Positions 1 to 51,697 of a stretch of DNA of 51,697 nt are shown piece after piece; the first letter of the stretch is position 1; each line of letters opens with the position of its first letter. The stretch is from an uncultured Lachnospiraceae bacterium. Its GTDB lineage: Bacteria; Bacillota; Clostridia; Lachnospirales; Lachnospiraceae. Below the pieces are notes generated by a model that saw only the letters and a list, made by a program, of their open reading frames with translations, had not been told where the DNA came from and searched no databases. The stretch spans positions 1-51,697 of the forward strand of contig CACXMK010000015.1 in assembly GCA_902768735.1 (NCBI GenBank), written 5' to 3'. The position numbers and the translations under genes were made by a program.

Positions 1-2745
1 GGATCCAAGGTTTCCCTTTTCGCAAGGGGAAGCGTAGAGCTTATGTACGGCGGAACCGGTTCCGGTTCTGTAGATACCAGCCAGGCTCCCAGCCTCAAGG
101 ATGCCCTTACACAGGAAGGCATCGAGATCAACCAGGGCCTCTGGGACTGGTACACATCGACTTCCGAGAAGTACGGCCGCAAGACCCCTGCTTCTATCTC
201 GGATAACCTGGTCGCCAACACCCAGTACGGTGTGAACGAGGCACCCTGGGCAGAGGTCGAGAGCGCGAACGGCTCCACATTTGCTGAGTACGGCGATGCG
301 GCGATCGTAGTTCTTGCCAGGTCCGGAGGCGAAGGCGCCGACCTCCCGGACGGAGACGATTCGGTATCTCTTGTGACCGTCACTAACGGGCAGACTGCTC
401 TTCAGGCCTCCGGTACTGAGCAAGGCGGGGAGCAGACTCAGACCACTGCTGACGTACACTACGGCATGGGCACAGAAGGCGACGGCGACTACCTCGCTCT
501 TTCCCAGGAAGAGAAAGACCTGCTGGCAGGCCTCAAGGCTCTCAAGGACAACGGCACCTTCAAGAAGATCGTAGTCCTGCTCAACACCTCCAACGCGATC
601 GAACTGGATTTCCTCAATCCCGAGATCTGTGGTGTTGATTACGGCATCGACTCCTGCATGTGGATCGGAGACGTGGGACAGACCGGCGCGATCGGCGTAG
701 GCCGTCTTCTTTCCGGCACAGTTTCTCCTTCCGGATCCCTTGTAGACACCTACTGGTACGACAACATGAAGAACCCCGCAGTGGTGAACTTCTACACAGT
801 ACCTTATGCAGGCTATGAGAGCTATGGCCTGAACACAGAAGGCGCTGACGTACAGGCTATGTACAGCGTCTATCAGGAAGGCATCTATCTCGGATACCGT
901 TATCCCGAGACCAGATATGAAGACGTCGTTATGGGAACTGCAAACGCAGGCGACTTCAACTACAACACAACGGTTGCTTATCCCTTTGGTTACGGCCTGA
1001 GCTACACGACCTTTGAGATGAGCGGCTTCCAGGTCAAAGAGAATGCGGACAGCTTCGACGTAACAGTTAATGTCACCAATACCGGCAGCGCGGCAGGCAA
1101 GAAGACCGTCCAGGTCTACTTCCAGTCCCCTTACACCGACTATGACAAGCAGAACGGCATCGAGAAGGCTTCCGTAGAACTCTGCGGATTTGGCAAAACA
1201 CAGATCCTCGAGCCCGGTGCTTCCGAGACGGTCACTGTTAATGTTCCTAAGAGAGAGCTGAGAACTTATGACGCCAATGGAGCCAGGACTTATGTCCTTG
1301 ACGCAGGCGATTACTACTTCACAGTCGCTATGGGATCCCACGAGGCGGTCAACAATATTTTGGCAGCTAAGGGCTTTACCACAGAGAACGGCATGGATGC
1401 AGAGGGAGATCAGGCGGTGGTCTACAAGTGGACAAACGCTGCGCTTGATACGACAACCTATGCGAAGTCTGAGGCGACCGGTGCGCCGATCACAAACCTC
1501 TTTAGTGAGTCCGATCCCAATTTGAGCACACTTGAGCCCGGCAATGTTACATTCCTGAGCAGAAGTGACTGGGAGGGTACATTCCCGAAGCAGCGCACAC
1601 AGCTCACTATGAACGACAATCTTGCAGCAGCGCTGCAGTTCACACAGTACAAAGCAGAAGAGCACGCAGACACCCCTATGCCGACACTGGCATCCGGCGG
1701 CAACATGACTATCTCCGAGCTGATCGGAGCAGATTACAATGACGAGCGCTGGGAGACCCTGCTCGACCAGCTCACTTTCCAGGAGATGGTGACCACCATC
1801 ACGCTCGGCTTCCACAATACTGCAGCCTGCGAGAGCGTCTCTAAGGCGGCAACCAAGGACGAGAACGGCCCTCAGGGTCTGACTGCCTCCCTGGTCGGCG
1901 GCAAGTCCGCAATGTGCTACACATCCGAGGATGTCATGGCTGCAACTATGAATCTTGAACTTATGGAAGATGTCGGCCGCTGCATCGGCAACGACTGCCT
2001 GGATATGGGTTATTCCGGACTCTACGGTCCCGGCATCAACATGCACAGAACTCCTTATTCCGGACGCAACTTCGAATATTATTCCGAGGATCCCTTCGTA
2101 GCAGGCGCAATCTGCACGGCAGAGACCAAGGGCATCCAGTCCAAGGGCGTCTATGTTTACCTCAAGCACGTGGCCCTGAACGACTCTGAGACCTCCAGAA
2201 GAGGCGTCAACACATGGCTCAACGAGCAGACAGCCCGTGAGATCTACCTCGAGGTCGCGGACCGCGCGATCATTGACGGCGGCGCATGGTGCGTTATGAG
2301 CGGCTTCAACCGCTGGGGCGCTCAGTGGTGCGGCGAGAACTTCGCCCTGCAGACCGAATACCTTCGCGGCGAGTGCGGTATGCGCGGCATGTCCATCACG
2401 GACTTCTCCGGTCTTAGCCAGTACATGGATGTGGCGGACGGCCTGATCGGTGGCTCCGACATCTGGGACAGCCCGATGCCCATGATCCACACCAATATCG
2501 CAGGCGGCTACGCTTCCGATCCCTACATGGTAACCGAGATGAGAGAGGCAATGCACAACATCCTCTACACTGTTGTTAACTCCAACGCCATGAACGGTTG
2601 GACTGCAGAGACCCGCATTGTGCCGAACACCCCTTGGTGGCAGACCGCGATCTACGCCCTGATCGCAGTCACAGGACTTCTGACCATCGGCAGCGGCTAC
2701 ATGCTCTTCAAGAACAAGAAGCTGAGAAAAGAACAGCAGGCATAA
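1..2745 (+). CDS. Domain-permuted family 3 glycoside hydrolase, membrane anchored, 5' end missing
   Basis: Probable beta-glucosidase or related exo-glycosidase. The frame is open from base 1, and the first visible residues (KVSLFARGSVELMYGGTGSG) are the typical start of a GH3 C-terminal alpha/beta sandwich domain, so the true start lies upstream; the ATG at 43 is internal. Order of visible domains: alpha/beta sandwich (about 1-335), fibronectin-III-like domain (about 340-450), then the TIM barrel (about 570-870). This is the reverse of the usual GH3 order, as in some Ruminococcus and Butyrivibrio enzymes. Barrel motifs seen are GRNFEYYSEDP, YLKHVALND and GMSITDFSG, with D801 (visible numbering) in the nucleophile position. 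A helix near the C-terminus (WWQTAIYALIAVTGLL) followed by basic residues is a membrane anchor. The symporter that follows may import the released sugar. Substrate cannot be read from sequence. Confidence 0.92.
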   Translation, partial: GSKVSLFARGSVELMYGGTGSGSVDTSQAPSLKDALTQEGIEINQGLWDWYTSTSEKYGRKTPASISDNLVANTQYGVNEAPWAEVESANGSTFAEYGDAAIVVLARSGGEGADLPDGDDSVSLVTVTNGQTALQASGTEQGGEQTQTTADVHYGMGTEGDGDYLALSQEEKDLLAGLKALKDNGTFKKIVVLLNTSNAIELDFLNPEICGVDYGIDSCMWIGDVGQTGAIGVGRLLSGTVSPSGSLVDTYWYDNMKNPAVVNFYTVPYAGYESYGLNTEGADVQAMYSVYQEGIYLGYRYPETRYEDVVMGTANAGDFNYNTTVAYPFGYGLSYTTFEMSGFQVKENADSFDVTVNVTNTGSAAGKKTVQVYFQSPYTDYDKQNGIEKASVELCGFGKTQILEPGASETVTVNVPKRELRTYDANGARTYVLDAGDYYFTVAMGSHEAVNNILAAKGFTTENGMDAEGDQAVVYKWTNAALDTTTYAKSEATGAPITNLFSESDPNLSTLEPGNVTFLSRSDWEGTFPKQRTQLTMNDNLAAALQFTQYKAEEHADTPMPTLASGGNMTISELIGADYNDERWETLLDQLTFQEMVTTITLGFHNTAACESVSKAATKDENGPQGLTASLVGGKSAMCYTSEDVMAATMNLELMEDVGRCIGNDCLDMGYSGLYGPGINMHRTPYSGRNFEYYSEDPFVAGAICTAETKGIQSKGVYVYLKHVALNDSETSRRGVNTWLNEQTAREIYLEVADRAIIDGGAWCVMSGFNRWGAQWCGENFALQTEYLRGECGMRGMSITDFSGLSQYMDVADGLIGGSDIWDSPMPMIHTNIAGGYASDPYMVTEMREAMHNILYTVVNSNAMNGWTAETRIVPNTPWWQTAIYALIAVTGLLTIGSGYMLFKNKKLRKEQQA

Positions 2746-2754
2746 CCCATAGTC

Positions 2755-2785
2755 AGAGGGCTGCTGTATGATGCAACAGCCCTCT
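2755..2785 (+). terminator. Stem-loop after the GH3 gene
   Basis: A perfect 9-bp stem (AGAGGGCTG at 2755-2763 with CAGCCCTCT at 2777-2785) lies ten bases after the GH3 stop codon. No clear T-run follows, so it may be a leaky terminator or an RNA-stabilising hairpin between GH3 and the symporter gene. Confidence 0.5.
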
Positions 2786-2793
2786 CTCCCAGC

Positions 2794-2814
2794 TCTCTAC
2801 CTCAGAGGTAGAGA
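2794..2814. repeat. Palindromic repeat copy (ACCTCAGAGGT core)
   Basis: A perfect inverted repeat with 10-bp arms TCTCTACCTC and GAGGTAGAGA around one central base. It is one of about 25 related copies in this window. It lies between the GH3 stem-loop and the ribosome binding site of the symporter gene. Confidence 0.85.
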
Positions 2815-2841
2815 AGAGAAAACGAAAAAGAGGAAGCTGTC

Positions 2842-4383
2842 ATGAACGAATATCAGAAATCGTCCGGCTCACAAGTCAACCGGGCAAAACCCTATCAGCT
2901 CGCGCTGTTCCCGATGAACAACGGCGCGACCAATGTATACTACGTTCTCATACTCACTTACATCGCCACGTTCGGCAATACGGTGCTGGGGATCGCGACG
3001 GTCTTCGCTTCCTTTATGGTCACCGGAATGCGTATCTTCGACGCGATCACGGACCCGATCATCGGCGCCCTGATGGACAAGACCAACGGAAGGTTCGGAA
3101 AATTCCGACCTTTCATGGTCATCGGTTCCGCCATAATGGCAGCCGCAGTCATTGCGCTCTATATTTTTACACCGTTCGTGCCTGAGAGCATGATGGGCCT
3201 TCGCTACGCGCTCTTCATTCTGCTGTACGCAGTGTGGGTCATCGGATACACGTTCCAGACCTCCGTAACGCGCGCGGCGCAGGCAGTTCTTACGAATGAT
3301 CCAAAACAGAGACCTCTGTTCACGATTTTTAATACCGTCGGGTCTCTCGCCGGAATGGGCGTCATGCAGTTCATAGGGCCGATCCTTGCAAGAGATAACA
3401 TCTTTGGCGACTACAACCGCAGCTGGTTCGCTGCGATCACACCGATCGGCATCGGCATCTCCGTTCTGCTCACGATCCTCGCGATCATCGGCATCTGGGA
3501 GAAGGACCAGCCCAAGTACTTTGGCATCGGCGGCGGTAAGCAGGAAAAAGTCAAAGTCTCCGAATACCTGGAGATCATCAAGTCCAACAAGCCCCTGCAG
3601 CGCCTGATGGTGGCCGGCGGCGCATGCAAGCTTGCGCTGTCCATCGCGACCAACATCACGGTCCTGATCATGCTGTACTCCTGCATGATGGGCAACTACG
3701 ACGGGCTGTACATGCCGATGATGGTGCTCGGCTATGTCTTCGCGGTGCCGTTCTTTGCACTGACAGTCAGGACTTCCCAGAAAAAGGGACAGAAGGCGTC
3801 TCTCATGAGATATGTCGCGGTGGCATTCGTTTGCTACATCGGCGTGCTGGCACTGCTCCTTCTCTGGAACCCGAATACGTCGATGCACCTGCAGATCCTG
3901 CAGGACGGCAAGCTCGCGCTGAACTTCTACACTGTAGCGTTTATTCTGTGTTTTGGCATCGGATATGGCGCATATTACGCCACGGCCGATATGCCGATCC
4001 CGATGGTCGCGGACTGCGCGGACTATGAGACCTATCGGTCCGGCAAGTTCATCCCCGGCATCATGGGAACGCTGTTCTCGCTGGTGGATAAACTGGTGTC
4101 GAGCCTCTCGGCTACGGTCGTCGGCGTAGCAGTCACAGTGATCGGCCTTGACGCGCTGCCGACAAAGGCAACGCCTTACACGGCCGGAATGAACGTCATC
4201 GTCATCCTTCTCTTCTGCATCCTGCCGATGTGCGCGTGGGCGCTGACGCTGTGGTCCATGACGGGCTACGAGCTCGACGGCGAGCGCGTAAGGGAGATCC
4301 AGGAAGTGAACGGGAAGCGCCGCGAAGCGGTCGCACAGGGTATGAGCATCGCGGAAGCGATGGAAAAGTACCCTTCCAGGTGA
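2842..4383 (+). CDS. GPH (MelB-like) sugar:cation symporter
   Basis: A 513-residue, 12-helix cytoplasmic-membrane carrier of the glycoside-pentoside-hexuronide:cation symporter family within the major facilitator superfamily. The family signature is clear near residues 60-95 (DAITDPIIGALMDKTNGRFG, then KFRPF). A central hydrophilic loop (about 225-250, GGGKQEKVKVSEYLEIIKSN) separates the two helical halves. The start has a GAGGAAG ribosome binding site about six bases upstream. It lies 96 bp after the GH3 gene on the same strand, so it probably imports the GH3 product or a related oligosaccharide or uronide with sodium or protons. The exact substrate is not readable. It is followed by a strong terminator built from the palindromic repeat. 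Confidence 0.9.
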   Translation: MNEYQKSSGSQVNRAKPYQLALFPMNNGATNVYYVLILTYIATFGNTVLGIATVFASFMVTGMRIFDAITDPIIGALMDKTNGRFGKFRPFMVIGSAIMAAAVIALYIFTPFVPESMMGLRYALFILLYAVWVIGYTFQTSVTRAAQAVLTNDPKQRPLFTIFNTVGSLAGMGVMQFIGPILARDNIFGDYNRSWFAAITPIGIGISVLLTILAIIGIWEKDQPKYFGIGGGKQEKVKVSEYLEIIKSNKPLQRLMVAGGACKLALSIATNITVLIMLYSCMMGNYDGLYMPMMVLGYVFAVPFFALTVRTSQKKGQKASLMRYVAVAFVCYIGVLALLLLWNPNTSMHLQILQDGKLALNFYTVAFILCFGIGYGAYYATADMPIPMVADCADYETYRSGKFIPGIMGTLFSLVDKLVSSLSATVVGVAVTVIGLDALPTKATPYTAGMNVIVILLFCILPMCAWALTLWSMTGYELDGERVREIQEVNGKRREAVAQGMSIAEAMEKYPSR

Positions 4384-4418
4384 AAAACCGCGCGTCCCTA
4401 CCTCTCGCGTCCCTACCT

Positions 4419-4454
4419 CGCGTCTCTACCTCTCAGGTAGAGACGCGTTTTTTT
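4419..4454 (+). terminator. Intrinsic terminator made from the palindromic repeat
   Basis: A 13-bp perfect stem (CGCGTCTCTACCT at 4419-4431, AGGTAGAGACGCG at 4435-4447) has a 3-base loop and is followed by seven Ts (4448-4454), a classic rho-independent terminator. The stem is a copy of the dispersed CTCTACC/GGTAGAG palindrome extended by CGCG/CGCG, so the repeat serves as terminator of the symporter gene. Two degenerate half-copies (CCCTACCTC) precede it at 4396-4418. Confidence 0.88.
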
Positions 4455-4462
4455 GACCTTTT

Positions 4463-4541
4463 GCCTGTTCCCTACCCCAGAGGTAGAGATGCCTGTTCCC
4501 TACCCAGAGGTAGAAATGCACTCAGAGATAGAGATGCACTC
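4463..4541. repeat. Short tandem array of palindromic repeats
   Basis: Two units of 27-28 bp (starting GCCTGTTCCCTACC at 4463 and 4491), each containing ACCCCAGAGGTAGA or ACCCAGAGGTAGA, are followed by a decayed third unit (CAGAGATAGAGATGCACT). The array fills the spacer between convergent genes. Confidence 0.8.
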
Positions 4542-4548
4542 GTTAACA

Positions 4549-4602
4549 CAAAAAGCCCCCGCACCGGTCGGGCAGCACACGCTGCCAACCAGCCCGGAGG
4601 CC
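4549..4602 (-). terminator. Probable intrinsic terminator of the reductase fusion gene
   Basis: Read on the minus strand there is a compound hairpin: an outer imperfect GC-rich stem, an inner perfect GGCAGC/GCTGCC stem, then GGGGGCTTTTT. It lies just downstream of the minus-strand stop codon at 4634. Confidence 0.65.
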
Positions 4603-4633
4603 TTTCAATTCAACTCAAATAATCAGGTCCACA

Positions 4634-7318
4634 TCAGATAAACAGGTTCACGTTCGACTCTTCCGCGTCCGCAAGATACGTCCCGACGCCGCCGATCTCC
4701 ACGCCGTCGATCAGCTCTTCCTTGCGGATGCCCATGACGTCCATGCTCATCGAGCACGCCACGATCCGCACGCCGTTCTCCATCGCTTTCTTCATCATGT
4801 CCTCGAGCGAGTCAATGTTTTTGTCCTTCATAATGGCGCGCATCATCTTCGTTCCCACGCCGCCCATGTTCATCCTTGACAGCCCGAGCTCCTTCGTCCC
4901 GCGCGGCAGCATCGTGCCGAACATCTTCTCCACCGGCGACTTCTTGAGTTTCTGCTTTTCCGTCTTGCGCAACGCGGTCAGCCCCCAGAACGTGAAGAAC
5001 ATTGTCACCGGCCGCCCCATCGCCAGCGCTCCGTTCGCGATCACAAACGATGCCAGCACCTTGTCAAGCTCCCCGTCAAAAACAATGATCGTCTTGCCCT
5101 GAGGAAGCGCCGCTGCCATTCCCCCTACCTCTGGGGTAGAGACACAGCCAGCGCCTGCAGGGCTCTTCTCTACCCCAGAGGTAGAGATGCCCTTCTGCAG
5201 CACCGCCACATAAGAATTTCCTCTCTTTTCATTGGCCACCAGCGTATTGCCGGTCCTGCGGCACCAGGAGGCGATGTCCTTGGAAAAACCTGGGTCAGAC
5301 GCAGACACCTCCAAAAGCTCGCCGTCCTTCATCTCCTTGATCGTCTTGAAGACTTCCATGATGGGTCCCGGGCACTGCAGCCCGTCGCAGTTGAGGGTAA
5401 CTTTTTTCATTTCCATAGAATGATTACTCCTTTCAGAGGTGTCTGCCACCACAGCTGCCTTCTCAAAAGTCGCAGAACGGCTTTCCCCTACCCCAGAGGT
5501 CGAGGCGCGACTTTCCCCTACCCCAGAGGTGGAGACGCGAGAGGTAGAGACGCGGTCTTCCATCTCGATCACCGCTTCCGCGGTCTCATCCTCGCGCTGC
5601 TCATGCAGAATCCTGTACAGCCTGGTCCCCGCCGGATATACCGAAACATCCGGGAACCCGTTCTGCATCAGGATGCGCGCTCCATTGTACGAGCGCACGC
5701 CGACCGCGCACAAGACAACATATTTCCTGGAAGGATCCAGCTCCCCGAGCCTGCCGCGCAGCTGCCCCAGCGGAATATTCACCGCGCCGGGGATCTCGAA
5801 CGCGACCAGTTCCTCTTCCTCGCGCACGTCGAGGATCACCGCGTCCTCCGGGATCTTCAGCGGAGAGAACTGCACCATTCCGCGCAGCACGTTTTCTGCC
5901 GCGAAGCCGAGCATGTTCACGGGATCCTTCGCTGAGGAATACGGCGGCGCGTACGCGAGCTCCATGTCCGCCAGGTCAAAAACCTGCGCCCCGAGCCGGA
6001 TCGCCGTCCCGAGCGTGTCGATGCGCTTGTCCACGCCGTCCCTGCCGATGATTTGTGCGCCGAAGATCTGTGCCCCGTCGCACGAAAACAGGAGCTTTAA
6101 GAACATCGGCACCGCGCCCGGATAGTAGCCTGCGTGCGAATTCTGCGTGATCAAAACACTCTCATAATCCACGCCCTTCACAAGGCCGCGGCGGATGAGT
6201 GTCTTTTCATTCTGTCCCGTCGATGCCGCTGTCAGGTCAAAAACCTGAGCGACCGACGATCCCTGCGTGCCCTTATAGCAAGAGAGCGTCCCCACAAAGC
6301 CGGCCTGGTGCACGCCCCAGCTGGCGCACGCCTGCCCCGTACCTTCTCCCTGCAGCTCGTATGCGATGTTGTCCGCCGCGATGCGGCCCTGTTTGTTGGC
6401 AGGGCCTGCGAGAGGGACCATCGTTCTGTCTTTTGACACAAAATCCTCAACTTCGATGACATCGCCCGCTGCATAGATATCCGGGTCGGACGTGCGCAGC
6501 TGTTCGTCCACGACGATACCGCCGCGGGAGTTAAGTGTGAGGCCACAGTCTTTTGCCAGCTGGCTGTTGGGACGGACACCGATGGAAAGGATGACCAGGT
6601 CGGCGGTCAGGACATCGCCGCTGACGAGCGTGACATCCACGGACTTGCCGTTGTCGGCGAAAGTTGACACTCCATCGCCGAGGCGCAGGTCGACGCCGTT
6701 CTCGCGGATGTTTGCATGGAGGATCATCGCCATCTCAGGGTCGACGGGGGCCATGACCTGGTCTGTCGCCTCGATGATGGAAACTTTGAGACCCGCGTGA
6801 TGGAGGTTCTCAGCCATCTCGAGGCCGATGAAGCCGCCGCCAACGACGACTGCGCTCTTCGCGCCGTTATCTCGGATCATGGCACGGATGTTGTCCGCGT
6901 CGGGAACAGTCCAAAGCGTCAGGATCCGGGGCGAGTCGATGCCGGGGATCGCCGGGCGGAAGGGCGAGGAGCCGGTCGCGATGAGGAGCTTGTCATAGGG
7001 CTCCTCGTAGACCTTGTCGGTCCTCAGGTCGCAGATGCGCACGGTCTTCTGCTCGCGGTTGATCGCGAGTGCTTCGGTGCGGGTGCGCACGTCGACGTTA
7101 AAGCGCTCGCGCATGACTTCTTCCTTGGTGACGAGCAGGGCGTCGCGGGACTTGATCACGTCTCCGACGTGGTACGGAAGGCCGCAGTTCGCATAGGAAA
7201 TGTATTCGCCGCGCTCGATCATCACGATCTGCGCGTTCTCGTCAAGCCTGCGCAGGCGCGCGGCGCAGCCGGCGCCGGCGGCTACGCCGCCTATGATCAA
7301 AACTTTGCTCATGGTCAT
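4634..7318 (-). CDS. CoA-disulfide reductase / rhodanese / TusA / DsrE four-domain fusion
   Basis: A cytoplasmic 894-residue sulfur-handling flavoprotein. Domains: FAD/NAD(P)H pyridine nucleotide-disulfide oxidoreductase (about 1-450; VLIIGGVAAGAGCAARLRRL Rossmann motif, redox Cys45 in YANCGLPYH); rhodanese (about 485-560; active Cys in VVLCAVGVRS); TusA/SirA-like persulfide carrier (about 636-705; LQCPGP); DsrE/F-like domain (about 738-894). By family knowledge the reductase reduces CoA disulfide, CoA persulfide or polysulfide, and the other domains pass sulfane sulfur; the physiological substrate is unknown. The two long linkers (about 588-612 and 709-733) are made of in-frame copies of the intergenic palindrome and read as STSGV peptides. 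The start follows AAAGGAG closely; a second ATG six bases later is also possible. Confidence 0.9.
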   Translation of the reverse strand: MTMSKVLIIGGVAAGAGCAARLRRLDENAQIVMIERGEYISYANCGLPYHVGDVIKSRDALLVTKEEVMRERFNVDVRTRTEALAINREQKTVRICDLRTDKVYEEPYDKLLIATGSSPFRPAIPGIDSPRILTLWTVPDADNIRAMIRDNGAKSAVVVGGGFIGLEMAENLHHAGLKVSIIEATDQVMAPVDPEMAMILHANIRENGVDLRLGDGVSTFADNGKSVDVTLVSGDVLTADLVILSIGVRPNSQLAKDCGLTLNSRGGIVVDEQLRTSDPDIYAAGDVIEVEDFVSKDRTMVPLAGPANKQGRIAADNIAYELQGEGTGQACASWGVHQAGFVGTLSCYKGTQGSSVAQVFDLTAASTGQNEKTLIRRGLVKGVDYESVLITQNSHAGYYPGAVPMFLKLLFSCDGAQIFGAQIIGRDGVDKRIDTLGTAIRLGAQVFDLADMELAYAPPYSSAKDPVNMLGFAAENVLRGMVQFSPLKIPEDAVILDVREEEELVAFEIPGAVNIPLGQLRGRLGELDPSRKYVVLCAVGVRSYNGARILMQNGFPDVSVYPAGTRLYRILHEQREDETAEAVIEMEDRVSTSRVSTSGVGESRASTSGVGESRSATFEKAAVVADTSERSNHSMEMKKVTLNCDGLQCPGPIMEVFKTIKEMKDGELLEVSASDPGFSKDIASWCRRTGNTLVANEKRGNSYVAVLQKGISTSGVEKSPAGAGCVSTPEVGGMAAALPQGKTIIVFDGELDKVLASFVIANGALAMGRPVTMFFTFWGLTALRKTEKQKLKKSPVEKMFGTMLPRGTKELGLSRMNMGGVGTKMMRAIMKDKNIDSLEDMMKKAMENGVRIVACSMSMDVMGIRKEELIDGVEIGGVGTYLADAEESNVNLFI
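5121..5187. repeat. Two palindromic repeats inside the coding linker between TusA and DsrE domains
   Basis: CTACCTCTGGGGTAG at 5124-5138 and a full copy at 5167-5187 lie in frame within the reductase fusion gene. On the coding strand they read STPEVGG and ISTSGVEKS. The copies are as well preserved as the intergenic ones. Confidence 0.85.
5481..5554. repeat. 30-bp in-frame tandem repeat containing the palindrome, between rhodanese and TusA domains
   Basis: Two 30-bp units (5481-5510 and 5511-5540, each beginning CTTTCCCCTACCCCAGAGGT) are followed by a partial unit to 5554. Thirty bases is ten codons, so the frame is kept. The coding strand reads VSTSRVSTSGVGES and then RASTSGVGESR. Confidence 0.88.
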
Positions 7319-7344
7319 GGTGCTCCTTTCTTATTAGGGGTGTT

Positions 7345-7409
7345 CTCTACCTCTGGGGTAGGGGAACGATTTTTCGCCTGATTAGCTGTTCTCTACCCCA
7401 GAGGTAGAG
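7345..7409. repeat. Two palindromic repeat copies upstream of the reductase fusion gene
   Basis: CTCTACCTCTGGGGTAG at 7345-7361 and CTCTACCCCAGAGGTAGAG at 7391-7409 lie in the 377-bp spacer between the divergently transcribed reductase fusion gene and rraA-like gene. Confidence 0.83.
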
Positions 7410-7454
7410 ACGCGGGTAATTGAATCAATTATATCGATAACGCACAACAGTCTG

Positions 7455-7593
7455 CAATAGTTCCCAATGATACGAAATGTGACTCGCCAGACGCACTCCC
7501 CTACCTCTGAGGTAGAGATACGCTTCCAATAGTTCCCGGTGATACGAAATGTGACTCGCCAGACGCTCCCCTACCTCTGAGGTAGAGACATAC
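7455..7593. repeat. Duplicated 72-bp unit carrying the palindrome
   Basis: Two nearly identical units, 7455-7521 and 7527-7593, start CAATAGTTCCC and share ATACGAAATGTGACTCGCC. Each ends in the palindrome CCCCTACCTCTGAGGTAGAG. The period is 72 bp. The palindrome has been copied together with flanking unique DNA, which points to local tandem duplication rather than independent insertion. Confidence 0.88.
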
Positions 7594-7695
7594 TTGCAAT
7601 CATACTTTGTATGAACACTATGAATTTCAATAATTCACAAAACTATGCTAGAATACTTACAGAAACAAACAGAACCCGAAAGGAGAGGTACGGAT

Positions 7696-8403
7696 ATGAG
7701 CGTAGGATTCAGAGCTTTTTTGGACATTGAACGGCCCGCCCCCGAACTGATCGAGGCATATCGGGAGATCCCCAGCAGCAACATAGGTGATGTCGTTCTG
7801 AGAATGAACTGCATGTTCGGCGGAATCAAAGCATACAACAAGTGCCCTTTAGTCGGCCCCGCTTTTACCGTCAAAGTACCTGCGGGAGACAACCTCGTGG
7901 CGCAGACAGCTCTGGACTATGCGCAGCCCGGCGATGTGATCGTGATCGACGGCGCCGGCTATGAGGACCGCGCCCTCGTTGGCGGCATGATGCTGGCTTA
8001 CGCGGAAGAGCGCCAGCTCGGCGGTTTCGTCGTCAACGGCGCAGTGCGCGACCTCGACGACATCAAAAAGAGCCCTCTCCCTGTTTTTGCGATCGCCGCA
8101 ACACCCCTCGGCCCCTATAGAGAAGGTCCCGGCGAGATCAACGTCCCCGTCGTCTGCGGTGGCCAGGTCGTAATGCCCGGCGATATCCTCGTCGGCGACA
8201 CCGACGGCATTGTTGTCATCCCGAAGAACGACGCGGAAGCGCTTTTGGACGCCTGCCGCGCAAACGTCGCCATGGAGCAGAACGAAATGGACCAGATGAA
8301 AGCCGGCACATACGAGCCAGAAAAGCACGTGAAGATCTTCACCAACGCCTTCCTCAAGCGCGGCGGCGAATTTATCTCCTCCAAAGAGACCCCTTCCAGA
8401 TAA
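7696..8403 (+). CDS. RraA-family protein (HMG/CHA aldolase-like fold)
   Basis: A 235-residue member of the RraA / 4-hydroxy-4-methyl-2-oxoglutarate aldolase superfamily. Visible family features are GDVIVIDGAGYEDRALVGGMM (about 75-95), GFVVNGAVRDLDDI (about 110-125; Arg-Asp of the aldolase signature) and GDILVGDTDGIVVIP near residues 165-185. Such proteins either cleave 4-carboxy-4-hydroxy-2-oxo acids to pyruvate using a divalent metal or, in Proteobacteria, regulate RNase E; a metabolic aldolase or decarboxylase role is more likely here. I chose the ATG at 7696 because AAAGGAGAGG lies eight bases upstream; the ATG at 7645 has none. It is a lone plus-strand gene, and its terminator is about 230 bp downstream. 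Confidence 0.85.
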   Translation: MSVGFRAFLDIERPAPELIEAYREIPSSNIGDVVLRMNCMFGGIKAYNKCPLVGPAFTVKVPAGDNLVAQTALDYAQPGDVIVIDGAGYEDRALVGGMMLAYAEERQLGGFVVNGAVRDLDDIKKSPLPVFAIAATPLGPYREGPGEINVPVVCGGQVVMPGDILVGDTDGIVVIPKNDAEALLDACRANVAMEQNEMDQMKAGTYEPEKHVKIFTNAFLKRGGEFISSKETPSR

Positions 8404-8633
8404 CAGCGTCTCGCCAACAATTTTTCGTCAAAACAGCGCCACCCCGCGCGCTCCCCAGCGCTCCCCTACCTCTGAGGTCGGGGAACCACCACCACGCACC
8501 CATTCCCCAGAGACCGGGACACGCACTACTAGTTTTTAATACACAACCTTCATCCCGCGGCAATACTCCTCCTGCTACCTGCTGGTACATGCCGCATGCT
8601 ACCAAACCCGTCTCTGAAGTGGGGTTTCATTTC
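8404..8633. other. Non-coding spacer with a degenerate palindrome
   Basis: No plausible gene is seen on either strand. It contains one imperfect palindromic repeat (8461-8483, TCCCCTACCTC and GAGGTCGGGGA with one mismatch), a decayed half-copy near 8502, and a CAAAACA word at 8429. The rest shows no recognisable structure. Confidence 0.6.
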
Positions 8634-8690
8634 AAAGAGCTCCGGGATAGATGCCCGACATTCGTCGATCGTCTATCCCGGAGCTCTTTT
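8634..8690 (+). terminator. Long-stem intrinsic terminator, probably bidirectional
   Basis: An 18-bp perfect stem (AAAGAGCTCCGGGATAGA at 8634-8651 with its complement at 8672-8689) has a 20-base loop and ends in TTTT. Because the stem starts with AAA it can also terminate on the minus strand. It lies between rraA-like gene and asparaginase, which converge. Confidence 0.85.
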
Positions 8691-8708
8691 ATGCGCAATA
8701 AAGTGCAC

Positions 8709-8818
8709 CCTCTACCCCAGAGGTAGAGATACATTTACCCCAGAGGTAGAGATACATTTACCCCAGAGGTAGAGATACATTCTCTACCCCAGAGGTAGAA
8801 ATACACAGAGATACACAG
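8709..8818. repeat. Four-copy array of palindromic repeats next to the asparaginase stop codon
   Basis: Four copies of ACCCCAGAGGTAGA (starting near 8713, 8738, 8761 and 8787) are separated by ATACATTT-type spacers of a few bases, with a period of 23-25 bp, and decay into AGAGATACACAG at the asparaginase 3' end. The spacers are themselves repeats, so this is not a CRISPR array. Confidence 0.85.
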
Positions 8819-9817
8819 CTACGGCACCGTCACCTCCCCGCACAGACTCAGTCCAAAATACTCCCTGATCTGCGCCGGATCCTCCGTCTGCCCCAGCACC
8901 CACATCAACTTGGTCACCGCCGCCTCCGACGTCATGTCGTACGCCTGGATCGCGCCCGCCTCCAGCGCGCGCCGCCCCGTCTCGTACACCTCGAGGCTGC
9001 TCCCCTCGAACCGGCACTGCGTTCCCACAAGAAACGTCATTCCCTGCTCCGTCATGCTCCGGATCTCCCCGATGAAGTCGTGCCGCACGAACGGCATCCC
9101 GCCGAGCCCGAACGCCTCGATATAAAACGCCCTGTACCCGCGCTCCGCGTACATCTTCAGAACTTCCCTGTGCATCCCCGGGAAGAGCTTGAGCACCGCG
9201 ACATTTGCGCAATAGCGGTCCTGCAGCCGGAAAACGCCCTTTTTCTTGGGCACCATCCGCTCGTTGATCTTCATCCCGATCGAGCTGATCTCCGCCACAT
9301 TTTCACAGTTGATGCTGTCAAATGCGTCAAAACTCAGAGACCGGACCTTTGACGCCCTGCACCCCAGCATCACCTTCCTGTTGAACGCGACGAACACGCC
9401 CGGGCACCCGCTCTGCGCCATAAAGATCGCGCACCGCAGGTTCTCCATCGCGTCCGCCACCGGGTTCGAGATCGACAGCTGGCTGCCGGTGATCACGACG
9501 GGGATGTCGATGTTTTGCAGCATGAACGAGAGCATCGACGAGGTATACGCCAGCGTGTCCGTTCCGTGGATCACCACGATCCCGTCAAAACACCCCCTCT
9601 CCCTGCTGATCATCTGCGCGAGCCGCGCCCAGTCCTCCGGGAAAATGTTGGCGCTGTCCAGCGCCGAAAACTCCTGCGTCGTCAGCTGCGCTTCGCCCGC
9701 CACGATGTGAAGTTCCTTCAGCATCGACTCCGTGGTCAGCCCCGGCGTCAGGCCGTGTTCCTTCGCCACCGACGCCAGCGTCCCGCCCGTATTAATGATC
9801 AAAACTTTCTTACTCAT
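8819..9817 (-). CDS. ansA: Type I L-asparaginase
   Basis: A 332-residue cytoplasmic-type asparaginase (asparagine to aspartate plus ammonia). The N-terminus carries the first catalytic Thr motif (INTGGTLAS, residues 8-16), and the second catalytic signature is VIHGTDTLAYTSS near residues 82-94. There is no signal peptide, consistent with the low-affinity AnsA type; length is normal. No good ribosome binding site precedes the ATG: the upstream bases are a degenerate palindromic repeat reading GGGGTAGG about seven bases before the start, so the repeat may supply the Shine-Dalgarno element (inference). Glutaminase side activity cannot be judged. Confidence 0.9.
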   Translation of the reverse strand: MSKKVLIINTGGTLASVAKEHGLTPGLTTESMLKELHIVAGEAQLTTQEFSALDSANIFPEDWARLAQMISRERGCFDGIVVIHGTDTLAYTSSMLSFMLQNIDIPVVITGSQLSISNPVADAMENLRCAIFMAQSGCPGVFVAFNRKVMLGCRASKVRSLSFDAFDSINCENVAEISSIGMKINERMVPKKKGVFRLQDRYCANVAVLKLFPGMHREVLKMYAERGYRAFYIEAFGLGGMPFVRHDFIGEIRSMTEQGMTFLVGTQCRFEGSSLEVYETGRRALEAGAIQAYDMTSEAAVTKLMWVLGQTEDPAQIREYFGLSLCGEVTVP

Positions 9818-9822
9818 GAAAA

Positions 9823-9838
9823 CCTACCCCAGAAGTCG
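9823..9838. repeat. Degenerate palindromic repeat at the asparaginase start
   Basis: CCTACCCCAGAAGTCG is a decayed copy of the dispersed palindrome. It lies six bases before the asparaginase ATG (minus strand), where a ribosome binding site is expected. Confidence 0.6.
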
Positions 9839-9873
9839 TTTTTACACACCTGTTACTTATTACACATCTGTGG

Positions 9874-9898
9874 AAAAATGACCCCAGAGGTCATTTTC
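9874..9898 (-). terminator. Repeat-derived intrinsic terminator of the HAD gene
   Basis: A 9-bp stem (AAAATGACC at 9875-9883, GGTCATTTT at 9889-9897) with loop CCAGA or TCTGG carries the repeat core but has GACC/GGTC arms instead of TACC/GGTA. On the minus strand it ends in TTTTT, six bases after the HAD stop codon, so it should terminate that gene. Confidence 0.8.
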
Positions 9899-9904
9899 TT
9901 CCTC

Positions 9905-10570
9905 TCACCTTCGCGCCAGCCACTCATCCACGTCCGCCAGCGACGGCAGCACCGCCACTGCCAGCCCGTACATTTCCTCCGTCGGTGGCAATATATCCGG
10001 CACCATGATCGCCTGCATCCCGGCCGCGTGCGCCGCCCGCACCCCATTGTACGAGTCCTCGATCACGTAGACTTCGCCGAACTCCTCCTCCGGGATCCCG
10101 AGCTTCGCCGCGCACAAAAGGAAGATCTCCGGGTCCGGCTTGCCCCGCTTCACCATGTCCCCGCTCACAACCGTGTCAAAACACTGCAGCACCCCATACT
10201 GCCCCAGCTCCTTATCGATCACATCCCGCGCCGACGACGATGCCAGCCCCAGCGCCACGCCCCGCTCCTTCAAAGAGCGCAGGATCTCCAACGCGCCGGG
10301 CTTCAGTTCCATCTTCCCCGTTTCCACAATATAGGCAAAATACTCCCTGCACGCCCGAAACATCTTATCCACATCAAACTGCGGATAGCTCCCGAACGTG
10401 TCGATCATGATCTTCCGCTCCAGATCGATCGTAACGCCGACCACTCGCTCCGAGGCTTCCCTCATAGCATCCTCCGGCAAGCCATACAGCCTTGCCGCAT
10501 TCATGTGTCCCCTGCGGTACACCATTTCCGAATCGACGATCACGCCGTCCATGTCAAAAATCACATACAT
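9905..10570 (-). CDS. HAD-superfamily phosphatase (beta-phosphoglucomutase-like)
   Basis: A 221-residue cytoplasmic HAD hydrolase, subfamily with an alpha-helical cap. Motif I is FDMDGVIVDSE (residues 4-14; nucleophile Asp6 and acid/base Asp8), motif II is LASSSA (about 107-112), the motif III Lys is in KRGKPDPEIF (about 138-147), and motif IV is VIEDSYNGVRAA (about 167-178). It probably dephosphorylates or isomerises a sugar phosphate; the substrate is not predictable. The ribosome binding site is weak (GGTG five bases upstream); a copy of the palindromic repeat ends about 20 bases before the start. Its downstream terminator is repeat-derived. Confidence 0.87.
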   Translation of the reverse strand: MYVIFDMDGVIVDSEMVYRRGHMNAARLYGLPEDAMREASERVVGVTIDLERKIMIDTFGSYPQFDVDKMFRACREYFAYIVETGKMELKPGALEILRSLKERGVALGLASSSARDVIDKELGQYGVLQCFDTVVSGDMVKRGKPDPEIFLLCAAKLGIPEEEFGEVYVIEDSYNGVRAAHAAGMQAIMVPDILPPTEEMYGLAVAVLPSLADVDEWLARR

Positions 10571-10587
10571 AATTTCACCATTTCAAC

Positions 10588-10672
10588 TCCCTACCTCTGG
10601 GGTAGAGATCGCCCAAAACCGCGTTTCACCTCATCCCCACCCCAGAGGTAGAGATCAGCTGGGTAGAGATCA
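10588..10672. repeat. Palindromic repeat pair between the HAD and FMN-oxidase genes
   Basis: CTCCCTACCTCTGGGGTAG at 10588 onward and CCACCCCAGAGGTAGAGATC near 10637 are followed by a decayed half-copy GGGTAGAGATC (to 10671). The copies lie in opposite orientations in the spacer. Confidence 0.8.
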
Positions 10673-10675
10673 AAC

Positions 10676-11521
10676 TCACGCCGCCCGCATCACACTCTTC
10701 GCCTTCGCGAGCTCGTCCCGCGCCTTCATGAGGTACTCGCAGACCGCCTCGTCCGCGCCCCGCGTCCATGCCGCCATCAGCGGCCGCCCGATGCACACGC
10801 CCTTCGCCCCCAGCGCGAGCGCCTTGAACGCGTCCATCCCGGTCTGGATCATGCAGTCCACGAACACCGGCACGTCCTCTCCCATCGGCTTCGCGATCTC
10901 CGGCAAAACATAGAGCGGCGGAATCGCATACTCGATCCTGTTATTGTGATGCGACACCACCATGCCCTTCACACCGGCCTTAAACGACTCCTCCGCGTCG
11001 TATACGCTCAGAACGCCCTTCGTGATCAGCGGCAGATACGTGCTTCCAACGATCTCAGCCAGCTCGGCGGTTGTCAGTGCCTTCATTTCTTCATCGTCAA
11101 CGATATCCGGAGACCCGTCGTTCGCAAAAGGATGATCAATGTCGATTCCCACCGCGAGCAGCCCGAGCTTTTCCGCGTGGAAGATCTTCTTATAGATCAG
11201 ATCCCGGTTCTTATACGGCTTGATGATCTCGATCAGCTTGACGCCGGTATCGGCGAGCATTTCGATCTCGCTCTCCTCCGCCGCGCCGTACCACATGACG
11301 CAGTTCGCTTTTTTGGCGCCCAGGGCGATCCCGCGGGCCATGCCCGGCGCTCCAATATGCTCGAGGTGCGACAGGGCCGCCGTCATGATCGGCGACGCGA
11401 ACGTCTCGCCGTACAGCTGAAACTCCGTGCAAGGATTCGTGGAATTCATGTAGCGCGTCTCGATCAGAAGCGAATCCAGATAGTTTCTCGTGATCGTGTT
11501 AGAATTACTGACCTGTGACAT
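10676..11521 (-). CDS. FMN-dependent 2-hydroxy-acid oxidase/dehydrogenase-like protein
   Basis: A 281-residue TIM-barrel flavoprotein resembling lactate oxidase, glycolate oxidase and L-lactate dehydrogenase. Visible features are the N-terminal region with SPIMTAALSHL (about 46-56), a likely active-site Lys in LITKGVLS (about 165-172), SHHNNRIEY (about 190-198; position of the catalytic His and Arg, but not the usual HGGRQ), and the phosphate-binding GAKGVCIGRPLM (about 240-251). It is shorter than typical members (about 350 residues), and the changed catalytic motif suggests a divergent substrate. Homologues in anaerobes are usually annotated as alpha-hydroxy-acid oxidising protein. A GGAGG ribosome binding site lies seven bases before the ATG. 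Confidence 0.8.
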   Translation of the reverse strand: MSQVSNSNTITRNYLDSLLIETRYMNSTNPCTEFQLYGETFASPIMTAALSHLEHIGAPGMARGIALGAKKANCVMWYGAAEESEIEMLADTGVKLIEIIKPYKNRDLIYKKIFHAEKLGLLAVGIDIDHPFANDGSPDIVDDEEMKALTTAELAEIVGSTYLPLITKGVLSVYDAEESFKAGVKGMVVSHHNNRIEYAIPPLYVLPEIAKPMGEDVPVFVDCMIQTGMDAFKALALGAKGVCIGRPLMAAWTRGADEAVCEYLMKARDELAKAKSVMRAA

Positions 11522-11541
11522 ATAATCCTCCTTCCAATAGC

Positions 11542-11565
11542 AAAACGACCTCTGGGGTCATTTTT
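11542..11565 (-). terminator. Repeat-derived terminator-like hairpin
   Basis: Minus strand: AAAATGACC, CCAG-type loop, AGGTCGTTTT. The arms pair as GACC/GGTC plus A/T with one mismatch. It is the same GACC variant of the palindrome as at 9874-9898. It lies between the small hypothetical gene (stop at 11593) and the FMN-oxidase gene start. Confidence 0.65.
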
Positions 11566-11592
11566 CATCGTATCTGCCTCTGAGCTAAAGAA

Positions 11593-11913
11593 TCACTCCT
11601 CGTCAGTACCGAGGCCAGCATACAGGATCTCATTATACTTTGCATTTGCCTCCCTGCTGGCCTTCCGCTCGCGCCACGCATCGATCTCGCTCCGGATCGC
11701 CAGCATCTCATCTACGACGAGCTCCTCGCTGCGGGGCTTGACCTGATCCAGATATGCGATCATGCGTTGCATCGCCTTCGGGCTGCCGAGGTACTGCGCA
11801 ACCACCTCGCCAAGCGCCGCCGGAAAGCCCAGGCCCTCGACGGCAGCGACCAGTTCATCCCTCGTCATCGCCCACACTCTTCTCGCGTCGGCGTTTTCTT
11901 CATTCCGGTTCAT
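11593..11913 (-). CDS. Hypothetical 106-residue protein
   Basis: I do not recognise the family. The predicted protein is soluble, charged and largely helical (segments such as TRDELVAAVEGLGFPAALGEVV and SEIDAWRERKASREANAKYNEIL), with no signal peptide or membrane helix. The ATG at 11913 is chosen because AAGGAG lies eight bases upstream. The open frame extends to 12090, but the added 59 residues come from the 15-bp tandem array (VVHF and VVHS repeats) and are not coding. It could be a small regulatory or structural protein; nothing in the context fixes its role. Confidence 0.65.
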   Translation of the reverse strand: MNRNEENADARRVWAMTRDELVAAVEGLGFPAALGEVVAQYLGSPKAMQRMIAYLDQVKPRSEELVVDEMLAIRSEIDAWRERKASREANAKYNEILYAGLGTDEE

Positions 11914-11960
11914 GCTGCTCTCCTTATACCATGGGGACGGTCCTTGCGATACGACCGAAG

Positions 11961-12065
11961 TGAAATGCACCACAGTGGAATGCACCACAGTGGAATGCAC
12001 CACAGGAAAATGCACCACAGGAAAATGCACCACAGTGAAATCCACCACAGAGAAATGCACCAAAG
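11961..12065. repeat. 15-bp tandem repeat, seven copies
   Basis: Seven head-to-tail 15-bp units with consensus TGAAATGCACCACAG (variants TGGAATGCACCACAG, GAAAATGCACCACAG, TGAAATCCACCACAG, AGAAATGCACCAAAG). It sits in the spacer between two minus-strand genes, upstream of the 106-residue gene, flanked by GGGACGGTCC and ACTGTCCC. A direct repeat at each position points to slippage-generated minisatellite DNA. Confidence 0.92.
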
Positions 12066-12096
12066 AAACTGTCCCAGTGATGCACCTCAAAGCGGA

Positions 12097-12597
12097 TCAA
12101 CGCAACAGGTCCTGACCCACTTTTTCCAAAACATCGACGCAGTACCCATCATCCGCAAGAACAACGTCCTGCGCCTGCACATAGTGCGACGTGACGCTCA
12201 CGACTTTACCGGCGTCGTCAAACTCCAGCGTCCCCACATAGATATACGGCCCCGTGACGCCGTGGTAAGTCACCTCCGACACAGCGATCATCGCGTCCTT
12301 GTCGTCGTATTTTGCCAGCGCCCAGTCCTCGGGCGCAAGCGTCATTTTGAAGCCGCTCCAGTAATTGCCGAGCGTGCTTTTCGCGACAATGATGATCTCG
12401 TTGCCGTGCTTCTCCAGGAAGTCGCTGTCGGATTCCGCGCTGTTTTCCGGCGCCGACGCCTCTCCCTGATCCTGTTGCGCGGCAGCCTCTGTTTTAACAG
12501 CGGCATCCTGCCCCTGCGCTTCTTCCTTTTTCCCGCAGCCCGCTGCCAAAACACTAAGACAAGCAACAACTGTGACCAGTCCAATAATCTTCCTCAT
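12097..12597 (-). CDS. Hypothetical lipoprotein, 166 residues
   Basis: A type II signal peptide is clear: MRK, a hydrophobic core IIGLVTVVACLSVLA, then the lipobox LAAGC with Cys21 as lipidation site. A low-complexity acidic/alanine linker follows (about 25-60), then a beta-rich domain (about 60-166) with no family I recognise. AAGGAG lies upstream of the ATG. It is presumably anchored on the outer face of the membrane. It sits with another small lipoprotein gene (12731-13366), separated by a 20-bp tandem repeat, and could be co-transcribed with it. Function unknown. Confidence 0.8.
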   Translation of the reverse strand: MRKIIGLVTVVACLSVLAAGCGKKEEAQGQDAAVKTEAAAQQDQGEASAPENSAESDSDFLEKHGNEIIIVAKSTLGNYWSGFKMTLAPEDWALAKYDDKDAMIAVSEVTYHGVTGPYIYVGTLEFDDAGKVVSVTSHYVQAQDVVLADDGYCVDVLEKVGQDLLR

Positions 12598-12640
12598 TTT
12601 GTTCTCCTTACTGATGGGATCAATTAACTGATTGGATCAA

Positions 12641-12700
12641 TGCCCCGTGGTCTGATCCACCGCCCCGTGGTCTGATCCACCGCCCCGTGGTCTGATCCGC
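12641..12700. repeat. 20-bp tandem repeat, three copies
   Basis: Three head-to-tail units with consensus CGCCCCGTGGTCTGATCCAC (12641-12660, 12661-12680, 12681-12700), followed by a decayed fourth. A related short duplication (CTGATGGGATCAAT and CTGATTGGATCAAT) lies just before it at 12611-12640. Confidence 0.92.
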
Positions 12701-12730
12701 CGATCCCTGACCCGCTTTTTCAGCCTCCGC

Positions 12731-13366
12731 TCAATCCAGCAGCGCCTTATCCACGATCTGGAAATTCGCCCTGTGGATATACAGCGCCTTCCCGTCGATC
12801 ATCAGCTTCGTGAACCTCGGCAGGTCCTCCTGGATCTCCCAGTACACCTTATCTCCGGAAAACGCGTAGATCGGCGCTCCCATCTGCGATTTGATGACCA
12901 CCACCATCGGCTTTCCGAACTCATTCTTGATGCTGTTCACCTTGCCGCTGATCAGCGTCGAGTCCAGGATCCCCGACGAATCGCTCTCGACCACCTGGTC
13001 CAGATAGAATTCATACTCCGGCGCCAGCCGCTTATCATAGAAAATGCACGTGTCCCCGCACGAGATCAGCTGCTTCCCGTCGATCGTGATCGTGATCACC
13101 GAACTCAGTGTTTTGGTCGAATACCACTCATCCGTCGCGGACGAATATGTCTTCTCCTCCACGATGTTGTTGTCGATATCGATCCGCTTCCCGTGCGATC
13201 GCAGCGTCCTGATCCCCATATTATCGAAGATGTCGATATTGTACTCGTTCCCGATGATACTCCCGTGCAGATCATGGATCCCGCTCTGCAGCCTCGCGCA
13301 CCCGGCCGCACACATCATCACTGCCAAAACACCAACGACCGCCAATACTCTCTTTATATTTTTCAT
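12731..13366 (-). CDS. Lipoprotein, DUF5052-like
   Basis: A 211-residue surface lipoprotein. Signal peptide MKNIKRVLAVVGVLAVMMCAAGC has the lipobox AAGC with Cys23. The mature part (ARLQSGIHDLHGSIIGNEY, then a beta-rich domain ending KALLD) resembles, from memory, the uncharacterised DUF5052 lipoproteins of Clostridia; I cannot verify this without a profile search. Near the C-terminus MGAPIYAFSGDKVYWEIQED and LMIDGKALYIHRANFQIVD look like a conserved strand pair. The start overlaps the end of a broken upstream reading frame by 4 bp (ATGA). Function unknown. Confidence 0.75.
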   Translation of the reverse strand: MKNIKRVLAVVGVLAVMMCAAGCARLQSGIHDLHGSIIGNEYNIDIFDNMGIRTLRSHGKRIDIDNNIVEEKTYSSATDEWYSTKTLSSVITITIDGKQLISCGDTCIFYDKRLAPEYEFYLDQVVESDSSGILDSTLISGKVNSIKNEFGKPMVVVIKSQMGAPIYAFSGDKVYWEIQEDLPRFTKLMIDGKALYIHRANFQIVDKALLD

Positions 13367-13611
13367 AATTGCCTTTCTTTCAATCGTCTCTCTTCCACGG
13401 CGACAGGAACATTCACCCGCAGAAAAAAGCGTTCTCCTTTCTCTCCTCGCACGCCGCCCGCAGCCTCTCTGTCATCGCGCGCAGCACCTCCTCCGGCACA
13501 AATCTGCACTTCGCCGATCATTTTTGCAACACTAAGGCTCGATCCGGTGGGACTGAAGACGACCAGTTTCACCTTTCGGATCTCTATCTCATCAATGTCT
13601 TTGTAATCCAT
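13363..13611 (-). pseudogene. Broken flavodoxin-like (EFR1-type) gene remnant
   Basis: The first 34 residues (MDYKDIDEIEIRKVKLVVFS, then PTGSSLSVAKMIGE) match the start of flavodoxin-like proteins, whose phosphate loop is SPTGSSLSVA here. After residue about 38 the frame becomes unlike protein (GGGAARDDREAAGG). A neighbouring frame gives a short helical tail, VPEEVLRAMTERLRAACEER, before a stop. This suggests a gene reduced by internal deletion and frameshift. AAGGAGG lies only one base before the ATG, also unfavourable for translation. It overlaps the next lipoprotein start by 4 bp, so it may still act as a leader. Confidence 0.5.
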
Positions 13612-13649
13612 TCCTCCTTATCAGTGATTCCTCCGGATTTCTGTGTATT

Positions 13650-13655
13650 ATTATA
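13650..13655 (-). promoter_or_regulatory. Candidate -10 element for the lipoprotein genes
   Basis: Minus strand TATAAT within CCTGTATAATAATACAC, about 40 bases before the remnant flavodoxin start. No good TTGACA lies 16-18 bases upstream (TTGCAG is 21 bases away), so the assignment rests on the -10 alone. Confidence 0.4.
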
Positions 13656-13699
13656 CAGGTCTAATGCACGCTCGTCCTGCAAAAAATCAGCTAAACGCG

Positions 13700-13753
13700 A
13701 AAAGAGCTGTCACACCGGCAAAGGATTTCCATCCTAAGCAGGTGCAACAGCTC
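13700..13753 (-). terminator. Terminator at the end of the pectin operon
   Basis: Minus strand: GAGCTGTTGCACC and GGTGTGACAGCTC form a 13-bp stem with one or two internal mismatches; an inner AGGAT/ATCCT hairpin lies between them and TTTT follows. It is 26 bp after the stop codon of the last gene of the uronate operon. Confidence 0.7.
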
Positions 13754-13778
13754 CTTTCTTGTCAATTGATTCTGTTCT

Positions 13779-14876
13779 TTATCTCTTCACTCTCGCTCCG
13801 GCGCCGCCCATGATGCCTTCTACCTCATCGACTGAAGCCATCGAAGTATCTCCGGGTGTCGTCATCGCCAGCGCGCCGTGCGCTGCACCGTAGTTGACCG
13901 CCTGCTCAGGATCGCCCGTGGTCATCAGGCCGTATACGAGGCCGGAAGCGAACGAGTCGCCGCCGCCGACGCGGTCCATGATCTCCAGTCCGTTGTACTC
14001 CTTGGACATGTAGATCTCGCCGCCTGCCCAGCACAGGGCTTTCCAATCGTTTACTGTCGCCGTCCTGACAGTGCGGAGGGTGGTCGCTACAGCTTTGAAG
14101 TTCGGATACGTCTTCGCCGCCTCGCCGATCATCTTCTTGTAGCCGTCGATGTTGAGCTCCTTGAGGTTCTCGTCGTTGCCCTCGATCGCGAAGCCGAGGC
14201 ATGCCGTGAAGTCTTCCTCGTTGCCGATCATGACATCGACGTACTTCGCGACTTCCTTGTTGACTTCCTGTGCCTTAGCCAGTCCGCCGATCGCGCTCCA
14301 CATGGAGGGGCGGTAGTTCAGGTCGTAGGACACGAAAGTGCCGTACTTCTTCGCTGTTTTGCATGCCGCGATGACGGTCTCACACGCCTGCTCGGAGAGA
14401 GCCGCGTAGATGCCGCCCGTGTGCAGCCAGCGCACGCCCAGCGTCCCGAAGATATACTCGAAGTCGAAATCCTCAGGCGTCGCCTGCGAGATCGCCGTAT
14501 TCGCCCTGTCGGAGCAGCCCATCGCTCCGCGGATGCCAAAGCCTCTCTCCGTGAAGTTAATGCCGTTCCTGCAGATCCTGCCAATGCCGTCAGTCTTCTT
14601 CCAATAGATCAGGTCTGTGCCGACGCCGCCCTGCTCGATGAAATCCTTCATCAGCCGGCCGACCTCGTTGTCAGCGAACGCCGTGATCACTGCCGTATTC
14701 ATGCCGAAGCACTTGTGCAGGCCTCGAATGACGTTGTACTCTCCGCCGCCTTCCCACGCCCTGAACGAGCGCGCCGTGCGGATCCTCCCCTCGCCGGGAT
14801 CCAGCCGCAGCATCACTTCACCGAGCGATACCGCATCATATTTATAAGTTCCCTCAGGTTTCAGTTCAAATTTCAT
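13779..14876 (-). CDS. kdgK: 2-keto-3-deoxygluconate kinase, PfkB family (copy 1)
   Basis: A 365-residue cytoplasmic sugar kinase that would phosphorylate KDG to KDPG with ATP. Ribokinase-family features: sugar-binding region GEVMLRLDPGEGRIRTARSF and GGGEYNV near residues 20-50, and the C-terminal anion-hole/catalytic signature DRVGGGDSFASG (about 305-316) with the catalytic Asp. The start at 14876 is preceded by AAGGAG nine bases away; the longer reading frame to 14924 has no ribosome site. It is last in the operon, 67 bp after the KDPG aldolase gene. A second kinase (15695-16780) belongs to the same family but is clearly diverged, so one may act on another ketodeoxy acid. Confidence 0.88.
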   Translation of the reverse strand: MKFELKPEGTYKYDAVSLGEVMLRLDPGEGRIRTARSFRAWEGGGEYNVIRGLHKCFGMNTAVITAFADNEVGRLMKDFIEQGGVGTDLIYWKKTDGIGRICRNGINFTERGFGIRGAMGCSDRANTAISQATPEDFDFEYIFGTLGVRWLHTGGIYAALSEQACETVIAACKTAKKYGTFVSYDLNYRPSMWSAIGGLAKAQEVNKEVAKYVDVMIGNEEDFTACLGFAIEGNDENLKELNIDGYKKMIGEAAKTYPNFKAVATTLRTVRTATVNDWKALCWAGGEIYMSKEYNGLEIMDRVGGGDSFASGLVYGLMTTGDPEQAVNYGAAHGALAMTTPGDTSMASVDEVEGIMGGAGARVKR

Positions 14877-14914
14877 ACCGCTTTCTCCTTTGCCAAACGT
14901 CAGTCCGCTAATCT

Positions 14915-14945
14915 GCCAAAACACCGATCGGCCAAAACACCGATC
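14915..14945. repeat. 16-bp tandem duplication containing CAAAACACC
   Basis: GCCAAAACACCGATC occurs at 14915-14929 and again at 14931-14945 between eda and kdgK, the second copy running into the eda stop codon. Each copy carries the CAAAACA word that is over-represented in this window. Confidence 0.8.
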
Positions 14946-15582
14946 AGCCCCTGATCTCCTTCACGATCGCTGCTGCTTCCGCAGTCAGTGCTTTGATCTC
15001 ATCAAAATTGCCCTTTTTCACAAGAACGCCGGGTACCATCCAGCTTCCGCCGCACGCCACGATCCTGTCATAAGCGAGGTAATCTTTCACGTTGCCCGCA
15101 TTGATCCCGCCGGTAGGCATGAACGACAGCCCGACATACGGCGCTGCTACCGCTTTGATCATCTTGAGGCCGCCCGCGGGTTCCGCCGGGAAGAACTTCA
15201 CGAAATCAAGGCCCAGCGCAAGCGCCTGCTCCATCTCACTCGGAGTCTGCGTCCCGGGTGTTACGGGAACGCCCTTCTCCTGGCAGTACTTCACAATTTC
15301 AGGATTCAGGCCGGGGCTCACAATAAACCTGGCGCCGGCTTCCACTGCGCGGTCCACCTGCTCTTTGGTCAGGACTGTGCCTGCGCCCACCAGCATCTCA
15401 GGATACTTTTCGGTCATGATCTTGATCACGTCCGCCGCAGCAGCCGTGCGGAATGTCACTTCCGCGCAGGGAAGTCCGCCTTCCATCAGAGCGTCAGCGA
15501 GAGGCTCCGCGTCCTTTGCGTCATCGAGTACCACTACCGGCACGATTCCGATCTTCCTGAATTGTTCTTTTAAATCTTTCAT
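14944..15582 (-). CDS. eda: KDPG / 4-hydroxy-2-oxoglutarate aldolase
   Basis: A 212-residue class I aldolase splitting KDPG into pyruvate and glyceraldehyde 3-phosphate, the last step for both uronate branches encoded here. Visible motifs are the catalytic Glu region CAEVTFRT (about 40-47), VGAGTVLT (about 66-73), FIVSPGLNPEIV (about 87-98) and the Schiff-base Lys in DFVKFFPAEP (about 130-139), followed by the phosphate-binding PTGGIN (about 156-161). Length is normal. A GGAGT ribosome site precedes the ATG. It lies between the two KDG kinase genes in the same operon. Confidence 0.93.
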   Translation of the reverse strand: MKDLKEQFRKIGIVPVVVLDDAKDAEPLADALMEGGLPCAEVTFRTAAAADVIKIMTEKYPEMLVGAGTVLTKEQVDRAVEAGARFIVSPGLNPEIVKYCQEKGVPVTPGTQTPSEMEQALALGLDFVKFFPAEPAGGLKMIKAVAAPYVGLSFMPTGGINAGNVKDYLAYDRIVACGGSWMVPGVLVKKGNFDEIKALTAEAAAIVKEIRG

Positions 15583-15600
15583 TTTGCAGTCACTCCTTTA

Positions 15601-15711
15601 TTACCGCTTAATGTCGTTGCTTCTCTACCTCTGGGGTAGAGACACGCCCTAACAGCCGTTTCGCCCATCTCTACCCCAGAGGTAGCGATACGCCTTACCG
15701 CTTAATGTCGT
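15601..15711. repeat. Duplicated 3' end of a kinase gene plus two palindromic repeats
   Basis: The last 17 bases of the copy-2 kinase gene (TTACCGCTTAATGTCGT on the plus strand, 15695-15711) recur exactly at 15601-15617 in the downstream spacer. Between them lie two palindromic repeats (15622-15642, ACCTCTGGGGT core; 15668-15688, ACCCCAGAGGT core, one arm mismatch). These are the only palindrome copies inside the large operon. Confidence 0.85.
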
Positions 15712-16780
15712 AGTTCATATTCATAAGACTGATGATGCTTCCCGCGTCATCCGTAATGTTTCCGTCTCCGTGGATCGTGTGCTTGATCGCGCTCGACGCC
15801 ACAGCGAAATTCACCATATCCATGGGCTTGTATCCGTGCATATACGCGTAGATCAGGCCGCTCGCGAACGCGTCGCCCCCGCCGACCCTGTCCAGAATAT
15901 TGAACGTGAACAGCCGGCTCTCAAACGTATGGCCCTTGAACCACATATATGCCTTTAAGCTGTTTTCGCTGCCCGAATGCGCGTACCGCACATGCCGCGC
16001 GATGCAGCGCAGATTCGGATACCGCGCGACAAAAGCCTGAAAGACCTCGTCCTGCTGCTCGTAGGATGGCTGGAACGGAATCCCGTCCTTGACGTCGCCC
16101 TTCGACGGGTCGTTATCGTCAACGTACAAATGATAGGGCTCGATCCCGAAGAGCACGTCCACATAGGGCAGGCACTTCGTGCAGTAGTCGCGCGCCTCTT
16201 CCCAGGACCACAGGGTGCTCCGAAAGTTCCCGTCAAAGCTGACCGTAAGCCCCATCTCCTTCGCGACCTGCATCAGCCGCAGCGTAAACTCCGCGCAGCT
16301 CTCGCTCAGGGCGGGCGTGATCCCGCTCAGATGCAGCCAGTCAAAACCCTCAAGAAGCGCCTTGGGGTCGATCTGCGAAAAATCGTACTCCGTGATCGCG
16401 CTGTGCTTGCGGTCATACGTCACCTCGCTCGGGCGGATCCCGTAACCGGTCTCCAGATAGTACGTTCCGAGCCGGTGCGTCGGCGTCTCCTCCTTCGTCG
16501 AGAGGATCACAGGCGTGCAATGCACGTCGTTGCTCCGCAGCATGCGGACCGCGCTCTTCCCGAGCGGATTGTTCGGCACTACGGAGAAGAAAGTACTGTC
16601 CACCTTCAGGTTCGCCAGTGCCAGCGCAATGTTCGCCTCCGCGCCGCCGTAACTGGCCTCAAAACTGTTCGTCACGCGGATTTTCCCGTAATTGGGCGGC
16701 GTCAGACGGAGCATGATCTCGCCGAAAGTAATGAATTTCTGCCCGCCGTTCTCCGCCAGCAAAGGATTTCCATGGACCAT
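15695..16780 (-). CDS. 2-keto-3-deoxygluconate kinase, PfkB family (copy 2)
   Basis: A 361-residue ribokinase-family kinase. The N-terminal sugar-binding motif is GEIMLRLTPPNYGKIRVTNS, then YGGAEANIALALANL (about 45-60); the C-terminal catalytic signature is DRVGGGDAFASG (about 310-321). The sequence is typical of KDG kinases of Clostridia, and the operon (KduI, KduD, Eda) supports KDG to KDPG. It differs enough from copy 1 that the two are not a recent duplication. The neighbouring TIM-barrel isomerase gene ends 29 bp upstream. Ribosome site AGGAGG lies in front of the ATG. Confidence 0.87.
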   Translation of the reverse strand: MVHGNPLLAENGGQKFITFGEIMLRLTPPNYGKIRVTNSFEASYGGAEANIALALANLKVDSTFFSVVPNNPLGKSAVRMLRSNDVHCTPVILSTKEETPTHRLGTYYLETGYGIRPSEVTYDRKHSAITEYDFSQIDPKALLEGFDWLHLSGITPALSESCAEFTLRLMQVAKEMGLTVSFDGNFRSTLWSWEEARDYCTKCLPYVDVLFGIEPYHLYVDDNDPSKGDVKDGIPFQPSYEQQDEVFQAFVARYPNLRCIARHVRYAHSGSENSLKAYMWFKGHTFESRLFTFNILDRVGGGDAFASGLIYAYMHGYKPMDMVNFAVASSAIKHTIHGDGNITDDAGSIISLMNMNYDIKR

Positions 16781-16809
16781 ATCCGGCCTCCTTGTTCAAA
16801 ACACTGTCC

Positions 16810-17664
16810 TTAAATCGCGTCATACATCTCCTGCAGATACATCCTCGATCTCACCGCGTTCTCATCCGTCGTGTTCTCGAGCGTCGCCTGGATATACGGC
16901 TTCCTCTCCTTCATGAACTTCAGGATCTCCCTGTAATCCATGACGCCGGTGCCTGCCGCAATGCTCTTGAGGTCATCCCCGTTAAGGACGCAGTCCTTAA
17001 GGTGCACGACAGCAATGCGGTCGCCGAGTTTTTCGATCGCTTCTCCGATGACTTTATCGCGGGTATCGAGATTCCCGGGATACAGCAGGTTCACCGGATC
17101 AAAGATGATCCGGAGGTTCGGGCTCGGGATCGCCTCAAGGACCTGCACCGCCCTGTCCGGACTGTACACGATGTGCTTCCAGACGGGCTCGATCGCCATT
17201 GTAACGCCGTATTTCTCGGCTCTTTCGACGACCGGCTCCAGGCCCCGGATGAACGCGTCCAGCGCCTCCGCAGAGTGCGTGTTGGCGTCCATCTTGTACT
17301 GCGCGTTCGGCGCGCCGGTCTCTGTCCCAACAACTGACGCGCCGAGGAGGGACGCCACGCGCAGATGCCCGAAATAGCGGCTCTGGATCTCCGCCAGTTT
17401 CTCCGGATCCGGATGCGCCAGATTCAGGTAGCACCCCAGGACCGCGATGTCGAGGCCTTGGCCGTCAAACACGCGCTTTGTATATTTTGCCAGGCCCTCC
17501 GTCAGGGCGCAGTCGTCAAACGTGTAGCCCTTTATGACCTTCGAATAGGCGAGATGCACGCAGGAAAACCCCTCCTCGCTCGCCTTCCGCGCCCGCTCCT
17601 CCATTGTCTGGAACTCCGGGCCAAGACCTGTGTGGATATCATGCAGACGAATTCCCAGCTGCAT
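16810..17664 (-). CDS. Sugar phosphate isomerase/epimerase (xylose-isomerase-like TIM barrel)
   Basis: A 284-residue AP-endonuclease-2/xylose-isomerase-like barrel. The metal-site residues expected for the family can be seen: Glu in MAIEPVWKH (about 165-173), Asp in IFDPVNLLYPGN (about 200-211), His in AVVHLKDC (about 231-238) and Glu in ATLENT (about 269-274). The start at 17664 follows GGAGGGAAGCGT; the longer frame to 17709 lacks a site. Lying among KDG-pathway genes, it may epimerise or isomerise an unusual uronate or keto sugar from pectin; the reaction is not predictable from sequence. Confidence 0.8.
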   Translation of the reverse strand: MQLGIRLHDIHTGLGPEFQTMEERARKASEEGFSCVHLAYSKVIKGYTFDDCALTEGLAKYTKRVFDGQGLDIAVLGCYLNLAHPDPEKLAEIQSRYFGHLRVASLLGASVVGTETGAPNAQYKMDANTHSAEALDAFIRGLEPVVERAEKYGVTMAIEPVWKHIVYSPDRAVQVLEAIPSPNLRIIFDPVNLLYPGNLDTRDKVIGEAIEKLGDRIAVVHLKDCVLNGDDLKSIAAGTGVMDYREILKFMKERKPYIQATLENTTDENAVRSRMYLQEMYDAI

Positions 17665-17753
17665 ACGCTTCCCTCCTGTCAATTTCCCGGGCCGGCCGTT
17701 TTTTGTCAAAACACCGCCGGCCGCCTTTTTTCCAAACCGCTTGCAGACTGTGA

Positions 17754-18554
17754 TCAGCCGGGCTGCTTTCCGATATATGCCAAAATACCGCCGTCCACAT
17801 ACAGGATGTGTCCGTTCACGAAGTTGGAAGCGTCCGATGCGAGGAACACCGCCGGTCCCTGCAGGTCTTCCGCTGTGCCCCAGCGTGCTGCGGGAGTCTT
17901 CGCGATGATGAACTGGTCGAAAGGATGTCTGGATCCGTCAGGCTGGATCTCTCTGAGGGGCGCCGTCTGAGGAGTCGCGATATAGCCGGGTCCGATGCCG
18001 TTGCACTGGATGTTATGCTCGCCGTACTCGGAGCAGATATTCCTGGTCAGCATCTTGAGTCCGCCCTTGGCTGCCGCGTATGCGGAAACAGTCTCTCTTC
18101 CCAGTTCGCTCATCATGGAGCAGATGTTGATGATCTTGCCGTGGCCCTTCTTGATCATGCCCGGAATGACTGCCTTGGACACGATGAAAGGCGCGTTGAG
18201 GTCGACGTCGATCACTGCGCGGAAATCTTCCGCAGACATCTCTGTCATCGGGATCCTCTTGATGATGCCCGCGTTGTTGACAAGGATGTCAACGCCGCCG
18301 AGTTTCTCCTCGATATCAGCGATCATCGCCTTCACTTCCTCTTCCTTCGTGACGTCCGCGACGTAGCCGAGAGCGTCGATCCCTTTTTCCGCGTAGGACG
18401 CGAGGGCCTTCTGCCTGGCGTCTTCGCTGAGGCAGTTAAAGACGATCTTGGCGCCTGCTGCCGCATAAGCTTCCGCAATAGCAAATCCGATTCCATAAAC
18501 AGCGCCGGTGATCAGCGCTACTTTGCCGTCAAGGCGAAAAGAATTCATATCCAT
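17754..18554 (-). CDS. kduD: 2-dehydro-3-deoxy-D-gluconate 5-dehydrogenase (short-chain dehydrogenase)
   Basis: A 266-residue NAD(P)-dependent SDR that reduces 2,5-diketo-3-deoxygluconate to KDG. Cofactor motif TGAVYGIG (residues 17-24), NNAG (about 91-94), catalytic Ser in NICSMMSE (about 147-154), and YAAAK (about 161-165) with Tyr and Lys. The N-terminus (SFRLDGKVALITGA) and C-terminus match the KduD/gluconate 5-dehydrogenase group. AAGGAGAGG precedes the ATG. KduI is encoded immediately upstream and performs the preceding step, which makes KduD the best assignment. Confidence 0.9.
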   Translation of the reverse strand: MDMNSFRLDGKVALITGAVYGIGFAIAEAYAAAGAKIVFNCLSEDARQKALASYAEKGIDALGYVADVTKEEEVKAMIADIEEKLGGVDILVNNAGIIKRIPMTEMSAEDFRAVIDVDLNAPFIVSKAVIPGMIKKGHGKIINICSMMSELGRETVSAYAAAKGGLKMLTRNICSEYGEHNIQCNGIGPGYIATPQTAPLREIQPDGSRHPFDQFIIAKTPAARWGTAEDLQGPAVFLASDASNFVNGHILYVDGGILAYIGKQPG

Positions 18555-18622
18555 TTTGTGTCCTCTCCTTTTCCGGGGGTTCCCCTGATCTTCTCTATAA
18601 GTTTTCGGTTTAACCGCTATGA

Positions 18623-19465
18623 TTACCTGAGCTCATTGGGCTTAAGGTTGTCCATGTCGTCAAATGCCTGGTTCTCTCCGCCCATCGCCCAGATGAAAGT
18701 GTAGTTGGAAGTTCCGCATCCGCTGTGGATCGACCAGGAGGGCGAAATGACCGCCTCATAATTCTGCATGACGATGTTTCTCGTCTGCTGCGGCTGCCCC
18801 ATAAAGTGCATGACCACCTCGTCGCCGGGGATCTCAAAATAGGTGTAGACTTCCATTCTTCTCTCATGCGTGTGGCCGGGCATCGTGTTCCAGACGTTGC
18901 CGGGTGCCAGCTGCGTGAGTCCCATGGACAGCTGGCAGGTCTCCAGCACGTCGGGATGAATGAACTGGTTGATCACTCTCTTGTTGGCGTTCTTCTCTTC
19001 GCCGCAGGGACGGTGGTTCGCCTTTTCAAAAGAGAGAAATGTTGTTTTGCAGGCCTTGTGCGCCGGGTAGGAAGCGAGGTAAAAGCGGGCGGGATCTTCG
19101 CCGTCACAGCTTCCGAAATACACTTCCTTTACGCCCTTGGTGATATAGAGGCAATCCTCATAGCCCATGTCATAGCGGGTGCCGTCCGCTACGATATATC
19201 CCTTGCCGCCAATGTTGAAAACGCCTGCCTCGCGGCGCTCAAGGAAATACTCCGTGCCGAAGTTGTGCCACACATCGATATCTTTGTCAATCGGGACCTC
19301 TTCTTTTACAGGCATGATCCCCAGGATCACCACGCGGTCCACGTGAGAATACGTCGCCTTCACAGTATCCGCGACATACATATCGGTGATCAGAAATTCT
19401 TTGCGGAGCTCTTCCGTCGTATACCTTTTAACATCCTCCGGGTTGGCTGAATAACGAATGTCCAT
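18623..19465 (-). CDS. kduI: 5-dehydro-4-deoxy-D-glucuronate isomerase
   Basis: A 280-residue cupin-type zinc isomerase converting 5-keto-4-deoxyuronate, the non-enzymatic product of unsaturated galacturonate, into 2,5-diketo-3-deoxygluconate. The zinc site is visible in NTMPGHTHERRMEVYTYFE (about 190-208: two His and a Glu). The N-terminus MDIRYSANPEDVKRYTTEEL is typical of KduI, and the length matches the family. I chose the ATG at 19465 because GGGAGGAAGT directly precedes it; the longer frame to 19510 adds residues without a ribosome site. It follows an ATPase gene in the operon. Confidence 0.95.
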   Translation of the reverse strand: MDIRYSANPEDVKRYTTEELRKEFLITDMYVADTVKATYSHVDRVVILGIMPVKEEVPIDKDIDVWHNFGTEYFLERREAGVFNIGGKGYIVADGTRYDMGYEDCLYITKGVKEVYFGSCDGEDPARFYLASYPAHKACKTTFLSFEKANHRPCGEEKNANKRVINQFIHPDVLETCQLSMGLTQLAPGNVWNTMPGHTHERRMEVYTYFEIPGDEVVMHFMGQPQQTRNIVMQNYEAVISPSWSIHSGCGTSNYTFIWAMGGENQAFDDMDNLKPNELR

Positions 19466-19515
19466 ACTTCCTCCCATACGTTTCTTTACTTGATAACCGG
19501 ACATAATCACCGGAT

Positions 19516-20595
<1,080 letters not shown>

Positions 20596-20647
20596 TTTTT
20601 ACTGCCTCCTCACACTTTGATGGCTTCCCTCGCCCCGTCCGCAGCGC

Positions 20648-21427
20648 TTACAGATGGATCTTGGTGCTGTCGGAATCCGATGTCGGCGGTTCCAGGTTAT
20701 CAGGTGTGTAATTCTTCGGCGAAACGCCGTATTTATTCTTGAAAAGACGGGAAAAATACAGGGGCTCCTGGAACCCGCACTGTCTCGCGATCTGGGAGAT
20801 ATTGGACCCGCAGCCGGAAAGCGCCAGATTGTTGGCCGCGTTTTCCAGCCTCTTGTCCGTGAGGAACTGCCTGGGCGTCATCCCGACCTCGCTTTTGAAC
20901 AGTTTCTTGAGATATTCAAAATTGAACGGCAGGCTCCTTAGATACGCGTTCAGGTCATAATCCGCGTCGGGATAATGATTGAGGATGTTGTTCGCGATCT
21001 GTCCCACGACTTCGCTGTATTCGACTTCTGTTGACAGCAGCAGCGTAGTATTAGCGATCAGATTGCCGTAGCTCGGCAGGACCATTGTTCTGCCGGTCCC
21101 GTTGTTTGAATAGTAATAGAATGCCGCTTCAAAGGCCTGCCTGAGGTAATCGTTCAGCTGACACGAGATGACGACAGGGTTCTTGAAGTTCAGCACAGTG
21201 TCGACCATATTCACATGGATATTCGTAAATCCCGTCTCACTGTCGTTAGAATGATTGACCATCGGGGGGATCACCACCAGGTAGTCCTGACTGTAAGGGA
21301 GGATGCCGCCTTCATAGCGAAGCTGCCCCTTTCCGCTCGTACAGTAGATCAGTTCCCAGCTCTTGTGCGCGTGCTCCGTGACCTTCATTGTTACTGAATG
21401 GCGCCCAACATAGATGATGTCATTCAT
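20648..21427 (-). CDS. AraC-family transcriptional regulator of the pectin locus
   Basis: A 259-residue one-component regulator. The N-terminal cupin-like sensor (about 1-135; VTEHAHKSWELIYCTSGKGQ) probably binds a sugar acid. The C-terminal double helix-turn-helix (about 160-245) has LNAYLRSLPFNFEYLKKLFK, then VGMTPRQFLTDKRLENA, and the conserved end QCGFQEPLYFSRLFKNKYGV. It sits inside the operon, overlapping the GH105 gene by 8 bp, so it is co-expressed with its likely targets. It may act at the divergent promoter region 32591-32859, which has two -10 boxes but poor -35 boxes (inference). Confidence 0.9.
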   Translation of the reverse strand: MNDIIYVGRHSVTMKVTEHAHKSWELIYCTSGKGQLRYEGGILPYSQDYLVVIPPMVNHSNDSETGFTNIHVNMVDTVLNFKNPVVISCQLNDYLRQAFEAAFYYYSNNGTGRTMVLPSYGNLIANTTLLLSTEVEYSEVVGQIANNILNHYPDADYDLNAYLRSLPFNFEYLKKLFKSEVGMTPRQFLTDKRLENAANNLALSGCGSNISQIARQCGFQEPLYFSRLFKNKYGVSPKNYTPDNLEPPTSDSDSTKIHL

Positions 21428-22580
21428 GATCCTGCTCCCTTTTCCTCTTGATCTCTGTATAGGCGAGCACGAAAGGCGCTACGCCCTTAGCGTCGTTTTC
21501 CACAACAGGCTCTGAAATGTAGTACTCGTAGGAGCCGTCCCGGCGGCGGTTGTTCTCGGGTCCGAGGCCTGCCACAAGGCAGATCCCGCCGAGGTTGATC
21601 CCGTTCTCCGTAAATGTCAGGTACCGCTCCATGATCCCCTCGAAGGTCTTTTCTCCGAGTGCCGCGTACTCCTTGGGAAGGATGCCGAGCCGGGCCCCCT
21701 TGAGCATCGCGTAGGCCATCATGGCGCTGCCGCTCGTCTCGAGGTAGTTGCCCTCTCGTCCCTGCATGTCGGGGACCTGCCAGTACATTCCTGTCTCAGG
21801 ATCCGCGTAGGATGCCATGCTCTTCATCAGTTCCGAGAAGATACCGGCCAGCGTCTTGCGCTCTTCTCCTTCACTTTTTTCTTCTTCTGAAAGGATCCCG
21901 CAAAGATCCGCGAGCGCGACGGCAAACCAGCCGAGTGAGCGGAGCCAGAAGTTCTTCGAGCACCCTGTAACGGGATCTGCCCAGAAGGCTTTGCGCGATG
22001 CGTCATACCCGTGGAAATAAAGGCCCTTTTCCTCAGAGCGCATCCTGTCGCGCACGTTCCCTATCTGGCAGGCGATATCGGAGTAGTCTCCGTTTCCGAA
22101 GTTCTTCTCATACAGCGCGTAGAAGGGCTGCGCCATGTAGATGCCGTCGAGCCACACCTGGTCCGGGTAGATCTGCTTGTGCCAGAAGTTGCCCTCAAAA
22201 GTTCTGGGCTGCCGGCGCAGCTGCCGCATCAGTGTGTCCGCCGCGAGGCGGTACTTCTCTTTGCCGGTCTTCTCATACAGGCCGAACAGGACGCGTCCCT
22301 CGTTGATGTCGTCGAGATTCGCTTTTTCGGGCTCCAGTGTCAAAATACTGCCGTCTCCCTGCACGAAATGATCCGCAACTTTTTCCGCGAACGCCGCGTA
22401 CCTCTCATCTCCCGTGATGGAGGTCATTTCCATAAGCGCCGTGAGCATGCATCCGTCGATGTAGTTCCAGGTGACCTTCTTTCCCTCCCGGATCTTCTCC
22501 AGGTTCCAGGCGGTCCTCTCCGGCTCAGATTCTTCGATCAGGCGCAGCACATACGCGTCGATTTTGCTGTAATCCGTCAT
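21420..22580 (-). CDS. GH105 unsaturated rhamnogalacturonyl/galacturonyl hydrolase
   Basis: A 386-residue cytoplasmic (no signal peptide) alpha6/alpha6-barrel enzyme of the YteR/RhiN family that removes the unsaturated uronic acid from the non-reducing end of pectic oligosaccharides by hydration of the vinyl ether. Visible signatures are VTWNYIDGCMLTALM (about 34-48), WLDGIYMAQPFYALY (about 142-156) with the likely catalytic Asp, and FWLRSLGWFAVALADL (about 205-220). It overlaps the GH28 gene by 4 bp and AraC by 8 bp, showing tight translational coupling. The product feeds KduI. Rhamnose-linked versus galacturonate-linked specificity is not resolvable. Confidence 0.92.
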   Translation of the reverse strand: MTDYSKIDAYVLRLIEESEPERTAWNLEKIREGKKVTWNYIDGCMLTALMEMTSITGDERYAAFAEKVADHFVQGDGSILTLEPEKANLDDINEGRVLFGLYEKTGKEKYRLAADTLMRQLRRQPRTFEGNFWHKQIYPDQVWLDGIYMAQPFYALYEKNFGNGDYSDIACQIGNVRDRMRSEEKGLYFHGYDASRKAFWADPVTGCSKNFWLRSLGWFAVALADLCGILSEEEKSEGEERKTLAGIFSELMKSMASYADPETGMYWQVPDMQGREGNYLETSGSAMMAYAMLKGARLGILPKEYAALGEKTFEGIMERYLTFTENGINLGGICLVAGLGPENNRRRDGSYEYYISEPVVENDAKGVAPFVLAYTEIKRKREQDHE

Positions 22581-24142
22581 TCCTGTTCAAATCCCTCCGT
22601 TGTGATCTTATCATAGTGGTCGGCGATGAGCATCTCACCGACCTGCCCTTTCATCTTCACGTTCCGGACTTCGATCTCCCTGACATTGTCCAGATAAAAG
22701 CCCAGCCTGCATTTTCCTGTGGCAAAATTCTGCATCGCCGGCACGTGCGGCTTTGCGTCCTTAGCGAACGTCACGGAGATGTTCTCAAGGACGACCTTGT
22801 CGATGGGGCTCTCCGGCAGGCCGTCGATATAGCAGGCGGCCGCTTCCGCGTCCGTGCAAACCATATTCCTGAAACAGAATTCTCCCATGTGCGGCGTCCT
22901 GTCATCTACGGGGAGATGCTCTCTCGACCACACGTATTCCGTATATCTGTCCGGGTCGCAGCAGTTGTACCACAGGTTGATCACGATGGGGGTGAGGACC
23001 CCCTCCATACGGATATTATCAAACAATACGTTCGTTATGATACTGTCTTTTCCTCTTCCCCTGCGGGACTTGATGCGCAGACCTCTGTCTGTCGCGCGGA
23101 AAAGGCACTTTGTTACACTCAGGTTCCTGATCCCTCCGGCCAGTTCGCTTCCCAGCGTCAGAGCGCCGTGCCCGAACTGCATGAGACAGTTGCGGACCGT
23201 GTGGTGGTCTGCGGGCTGGCGGTACTTGCGGGCCATCTCTATTTTACCCGATTTTACCGCGATGCAGTCATCGCCGACGGAGAATCGGCAGCCGATGATC
23301 GTGACGCCGTCGCAGCCCTCGGGGTCGATCGCGTCTGTGTTGGGACTCACCTTCGGCGCCTCGATGTACAGGTCATACATCCCGATCTCCTTGGAATAGA
23401 ACGGGTGCATGTGCCAGGAAGGGCTGTTGGCGACTGTCACTCCGTGGAACGAAACGTTCCGGCACCTGTTCAGGAACACCGCTCTCGGACGCATGGCCGG
23501 GAAGTCCTTGAAGTCCTTCCACCAGTCGCCGTTCTGCGCGTTCCCGTCGATCCTGCCTCTGCCGACGATGGCGATGTCCGACGCGAAGGCGCCGTGCAGG
23601 AGGGACTGATAGGCGGGGACTTCGTTGCCTTCGAAAGAAGACATCTGTATTTCCTTGCCTGTAAAGGGATCTTTAGCCGTCTCTTTCAGGATCGGATACC
23701 GCTCCCTGTCCGTCGATCCGAGAAGGACCGCCTTCTCGCTCAGTTCGATCGTGAGATGGCTCCTGAGCGAGATCGGAAGCGTCAGGTAAGTCCCTTCCGG
23801 GAAATAGACCCTGCCCCCTTCGGGGACGAAGTTCACAGCGGCCTGGATCGCCGCGGTGTCCTCGTGGACGCCGTCGCCGGCCGCGCCGAAGTCCTTCACG
23901 CTTACGCAGCAGGTCTCGGAAGCTGTTTTAAAGGCAATTTCTTCTTTTTGCCCCTTATAGTCAACGACCGCCGTGTACGCCGTATCCGGTAAAAGATCAA
24001 ATAATGAGAAGACATTTGTATCGCTCTGTAACACCGTCTCCCCGTTCACGCTGACCGTATAGGTCCCTTCCGCGTAATACGGGCTGTCGTTCTGCAGTTC
24101 CATACAGACAGAGCTGCTTCCCAGATAAAGAATTTGAATCAT
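22577..24142 (-). CDS. GH28 polygalacturonase / exo-galacturonidase
   Basis: A 521-residue right-handed parallel beta-helix hydrolase. It has an N-terminal fibronectin-III-like domain (about 1-80) and then the GH28 catalytic domain. Catalytic signatures are complete: NTDAIDPEGCDG (about 272-283), GDDCIAVKSG (about 293-302), GHGALTLGSE (about 323-332) and RIKSRRGRG (about 350-358). No signal peptide is visible, so it probably acts in the cytoplasm on imported oligogalacturonides as an exo-enzyme, unlike secreted endo-polygalacturonases. It overlaps GH105 by 4 bp and the membrane protein gene upstream by 4 bp. Confidence 0.93.
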   Translation of the reverse strand: MIQILYLGSSSVCMELQNDSPYYAEGTYTVSVNGETVLQSDTNVFSLFDLLPDTAYTAVVDYKGQKEEIAFKTASETCCVSVKDFGAAGDGVHEDTAAIQAAVNFVPEGGRVYFPEGTYLTLPISLRSHLTIELSEKAVLLGSTDRERYPILKETAKDPFTGKEIQMSSFEGNEVPAYQSLLHGAFASDIAIVGRGRIDGNAQNGDWWKDFKDFPAMRPRAVFLNRCRNVSFHGVTVANSPSWHMHPFYSKEIGMYDLYIEAPKVSPNTDAIDPEGCDGVTIIGCRFSVGDDCIAVKSGKIEMARKYRQPADHHTVRNCLMQFGHGALTLGSELAGGIRNLSVTKCLFRATDRGLRIKSRRGRGKDSIITNVLFDNIRMEGVLTPIVINLWYNCCDPDRYTEYVWSREHLPVDDRTPHMGEFCFRNMVCTDAEAAACYIDGLPESPIDKVVLENISVTFAKDAKPHVPAMQNFATGKCRLGFYLDNVREIEVRNVKMKGQVGEMLIADHYDKITTEGFEQE

Positions 24143-24789
24143 GACGATACCCCTCTGTTGACCCTGCCCGCCTTCCGAAAAATGTCCGTGATCAGATGCT
24201 TACAGCGGATCAGGAGCAGGTCCGCTCCCAGGTAGAACAGTCCGAAAAGGATTGGTTCTACTCCGAGGGGGACCGTGTCCGTGTTTCCTGTGATGCGGAT
24301 GATCGTGAAATTGATCACCGCGTAAATCGTGTAGACAAGGAACAGTACGACAAACGCGTATAGGATATTGAGGAAGTAACTGATGTATCCGCGCTTTGTC
24401 ACCATGATGTAGCGGTCGTTGGCGCCCGGCGTTGCGGCAAAGAACCGCAGCGCGTTGTTTGTCAGGATATCCGTGATGATCCCCATCGCGATGCCTGTCA
24501 CAAACAGCGTGTCCAGATAGTTCCCCAGGTAGCCGCTAAGGCCCCAGATGAAGAAGAAGCACGCCGCGCCCGCGAACCAGAACTTGATGAACAGGAGCTT
24601 TACCCAGTCCGCCACTTTGAACTTCGGACCGGAGCGGTACTGATCCAGCTCTTCCCTGGAGACCTCCGGGGAATTACTCTCGTCCGCTTCCACAAGGTCC
24701 TTCACCGCCTGGGTGTGGAGCTTGTAGTAGTTCGCTTCTTTGGCGATGCTCGGTTTGCGGTCTTTGTTTCTCTCAGTTTTTTTACTCAT
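24139..24789 (-). CDS. Small multi-helix membrane protein A of the pectin transporter locus
   Basis: A 216-residue membrane protein with no family I recognise. A charged cytoplasmic N-terminus (about 1-65, MSKKTERNKDRKPSIAKEAN) is followed by about four hydrophobic helices: FIKFWFAGAACFFFIWGL, TLFVTGIAMGIITDIL, FLNILYAFVVLFLVYTIYAV and EPILFGLFYLGADLLLI. A short conserved-looking loop reads NNALRFFAATPGANDRYIM. It overlaps GH28 by 4 bp. It is one of four small membrane proteins encoded beside the two ATPases, so it may be an accessory part of the sugar transporter. Confidence 0.75.
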   Translation of the reverse strand: MSKKTERNKDRKPSIAKEANYYKLHTQAVKDLVEADESNSPEVSREELDQYRSGPKFKVADWVKLLFIKFWFAGAACFFFIWGLSGYLGNYLDTLFVTGIAMGIITDILTNNALRFFAATPGANDRYIMVTKRGYISYFLNILYAFVVLFLVYTIYAVINFTIIRITGNTDTVPLGVEPILFGLFYLGADLLLIRCKHLITDIFRKAGRVNRGVSS

Positions 24790-24875
24790 TTTCGTCTGTC
24801 CCCGTCATAAGTATCTATGCCAGTAACCGATTCCGGTTTTGATGCCGGTTTTGCGCCGGCCTTAACACCGGACTC

Positions 24876-25439
24876 TTACGCTTCTCCCGTCAGGTCGATG
24901 GCTCCCATCTCGCCGTTGTCCTCGACTTCGATCGAAGTCTTGATCTTTCTGATGAGCTTGCTGTAAACAGGCATCGTCAGGATGAGGAGGATCGTGATGA
25001 TCATCATGTAGATGTGGATCCTCAGGTACCACTCGGCGTACGCGATGTAGATCGTCGAAACAGTGACCACGATCGGGTTGTTCGGACGGTTGACCGCCGC
25101 CCAGATCTGATCGATATACCATTTATCCGCGAACATAATGATCGCGAACATGACGAACATCAGGACGATCATCGGGACATTCGGCTTTTTGCGGTAAGGA
25201 AACGCGTTGATAAAGCACATGAAGGACAGCATGGAAAACAGCATCGTGCAGAATCCGCACAGTCCCATGCCTGTTCCCTGGATCTTCGCCGTCGTATCCG
25301 AGATGTACATCAGGTTCAGGGCGTAGAACAGGAACGTTAATACCAATGCACACAGCGCGATGTTCTGGGGCCTGCGCTTGAGCGCTACCAGAAATTTGCG
25401 CCAGAGTTCACTGAGCACTCCGGGTTTTTTCTTTTCCAT
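24876..25439 (-). CDS. Small four-helix membrane protein B of the pectin transporter locus
   Basis: A 187-residue membrane protein of unknown family. Helices at about 28-48 (IALCALVLTFLFYALNLMYI), 58-80 (GLCGFCTMLFSMLSFMCFIN), 87-105 (PMIVLMFVMFAIIMFADKW) and 135-158 (IHIYMMIITILLILTMPVY), with an acidic cytoplasmic C-terminus (IEVEDNGEMGAIDLTGEA). The N-terminus, SELWRKFLVALKRRPQNIAL, is basic. Its start is 2 bp after the ATPase copy 2 stop codon, so the two are translationally linked. A partner of that ATPase or of the permeases is the most economical inference. Confidence 0.75.
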   Translation of the reverse strand: MEKKKPGVLSELWRKFLVALKRRPQNIALCALVLTFLFYALNLMYISDTTAKIQGTGMGLCGFCTMLFSMLSFMCFINAFPYRKKPNVPMIVLMFVMFAIIMFADKWYIDQIWAAVNRPNNPIVVTVSTIYIAYAEWYLRIHIYMMIITILLILTMPVYSKLIRKIKTSIEVEDNGEMGAIDLTGEA

Positions 25440-25441
25440 CT

Positions 25442-26515
25442 TTACTTACCTCCTCTGATCGCATTGGTTGTCTCCTTGTCGAAGAAATGCTTCCTGTTAA
25501 AGGAGAAGGTAATTCCATCGCCTGCCTTCAGCATCTTCCAGCCTTTGAGCTTCGCCACGATCCTGGGACCGCCGTTTGCCACATAGCCGTGAACAAGGGT
25601 GTTCATGCCGAGGTTCTCATTGTTCTGGACGTCGACCCTGACTTCCGTGCCTTCCTCGATACTCTCGGGACGGACGCCGAGGATGATCTCTTTGCCCTGG
25701 TATGCCGCCAGCGTGCGCTTCTCTTCTTCGGTCAGTTTCACTGTGAATCCCTGGCCGTTAAGCACGCCGTTTCCTACGGTCACGTCGAAGAAGTTCATGG
25801 GCGGGAGTCCGATAAAGCTTGCCACAAACACGTTTGCGGGCTCGTCGTACAGCTCCAGGGGCGTTCCGACCTGCTGCACATGTCCCATCGACATACACAC
25901 GATGCGGTCCGCCAATGTGAGCGCTTCCGTCTGGTCGTGCGTGACGTACATCATCGTCGCCTGAAGGCGCTTGTGCAGGAGCAGGATCTCGCGCCTGGTC
26001 GCGCCGCGGAGTTTGGCGTCGAGGTTGGAGAGCGGCTCGTCGAACAGGAACACCTTGGGATTACGGACGATGGAACGTCCCATCGCCACACGCTGTCTCT
26101 GTCCGCCCGAAAGCTGCGCGGGTTTTTTGTTCAGCTGGCTGGTCAGTCCGAGGATCTCGGCTGCCGCCAGGACTTTCTTGTGGATCACATTGGGGTTCTC
26201 CTTGCGCAGTGTCAGGGAGAAAGCCATGTTCTCGTAAATGGTCATGTGGCCGTAGAGAGCGTAGCTCTGGAAGACCATTGCCATATCTCTGTCTTTTGCC
26301 GGAGTGGCGGTGATGTCCTTGCCGTCCAGCAGGAGCTTGCCGTTCGAGATGTCCTCGAGGCCGGCGACCATGCGCAGGGTCGTGGATTTACCACATCCCG
26401 AAGGGCCGACCAGAACGATCAGTTCTCCGTCCTTCACGTCCAGATTGAAGTCAAAGACTGCCTGAACGTTATTGTCATATATCTTATCGATATGCTGTAA
26501 ATTTAACGTTGCCAT
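25442..26515 (-). CDS. Carbohydrate ABC transporter ATPase, MsmX/UgpC type (copy 2)
   Basis: A 357-residue ATP-binding subunit. Walker A GPSGCGKST (37-45), signature LSGGQRQRVAMGRS (about 134-147), Walker B VFLFDEPLSNLDA (about 153-165), switch His in VTHDQTEALTLADR, and a C-terminal regulatory domain. Compared with copy 1, the stretch after Walker B differs (KLRGATRREILLLHKRLQAT), and the C-terminal domains diverge, so this is an old paralogue. It is flanked directly by small membrane protein genes B (2 bp) and C (12 bp), which suggests that this ATPase, rather than copy 1, works with them. Confidence 0.92.
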   Translation of the reverse strand: MATLNLQHIDKIYDNNVQAVFDFNLDVKDGELIVLVGPSGCGKSTTLRMVAGLEDISNGKLLLDGKDITATPAKDRDMAMVFQSYALYGHMTIYENMAFSLTLRKENPNVIHKKVLAAAEILGLTSQLNKKPAQLSGGQRQRVAMGRSIVRNPKVFLFDEPLSNLDAKLRGATRREILLLHKRLQATMMYVTHDQTEALTLADRIVCMSMGHVQQVGTPLELYDEPANVFVASFIGLPPMNFFDVTVGNGVLNGQGFTVKLTEEEKRTLAAYQGKEIILGVRPESIEEGTEVRVDVQNNENLGMNTLVHGYVANGGPRIVAKLKGWKMLKAGDGITFSFNRKHFFDKETTNAIRGGK

Positions 26516-26527
26516 GTCTTCTTCTCC

Positions 26528-27022
26528 TTATACATTCTGGGCGCCGATCGAATTCATGTGCTCGCTCAGTTCGTTGCACTTCTTGATGTTGATCGCTGCT
26601 GCCGCAAGAAGGAATGCCGCGGAAGCAGCCAGATAGATGCAGACCCTCGTAAACTGCCCGCCGTGCATGACCAGCACTTCCTTGCCGTTCACGACCGTCT
26701 TGGCGGCGTGGGCCCGCATGGGGATGATAAAGATCCTTGCGATCTGTAAGAGTCCGATCACCCCAAGCAGGTAGGAATACTTCCTGTTGTAGTTCTTTAC
26801 TTCCTCCGAGGAGAGGAAGACCGCCAGCATGAAGACCAGGTTATATACGATCGAAGCTCCGATCAGTATGTTGTAGTAGTACGTGCCGACGTCTGATTTG
26901 TAGATGCTGACAAAATAGAACACGTTCAGCAAAATAGCGAGGTAGCAAAGGTTTGCGGACTGGGTGTTCTTGATAAAACGCAGCCTGTCGCGCGTGATTG
27001 CGAGTTCGTCGTTTAAGTTCAC
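26528..27022 (-). CDS. Small four-helix membrane protein C of the pectin transporter locus
   Basis: A 164-residue protein of unknown family with about four hydrophobic helices: NLCYLAILLNVFYFVSIY, YYNILIGASIVYNLVFMLAV, YLLGVIGLLQIARIFII and VCIYLAASAAFLLAAAAINI. The N-terminus (MNLNDELAITRDRLRFIKNT) is soluble, and the loop between helices 3 and 4 (HAAKTVVNGKEVLVMHGGQF) is hydrophilic. It overlaps gene D by 4 bp (ATGA type) and precedes the ATPase by 12 bp. Similar size and helix number to B and D suggest a related set of accessory membrane subunits, but no sequence similarity is obvious by eye. Confidence 0.72.
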   Translation of the reverse strand: MNLNDELAITRDRLRFIKNTQSANLCYLAILLNVFYFVSIYKSDVGTYYYNILIGASIVYNLVFMLAVFLSSEEVKNYNRKYSYLLGVIGLLQIARIFIIPMRAHAAKTVVNGKEVLVMHGGQFTRVCIYLAASAAFLLAAAAINIKKCNELSEHMNSIGAQNV

Positions 27023-27621
27023 GCCTGCACCCCCCTTTCTACAGGATAATCTCCGTGAAGAAGCTGCTGCTCCTCTTTCATGAGTCTCGATTTCCAGATT
27101 GCGTTCGCCACCAGCAGCGCCGCCACGATGATCAGCAGCGCGAAGACAAAGTAGTGCAGATCAAACCAGAACGTAGACTCCGTGTAAAGTGTGCCCCACA
27201 GCTCAGCATGTTCTTTGAGCGCCGCGAAATCCACCTGAAGGAACTGTCCCTTGAAGATCTCGATATAGATGTGTCCGAACACCGCGATCGCGACGCTTGC
27301 GATTGCGAAGAGACCCGTTGCGACGTAGTTGCCGATATAATACTTCCTTCTCACATGCGTATTTGTGATGAACAAAAGGACGGCGAGCAGGATCATCCCG
27401 ATGCTGTATTTGAGGAACATCCGGTTGAACTCCTGCATATTGTAATACACAATGGAGCCTTCCACGTCTGTCGAATATACATTTCTGGGATTGCGCATCG
27501 TATCGTACAGCGCGTCATACAGGTCGGTCATAATACCCAGTGCATAGAGGAATACCATAGCGCTCACGATGATCGCTGCGATACAAAGGATCTTCTGCAC
27601 TGTCAACTGTTTTTTATACAT
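27019..27621 (-). CDS. Small four-helix membrane protein D of the pectin transporter locus
   Basis: A 200-residue membrane protein of unknown family. Helices are near residues 9-30 (KILCIAAIIVSAMVFLYALG), 68-88 (KYSIGMILLAVLLFIT), 93-118 (GNYVATGLFAIASVAIAVFG) and 150-175 (LHYFVFALLIIVAALLVANA). A loop of about 35 residues after helix 1 (YDALYDTMRNPRNVYSTDVE) is probably extracellular. I chose the ATG at 27621 because GGTGGAGG lies just upstream; the frame continues five codons further to 27636. It is the first of the four small membrane genes after the binding-protein gene, separated from it by a 180-bp spacer with a hairpin. Confidence 0.72.
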   Translation of the reverse strand: MYKKQLTVQKILCIAAIIVSAMVFLYALGIMTDLYDALYDTMRNPRNVYSTDVEGSIVYYNMQEFNRMFLKYSIGMILLAVLLFITNTHVRRKYYIGNYVATGLFAIASVAIAVFGHIYIEIFKGQFLQVDFAALKEHAELWGTLYTESTFWFDLHYFVFALLIIVAALLVANAIWKSRLMKEEQQLLHGDYPVERGVQA

Positions 27622-27656
27622 GATGACCTCCACCATTTGTAAAGTATCGGTTTCGT

Positions 27657-27683
27657 CCCGGCCGGCCGTTCATCACGGCCGGG
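27657..27683 (-). other. GC-rich hairpin between the binding-protein gene and downstream transporter genes
   Basis: An 8-bp perfect stem CCCGGCCG/CGGCCGGG with an 11-base loop and no T-run. Such hairpins after binding-protein genes often keep that part of the mRNA stable and reduce downstream expression; here that role is inferred from position. Confidence 0.5.
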
Positions 27684-27729
27684 CCCGGACTGTTTAAGTG
27701 GATATAAGAGTGGACTGTTTGAGCGGACC

Positions 27730-27785
27730 AAGTGAATGAACTGAAACTAAGTGAATGAACTGAATCAGTTCAATATCAGTTCAAT
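27730..27785. repeat. Short direct repeats in the spacer after the binding-protein gene
   Basis: AAGTGAATGAACTGAA occurs at 27730-27745 and 27749-27764, followed by TCAGTTCAAT at 27765-27774 and again at 27776-27785. TGAACTGA and TCAGTTCA are complementary, so the units can also fold as a hairpin. Confidence 0.75.
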
Positions 27786-27800
27786 CCTTTTCCGTCCCGA

Positions 27801-29999
27801 TCAGTTCATGCTCTGGTAGTACTCAAGGTCACGCTGCCAAGCGCCTTCCTTGATACCCAGATACTGCTTGCCGCTCCAGCTGTTTGCCACATAGTCCGCT
27901 GTGGACTGAGCGTCGCTCATGTTGGAATCGGTGTAGCCCTTGATGATCAGGGACAGAAGGATGTTGTCTCCGTCCTTCTGCTGGCTGTATTTCTCGGTCA
28001 GCTCTGTATAACCGCTGATCTTGTCGTTCTCAACACTGGACGTGGGAAGAACGGTGGGAACGGATGTATACCAGCTGTTCTGAGCGACTGCCAGTTCGGG
28101 GTGTTTGACAACGCCGAGCGCGATCGCCCTTGAAATGTGGCCTGCGCCTTCCTGTCCGATCTCGGTCGTGCACTGGTACTCAAACGCCTGGTTCTTCACG
28201 AAGGAAAGTGTGGAACCGAGATAGAAACGTGCGAAGTTCGTGTAGTTGCCGTCCGCGAGATTCCAAAGGTCTTCCTTGGTCGCGTCAGCGATCACGGGCA
28301 TCTGCTTGCCGTTGAAGTCAAATGTCACATAGCTGCCGTCCGCATTGGTCTTGATGAATGCGTCGGGACCGTAGCTCAGAAGGATCTGTCCTTTGTCAGA
28401 GTACGCGAAGTCGATCAGTGCGAGTGCCGCGTTGAGTTTGTCCTGATCGCTTCCTACGCCTGCCTTGGAGATTCCCCAGCCGTCTGTCTTAACAGAACGC
28501 CAGGACTCCGTGAAGTGCATGTAGACGCCGTCTTCGCTCGTGCCGTCATACCAGCGGGCGACAGGGACCATGACTGCCATGTACTTCTCGCCGGCATCCT
28601 TGTCGAGCTTGGTCTCGTTGAGGATGGTCTGTGTCTGGTTGTAGTCGTAGTGCATGAAACCGAGGTCGTTCTCCAGATAGGTTCCGGAGTTCTCTTCGGA
28701 CTTGTCGACGAACGCCTTGGAGATCAGGCCTTCCTCGATCATTGCGTGCAGGTACTCAAGCGCTTTATAGGTGTCAACTTCCTGACGTGCGTCGTGCATG
28801 GCGCCGTCCGCACCGACGAACAGGTAGTCCTGACGGGACTCAAGGCCGCGTACGCCGAACAGGGTGCCCGCGAAGCGGAACATGTCGACACGGCGCTGGT
28901 TGTTGCTGTCTTCACGTGTGAACAGGCCCTGAACGGAATCTGTTCCGTTGAGTGTCTGAGGGTTCGCTACCACGCAGCGGAGGAGCGCGACCAGTTCGTC
29001 AGCGTCCCATGCCGCGTTCTGTCCGATGAACAGGTCGGAACGCTGTGTTCCGTAATATCCGTCATACGCTTCGTCGATATACTTGCGGAGCATGTTGACA
29101 GCTGCTACGCCGTCAAGGCTTCCCGCTCCGTTCATGTTGGCAACGATGTTGCCGGCAGCGTCGTAGTTCTTTGTGACCTTCTCGGCAGCCGTGCCTTCCG
29201 CGTTCACAACGTCGACTTCGACGGAACCGGAGGTGGGCATGTAGGGCTCATAGACAGCAGCTGCAAGATCGTTGCTGGCGTCTGCGGTGAACTCACCCTC
29301 GCCGTCCAGAAGCTTCTGGACCCAGTCAACACGCATAAGGGGCATACGCTCGATATCGTTGACACCGTCGAAATAAGGGCTGAAGTAGATCGCGCCTGTA
29401 TCGGTATTTCCTGTGATGGACAGGCGGACGATCGGGTTGGCGTCCAGATATGCCTTGAAGTTGGGCATCTGGTCAAGATACTCGGCAATGTTCACAAGGC
29501 TGCCTGCCTCGCCGTTCTCTGTCAGAAGAGCGGCTGTGCCGGAGACCATGTCAACGTCTCCGAGACGTTCTTTCCAATACTCAAACTCAGCGCTTGCGCC
29601 GTTGCCCTGGTATTTGTCCTCGAACACGACGCCGAGTTCGTTCTGGACCGCTACCCAGGTGGGCTTGAGGTCGCCGGCGTTGTAGGTGACGCCGTCCGCC
29701 AGAGTGATTCCGGCACCTGCTGTCTCAGCGTCAAAGCTGAGGCCGGTCTTTGTGCTGTTATAGCCGGTCGCCATGCGGAGCTTTGTTCCGGGAGCGTATG
29801 TCAGGGCTCCTGCGGGCTGTGCAGCTGTGTCAGCGGGCTGCGCGGCGGTTGCCGACGCGTCGGTGGTCTGTGCAGCCTGTCCGCTTGCCGCGGGCGTTCC
29901 GTCCGGCTGGACCTGGATCCTGGGGCCGCAGCCTCCAAGAAGCATCATGCTCATCACGGCGATCAGCGCCAGAGCAATTGCAGATCTCATCTTTTTCAT
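27801..29999 (-). CDS. Extracellular sugar-binding lipoprotein of the ABC transporter (732 residues)
   Basis: A family 1 extracellular solute-binding lipoprotein. Signal peptide MKKMRSAIALALIAVMSMML has lipobox LGGC with lipidated Cys near residue 24. A Pro/Ala/Gln/Thr-rich linker (about 30-65) is followed by the binding domain. At 732 residues it is much longer than usual LplA/YtcQ-type proteins (about 500-560). The start at 29999 follows GGAGGAACAAGTA; the frame to 30023 adds eight residues without a site. It is encoded directly after the two permease genes and before the small membrane proteins. Ligand is probably a pectic oligosaccharide, by context. Confidence 0.88.
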   Translation of the reverse strand: MKKMRSAIALALIAVMSMMLLGGCGPRIQVQPDGTPAASGQAAQTTDASATAAQPADTAAQPAGALTYAPGTKLRMATGYNSTKTGLSFDAETAGAGITLADGVTYNAGDLKPTWVAVQNELGVVFEDKYQGNGASAEFEYWKERLGDVDMVSGTAALLTENGEAGSLVNIAEYLDQMPNFKAYLDANPIVRLSITGNTDTGAIYFSPYFDGVNDIERMPLMRVDWVQKLLDGEGEFTADASNDLAAAVYEPYMPTSGSVEVDVVNAEGTAAEKVTKNYDAAGNIVANMNGAGSLDGVAAVNMLRKYIDEAYDGYYGTQRSDLFIGQNAAWDADELVALLRCVVANPQTLNGTDSVQGLFTREDSNNQRRVDMFRFAGTLFGVRGLESRQDYLFVGADGAMHDARQEVDTYKALEYLHAMIEEGLISKAFVDKSEENSGTYLENDLGFMHYDYNQTQTILNETKLDKDAGEKYMAVMVPVARWYDGTSEDGVYMHFTESWRSVKTDGWGISKAGVGSDQDKLNAALALIDFAYSDKGQILLSYGPDAFIKTNADGSYVTFDFNGKQMPVIADATKEDLWNLADGNYTNFARFYLGSTLSFVKNQAFEYQCTTEIGQEGAGHISRAIALGVVKHPELAVAQNSWYTSVPTVLPTSSVENDKISGYTELTEKYSQQKDGDNILLSLIIKGYTDSNMSDAQSTADYVANSWSGKQYLGIKEGAWQRDLEYYQSMN

Positions 30000-30053
30000 T
30001 ACTTGTTCCTCCTGCTTTTTCATGAATAACTCTTCAGCGATTGTTTGTCGCGA

Positions 30054-30944
30054 TTATTCTTTCACGCCGCCGACGTTCGTGCCTTTGGCAAAATACTTCT
30101 GAATGAAAGGATAGATGATAAGGATCGGCACGATCGAGCACACGATCAGCGCATAGATCACGGAGTCGGAAGCAAAGGCCCTGTTCCAGCCGGCCATCGC
30201 CTCGGGATCTGTGTACTGCTCCAGTCTCAGGCGGATAAACACCTGGAGAGGATGCTCATTCTGGTTGGAGATCATCTGGCGTGCCCAGAAGTATCCGTTC
30301 CAGCGCGAGATCGCAAAGAACAATGCGACGGTCGCGATCGTGGATTTGCTCATCGGGAGATACACCTGCGTCAGGACCTGGAGCTCTGTCGCTCCGTCGA
30401 CGATCGCAGCTTCCTCGATCTCTGAGGGGACACCTTCAAAGGCGTTACGCAGCAGGATGATATTCATCGCCGCCATACCCATGGCGATGACCACCAGCCA
30501 CTTGTCATCCATGATTCCCATGGAGTTAAATACATCCTTGGTCGCCAGGTAGTTCAGGTACTGCGGTACGATACCCGCGGAGAACCACATTGTGAAGACC
30601 AGGAAGAAGTTAAATGTCTTTCTGAACAGCAGTCTCTTTTTGGACAGCGCGTAGGCGCCGAGGATGGCCACGAACATGGACCAGAGAGTGCCGAACAGGG
30701 TCAGGAACAGTGTGTTGGAATATGCATTCCAGAACATATTGTCGCTGAACATCAGCTTAAAAGCATCAAACTGTACATCCTTGGGGAAGAGTACGATCGA
30801 ACCGTACTCAACCGCCTGCCTGCCGCTGATGGAAGCGCTGATCGCGTATACGAACGGATACAGGCAGCAGAGGGCAAAAACCGTAAGCAGGGTGTAACTG
30901 ATGATCTTGAAAATCAGTTCAGAGACTTCCAATTTCCTCTTCAT
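30054..30944 (-). CDS. ABC transporter permease, YtcP type
   Basis: A 296-residue inner-membrane permease with six predicted helices, starting MKRKLEVSELIFKIISYTLL. The EAA loop that contacts the ATPase is visible near residues 188-207 (EIEEAAIVDGATELQVLTQV), followed by YLPMSKSTIAT. The C-terminus ends in YFAKGTNVGGVKE, typical of YtcP/LplC-like subunits. The start at 30944 is fixed by AAGGAGG seven bases upstream; the frame to 30992 has none. It is separated from the LplB-type gene by 13 bp and pairs with it as the heterodimeric channel. Confidence 0.92.
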   Translation of the reverse strand: MKRKLEVSELIFKIISYTLLTVFALCCLYPFVYAISASISGRQAVEYGSIVLFPKDVQFDAFKLMFSDNMFWNAYSNTLFLTLFGTLWSMFVAILGAYALSKKRLLFRKTFNFFLVFTMWFSAGIVPQYLNYLATKDVFNSMGIMDDKWLVVIAMGMAAMNIILLRNAFEGVPSEIEEAAIVDGATELQVLTQVYLPMSKSTIATVALFFAISRWNGYFWARQMISNQNEHPLQVFIRLRLEQYTDPEAMAGWNRAFASDSVIYALIVCSIVPILIIYPFIQKYFAKGTNVGGVKE

Positions 30945-30957
30945 AGTTCCTCCTTGC

Positions 30958-32013
30958 TTAGTACAGTGATGTGTTGGACGCTTTACGGGCAATCGTGTTG
31001 GCTCCGATGACCAGCAGCATGCCGATGACGTTGTTCATCATTTCAGCCGCTGCCGCTATGCCGATTCCGGCGCCGGTACCCATGCCGTTTCTGTTTGCGA
31101 ACGTCGAGACGACGTCTGCCGTTACATAAGTATTGGGGTTATACAACAGCAATACTTTCTCGTAACCGATGTTTAAGAGTGAACCGATCCTCGTGATGAG
31201 CATGATCACGATCGTTGACAGTATGCTGGGCAGTACTACGTATCTCATCTGTGCCCATTTATCCGCGCCGTCGATCTGTGCCGCTTCGTAGCTGGTAGGT
31301 GAAATGGCAATGATGGCTGCAAAGAATACGATACTGTCATATCCGGCGCTTTCCCAGATACCGCTGATCTGGTAGATCGACCGGAAGAAAGCCGGATTAT
31401 TCAGAAGTCCGGCGTTTGCGACCGCAGGGCTCACAGCTCCGATGTTGGACAGGAACTGGCTCACGATACCCATGCCGGTCGTCAGGGACCCCTGCTTTAC
31501 AAGCATGGTCACCAGTGATGTCATGACAACGGTTGACATGAACTTAGGCAGATAGGTGAGCACCTGGTAAACGCTTCTTGCCGCGTTGGAGCGCACCTCG
31601 TTGAAGAACAGGGCCAGAATGATCGGCATAGGGAAGCCAAAACACAGGCCGTAAAAACTCAGCAGGAACGTGTTGCGCAGCGCCCTCCAGAAATCAGTGG
31701 AAAGGCCGTCCCCCGCGAACAGGAGCCTCTTGAAGTACGAGAACCCTGAGAAGAACTGTTCGGAAACGGGCTTTACGTTGTCCGCCACCTTAAAGCATCC
31801 CAGCAGTTCGTACATCGGGAAATAACGCCAGAACAGGAATACCAGCAGCATCGGTACAAGCATCAGATACAGCCGCCAGTCTTTGAGGACCGTCTGTCCC
31901 ACATGGCGCCAGTAATGCTTTTCCACGTCGTCGCGGACAGCCTGCTCCGGATCTTCCCGATATGTCCCCGACTCCCGGTCGTAGACGAGGAAATCCGCCG
32001 CCTTAGCTTTCAT
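30958..32013 (-). CDS. ABC transporter permease, LplB type
   Basis: A 351-residue permease. A hydrophilic N-terminal extension of about 50 residues (KAADFLVYDRESGTYREDPE) precedes the first helix (LYLMLVPMLLVFLFWRYFPM). The EAA motif is SYEAAQIDGADKWAQMRYVV near residues 245-264, followed by LPSI. The C-terminus (GANTIARKASNTSLY) is typical of LplB-like subunits of oligogalacturonide and rhamnogalacturonan importers. It overlaps the ECF-S-like gene by 11 bp. With the YtcP-type protein, the binding protein and an ATPase it would form a complete importer. Confidence 0.92.
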   Translation of the reverse strand: MKAKAADFLVYDRESGTYREDPEQAVRDDVEKHYWRHVGQTVLKDWRLYLMLVPMLLVFLFWRYFPMYELLGCFKVADNVKPVSEQFFSGFSYFKRLLFAGDGLSTDFWRALRNTFLLSFYGLCFGFPMPIILALFFNEVRSNAARSVYQVLTYLPKFMSTVVMTSLVTMLVKQGSLTTGMGIVSQFLSNIGAVSPAVANAGLLNNPAFFRSIYQISGIWESAGYDSIVFFAAIIAISPTSYEAAQIDGADKWAQMRYVVLPSILSTIVIMLITRIGSLLNIGYEKVLLLYNPNTYVTADVVSTFANRNGMGTGAGIGIAAAAEMMNNVIGMLLVIGANTIARKASNTSLY

Positions 32014-32590
32014 AAGTTACCTCCTTTTCTCTCCCCTCCGAGTGTATGCGGAGCAGGTAATGTATTTGATCCTCACAGACCCCGTCCAGCCTACGGGCGA
32101 TCCAGATGATCACGAAAGTAAAGAGCATTGAGAGGCTGTCTGTTGTGAAGAAGCCTACAACGCTTGCAGGTTCGGCTCCCGTGAAGAGCGCCACGGCTGC
32201 TCTTCCGGTCTGCATGAGCAGAAGGACGAAGATCGGATAAAGCATTCCCATCGTGCTTGTCCGGATCGTTTCTGTGCCGGCCTTTTTTAAAACAAATACG
32301 GAGATAAGCGAGAAGAGGTTTCCCGCGATATAGATCAGATAGTGTTGTGCTGACGCACCGGAGAGAAAGCAGAATACCGCTCCTCCGAGACACGCGTGGA
32401 TGGCTCCCCAGAACCCCCACCTCATATAGACGATGGTCGTGATCGCTGCCACCAGGGACACAGTAAAGGGCTGTCCCGGGAACCAGAATCTCGCTGCCAT
32501 CACGATGATAAATTCAAAGACGACCAGCATGAGCGCAAATATTGTAAGGTCGATCGTTCTGTATTGTTTCCAGGTTCTCTGTCTTTTCAT
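32003..32590 (-). CDS. ECF-type S-component-like membrane protein
   Basis: A 195-residue integral membrane protein with about six helices (TIFALMLVVFEFIIVMAARF; TVSLVAAITTIVYMRWGFWG; AIHACLGGAVFCFLSG; YLIYIAGNLFSLISVFVL; MLYPIFVLLLMQTGRAAVAL; MLFTFVIIWIARRLDG). Fold and size resemble substrate-binding S components of energy-coupling-factor transporters; I remember similar uncharacterised proteins in Lachnospiraceae but cannot confirm the family. It is the first gene of the large operon, overlapping the permease gene by 11 bp. Possible roles are a vitamin or sugar S component or an accessory sensor of the ABC importer. Confidence 0.65.
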   Translation of the reverse strand: MKRQRTWKQYRTIDLTIFALMLVVFEFIIVMAARFWFPGQPFTVSLVAAITTIVYMRWGFWGAIHACLGGAVFCFLSGASAQHYLIYIAGNLFSLISVFVLKKAGTETIRTSTMGMLYPIFVLLLMQTGRAAVALFTGAEPASVVGFFTTDSLSMLFTFVIIWIARRLDGVCEDQIHYLLRIHSEGREKEVTYES

Positions 32591-32700
32591 TGCGCTCCTC
32601 TTTTTTTAATAGCTGCGGCCAAGTCGCCGGCCGTCCGAAAATCCTGTCAAAAAATCCGAAAATGATAAGTGCATAAACACGCGCTTTTTTAACTGTTTTG

Positions 32701-32706
32701 ATTATA
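32701..32706 (-). promoter_or_regulatory. -10 element of the large pectin operon
   Basis: Minus strand TATAAT within GTATTCTATAATCAAAACAG, about 110 bases before the first start codon of the operon. The region 17 bases upstream (TGTATT) is a poor -35, which fits activator-dependent control, for example by the AraC protein encoded in the operon. A CAAAACA word lies immediately downstream, near the expected transcription start. Confidence 0.55.
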
Positions 32707-32804
32707 GAATACGAAAATAGGTAAATACATGGACAGAAAAAGGCAGTTTATATACAAAAAAGATATGATGGCCAAATTGACTTTTTATTGTTTTTTTGGG
32801 TCGC

Positions 32805-32810
32805 TATAAT
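32805..32810 (+). promoter_or_regulatory. -10 element of the divergent methylesterase operon
   Basis: TATAAT in GTCGCTATAATCAT, 50 bases before the methylesterase start. TTGACT at 32777-32782 is 22 bases upstream, too far for a normal -35, so activation is probably needed. The two divergent -10 boxes are about 100 bp apart and could share a regulator. Confidence 0.5.
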
Positions 32811-32859
32811 CATTTTTGAACAGGAACATGATGACTCAGTGAATTTGGAGGTGATATCC

Positions 32860-33732
32860 ATGTTGTTCAGCTCCTGCTCCACGGCGGAGGACTTTCAGAA
32901 ATGCCTGAGTACCGCGAAGCCGGGTGACACGATCGAGCTTTCCGAAGGCGACTATTATATGAAGTCAGCCATCCTCGTTCCTTCCGTGACGATCAAAGGC
33001 GCCGGTATGGACAGGACGCGCATCCTCTGGGATGACTACGCGGAGAAGATCCACGCCGACGGGAAAGCGTTCAACACCTTCCGTACTTTTACGCTTGCCG
33101 TCCTGGCAGACCATGTGAGAATGGAGGACCTGGCAGTCGTAAACTTTGCGGGACATCCGGAAGTTAAAGGCCAGGAGGTAGCCCTCACGGTATATGCCGA
33201 CGATTTTCATATGTACAGATGCCGGCTGTCCTCCACGCAGGACACCCTGTTCCTGGGACCCCTTCCGAAGGATCTCATCGAGCGGTACGACGGGTTCCTC
33301 CCCGATCCGCTCCGGCGAGACGTCCGGTGCCGGCAGTTTTTTGACAGCTGCCTCATCGAGGGGACGGTGGATTTCATCTTCGGCTGCGGGGAGGCCCGGT
33401 TCGACAACTGCGAGATCCGCTCCGTCTACGACGTGCGCGATGTCGGCTACGTCGCGGCGCCGGCCCACGCGCCTGAGCAATCGGAAGGCTTCCTATTTAA
33501 GAACTGCCGGTTCACGGCAGATCCCGCTGTACGGGACAAAAGCATTTTCCTCGCCCGCCCCTGGCGCGACTACGGCCTGAGCCGTTTCGAGGACTGCGGG
33601 TACGGAAATCACATCGATCCTCTGGGTTTTGACAAATGGAACGATACCGATAGGGACCGCACAGCGCGGTTCAGCGAATCGCCGCCCGTTAAAGGGCGGG
33701 TGAAGTGGGCGAACAGGGAGGCCGCGACATGA
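32860..33732 (+). CDS. Pectin methylesterase (CE8)
   Basis: A 290-residue right-handed beta-helix esterase that removes methyl groups from homogalacturonan. CE8 catalytic signatures are visible: STQDTLFLG (about 125-133; Gln and Asp), TVDFIFGCGEA (about 168-178; catalytic Asp) and LARPWRDYG (about 227-235; Arg and Trp). There is no signal peptide after the chosen start, so it probably works on imported oligomers in the cytoplasm, matching the GH28. The start at 32860 is set by GGAGGTGATATCC; the frame to 32788 runs through the promoter and is not coding. It is the first gene of the divergent plus-strand operon. Confidence 0.92.
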   Translation: MLFSSCSTAEDFQKCLSTAKPGDTIELSEGDYYMKSAILVPSVTIKGAGMDRTRILWDDYAEKIHADGKAFNTFRTFTLAVLADHVRMEDLAVVNFAGHPEVKGQEVALTVYADDFHMYRCRLSSTQDTLFLGPLPKDLIERYDGFLPDPLRRDVRCRQFFDSCLIEGTVDFIFGCGEARFDNCEIRSVYDVRDVGYVAAPAHAPEQSEGFLFKNCRFTADPAVRDKSIFLARPWRDYGLSRFEDCGYGNHIDPLGFDKWNDTDRDRTARFSESPPVKGRVKWANREAAT

Positions 33733-33850
33733 GCGTCATGCTTAAAGCTTCCCCGTGCACCACAGTGATCTGACAGTCAACAAAGGCCAACATAAATACG
33801 CAACTAAAATAACAAATATATACATTAATTAAAAAAGGAGAAAAGGGATC

Positions 33851-35344
33851 ATGGAAACATTGAATTATGATGTGCTCAAAAAATCTGGTTACGACGGATA
33901 TATCCTCGAGAGCGCGCCTGAGAAGGTCATGCAGTTCGGCGAAGGCAATTTCCTTCGCGCGTTCGTCGACTACTGGTTCGACATTTCGAATGAGAAAGCC
34001 GGCTGGAACGGCAAGTGTGTCCTTGTGCAGCCGATCAAGTTCGGTCTTGCAGATATGATCAACAAGCAGGAAGGCCTGTACACGCTGTACCTGCGCGGCC
34101 GCGAGAACGGCGAAAAAGTCGACAAGAAGCGCGTGATCTCCTCTGTTTCCAGATGCCTCAATCCCTATGAGGCGGAGGGCTTCGACGCCATGATGGATCT
34201 CGCCCGTTCCGACGATCTGGAGTACATCGTTTCTAATACAACGGAGGCGGGTATCGTCTATGACCCTTCCTGCCAGTTCGAAGATAAGCCGGCGAATTCC
34301 TTCCCCGGAAAGCTCACGCAGGTGCTCTACGAGCGCTGGAAAGCAGGCAAGAGCGGCCTCGTGATCCTCTCCTGCGAGCTCATCGACAACAACGGCAAGG
34401 AACTCCTCCGCTGCGTCAACCAGTACGTCGACCAGTGGGGCCTCGGCGACGATTTCAGGGCTTACGTCAACGAAAAGTGCACGTTCTGCTCCACACTCGT
34501 CGACAGGATCGTTCCCGGCCGCATCCGCGACGCCGCTGAGGTCGCGCGTCTCGAAGCGGAGAACGGCTACTCCGATCCGCTGCTGGTCGTAGGCGAAGTC
34601 TTCGGCGTCTGGAACATCGAAGGCCCCGAGTGGCTCGAGAAGCAGCTTCCCTTCAAGGAAGCAGGCGTCAACTGCCCCGTCGTCCCGGATGTCACTCCCT
34701 ATAAAAAGAGGAAGGTCCGCATCCTGAACGGCGCGCACACAGGTTTCGTCCTCGGCGCTTACCTGGCGGGCTTCGACATTGTCCGTGACTGCATGGAAAA
34801 CGAGACCGTTCTCGGCTTCATGAACAAGATGCTCTACGACGAAGTCATCCCCACTCTTCCGCTCGACAAGGACGATCTTCTGTCTTTCGCGGCAGCTGTG
34901 CAGGACAGATTCAACAATCCTTTCGTCAACCACGAGCTCATGGCGATCTCCCTCAACTCCACCTCCAAGTGGAGAGCAAGGAACTTCCCGAGCTTCGAAG
35001 AATATGCGGAAAAGACCGGTCATCTTCCGAAGTGCCTTACCACGAGCTTTGCGGCGTACATGGCGTTCTATTCCAGCGACATCCAGGAGCTGACGGACGC
35101 GGGCCTCGTCTGCAGAAGACCCAAGGGCAACACCTACACGATCTCGGATGACCGCTTCGTGCTGGAGTTCTACTATGATCACAAGGATGACGACGCCGCG
35201 GCTCTGACGCACGCCGTCATGACCAACGAAAAGATGTGGGGCCAGGATCTGACCAAGATCCCCGGATTCGAGGCTGAGGCCGCGAGGATCCTCTCCGTGA
35301 TCCGTAAGGAAGGCGTCCTCAAGGCGTACGCGGACTGCCTGTGA
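33851..35344 (+). CDS. uxaB: Tagaturonate reductase (altronate oxidoreductase)
   Basis: A 497-residue NAD-dependent enzyme of the mannitol dehydrogenase family that reduces D-tagaturonate to D-altronate. The N-terminal Rossmann-type region (VMQFGEGNFLRAFVDYWFDI, about 26-45) and the C-terminal catalytic region (KKRKVRILNGAHTGFVLGAY, about 285-304; Lys, Asn and His of the active site) are clear. AAAGGAG precedes the ATG. It acts second in the galacturonate pathway, between UxaC and UxaA, both encoded downstream. The 118-bp spacer before it is AT-rich and has a weak promoter-like CTGACA-N17-TAAATA. Confidence 0.93.
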   Translation: METLNYDVLKKSGYDGYILESAPEKVMQFGEGNFLRAFVDYWFDISNEKAGWNGKCVLVQPIKFGLADMINKQEGLYTLYLRGRENGEKVDKKRVISSVSRCLNPYEAEGFDAMMDLARSDDLEYIVSNTTEAGIVYDPSCQFEDKPANSFPGKLTQVLYERWKAGKSGLVILSCELIDNNGKELLRCVNQYVDQWGLGDDFRAYVNEKCTFCSTLVDRIVPGRIRDAAEVARLEAENGYSDPLLVVGEVFGVWNIEGPEWLEKQLPFKEAGVNCPVVPDVTPYKKRKVRILNGAHTGFVLGAYLAGFDIVRDCMENETVLGFMNKMLYDEVIPTLPLDKDDLLSFAAAVQDRFNNPFVNHELMAISLNSTSKWRARNFPSFEEYAEKTGHLPKCLTTSFAAYMAFYSSDIQELTDAGLVCRRPKGNTYTISDDRFVLEFYYDHKDDDAAALTHAVMTNEKMWGQDLTKIPGFEAEAARILSVIRKEGVLKAYADCL

Positions 35345-35352
35345 TCACATTG

Positions 35353-35406
35353 TAATAAGATCATTAATAAGATCATTAATAAGATCATTATGTTTTGGCC
35401 AAAACA
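35353..35406. promoter_or_regulatory. 12-bp tandem repeats and a perfect 16-bp palindrome before uxaA
   Basis: Three copies of AATAAGATCATT run from about 35353 to 35390. They are followed at 35391-35406 by the perfect palindrome TGTTTTGGCCAAAACA, about 10 bases before the uxaA ribosome site. The palindrome is two CAAAACA words head to head and has the shape of an operator, though it lacks a T-run and lies within an operon. Confidence 0.6.
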
Positions 35407-35425
35407 CTGAAGTCAGGAGGAAACC

Positions 35426-36898
35426 ATGCCCACCTTTATTCAGATCAACGATATTGACAATGTTGCAGTCGCCCTGCATCCCGCGCCCCTCGGCACCGCT
35501 TTTGGCGGCGCGGCTGCGCTGGAGGAGATCCCGCAGGGCCACAAGATGGCGCTCAGGGACATCGCTGCAGGCGAGATGGTCGTCAAATACGGCCTTCCCA
35601 TCGGACACGCCACGAGCGACATCAAGGCCGGCCAGTGGGTCCACACCCACAACATGCGGACGAATCTCAAGGGCGAAGTCGAGTACACTTATGAGCCGGC
35701 GGTCACAGAAGTAAAGCCGCTCGCTCCCAAGACTTTCCTGGGATACCGCAGAAAAGACGGCAGGGCTGCCACCCGCAACGAGATCTGGATCATTCCCACC
35801 GTCGGCTGCGTCAACGACGTCGCCAAAACACTGGTCCGCGAAAACCAAGACCTCGTACAGGGAACGATCGACGGACTCTACACTTTTACGCATCCCTTCG
35901 GATGCTCCCAGACCGGCCATGACCACGCCCAGACAAGAAGGCTCCTTGCCGCACTGGTAAAGCACCCCAATGCGGGCGCTGTTTTGGTACTGCACCTTGG
36001 CTGCGAGAACCTGACGCACGAGCAGTTCGTCGCAGAGCTCGGCGAATATGATCCTGAGAGAGTCAAATTCCTCACCTGCCAGCAGGTGGAGGACGAGCTG
36101 GAGGCAGGCTCCGCGCTCCTTAAGGAGCTGGCTGCGTATGCATCCCGGTTCAAGCGCGAAGAAATGCCTGTGAGCGAGCTGGTCGTCGGCATGAAGTGCG
36201 GCGGGTCCGACGGACTCTCCGGCATCACGGCGAACCCCACGGTCGGAAGGTTCTCCGATCTCATGACCGCGATGGGCGGCACGACGATCCTCACGGAAGT
36301 GCCCGAGATGTTCGGCGCGGAGAACTTCCTGATGAGCCGCTGCGTGAACGAAGGCGTCTTTGAAAAGGCTTCGGGCATGCTCAACGGCTTCAAGGATTAC
36401 TTCATCAGCCACAACGAAGTAGTCTATGACAATCCGAGTCCCGGCAACAAGCAGGGCGGCATCACCACTCTTGAGGACAAGTCCTGCGGATGCGTCCAGA
36501 AAGGCGGAAGGGCGCCGATCACGGATGTCATCAGCTACGGCGAGCAGGTAAAGACCAAGGGCCTCAACCTCCTTTACGGTCCCGGCAACGACCTGGTCTC
36601 CTGCACCGCTCTCACAGCGGCGGGTGCACACCTGATCCTGTTCACGACCGGCAGGGGCACGCCGTTCGGGGCTCCTGTGCCGACAATGAAGATCGCAACC
36701 AACACGCCTCTTGCAACGACAAAGTCCAACTGGATCGACTTCAACGCGGGCGTCGTCGCGGACGGCGAAAAGACCCTCGACGAAGCGGGCGCGGATCTTC
36801 TCGATCTTGTCTGCGAAGTCGCTTCCGGCAAACAGACCTGCGCGGAGCGCAAGGGCTTCAGGGAGATCTCGATCTTCAAGGACGGCGTTGTTCTGTGA
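35426..36898 (+). CDS. uxaA: Altronate dehydratase
   Basis: A 490-residue iron-dependent dehydratase turning D-altronate into KDG, which then enters KdgK and Eda. It has an N-terminal SAF domain (about 1-90, up to HNMRTNL) and a C-terminal catalytic domain from about 105. Conserved cysteines and histidines are visible in PFGCSQTGHDHAQT (about 155-168), LHLGCEN (about 188-194), MKCGGSDG (about 255-262) and CGCVQKGGR (about 352-360). AGGAGG precedes the ATG. It follows uxaB and precedes a MATE gene on the same strand. Confidence 0.94.
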   Translation: MPTFIQINDIDNVAVALHPAPLGTAFGGAAALEEIPQGHKMALRDIAAGEMVVKYGLPIGHATSDIKAGQWVHTHNMRTNLKGEVEYTYEPAVTEVKPLAPKTFLGYRRKDGRAATRNEIWIIPTVGCVNDVAKTLVRENQDLVQGTIDGLYTFTHPFGCSQTGHDHAQTRRLLAALVKHPNAGAVLVLHLGCENLTHEQFVAELGEYDPERVKFLTCQQVEDELEAGSALLKELAAYASRFKREEMPVSELVVGMKCGGSDGLSGITANPTVGRFSDLMTAMGGTTILTEVPEMFGAENFLMSRCVNEGVFEKASGMLNGFKDYFISHNEVVYDNPSPGNKQGGITTLEDKSCGCVQKGGRAPITDVISYGEQVKTKGLNLLYGPGNDLVSCTALTAAGAHLILFTTGRGTPFGAPVPTMKIATNTPLATTKSNWIDFNAGVVADGEKTLDEAGADLLDLVCEVASGKQTCAERKGFREISIFKDGVVL

Positions 36899-36940
36899 TC
36901 CGATATTAAAAGATCAGATATTAAGGATGGTACATAGAAC

Positions 36941-38335
36941 GTGAGTGCTCATCAGAAAGATGAAGAGTTCCGGCAGTTCTCTCTGAACGCGCACCCGTTG
37001 CGGCTGCTTCTTACAGTATGCGGCCCGCTGGCCATTTATCAGGCATTTCAGCAGATCTTTACGATCCTCGACACTATCATGGCCGCGCATGTGAGCGCGG
37101 ATGCGGTTTCGGCTATTGCGGTCCTCTCCCAGATCACACTGATGATCCAGGCGGTCGGGTCGGGACTTGCGGTAGGCGGATGCATCAAGATCTCGGAAGC
37201 GTACGGACGGGGAGACTACAAAATCGTACAACAGAGGACCAGTACTCTGTATGCTCTTTCAGTGATCCTGAGCGTTATACTGGCCCTCACTTTCATCCCC
37301 TTTGCCAAGCCCTTTCTCCGGCTTTTACAGACGCCGGAGGACCTGATCGCGGTGGGCGCGGGCTATTTTCGCCTGCAGATGCTCAACCTGATCGTCAGCT
37401 TCTTCAACACTGTGTACATAGCAGTCGAGAGAAGCCGCGGGCACAGCAGGCGGATCATGTTATTGAATATGGCGGTGATCGCCGTCAAGCTCAGCCTGTC
37501 CGGTCTGTTCGTCTATGTTTTGAGATCCGGCGTCATAATGATCGCAGTGGCGACTCTGTGCAGCCAGCTCTTCCTGCTCATATACGCGCTGCTGCACATG
37601 CCCTCTGACGAGGGGGCGTTCCGATTTACATCGGCGGCTGTTCAGTTCCGGTCGAGGATCCTGGCGCCGATCTTGCGGCTCTCTTTCCCCGTGACGGCGG
37701 AAAAAATGCTGTTTGCGGCGGGAAAAGTCACCGTCAACTCCATGGCGGGCGTCTACGGCAAGCTCACAGCGGGCGCGCTGGGCGTCTCCAACAACATCGG
37801 AGGGCTGACGACGAACTGGCACGCGGGAATGCTGGACGGAGCGACGTCTGTCATCAGCCAAAACAGAGGCGCCGGCAAATTCCGCCGAACGGAAAGCCTG
37901 TTCTACTGGCTTCTGTTCATCGATGTGCTGATCGGCGTGATCGGACTGATCGCGGTGAATTTCACTCTTCCGTTTCTGGCACAGGTCTTTGCCCAGTCCA
38001 GAGAACAGTTTGATCAGTCTTTCTGCGATATGATCGTCGCGATCCATCGCTGGGAGATGCTGGGCTACATCACACTGGGCGTCAATTCCGCCTGCAACGC
38101 CTTAATGCTGGGCTACGGATACGCCAAGAGAACGATGCTCCTGAACATGGCAAGAGTGTTTGTGTTCAGGATCCCGGTCCTGTGGTATCTGCAGAACTAC
38201 ACGCAGATGGGATCGGAAGCAGCCGGTGTGACAATGATGGTCAGTAATATCGCGACCGGGATCTGCTCGGCGATCGTCGTGATCCCCGTGATCCGGGAGA
38301 TCCGCAGGATGGCGGATGCGCAGAGCAGTGAGTGA
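36941..38335 (+). CDS. MATE-family efflux transporter
   Basis: A 464-residue, 12-helix multidrug and toxic compound extrusion family carrier that exchanges sodium or protons for an organic substrate. Typical MATE sequence is visible in helix 1 (GPLAIYQAFQQIFTILDTIM), then AAHVSADAVSAIAVLSQI, and the second-half counterpart VTAEKMLFAAGKVTVNSM. The start is GTG at 36941 with AAGGATGG about ten bases upstream. Its position between uxaA and uxaC suggests co-expression with uronate catabolism and perhaps export of an acid by-product (inference). The last 37 bases of the gene and its stop region are duplicated downstream. Confidence 0.9.
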   Translation: MSAHQKDEEFRQFSLNAHPLRLLLTVCGPLAIYQAFQQIFTILDTIMAAHVSADAVSAIAVLSQITLMIQAVGSGLAVGGCIKISEAYGRGDYKIVQQRTSTLYALSVILSVILALTFIPFAKPFLRLLQTPEDLIAVGAGYFRLQMLNLIVSFFNTVYIAVERSRGHSRRIMLLNMAVIAVKLSLSGLFVYVLRSGVIMIAVATLCSQLFLLIYALLHMPSDEGAFRFTSAAVQFRSRILAPILRLSFPVTAEKMLFAAGKVTVNSMAGVYGKLTAGALGVSNNIGGLTTNWHAGMLDGATSVISQNRGAGKFRRTESLFYWLLFIDVLIGVIGLIAVNFTLPFLAQVFAQSREQFDQSFCDMIVAIHRWEMLGYITLGVNSACNALMLGYGYAKRTMLLNMARVFVFRIPVLWYLQNYTQMGSEAAGVTMMVSNIATGICSAIVVIPVIREIRRMADAQSSE

Positions 38336-38403
38336 TCTGCTCTGCGCTTGTCGTGATCCGGGGGTTCCGCAGGATGGCGGATGCGCAGAGCAGTGAGTGA
38401 TCT
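38302..38403. repeat. Duplicated 3' end of the MATE gene
   Basis: A 37-bp exact duplication: 38302-38338 (including the stop codon region) recurs at 38367-38403, period 65 bp, with weaker similarity extending upstream. GCGCAGAGCAG at 38317-38327 also pairs with CTGCTCTGCGC at 38336-38346 to form an 11-bp hairpin around the stop codon. Confidence 0.9.
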
Positions 38404-38546
38404 CCCTGCCGGCACCGGAACGCAGCAGTGAATCGGCTGCATTACCCCAATAAACATGAGTCTAAACACTAATCTCGATATCAGGCACACAGAAGCGGCT
38501 GGTATCACAAAAATGAAATCAAATAAGGAAAGGAGAACAACCTACC

Positions 38547-39980
38547 ATGAAAGCATTTATGGACAAAGATTTCCTTCTGGAGACAGAGACCGCGAAGCAT
38601 CTGTTCCACGACTATTCAGATCCGATGCCGCTCGTGGACTATCACTGCCACATCTCTCCCAAGGAGATCTATGAGGACCGCCGTTTCGACAACATCGCGG
38701 AAGTATGGCTTGGCGGAGAGAACCCGGATGGAACGTATTTTGGCGATCACTACAAGTGGCGCGTCATGCGCTCCAACGGAACACCGGAAGAATATATCAC
38801 CGGTGACAAGCCGGATTTCGAGCGTTTCGTCAAATTCGCGGAAGCGCTGGAAATGGCGATCGGCAACCCGATGTATCACTGGTCCAACGCTGAGCTGCAT
38901 AAGTTTTTTGGCATCACAGAGCCTCTGACCGTCGAAAACGCGAAGGAAATCTGGGAGAAGTGCAACGACATGCTCAGGAATGACCCGAACATGTCCGTCC
39001 GCGGCCTGATCAAGCAGTCCAACGTCGCCTTCATCGGCACGACGGATGATCCGATCGACAGCCTGGAGTGGCACGAGAAGATCGCGGCGGATCCTTCCAT
39101 CGAAGTGAAGGTATGCCCTTCCTACCGTCCCGACAAAGCCATCAACATCAATAAAGAAGGTTTTGCGGAGTATATCGGCAAGCTCGCTGCCAGCGTTGGC
39201 AAAAAAGAGCTCGCCACCGCGCAGGAAGTCATCGACGCGCTGATCGAGCGCCTTGAGTTCTTCGCGAAGCTCGGCTGCCGCGCAAGCGACCACGGCTTGG
39301 ATTATATCCCTTACCGTCCCGCCTCGGCAGAGGAAGTGAATGCGATTTATACGAGAGTGATGAGCGGCAAAGATATCAGCGTCGAAGAAGCTGAGAAATA
39401 CCAGACCGCCGTCCTGATGGCACTGGCGAAAGCTTATCACCGCCTTGACATTGCGATGCAGATCCACTACAGCTGCTACCGCAACGCGAATGAGAGGATC
39501 TTCCGCAAGATGGGCCCCGATACGGGCGTCGACATGATCGCGCAGAACACCTGCGGCGAGGACATCGCCCGCATGCTGTCCGCTCTGGATATGACGAACG
39601 AGTGCCCCAAGACCATCATCTATTCGCTGAATCCTGCTGACAACGAGCAGATCGACACACTGCTTGGCTGCTTCCAGTCCGACGAGATCCCCGGCAAGAT
39701 CCAGCACGGCAGCGCCTGGTGGTTCAACGACACCAAGAGAGGCATGGAAGACCAGATGAGGTCCCTTGCGAACCTCGGCCTTCTCGGCAACTTCGTAGGC
39801 ATGCTGACAGACTCCAGGTCCTTCCTCTCCTACGCAAGACACGACTACTTCCGCCGTATTATGTGCAACCTCATCGGCAACTGGGTCGAGAACGGCGAGT
39901 ACCCCAACAACGATGCCTCCCTCAAGAAGATCGTCGAAGGCATCTCCTACAAAAACGCCGCCCGTTACTTCGGGCTGTGA
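38547..39980 (+). CDS. uxaC: Uronate isomerase (glucuronate/galacturonate isomerase)
   Basis: A 477-residue member of the amidohydrolase superfamily converting D-galacturonate to D-tagaturonate and D-glucuronate to D-fructuronate. Typical features are the metal-binding LVDYHCHISPKEIYEDRRF (about 30-48), WLGGENPDGTYFGDHYKWR (about 54-72), FIGTTDDPIDSLEWH (about 158-172) and the C-terminal GMLTDSRSFLSYARHDYFRR (about 421-440). AAAGGAG precedes the ATG. It is the first enzyme of the galacturonate branch but the last gene of this plus-strand operon. A 16-bp-stem terminator follows. Confidence 0.95.
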   Translation: MKAFMDKDFLLETETAKHLFHDYSDPMPLVDYHCHISPKEIYEDRRFDNIAEVWLGGENPDGTYFGDHYKWRVMRSNGTPEEYITGDKPDFERFVKFAEALEMAIGNPMYHWSNAELHKFFGITEPLTVENAKEIWEKCNDMLRNDPNMSVRGLIKQSNVAFIGTTDDPIDSLEWHEKIAADPSIEVKVCPSYRPDKAININKEGFAEYIGKLAASVGKKELATAQEVIDALIERLEFFAKLGCRASDHGLDYIPYRPASAEEVNAIYTRVMSGKDISVEEAEKYQTAVLMALAKAYHRLDIAMQIHYSCYRNANERIFRKMGPDTGVDMIAQNTCGEDIARMLSALDMTNECPKTIIYSLNPADNEQIDTLLGCFQSDEIPGKIQHGSAWWFNDTKRGMEDQMRSLANLGLLGNFVGMLTDSRSFLSYARHDYFRRIMCNLIGNWVENGEYPNNDASLKKIVEGISYKNAARYFGL

Positions 39981-40023
39981 AATACCCCATTTTATTACTA
40001 TCTCCACTACCTTGACAGGTAAG

Positions 40024-40072
40024 AAAATGAGACAAAGGGTCTGTCCCTTTGTCTCATTTTCTTTTTCTTTTT
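40024..40072 (+). terminator. Strong intrinsic terminator after uxaC
   Basis: A perfect 16-bp stem (AAAATGAGACAAAGGG at 40024-40039 with CCCTTTGTCTCATTTT at 40045-40060), 5-base loop and a following C/T-rich run rich in T. It ends the plus-strand operon, and its A-rich left side also allows termination from the opposite strand. Confidence 0.9.
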
Positions 40073-40083
40073 TCTTTTTCCGG

Positions 40084-40302
40084 GCAGTCAATTCCATACA
40101 TTTCAACCTGAATTGCCGCTTTAAGGACGGCCGAACCACCTTGGCCGTCCCTTAACCGGCCAATTACATACATTTCAACCTAAAATGCCGGTTAAAGGAC
40201 GGTCGAACCCCTCAGCCGTCCCTTAAACTGCCAATTCCATACATTTCAACCTAAATTGCCGGTTAAAGGACGGCCGAACTACCTTGGCCGTCCCTTAACC
40301 GG
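40084..40302. repeat. Three-copy 72-bp imperfect tandem repeat carrying hairpins
   Basis: Three units start at about 40088, 40160 and 40231, each opening CAATT(C/A)CATACATTTCAACCT. Each contains a hairpin GGACGGCC...GGCCGTCC (the middle copy keeps only GGACGG/CCGTCC) and ends CCCTTAA. With the terminator it fills the 351-bp gap between uxaC and the symporter remnant. No gene is seen here. Confidence 0.88.
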
Positions 40303-40320
40303 CACCAACAAATCAAAACC

Positions 40321-40340
40321 GACCCCAGAGGTCACTTTTT
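40321..40340. repeat. GACC variant of the palindromic repeat
   Basis: GACCCCAGAGGTC at 40321-40333, followed on the plus strand by ACTTTTT. It is close behind the stop codon of the symporter remnant (minus strand), in the position of a terminator, but the stem is short. Confidence 0.6.
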
Positions 40341-41246
40341 CGCACCAACTTCCCTTGCAAACGCATCCAGCTCCACCGTCCGGATCGCCATCCCCAGCCC
40401 CGTCTGCATGTTGATGATGAACACATTCGCCACCATCAACAAACCGACGACATCGGCAGGCATCCCCAGCTGCTCCAGCAGGATCATGAACACCGCCATA
40501 ATTCCACCCGGCACTTTAGGGCTTGCGACGCTGAGCTGCGTGACCATGATGATCATCATCAGGATCTACGGCAGCGAAAGCGGCGTCCCGTAGTACTTGG
40601 CAGCGAAGAGAGCAGCCGTCACAAGCGGCGCTATCGTAGATGGCGAAAACATAGCCTGCGACAGCGGCACCCAGAACCCAACAACTTTCTCATCGATCTT
40701 CAGCACCTCCCGGGCCGTCTCGAACTGCGTGGACATCGCCACCGTTCCGCTCCCCGTAGTAAAACCGATGATCGCGGGCGCAGTATAATCTTTCAGGACG
40801 GTCTGGACCCGAACGCGGTATCTCAGGCAGAAATACAGGACAAACAACACCGTAAACGGAATCGTCACGACATAATTCGCCACCACGAGCTTCCAGACGC
40901 TCAGGACACTCTTCCAGCTGTTCTGCGTGATCGCTTTGTATATGCTCAGGAAGATCGTCAGCGGAATGATCTTGGCGACCAGCCTCATGACGGCAAAGAT
41001 CAGCTGGTACGCCTCGTTAATGAGCGCCCGCAGGTTCGGGATCTTCTCGTCGAGCGTCAGCGCCGCGACTCCCAGCCCATACGCGATCACAATGATGTGG
41101 ATGACCTTGCTCTCAACAAACGGCGACACCAGGTCCCCCGGGATCAGCTCGAACAGCATCTTCACTATCACCGAGAGGTCAAACGTGCCGTTTGCGGATG
41201 CCGAAATCCCCGGGATGTAAAAACGACCTCTGGGGTCATTTTTCAT
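40332..41246 (-). pseudogene. Broken dicarboxylate/amino-acid:cation symporter
   Basis: A decayed sodium/proton:dicarboxylate (GltP/DctA, DAACS) symporter. The frame from 41246 encodes transmembrane sequence (LPLTIFLS-type, KDYTAPAIIGFTTGSGTVAM, STQFETAREVLKIDEKV). It hits an in-frame TAG at 40566-40568, then continues in the same frame (ILMMIIMVTQLSVASPKVPG, LLMVANVFIINMQTGLGMA) to 40332. The serine-rich hairpin is reduced to TTGSGTVAM. The first roughly 100-150 residues of a normal 400-residue carrier are missing, replaced at the 5' end by a palindromic repeat that supplies the first codons. Nonsense mutation plus N-terminal deletion make it a probable pseudogene. Confidence 0.8.
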
Positions 41247-41263
41247 CTGGGGTCATTTTTCAC
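41221..41263. repeat. Palindromic repeat at the truncated 5' end of the symporter remnant
   Basis: AAAACGACCTCTGGGGTCAT at 41221-41240 is the GACC variant, and TCTGGGGTCATTTTTCA is then repeated once more (to about 41262). On the minus strand it encodes the first residues MKNDPRGRFYIPG of the remnant frame. Confidence 0.82.
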
Positions 41264-41274
41264 CGGCAATCGCA

Positions 41275-42882
41275 TCACTTCGCCAGATCTCCCGCCGACA
41301 TGAGTCCGTACGCGCTGTCCGCTTTCCGCACCGCGTTCAGGATCGCCTCGCTGATCACTTCCGCTGCAAGGCTTCCCACCAGATCCTGGTCAGCCGCGAC
41401 CTCGCCGACGGACACCGCGTAGATGCTGTCACCATCCGCCGTCGTGTGCACCGGGTTGATCGACCGCGCGTACCCGTCGTGCCCCATTCCCGCGATCTTG
41501 CACAGCTGTGCCTTCGTGAACGCCGCGTTCGTCACGATCACCGCCAGCGTCGTGTTGCCCGTGAACTTGTTGTCCACGACCTCAATGGATCCCTTCATGT
41601 ACTCCATCGTGCTCCGAAGCCCTGTTTTGTCCTCTGTCAAAAGACCGGCGACCTGCTCACCCGTCTTAGGATCGAAAATGTCTCCCAGCGCGTTAAGGAC
41701 TACGATCGCACCGACCTGCAGATCCCCGATCTGAACGGCATAGCTTCCGATACCTGTCTTCATCGCATAGTCCATGCCCGCGATCTTGCCAACGGAAGCC
41801 CCGCAGCCGGCGCCATAGTTGCCGTCCCTATAATTCGGATCCACAAAAGCGCGTCTCGCCGCCTCATACCCCATCGCCGCGTCCGGCCTCACCGTGCCGG
41901 ATCCCACAGAGAGGTCATAAATATCCGACTGCGCGACTAGCGGCACCTTCGCAAATCCGGTCTCATATCCGTATCCGTGTTCTTCCAGATACTGCATGAC
42001 ACCGTTTGCCGCCCCAAGGCCAAAAGCACTTCCCCCTGAGAGCAAAACAGCGTGCACAGTCTGTGCTGCCATAAGCGGATTAAGGAGCTGGCTGTCACGG
42101 GAAGCGGGTCCGCCCCCTCTCACGTCCAGTCCTGCGCACATGCCGTTCTCGCTGATGAGAACCGTGCAGCCTGTCGCCGCTGCCGGATCCTCCGTCTGCC
42201 CGATTCTGATCGAACCGATCGACGTAATGGGGATCTCTTTCCAGCCGGCCTCAGCTGTCGCTGTGACCTGCGGAGCAACCGCTGCAGCCTGCGGAGCTGC
42301 GTCCTGTGAAGCAACCGCTGCAGCCTGCGGAGCAACCGCTGTGTCCTGAGAAGCAACTGCTGCATCCTGCGGAGGAGTTGCTATTTCCTGTGAAGGAGTT
42401 GCCGCCGCCTGATGAGAAGCCTCTTCCTGCGTAGGAGCCTCCGGAACCGCCTGCTCCTGCGGCTCAGCCTGAACTGCCTCTACCTGCTGAGGAACCGCCT
42501 GCTGCTGTACATTCTCTGTCTGCTGGGGAGCCGCCTGCTGCTGTACATTCTCTGTCTGCTGGGGAGCCGCCTGCTCCTGCTGTCCAGCCTGCACAGCCTC
42601 TGTCTGATCTGCCGCCTGCTCCTGCACAGTCTCTGTCTGCTCAACCGCCTGCTCCTGCTGTCCAGCCTGCACAGCCTCTGTCTGATCTGCCGCCTGCTCC
42701 TCAACCGCCTGCTCCTGCACAGCCTCTGCCTGCTGCTCCTGCGCAACCGCCTGCTCCTGCGAAGCCGCCTGCTCCTGCGAAGCCGCCGCCTGCGTATTCT
42801 TAGCCCCGCACCCTGCCACTGACACGCACAGTGTCAAAACAGCGCACATGATCGTGATGTATCTCCTCATTTTTCTTTTCAT
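41275..42882 (-). CDS. Lipoprotein P1-family peptidase (DmpA/NylC-like) with Gln/Ala-rich spacer
   Basis: A 535-residue surface-anchored self-processing aminopeptidase/amidase. Signal peptide MKRKMRRYITIMCAVLTLCV has lipobox VAGC with Cys25. Residues about 28-210 are low-complexity repeats (EQAVQEQA and AVQAGQQEQA types), and the P1 catalytic domain is about 213-535 (SGGSAFGLGAANGVM, GNYGAGCGASVGK, and GNTTLAVIVTNAAF). By analogy with NylC-type enzymes, autocleavage could occur between Asn and Thr in GNTTL (about residue 440). The start at 42882 follows AGGAGGAAAAGG; the frame to 42909 lies upstream of that site. Family members hydrolyse N-terminal D- or beta-amino acids or oligoamides; substrate unknown. 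Confidence 0.85.
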   Translation of the reverse strand: MKRKMRRYITIMCAVLTLCVSVAGCGAKNTQAAASQEQAASQEQAVAQEQQAEAVQEQAVEEQAADQTEAVQAGQQEQAVEQTETVQEQAADQTEAVQAGQQEQAAPQQTENVQQQAAPQQTENVQQQAVPQQVEAVQAEPQEQAVPEAPTQEEASHQAAATPSQEIATPPQDAAVASQDTAVAPQAAAVASQDAAPQAAAVAPQVTATAEAGWKEIPITSIGSIRIGQTEDPAAATGCTVLISENGMCAGLDVRGGGPASRDSQLLNPLMAAQTVHAVLLSGGSAFGLGAANGVMQYLEEHGYGYETGFAKVPLVAQSDIYDLSVGSGTVRPDAAMGYEAARRAFVDPNYRDGNYGAGCGASVGKIAGMDYAMKTGIGSYAVQIGDLQVGAIVVLNALGDIFDPKTGEQVAGLLTEDKTGLRSTMEYMKGSIEVVDNKFTGNTTLAVIVTNAAFTKAQLCKIAGMGHDGYARSINPVHTTADGDSIYAVSVGEVAADQDLVGSLAAEVISEAILNAVRKADSAYGLMSAGDLAK

Positions 42883-42946
42883 GGTTGACCTTTTCCTCCT
42901 AAGCCGCATCTTTCCCTAAGGCCTTCTTAACGTTCCTCTCCGCTAT

Positions 42947-42991
42947 AAAAGAGGCATTCTGTACCGAAGGAGGTCGCAGAATGCCTCTTTT
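42947..42991 (-). terminator. Intrinsic terminator between the zinc hydrolase and P1 peptidase genes
   Basis: A 15-bp perfect stem (AAAAGAGGCATTCTG at 42947-42961 with CAGAATGCCTCTTTT at 42977-42991) and T-run on the minus strand. It ends the zinc-hydrolase operon, so the P1 peptidase probably has its own promoter. Confidence 0.88.
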
Positions 42992-43026
42992 GATGCACCT
43001 AATAAAGTGTTATTTCAATAAAAGTA

Positions 43027-44187
43027 TTATTTCAGATAACTGCCCAGCCAGCTGCCTCCAAGATATTGGGGATCCGCGTTGAGGAACAGATCCGCGTATC
43101 CGGGAACGCCGCTGTAGACGATCTGCTTGTCAGGGTTCGCGTTGCTGTAAGCCAGGGAATACTCGTAGATTCCCTGCAGGTGGCGGCCGCAGCGCTCCTC
43201 GATCGGATGGCCCGTTATGCCGTTGACCTCCCACGGTACATACAGCATTCCCAGGTCCTCTCCTTTCTCATAGCACTTATCCTGTCCGCCCATGACCTGC
43301 TTTTGCGATGTTTTGCCGCGCAAGCGTCCCTGGGCGGCGTTTGCCGTCTCCATGAGGATCGCCATCGTGTCGGTGTAGTCGCCCAGCTCGCGGTGCGTCA
43401 GCCCGTGGAAATTGGTCGGCGACTGCTCCAGCGACATCTCGATGCCTTCCAGCAGCAGGTTGATGCAGCCCTCCGAAGCGATTTCCATCGCATCCTGATG
43501 CGCCACTGTGGCGTTGATGACGGGATACTCCGGGGATGCCTCATGCAGGTCAAAAGTCAGACCTACGTCTTCTGTTCTGATCAGCTCCGCTACGCCGTAA
43601 GCGGCTTTCTCCGTGAAAGTGCCGTCCGCGCGTCCGGGATAGGCGCGGTTGATATTGCGCGTCTCGGAACCGGACAGGCGCTGGCCGGAGGCATAGTGCA
43701 CATAGACGTCCGGATCGGGCCACTGGTCGATCGGATTCGTGGCGCGGGATCCGAAGCGGAATGTGCGGGGACCGCTCTGGGTCTGCAGCGTGAAATACTG
43801 CATGTTGCCCTCGCCGGGATCGTTGTGGGTCATGCCGCTGCGGTTGGTGTAGGGAATAACATAAACGGTGCCCTTCTCCACGACAGCATTCTCAATGAAC
43901 GTGAACGCGGACATGTAGCCGGAAGGCTCGTTGCCGTGCGTTCCGCCCAGGATCAGCATCTTGCCGCCCGGCTCGCTTCCCTCAAGGATGTAGACCGGCG
44001 TATCTGCGTTCGTATCTTTGAGACCGTCGAACCAGTCAGAGAGCATCTTGACTTCTGTGACGCCAGGTCCCTTCACTGGCATGGGCAGCTCGCGCGCCGC
44101 GAGGAAGTTCACGCCTGTGACACAGCAGACCACGATGGACAGCGCCAGGCAGAGGCAGGCTGTGATAATTCTTTTGTTGATCTTCAT
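43027..44187 (-). CDS. Succinylglutamate desuccinylase/aspartoacylase-type zinc hydrolase, membrane anchored
   Basis: A 386-residue M14-like zinc carboxypeptidase/deacylase. An N-terminal hydrophobic segment (ITACLCLALSIVVCCVTGVN, about 8-27) is an uncleaved anchor or signal peptide, so the domain is extracytoplasmic, unlike the cytoplasmic AstE. Zinc ligands are visible as HGNE in LILGGTHGNEPSGYM (about 80-95) and a His in TFDLHEASPEYPV (about 217-229). GGGAGGG precedes the ATG. It lies directly after the 48-residue peptide gene and the DctM-type permease, suggesting that it releases the permease substrate from a conjugate such as an N-acyl amino acid. The exact reaction is not predictable. 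Confidence 0.85.
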   Translation of the reverse strand: MKINKRIITACLCLALSIVVCCVTGVNFLAARELPMPVKGPGVTEVKMLSDWFDGLKDTNADTPVYILEGSEPGGKMLILGGTHGNEPSGYMSAFTFIENAVVEKGTVYVIPYTNRSGMTHNDPGEGNMQYFTLQTQSGPRTFRFGSRATNPIDQWPDPDVYVHYASGQRLSGSETRNINRAYPGRADGTFTEKAAYGVAELIRTEDVGLTFDLHEASPEYPVINATVAHQDAMEIASEGCINLLLEGIEMSLEQSPTNFHGLTHRELGDYTDTMAILMETANAAQGRLRGKTSQKQVMGGQDKCYEKGEDLGMLYVPWEVNGITGHPIEERCGRHLQGIYEYSLAYSNANPDKQIVYSGVPGYADLFLNADPQYLGGSWLGSYLK

Positions 44188-44200
44188 CGCTCAGCCCTCC

Positions 44201-44347
44201 CTACTTGATCATCAGTACACGAAGAATGAGCGGGATCAGCACCATGGCGCAGTTGAGCTGGCCGGTGAGCTTTTCTTCCGTGAACAGGTTCCAGCCCACC
44301 AGTGCGATCACCATGGCGACGATCAAACGGTAAATAATTGTAATCAT
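44201..44347 (-). CDS. 48-residue two-helix membrane peptide beside the DctM-type permease
   Basis: Short gene with a clear AAAGGAG ribosome site nine bases before the ATG. The protein begins MITIIYRLIVAMVIALVGWN and continues LFTEEKLTGQLNCAMVLIPL, ending ILRVLMIK: a hydrophobic helix, a short charged loop, and a second hydrophobic helix. It sits between the DctM-type permease (22 bp) and the zinc hydrolase (13 bp), with no other gene at that place. TRAP transporters normally have a four-helix DctQ small subunit of about 150-170 residues; none is encoded here, so this peptide may be its minimal replacement or a stabilising subunit. I recall, but cannot confirm, similar peptides beside DctM genes. 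Confidence 0.78.
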   Translation of the reverse strand: MITIIYRLIVAMVIALVGWNLFTEEKLTGQLNCAMVLIPLILRVLMIK

Positions 44348-44369
44348 CGTTCCGTTCTCCTTTCTCTCA

Positions 44370-45641
44370 TCAGATGATCAAAAACGACAGCTGGTTGGCA
44401 AATACGATGAACAGGATGCCCCACACGATGATGATAAAGCAGGGCAGCAGGCACTTTTTCAGTACCGGCGTGTACTTCGGCATGCCGACCACCTGCGCGG
44501 CAAAAATACCGGCAAGCGCCGTCGGAGGCATCATATCGCCCAGTGACGCGATCAGCGACAGAGCGCCGGCGACGATGATCTCCTTCTTCGCAAGGAACGA
44601 AAGAAGGAAAGGAACGCCGAGCACGCTGGCAGAGCCGAAGGACGACACCGCGCCGAACAGCGGCATGGAAACGGCCATTGCAATGTAACGGGCAAAGCTG
44701 GGCATGCTCAGGCACGCGTTGACGATGAATCCGCGCACGCCGGTCAGCGTCATGATCTGGATGAACATACCGACGCCCATCAGGATTCCCATAACGGGAA
44801 GGACCGCGCCTACGGACTCCTTCGCCATCTTGGGCACATTGAACTTGTTTCCGGTAAAGCATCCCACCGCCGCGCAGATCAGGAACACCAGCGGCATGCC
44901 GATGTCGGGGATCGAAGGCACGAGCTTATTGACGACCATCAAAAAGATGGCGAGGATCAGCGGGATGTAGATGCGGAACCCGTATTTCTCGCGGGACTGA
45001 GTGCGAAGCTTTGCGCGGACCTCCTCGTAGTCCATGTTCTTTACATATTTGTAAGCGAACATCAGCACAAAGAGGAACGCCAAAGGGAAGGTCATCAGCG
45101 TGAGCGGCAGGCCGAATCCGCTGTACGGGATGTCGATACCTGCGCCGATGATCATCGCCGGAATGTTGGTAGGCGGAGCGATCATTCCGAGAATACCGCC
45201 CATTGCCAAAATACAGGCCGTCTCCAGGATCGGCACACCCATGAGCATCAGGACAGGCGCCATGATGGAGCCCGCGGAGAGCACGGATGCGGTAGAGGAA
45301 CCGGTGATCATTCCGGGGAACATGATGATGACCATGATCATGCACAGCATCAGGGCGGGCATCTTATGGAACCGCTCGATGATGACTGATGAAATGGCGT
45401 CCAGCGTACCGGACTCCTGTATGACCTTCATAAAGATCATTGCGGTGACGATGACAAGGATCGTGTCTACATAGGCGAACATTCCCTCGACCAGGTGGCG
45501 CAGGGCAAAACCCTTTCCGCCGACCAGTGATCCAGTGATCGCAGAGAGCACCATGGAGATGCTGACCGGAAGTTTGCAGAGGAAGCAGCCCAGCAGGAAC
45601 ACGCCGATCATCGCAAGGAAGGTAAGCAGTTCTGTTGTCAT
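44370..45641 (-). CDS. TRAP-type large permease (DctM-like)
   Basis: A 423-residue membrane carrier with about 11-12 helices of the DctM family, starting MTTELLTFLAMIGVFLLGCF. Family features: two similar halves with GSSTASVLSAGSIMAPVL (about 113-130) and SFGSASVLGVPFLLSF (about 331-346), and GMIAPPTNIPAMIIGAG (about 150-166). Such permeases import organic acids using sodium with a periplasmic DctP and membrane DctQ. Neither is recognisable here; instead the upstream gene encodes a triple-domain lipoprotein and the downstream gene a 48-residue peptide. The start at 45641 follows GGAGGTCTCT. Confidence 0.88.
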   Translation of the reverse strand: MTTELLTFLAMIGVFLLGCFLCKLPVSISMVLSAITGSLVGGKGFALRHLVEGMFAYVDTILVIVTAMIFMKVIQESGTLDAISSVIIERFHKMPALMLCMIMVIIMFPGMITGSSTASVLSAGSIMAPVLMLMGVPILETACILAMGGILGMIAPPTNIPAMIIGAGIDIPYSGFGLPLTLMTFPLAFLFVLMFAYKYVKNMDYEEVRAKLRTQSREKYGFRIYIPLILAIFLMVVNKLVPSIPDIGMPLVFLICAAVGCFTGNKFNVPKMAKESVGAVLPVMGILMGVGMFIQIMTLTGVRGFIVNACLSMPSFARYIAMAVSMPLFGAVSSFGSASVLGVPFLLSFLAKKEIIVAGALSLIASLGDMMPPTALAGIFAAQVVGMPKYTPVLKKCLLPCFIIIVWGILFIVFANQLSFLII

Positions 45642-45656
45642 AGAGACCTCCATTGA

Positions 45657-45686
45657 GGGGAGAGGCAGCAGCTGCGGCCTCTCCCC
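45657..45686. other. Hairpin between the triple-domain lipoprotein and DctM genes
   Basis: A 10-bp perfect stem GGGGAGAGGC/GCCTCTCCCC with a 10-base loop and no T-run. As after the ABC binding-protein gene, it may keep the lipoprotein mRNA more stable than the permease mRNA. Confidence 0.55.
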
Positions 45687-45701
45687 ATTGAAACCGGGGA
45701 A

Positions 45702-47468
45702 TTACTTGAATGCAGCGGGGAGCACGTTAGCAACGTCGCTGATGCTCTCGATCGTGTCCAAACGAATGCCCTTCGATGAGCAGATGCCGGACATCAGGCC
45801 GTCCGTGTCGCCGGATTTGACGACAATGGCGTAGTCCGCTTTCTCAAAGATGGGCGAAATGAACTTGTCGGACAGATCGCCGCGGCGGGCATTGCCGCCC
45901 GTATGCATGGCGATGATCGTCAGTCCCTTACTCTTCGCGGCGTCGATCAGCTCGCCTACGCGCGCCAATTCGCCGTCCGCGTCGATACCCGCAGCGCCAA
46001 GTCCTTTGGAAGAGCCTCCCACTACGACGATGAGCGTCTTGGCGTCTCCCAGGTCGGCGGAGGTCGCAAGGTTGTTGATCTTAAAGTCCATTCCTTTTTT
46101 GCTCATGACTGTGCCGATCATCTGATAATCGGCACTCTGTCCGCCGGAAGTCACGAGCGCAGGATACTCTGCAACAGCCGTGCCCGAAGAAGCAGCGTCA
46201 CCTGCAGAGCTGTCTGTAGAGGCAGCAGTGCCTGCAGAGCTGTCCGCAGCGGCAGCAGGAGCTGCACTGCCGGATCCACCGCCCGCAAATGCTGCGGGAA
46301 GCACTTCGGCAACATCACTGATACTGTTGATCGTATCCATGCGGATGCCCTTCGAGGAGCAGATGCCGGCCATCATGCCGTCCGTGTCGCCGGATTTCAC
46401 AACGATGGCGTAGTCCGCTTTCTCAAAGATCGGCGCGATGAACTTGTCGGACAGGTCGCCGCGGCGGGCATTGCCGCCCGTATGCATGGCGATGATCTTC
46501 AGTCCCTTGCTCTTTGCGGCGTCGATCAGCTCGCCTACGCGCGCCAGCTCGCCGTCCGCGTCGATACCCGCAGCGCCAAGTCCCTTGGAGGAGCCGCCCA
46601 CCACAACGATGAGCGTCTTGGCATCGCCAAGGTCAGCGGAGGTCGCAAGGTTGTTGATCTTGAAATCCATTCCCTTTTTGGTCATGACTGTGCCGATCAT
46701 CTGGTAATCAGCGCTCTGACCGCCGGAAGTCACCAGTACGGGGAATTCGGCGATCGCTTCACCCGCTGCCGCACCGCCGGAGCCGCCGGAAGCCGAGCCT
46801 GCGGAAGCACTGCCTGTGAACAGGGCAGGAAGCACAGTGGCCACTTCGCTGATGCTCGCGATCCCGGTCATCGTGATGCCGTTTGCGGAGCAGATGCCGG
46901 CCATGAGGCCGTCCGTGTCACCGGACTCGACCACGATGGCGTAATCCGCTTTCTCAAAGATCGGTGCAATGAACTTGTCGGACAGGTCGCCTCTGCGGGC
47001 GTTTCCGCCCGTGTGCATGGCGATGACCGGCATGCCTTTGCCCTTGGCGGCATCGATCAGCTCGTTCACGCGCGCCAGCTCGCCGTCCGCATCGATACCC
47101 GCGGCGCCAAGCCCCTTGGAGGAGCCGCCTACCACGACGATGAGTGTTTTGGCATCGCCAAGATCGGCGGAGGTCGCCAGGTTATTGACCGTATAGTCCA
47201 TCCCCTGTTTGCCCATGACCGTTGCGATCATCTGGTAGTCGGCGCTCTGGCCTCCCGAAGTCACCAGCGCGGGAGACTGCGCAATGGCCTCTCCTACTCC
47301 GGCAGCCTCGCCGCCCGAGCTGCCGCCGGAGCCCCCCGCATTGCTGCTTGCGGTCGCTGTGTGCGGAGGAGCGGGCAGATCAGTGGTGGTCGTGCCCTCT
47401 TCCGCGCAGGCGGAGAGGGCAAACACTATGGTAAGCGCCATAAAAAGCGCTGTGATCTTCCGTTTCAT
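45702..47468 (-). CDS. Triple-domain lipoprotein (three copies of a DUF6305-like domain), likely binding protein of the DctM permease
   Basis: A 588-residue lipoprotein. Signal peptide MKRKITALFMALTIVFALSA with lipidation Cys21 (SAC), then a Gly/Ser-rich spacer. Three homologous domains follow (about 66-205, 243-390, 436-588), each opening P(A/V)LVTSGGQSADYQMI and containing ATSADLGDAKTLIVVVGGSS, then KGLGAAGIDADGELARV, IAMHTGGNARRGDLSDKFI and EKADYAIVV(K/E)SGDTDG. Domains are joined by Gly/Ala/Ser-rich linkers. From memory this resembles DUF6305; the identity is unverified. AAGGAATAAAAAA precedes the ATG. Its position next to DctM suggests a capture role replacing DctP. Confidence 0.82.
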   Translation of the reverse strand: MKRKITALFMALTIVFALSACAEEGTTTTDLPAPPHTATASSNAGGSGGSSGGEAAGVGEAIAQSPALVTSGGQSADYQMIATVMGKQGMDYTVNNLATSADLGDAKTLIVVVGGSSKGLGAAGIDADGELARVNELIDAAKGKGMPVIAMHTGGNARRGDLSDKFIAPIFEKADYAIVVESGDTDGLMAGICSANGITMTGIASISEVATVLPALFTGSASAGSASGGSGGAAAGEAIAEFPVLVTSGGQSADYQMIGTVMTKKGMDFKINNLATSADLGDAKTLIVVVGGSSKGLGAAGIDADGELARVGELIDAAKSKGLKIIAMHTGGNARRGDLSDKFIAPIFEKADYAIVVKSGDTDGMMAGICSSKGIRMDTINSISDVAEVLPAAFAGGGSGSAAPAAAADSSAGTAASTDSSAGDAASSGTAVAEYPALVTSGGQSADYQMIGTVMSKKGMDFKINNLATSADLGDAKTLIVVVGGSSKGLGAAGIDADGELARVGELIDAAKSKGLTIIAMHTGGNARRGDLSDKFISPIFEKADYAIVVKSGDTDGLMSGICSSKGIRLDTIESISDVANVLPAAFK

Positions 47469-47610
47469 TTTTTTATTCCTTTTCGATTAGTCTGTCCTAT
47501 TCGCTATGGCAGGTCTTTTCACTTCGACTGGGCACTCTGCCTTGACTGGTCTGTCAGCCTCGTCCGGGCTGCTGACCCCGACAAGTTTTTTTTGCGGTCC
47601 GGACCGGTCC

Positions 47611-49554
47611 TTAATACGCCAGCGCCTTGCCGTCACGGCGGGGATCAGCGCCGCCGCGCAGCGTGCCGTCCTCGAGGATCTCAATGCCCTGAACGCCGCC
47701 GAAGAACAGGTTCCAGGAACCCTTGTCGACCATCACATGGCCTTTGCCTTCCAGCTCAGCTACAACTTCAGCTGACACAGGCGTCACGCCGTCGGACTCA
47801 TAGCAGAGCTCTTCCTTGTGGTTGTCGAAGATACGCGCGGTATCGATCGCATCCTGGATGTCCATATCGTAGTCGATCATACGCTCCATGATCTGGGTGA
47901 TCGTAGGCCAGATACGAAGGCCGCCGGGGGTTCCGATCGTAAGATACGGAGTTCCGTCGGGATAGAGCACGATAGACGGGGACATGGAGCTGAGCGGGCG
48001 CTTTCCTCCTGCCACGCAGTTGACAGAAGCAGGATCGGAGGAGAAGTCGTCCATCTCGTCGTTCATGATGAAGCCGTATCCGGGGATAGCGACCTTGTTG
48101 CCGTAGAAGTCGTTGATCGTCTGTGTGCAGGCCACCATGTTGCCCCACTGGTCGACCACGGAGAAGGATGTCGTCGAGCTGGACTCGTACAGGTTCGGGT
48201 CATCCGCCTGGTAGCTGCCGCTCTTGTCAGTGATCTTCGCCGCCAGGACCTTCGCGTATTCCTTGCTGGTCAGGCCTTTAAGCGGGACATCTGTAAAAGC
48301 AGTGTCGGCCATGTATTTCGCGCGGTCCGCGAACGCCATCTTGAACGCCTCGGAGAACAGGTGGATATAGTCTGTGGTGTTGATGCCGTAGGACGACATG
48401 TCAAAATTCTCAAGGATGTTGAGTGCTTCGATCAGGTGCGTGCCGCCGGAGGAAGCCGGGGGCAGGGAGTAGATCGTGTAATCGCGGTATGTGGAAGTAA
48501 CGGGCTCACGGACTTCGACCTTGTAGTTTGCAAGGTCTTCGGTGGTCATCACACCGCCGTACTTCTGGATGGTGTCAGCGATGGCCTGCGCGACTTCGCC
48601 TTTGTAGAAAGCATCCGCGCCGCCTTCGGCGATCATCTGCAGTGTTTTGGCCAGATCCGGGTTCTTCCAAATGGTGCCGACTTCGAGCGGCAGTCCGTTC
48701 TCGTCGAGATAGTAGCCTGCCACTTCGGGCATGTTCGCCACTTCAAAATACTCATCTTCCGTGCAGCTCTTCATTGTGACCGTAACGACATAGCCGTTGT
48801 TTGCAAGGTCGATCGCGGGCTGCATCAGCTGCTGGCGAGTCAGGTTGCCGGAACCGAAGTTCTCAAACGCGTACTCCATACCTGCCACCTCGCCGGGTGT
48901 GCCGGAAGCCATGCCGCCGACCTGGGAGAGGTGGGAGTAGCTGCCGGTGAACTCTACGCCGTTGGGATCTTTGAACATCCCGACATTGCCTTCCGCATCC
49001 AGCCACATCTCGGGAGTAGCGTTTGCGGGCGCGATCTCGCGGTAGTCGATGACGGTAACTTCCTTGGTCTCAGCATTATAGATGATCATGAATCCGCCGC
49101 CGCCAAGTCCGGAAGTATAGGGCTCTGCAACGCCAAGCGCGTAGGACGTGGCGATCGCTGCGTCAACAGCGTTTCCGCCTGCCTGCAGGATATCGAGGCC
49201 GGCCTTGGATGCGTACCAGCTGGAGCTGGCTACGGCGCCGTTTGAGCCGGTGGCGTCACGGTCAGTGCGCTTTGTCTGCAGGTTTTCATCGTAGGGAAGC
49301 CATACGCCTTCAGGGGCTTCCGCGACCGCTTCGGTCTCAGCGGGAGCCTCGGCCTCGGCAGTGGGCTCTGTAGCAGGCTCTGTTGCGGGCTCAGCAGCGG
49401 GCTCTGCAGCAGGTTCAGCAGCGGGTTCTTCAGCAGGCTGGGCCTCAGCAGCAGGCGCTGACTGTGCGGCCGGCTCGGACTTCTGTCCGCAGGCGGCAAG
49501 AGACAGCACCATAACAAAAGTTAAGAAAAGTGCGATCAGTCTACGGGTTTTCAT
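47611..49554 (-). CDS. Gamma-glutamyltransferase lipoprotein (copy 1, intact)
   Basis: A 647-residue surface gamma-glutamyltranspeptidase/hydrolase. Signal peptide MKTRRLIALFLTFVMVLSLA with lipobox LAAC (Cys22), then a PAE-rich spacer (about 25-80). Catalytic features: GGNAVDAAIATSYALGVAEP (about 125-144), GLGGGGFMIIY, nucleophilic Thr after self-cleavage in SSSTTSFSVVDQWGNM (about 458-473), and RPLSSMSPSIVL (about 515-526). It hydrolyses or transfers gamma-glutamyl groups from glutathione-like peptides. Start chosen at 49554 from GGAGGAAAAACGA; the longer frame to 49617 has no site. It presumably frees glutamate or a dipeptide for the neighbouring permease. Confidence 0.93.
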   Translation of the reverse strand: MKTRRLIALFLTFVMVLSLAACGQKSEPAAQSAPAAEAQPAEEPAAEPAAEPAAEPATEPATEPTAEAEAPAETEAVAEAPEGVWLPYDENLQTKRTDRDATGSNGAVASSSWYASKAGLDILQAGGNAVDAAIATSYALGVAEPYTSGLGGGGFMIIYNAETKEVTVIDYREIAPANATPEMWLDAEGNVGMFKDPNGVEFTGSYSHLSQVGGMASGTPGEVAGMEYAFENFGSGNLTRQQLMQPAIDLANNGYVVTVTMKSCTEDEYFEVANMPEVAGYYLDENGLPLEVGTIWKNPDLAKTLQMIAEGGADAFYKGEVAQAIADTIQKYGGVMTTEDLANYKVEVREPVTSTYRDYTIYSLPPASSGGTHLIEALNILENFDMSSYGINTTDYIHLFSEAFKMAFADRAKYMADTAFTDVPLKGLTSKEYAKVLAAKITDKSGSYQADDPNLYESSSTTSFSVVDQWGNMVACTQTINDFYGNKVAIPGYGFIMNDEMDDFSSDPASVNCVAGGKRPLSSMSPSIVLYPDGTPYLTIGTPGGLRIWPTITQIMERMIDYDMDIQDAIDTARIFDNHKEELCYESDGVTPVSAEVVAELEGKGHVMVDKGSWNLFFGGVQGIEILEDGTLRGGADPRRDGKALAY

Positions 49555-49604
49555 TCGTTTTTCCTCCATTTTTTGACAATACAGTAACAGCATTATTTGT
49601 TGAT

Positions 49605-49634
49605 GCGCCCCCTCCATCTGCGCGAAGGGGGCGC
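49605..49634. other. Hairpin between the two gamma-glutamyltransferase genes
   Basis: A 9-bp perfect stem GCGCCCCCT/AGGGGGCGC at 49605-49613 and 49626-49634, with a 12-base loop and no T-run on the minus strand. It is intercistronic, between the two paralogous genes. Confidence 0.55.
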
Positions 49635-49690
49635 TTTACAACGCGATTTCAATATGAAATTATCAGCAATTCACTTTGTCAAAACACTGA

Positions 49691-51620
49691 TCAATAACCA
49701 ACTGCCTTGCCGTCCTGACGGGGGTCAGCTGTGCCGTACAGGCTGCCGTCCTCAAGGAACTGGATCGCCTGCACTGCGCCGGAAGCCGCGGTCTTGATCT
49801 CGCCGTGGCCCATTTCTTCAAGTTTCTTGACGGTCTCTTCCGTGACCGCATAGTCCTCGTAACCCTGGAGAGGTGTCTCATACTGCAGGTTGTTCATCGG
49901 ACCGTTGTTCCAGATCTTCGGGATGCTGATCGCATCGTGCAGCGGAATGCCGCTGTCGATGACGCGGGTGATGATCTGCGCCACGGAAGCGAAAATACGC
50001 GCGCCGCCCGGAGTTCCCAGGACCATGAAGGGAGAGCCGTCCTCTTTGAGGAGCACTGTAGGGCTCATGGAAGACAGAGGCTTCTTGCCGGGCTCGATCT
50101 TGTTGACGCTGTTGGGATCCGTGGAGAAGTCGTCCATCTGGTTGTTCATCATAAAGCCATAGCCGTCGACCATCACGCCGCTGCCGAAGTAGTAGTTGAT
50201 GGTCTTTGTGATGGCAACGCAGTTGCCTTCCACATCCGCGACGGAGAAGTGCGTCGTGTCGGTGTGCTCGTAGAGCGTGGGATCGCCGAAATCAACGGGC
50301 TCCTTAGCCACTTCCAGATCGATGAGCGCTGCGCGCTCCTTGGCGTACTCTTTGTTTGTCAGGCCGTCCAGGGGAACATCCGCAAAAGCAGTGTCCGCCA
50401 TGTACTGTGCGCGGTCTGCATAGGAAAGCTTGAAGGTCTCTGCAAGAAGGTGGATGTATTCAGGGGAGTTGACCTTCATGGAAGCGACGTCAAAGTTCTC
50501 AAGGATGTTCAGGATCTCGATCAGGTGCGTACCGCCGGATGACGGAGGCGGCGAGGAGATGACCTGATAGCCGCGGTATGTGCCGGTGACCGGCTCGCGG
50601 ACCATTACTTCGTAGTTTGCAAGGTCATCCAGGGTCATGACGCCGCCGTACTTTGCGAGGGTGTCAACGACTGCCTGGGCGATCTCGCCCTTGTAGAATC
50701 CGTCTGCGCCTTCATCGGCGATCTTCTGGAGCGCCTTAGCAAGATCCGGATTCGCGATCACATTGCCTGTCTCGTAGGGAAGGCCCATATCATTCCAGTA
50801 AACTTTCTGCATTTCCGGGAACTTGAGCGCTGTCTCATATGCGTCAGAGATCGCATTAGCGCAATATGCCGAAACAGTAAAGCCCTCGGTTGCAATACGG
50901 ATCGCGGGCTCCATGACCTCCTGGCGGGTCAGGTTGCCGGAACCGTAATTGTCAAGCAGGTACAGAAGGCCGGCAACTTCGCCGGGAACACCGGAGGCAA
51001 GGCCGCCTGTCATGGTATTTCCGTTGTTCTTGCCTTCCGCGTCAAGGTAAAGGTCAAGTGTTGCAGCTGCAGGCGCAACTTCGCGGAAGTCGATAAAGAA
51101 GTTCTCGCCTGAAGCGGTGTGGATGGTGCAAAGACCGCCGCCGCCAAGACCGGAAGTGAACGGCTCGCAGACGCCGAGCGCGAAGCCCATGGCTACTGCC
51201 GCGTCAACAGCGTTTCCGCCCTTCTGCATGATCTCTGCGCCGACCTGGGAGACCTCATACTTAGAGGCAGTTGCCATAGCAGTCTTTGCTGTGGCGTCAG
51301 GTCGTGATGCGGTTGCCCTGAGCATCTACGGTCTCAAAGCCTTCGACCGAGTAAGCCGGGGTGAGCGCCGGAGCTTCAGCGACCTGCTCTGCAGGGGCTT
51401 CCGCCTGCTCTGCAGGAGCTTCTGCCTGCTCTGCAGGAGCTTCCGCCTGCTCTGCAGGGGCTTCCGCCTGCTCTGCGGGGGCTTCCGCCTGCTCTGCGGG
51501 GGCTTCCGCCTGCGCTGCCGGCTCTGCTGCAGGGGCAGACTGCTGGCTGCTCTGGCCGCCGCAGGCGATGAGCGAAAGGCTCATCATGAGCGCCAAAGCA
51601 ATGGATAGCACTTTTTTCAT
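49691..51620 (-). pseudogene. Gamma-glutamyltransferase lipoprotein (copy 2, frameshifted)
   Basis: Second GGT gene, split by a +1 frameshift near 51300. The N-terminal part (51297-51620) has a signal peptide with lipobox LIAC, then a long PAEQAEA repeat spacer, and stops after DAQGNRITT. In another frame RPDATAKTAMATASKYEVSQ continues with an otherwise complete GGT domain (to 49691), including the nucleophile region HTDTTHFSVADVEGN and KPLSSMSPTVLL. Copy 1 suggests that the intact protein would run on across this point. No homopolymer lies at the junction. Either the gene is dead or the assembly has an error there. GGAGG lies seven bases before the ATG. Confidence 0.82.
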
Positions 51621-51697
51621 ATCTCATCCTCCTTCCATAAAGCACGCCTGTTTTTTGAACGAAATGCACAAATCAACAGCGCTTTAATATGATAATT

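Follow-up and report, generated by a model that had tools for sequence, protein, structure and literature searches.

Gene content of the locus

We analysed positions 1 to 51,697 of contig CACXMK010000015.1 from an uncultured Lachnospiraceae bacterium (the window, 51,697 nucleotides). A run of minus-strand genes in it comprises the following features.

49691..51325, minus strand: GGT 2, a gamma-glutamyltransferase (PF01019, 549 bits)
47611..49617, minus strand: GGT 1, a gamma-glutamyltransferase with a lipobox-like N terminus by eye (PF01019, 532 bits; TIGR00066, 521 bits)
45702..47468, minus strand: triple-DUF6305 lipoprotein (PF19823, 492 bits, three stretches)
46818-47276, 46287-46745 and 45708-46163, minus strand: the DUF6305 domains of this lipoprotein (PF19823)
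44370..45653 (or start at 45641), minus strand: DctM-like permease of the ion-transporter superfamily (PF06808, 32.4 bits)
44201..44347, minus strand: two-helix membrane peptide of 48 residues (conservation, purifying selection, good ribosome-binding site)
43027..44187, minus strand: AstE/AspA-type zinc hydrolase with a hydrophobic N terminus, exported as judged by eye (PF24827, 31.3 bits)
42947..42991, minus strand: intrinsic terminator ending the unit (15-bp stem and T-run)

A preliminary description of this DNA had listed four minus-strand ORFs (lipoprotein, permease, peptide and hydrolase), and we found them at the same positions, with the same spacers of 22 bp between permease and peptide and 13 bp between peptide and hydrolase. 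The 60 bp it gave between lipoprotein and permease holds if translation starts at ATG 45641, an in-frame codon four codons after 45653, and shrinks to 48 bp if it starts at ATG 45653. The terminator placed 3' of the hydrolase (42991-42947) was also recovered, with a folding energy of -26.6 kcal/mol and a z-score of -9.0 relative to shuffles; it is absent from the output of a consensus scan. All four genes are present, but the conserved set is larger and includes the two upstream GGT genes, since a GGT occurs in 71 of 80 relative loci and in all 37 with long flanks (at least 8.5 kb on both sides). GGT 1 passes TIGR00066 (cut-off 357.85), while GGT 2 was scored with PF01019 alone. The window itself encodes no poly-gamma-glutamate genes and no sensor kinase-regulator pair.

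The hydrolase passes PF24827 (AstE_AspA_cat, cut-off 25) and keeps the metal ligands. Residues H84, E87, N180, R181, H215 and E280 are present in 76 of 76 sequences; we take H84, E87, H215 and E280 to be metal-site residues and N180-R181 to be the N-R pair. The AstE/AspA fold is akin to that of PghP. PMC4497714 describes PghP, a known poly-gamma-glutamate hydrolase, as zinc-dependent and carboxypeptidase-A-related, which likens it to the AstE/AspA-type window hydrolase with its conserved metal-site residues. However, PghP is missing from the eight PDB sequence matches of the latter, which are Mlr6093 and AstE/AspA-type, DoeB-type and secreted proteins.

A DctM-like permease with neither DctP nor DctQ beside it

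TRAP transporters need a DctP-type binding protein and a four-helix DctQ. The window permease qualifies as DctM-type by PF06808 (cut-off 23.8; helices were not counted against the membrane) and scores 27.7 bits with CitMHS, under that family's cut-off. Across 22 sampled members of the permease family, PF06808 matches every one at E <= 0.01 and CitMHS matches 20. Profile comparison with the TRAP DctM family gave an hhalign probability of 95.5 over 392 columns, i.e. homology over most of the length. A predicted model of the permease from a relative locus (L007) resembles TRAP-M (SiaM, 7qha_B, TM 0.60/0.66), DASS (VcINDY, 5ul7_A, TM 0.60/0.64) and ArsB (10tp_A, TM 0.61/0.67) folds, so that TRAP-M is among the best fold matches and not ahead of the other two. 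The likeness in fold to DASS/CitMHS/ArsB transporters (VcINDY, NaS1, ArsB) is thus equal to that with TRAP-M, but no family other than PF06808 matches every one of the 22 sampled permeases. To our knowledge, no 48-residue partner accompanies DASS/CitMHS/ArsB transporters. ArsB is an exporter family, and its fit to the permease fold is a point against taking import for granted.

We found no DctQ (PF04290), separate or fused, in the 85.5%-complete host genome, and no DctP (PF03480) either there or among the nine scanned window proteins. The description of a DctM-like permease without adjoining DctP or DctQ was borne out, and the peptide and DUF6305 are linked to this permease in several major groups of bacteria. 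Within the host genome, no conventional DctP or DctQ co-regulated from elsewhere came to light; a TAXI-type TRAP binding protein lies beside a GltS symporter on another host contig, and could serve another transporter or the window permease. The locus resembles TRAP systems of the SiaPQM type in that the permease has as neighbours a small partner in the membrane and a candidate binding protein that is exported. It differs in that DctQ and DctP were found neither in the window nor in the host genome, the peptide has two predicted helices and is not DctQ-like, and DUF6305 is a single alpha/beta domain for which no DctP-type protein appears among the 50 fold matches listed.

The 48-residue peptide is conserved and follows the permease

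The peptide lies after the permease, at most 120 nt from its stop, in 79 of the 80 relatives kept; in the remaining one the contig stops 82 nt past the permease stop. A reverse search that started from the peptide in 398 genomes returned 48 matches in 23 genomes, and 29 of the 30 loci fetched had a permease homologue within 200 nt. Its length is nearly fixed (47-48 residues in 73 of 78), Y6 and R43 are kept in 78 of 78, and AAAGGAG stands upstream of the start. Compared with its closest relative (L066), the window peptide has 4, 2 and 11 differences at the three codon positions (pS 0.30, pN 0.06), and by this codon pattern it is under purifying selection. It has no match above cut-off in Pfam (only DUF3377, E 0.087) or NCBIfam. 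An unrelated or spurious ORF, which its shortness and the absence of a known family might suggest, is hardly conceivable given the 79 of 80 loci, the near-fixed length, the selection and a peptide-first search that recovers the permease. We also rejected a chance ORF on these grounds of conservation, selection and reverse search.

Comparison with the DctQ profile revealed no kinship (probability 1.7), and this absence of similarity rules out a recognisable DctQ remnant. No natural permease-peptide fusion was found, as open frames at the 48 peptide matches reach at most 249 residues. The joint model of permease and peptide from L007 (pLDDT 85.0, pTM 0.84, where pTM is no proof of docking) contains two confident peptide helices. 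The distance correlation with the permease is 0.82 for the peptide, 0.90 for the hydrolase, 0.87 for DUF6305 and 0.76 for GGT; the peptide value is no evidence of contact, because it is no higher than those of the hydrolase or DUF6305.

Distribution of the gene set

The 80 relative loci, assigned to taxa by record title, come from Clostridia, Synergistota, Spirochaetes, Aminicenantes and three other groups; one of them (L017) belongs to the cultured Fusibacter paucivorans. The system had been proposed as one for Gram-positive cells, a restriction contradicted by 17 loci from Synergistota, 10 from Spirochaetes and 12 from Aminicenantes, which rule out a Gram-positive-only system. Searching genomes for the gene order, as had been suggested, showed that the set recurs in at least four major bacterial groups and that the peptide search returns the permease; the peptide is hence conserved beside DctM-like genes elsewhere. 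All 37 long-flank loci have peptide, hydrolase and GGT, and 35 have DUF6305; PgsB, PgsC and TIGR04332 are in or near 23, and a sensor kinase with a regulator is found in 22. Peptide and DUF6305 co-occur in 22 of 398 genomes (Fisher p 2.2e-22, in a test that ignores phylogeny). Searches of an open-access library brought up no description of this cassette.

DUF6305 domains in and outside the cassette

DUF6305, which is named in no paper of the open-access library searched, is a single alpha/beta domain of ~155 residues (the predicted model of the third window domain has a pLDDT of 97). It has 14 invariant columns, including T11, Q15, S57, K59, E71, R74, H93 and R99, and the invariant polar residues suggest a binding pocket. 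A lipobox is present in 32 of 36 Clostridia genes vs 7 of 39 in other groups, as would be expected of binding proteins. The triple-domain lipoprotein of the preliminary description does carry three DUF6305 copies in the window, but the triple form is a local elaboration. One examined locus (L124) encodes DUF6305 and an AstE-like hydrolase as a single fusion protein, with TIGR04332 on one side and the kinase on the other. The best TM among the 50 fold matches listed for the DUF6305 model is 0.57. Weak local similarity to dihydropteroate synthase in profiles and sequences was discarded, as the confident model fits that fold poorly (6omz, TM 0.39/0.26), and is put down to chance or convergence.

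DUF6305 is not confined to the cassette. In genomes lacking a peptide match, 18 of 20 fetched DUF6305 loci have an adjacent sensor kinase and response regulator, and 16 have a nearby gene cluster for an SBP_bac_5-type oligopeptide ABC transporter. DUF6305 therefore need not deliver to the permease. Conversely, at L038 and L039, both Spirochaetes loci with long flanks, permease and peptide occur without DUF6305.

Association with poly-gamma-glutamate genes

CapC is encoded in 21 of the 23 peptide-positive genomes vs 36 of 398 overall (Fisher p 2.9e-23, again ignoring phylogeny). The host has PgsB and PgsC in one run on another contig, C30, outside the window (TIGR04012, 321.1 bits, cut-off 222.7; TIGR04011, 98.4 bits, cut-off 96.45), where TIGR04332 also matches (319.5 bits, cut-off 100). 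The peptide profile has no match at E <= 0.001 in 15 of the 36 CapC-positive genomes; a local scan of one of these (G088) revealed a divergent peptide (L136). The proposed substrate, an acyl amino acid or peptide conjugate, is better read as a gamma-glutamyl compound, since the cassette is accompanied by GGT and poly-gamma-glutamate genes. A title cited in PMC4497714 ties the GGT of B. subtilis to the degradation of capsule polyglutamate.

The nearness of PgsB, PgsC and TIGR04332 to 23 of the 37 long-flank cassettes recalls the PgsBCAE/CapBCADE systems (TIGR04011, TIGR04012, TIGR04332), which also have a GGT-family enzyme (CapD) and a tiny peptide (CapE). We know of no known polyglutamate synthase that includes the permease, DUF6305 or an AstE-type hydrolase. 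According to PMC4497714, the synthase consists of PgsB, PgsC, PgsA and PgsE, and a title cited there gives CapE 47 residues. PgsE is located downstream of pgsA according to PMC5751247, whereas the cassette peptide follows the permease.

Interpretation and alternatives

We lean slightly towards the GGT - DUF6305 - permease - peptide - hydrolase cassette being a widespread extracellular gamma-glutamyl module, most likely used for the recovery of the cell's own poly-gamma-glutamate or gamma-glutamyl peptides, with uptake by permease and peptide. This reading draws on what sequence comparison provides: the conserved set, the PgsB/PgsC/TIGR04332 link, proof that the peptide is real, the assignment of the enzymes to families and a single fusion of DUF6305 with a hydrolase. 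GGT and the carboxypeptidase-like AstE/AspA hydrolase would cut gamma-glutamyl bonds outside the membrane, releasing glutamate or short gamma-glutamyl products. DUF6305, whose genes mostly encode a lipobox in Clostridia but seldom in other groups, would bind the released product, and the permease would import it, presumably driven by ions. The permease may depend strictly on the two-helix peptide as a membrane subunit that makes its scaffold larger or more stable, the part played by DctQ in TRAP systems. Expression may be tuned in many genomes by a sensor kinase and regulator encoded nearby, similar to those seen beside stand-alone DUF6305.

More tentatively, the cassette could represent a hitherto unknown class of secondary transporter assisted by a binding protein. 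Its peptide would stand in for DctQ as scaffold, and DUF6305 would be a novel extracytoplasmic domain that binds gamma-glutamyl compounds and is shared with sensor kinases and hydrolases. The cassette possibly points to a so far undescribed route for recovering polyglutamate building blocks. If true, this would account for the handling of extracellular polyglutamate or gamma-glutamyl peptides by many bacteria from several phyla, and assign roles to DUF6305 and an unannotated family of 48-residue proteins. It would also offer a minimal system for probing the role of DctQ in TRAP transporters, and candidate enzymes and transporters for the breakdown and recovery of an industrially used polymer.

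Three other readings deserve weight. DUF6305 could be a co-receptor of the kinase sensor rather than a delivery protein, with permease and peptide importing alone and the peptide acting as an assembly or regulatory subunit, not as a DctQ substitute. We regard this as possible though not probable: it would account for the kinases and oligopeptide clusters beside DUF6305 in peptide-negative genomes, for the kinase and regulator in 22 long-flank cassette loci and for L038 and L039, but DUF6305 is present at 35 of the 37 long-flank loci, and the kinase-regulator pair is missing from 15 of these 37 and from the window. It is quite unlikely that, while polyglutamate is being made, the permease instead moves glutamate or gamma-glutamyl oligomers out of the cell or exchanges them, with no import of breakdown products. 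Exported hydrolases and an exported binding-type domain suit degradation and capture, and 14 of the 37 long-flank loci have no PgsB/PgsC close to the cassette; the linkage with these genes elsewhere, the permease fold, which resembles those of ArsB and of an entry titled MLEN-METQ as well, and the 47-residue CapE and PgsE of known synthases (PMC4497714, PMC5751247) would all fit export.

The substrate may also come from outside, as glutathione, dietary gamma-glutamyl peptides or similar gamma-glutamyl compounds, and not from the cell's own polymer. The 14 long-flank loci without a nearby poly-gamma-glutamate gene count against the own-polymer reading and agree with an outside source, as do the two GGTs in the window, the gut samples named in the titles of some locus records and the genes for oligopeptide transporters that other genomes have close to DUF6305. 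We nevertheless find an outside source rather doubtful, given the strong tie to CapC at the genome level and the local tie to PgsB, PgsC and TIGR04332.

Gene content and conservation of the cassette

The gene set analysed in the window combines gamma-glutamyltransferase (GGT), DUF6305, a DctM-like permease, a two-helix peptide of 48 residues and an AstE/AspA-type hydrolase, hereafter the cassette.

Cassette features in the window
49691-51325, minus strand, GGT2
47611-49617, minus strand, GGT1
45702-47468, minus strand, lipoprotein with three DUF6305 domains
44370-45653, minus strand, DctM-like permease
44201-44347, minus strand, 48-residue peptide
43027-44187, minus strand, AstE/AspA-type hydrolase
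42991-42947, minus strand, terminator after the hydrolase gene

All four genes of the preliminary description, from lipoprotein to hydrolase, are present, and its spacers of 22 and 13 bp and its terminator were confirmed; its 60 bp spacer holds only if the permease starts at 45641.

A permease search with one genome per species, from which the best 80 of 125 relatives were retained, gave 38 Clostridia/Bacillota, 17 Synergistota, 12 Aminicenantes, 10 Spirochaetes and 3 others (grouped by record title). Six-frame searches with profiles made from those same 80 loci retrieved the peptide in 79, the hydrolase in 78, DUF6305 in 75 and GGT in 71. In the 37 long-flank loci, whose flanks both reach 8.5 kb or more, peptide, hydrolase and GGT are found in all 37 and DUF6305 in 35. 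In every one of the 79 peptide-bearing loci, no more than 120 nt separate the peptide from the permease stop; the sequence of the sole locus without it, L062, stops 82 nt past the permease stop. Gene content thus compared across loci indicates that the cassette is an old, fixed gene set. Its parts are known as families (PF19823, PF06808, PF01019, PF24827, TIGR04011, TIGR04012 and TIGR04332), and a literature search based mainly on listings found no published description of the cassette.

Two loci (L149 and L152) carry a larger arrangement of hydrolase, DUF6305, second hydrolase, GGT, permease, peptide, kinase and regulator. Four others have two divergent permease-hydrolase sets in tandem, with the peptide after both permeases (L040, L042 and L044) or after one (L081), which suggests paralogous systems with different substrates.

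The peptide

A motif scan, simpler than the profile search, retrieved the peptide in 78 loci, with 47 or 48 residues in 73 of them. Y6 and R43 are invariant (78/78) and K48 is kept in 75/78. Twelve disjoint close pairs, drawn from the 36 sequences of exactly 48 codons, show 76, 22 and 186 differences at codon positions 1, 2 and 3, with a mean pS of 0.47 and pN of 0.07. When 398 genomes of the phylum were searched with the peptide only, 23 of them contained matches, 48 in total and at most 8 per genome. A permease homologue lies within 200 nt of the peptide in 29 of the 30 loci fetched (the window itself being one of the 29); the exception, L109, is a weak match of 25 residues. The divergent paralogues obtained with the profile have a terminal LR-x-x-x-(I/V)K in 12/12 cases. 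These patterns argue strongly that the peptide is a real protein; neither Pfam nor NCBIfam gave it a match above cut-off. One locus (L016:11319-11498) encodes a peptide of 59 residues, in which an 11-residue insertion separates the two helices.

Comparison with TRAP transporters

The cassette permease family resembles TRAP DctM, represented by proteins encoded downstream of 27 DctQ genes (profile alignment of 392 columns, probability 95.5), and the profile comparison of the peptide with DctQ revealed no similarity (probability 1.7). PF06808 is matched by all 22 sampled permeases (E ≤ 0.01), CitMHS by 20, DcuC by 7 and the NhaC-type family by 6. Of three more distant paralogues, one passes PF06808 and Na_H_antiporter, another Na_H_antiporter only, and the third is narrowly below both DctM and CitMHS. 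The predicted permease structure matches TRAP-M, DASS and ArsB folds roughly equally.

The absence of DctP and DctQ, noted in the preliminary description, extends to the 85.5%-complete host genome, where PF03480 and PF04290 have no match. By its gene content the cassette would fall outside the definition of a TRAP transporter, although a TAXI-type binding protein of the host (TIGR02122, 286 bits) weighs against a clean claim. This protein adjoins a GltS sodium/glutamate symporter on another host contig (C91; L148, 358-5046), which also carries a divergently oriented CitMHS/DASS-type permease; a TRAP receptor paired with GltS is an unusual combination. In SiaQM both termini of the permease lie on the outer side, and the scaffold is made larger by SiaQ (PMC9971032). 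By analogy, the peptide may enlarge the permease scaffold as SiaQ does.

DUF6305 within and beyond the cassette

Triple DUF6305 is found in the window and in L004, L006 and L066; for the other cassettes tblastn shows one domain. Fourteen residues, several of them polar, are invariant across 76 sequences, and a lipobox occurs in 32/36 Clostridia genes versus 7/39 others. Among the 50 matches listed for the confident domain model (pLDDT 97), none is a close solved fold (best TM 0.57). The window protein (45702-47468) weakly resembles dihydropteroate synthase in local, collinear stretches (the GGxS loop and the MHxxG segment), yet its predicted fold is unlike that enzyme.

DUF6305 occurs without a peptide match in 24 genomes, 20 of which were fetched as loci (L127-L146). 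A histidine kinase and a response regulator adjoin it in 18 of these 20, making DUF6305 beside a kinase a candidate for a new kind of sensor partner protein. Clusters of binding-protein, permease and ATPase genes lie near it in 16, 12 and 11 loci; their representatives, one each, match SBP_bac_5, BPD_transp_1 and ABC_tran with oligo_HPY. Most of the kinase-adjacent copies have oligopeptide ABC transporter genes in their vicinity. Among the 20 loci, L136 carries a divergent cassette; L142 has neither kinase/regulator nor cassette, and a hydantoinase/oxoprolinase gene adjoins its DUF6305. In L124, a DUF6305-AstE-like hydrolase fusion is placed between TIGR04332 and a kinase, and two genomes (G227 and G275) have open frames of similar length.

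Link to poly-gamma-glutamate and proposed mechanism

The poly-gamma-glutamate (PGA) genes PgsB, PgsC and TIGR04332 are recurrent neighbours of the cassette, and PGA genes lie inside the available flanks of 23 of the 37 long-flank loci. The PgsB of L033 (209.9 bits) is narrowly below the cut-off of 222.7. CapC is found in 36/398 genomes (34 above cut-off) and in 21 of the 23 peptide-positive ones, the exceptions being G273 and the weak-match G095; DUF6305 is found in 46/398 and in 22 of the 23. Both co-occur with the peptide (P 2.9e-23 and 2.2e-22, respectively, values that ignore phylogeny). In the host, a single contig (C30) carries PgsB, PgsC and TIGR04332, each above cut-off.

What is demonstrated is gene content, conservation and family assignments only. 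GGT catalyses cleavage or transfer of gamma-glutamyl bonds, and here it would act on such bonds. The presumed metal-site residues of the hydrolase, and its N-R residues, are kept in 76/76 sequences. PghP, a zinc-dependent relative of carboxypeptidase A, cuts poly-gamma-glutamate (PMC4497714). The hydrolase would release glutamate or short units in a manner comparable to this cutting by PghP. Hydrolase and DUF6305 would be exported, DUF6305 would bind the released product, and the permease, with the peptide, would import it.

Other features of the window

A family S58 peptidase (41275-42909, minus strand; PF03576, 110 bits) lies directly downstream of the terminator. A likely export signal precedes it, as does a long stretch rich in Gln, Glu and Ala. 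The palindrome AAAATGACCCCAGAGGTCATTTT is dispersed, with variants: when up to 3 mismatches are allowed, it occurs at four places in the window (9875-9897, 11542-11564, 40316-40338 and 41220-41242), and with no more than 1 mismatch at 55 places in the host genome, where the reversed pattern has 0. A copy lies at either end of a sodium:dicarboxylate symporter (PF00375; 40332-41246, minus strand) that looks degenerate, with about the first 100 profile positions missing and the rest split into two frames. The region 13779-40000, its open reading frames judged by reading only, encodes sugar-acid kinases, an aldolase, a uronate isomerase and related enzymes, and looks like a pectin/galacturonate utilisation region.
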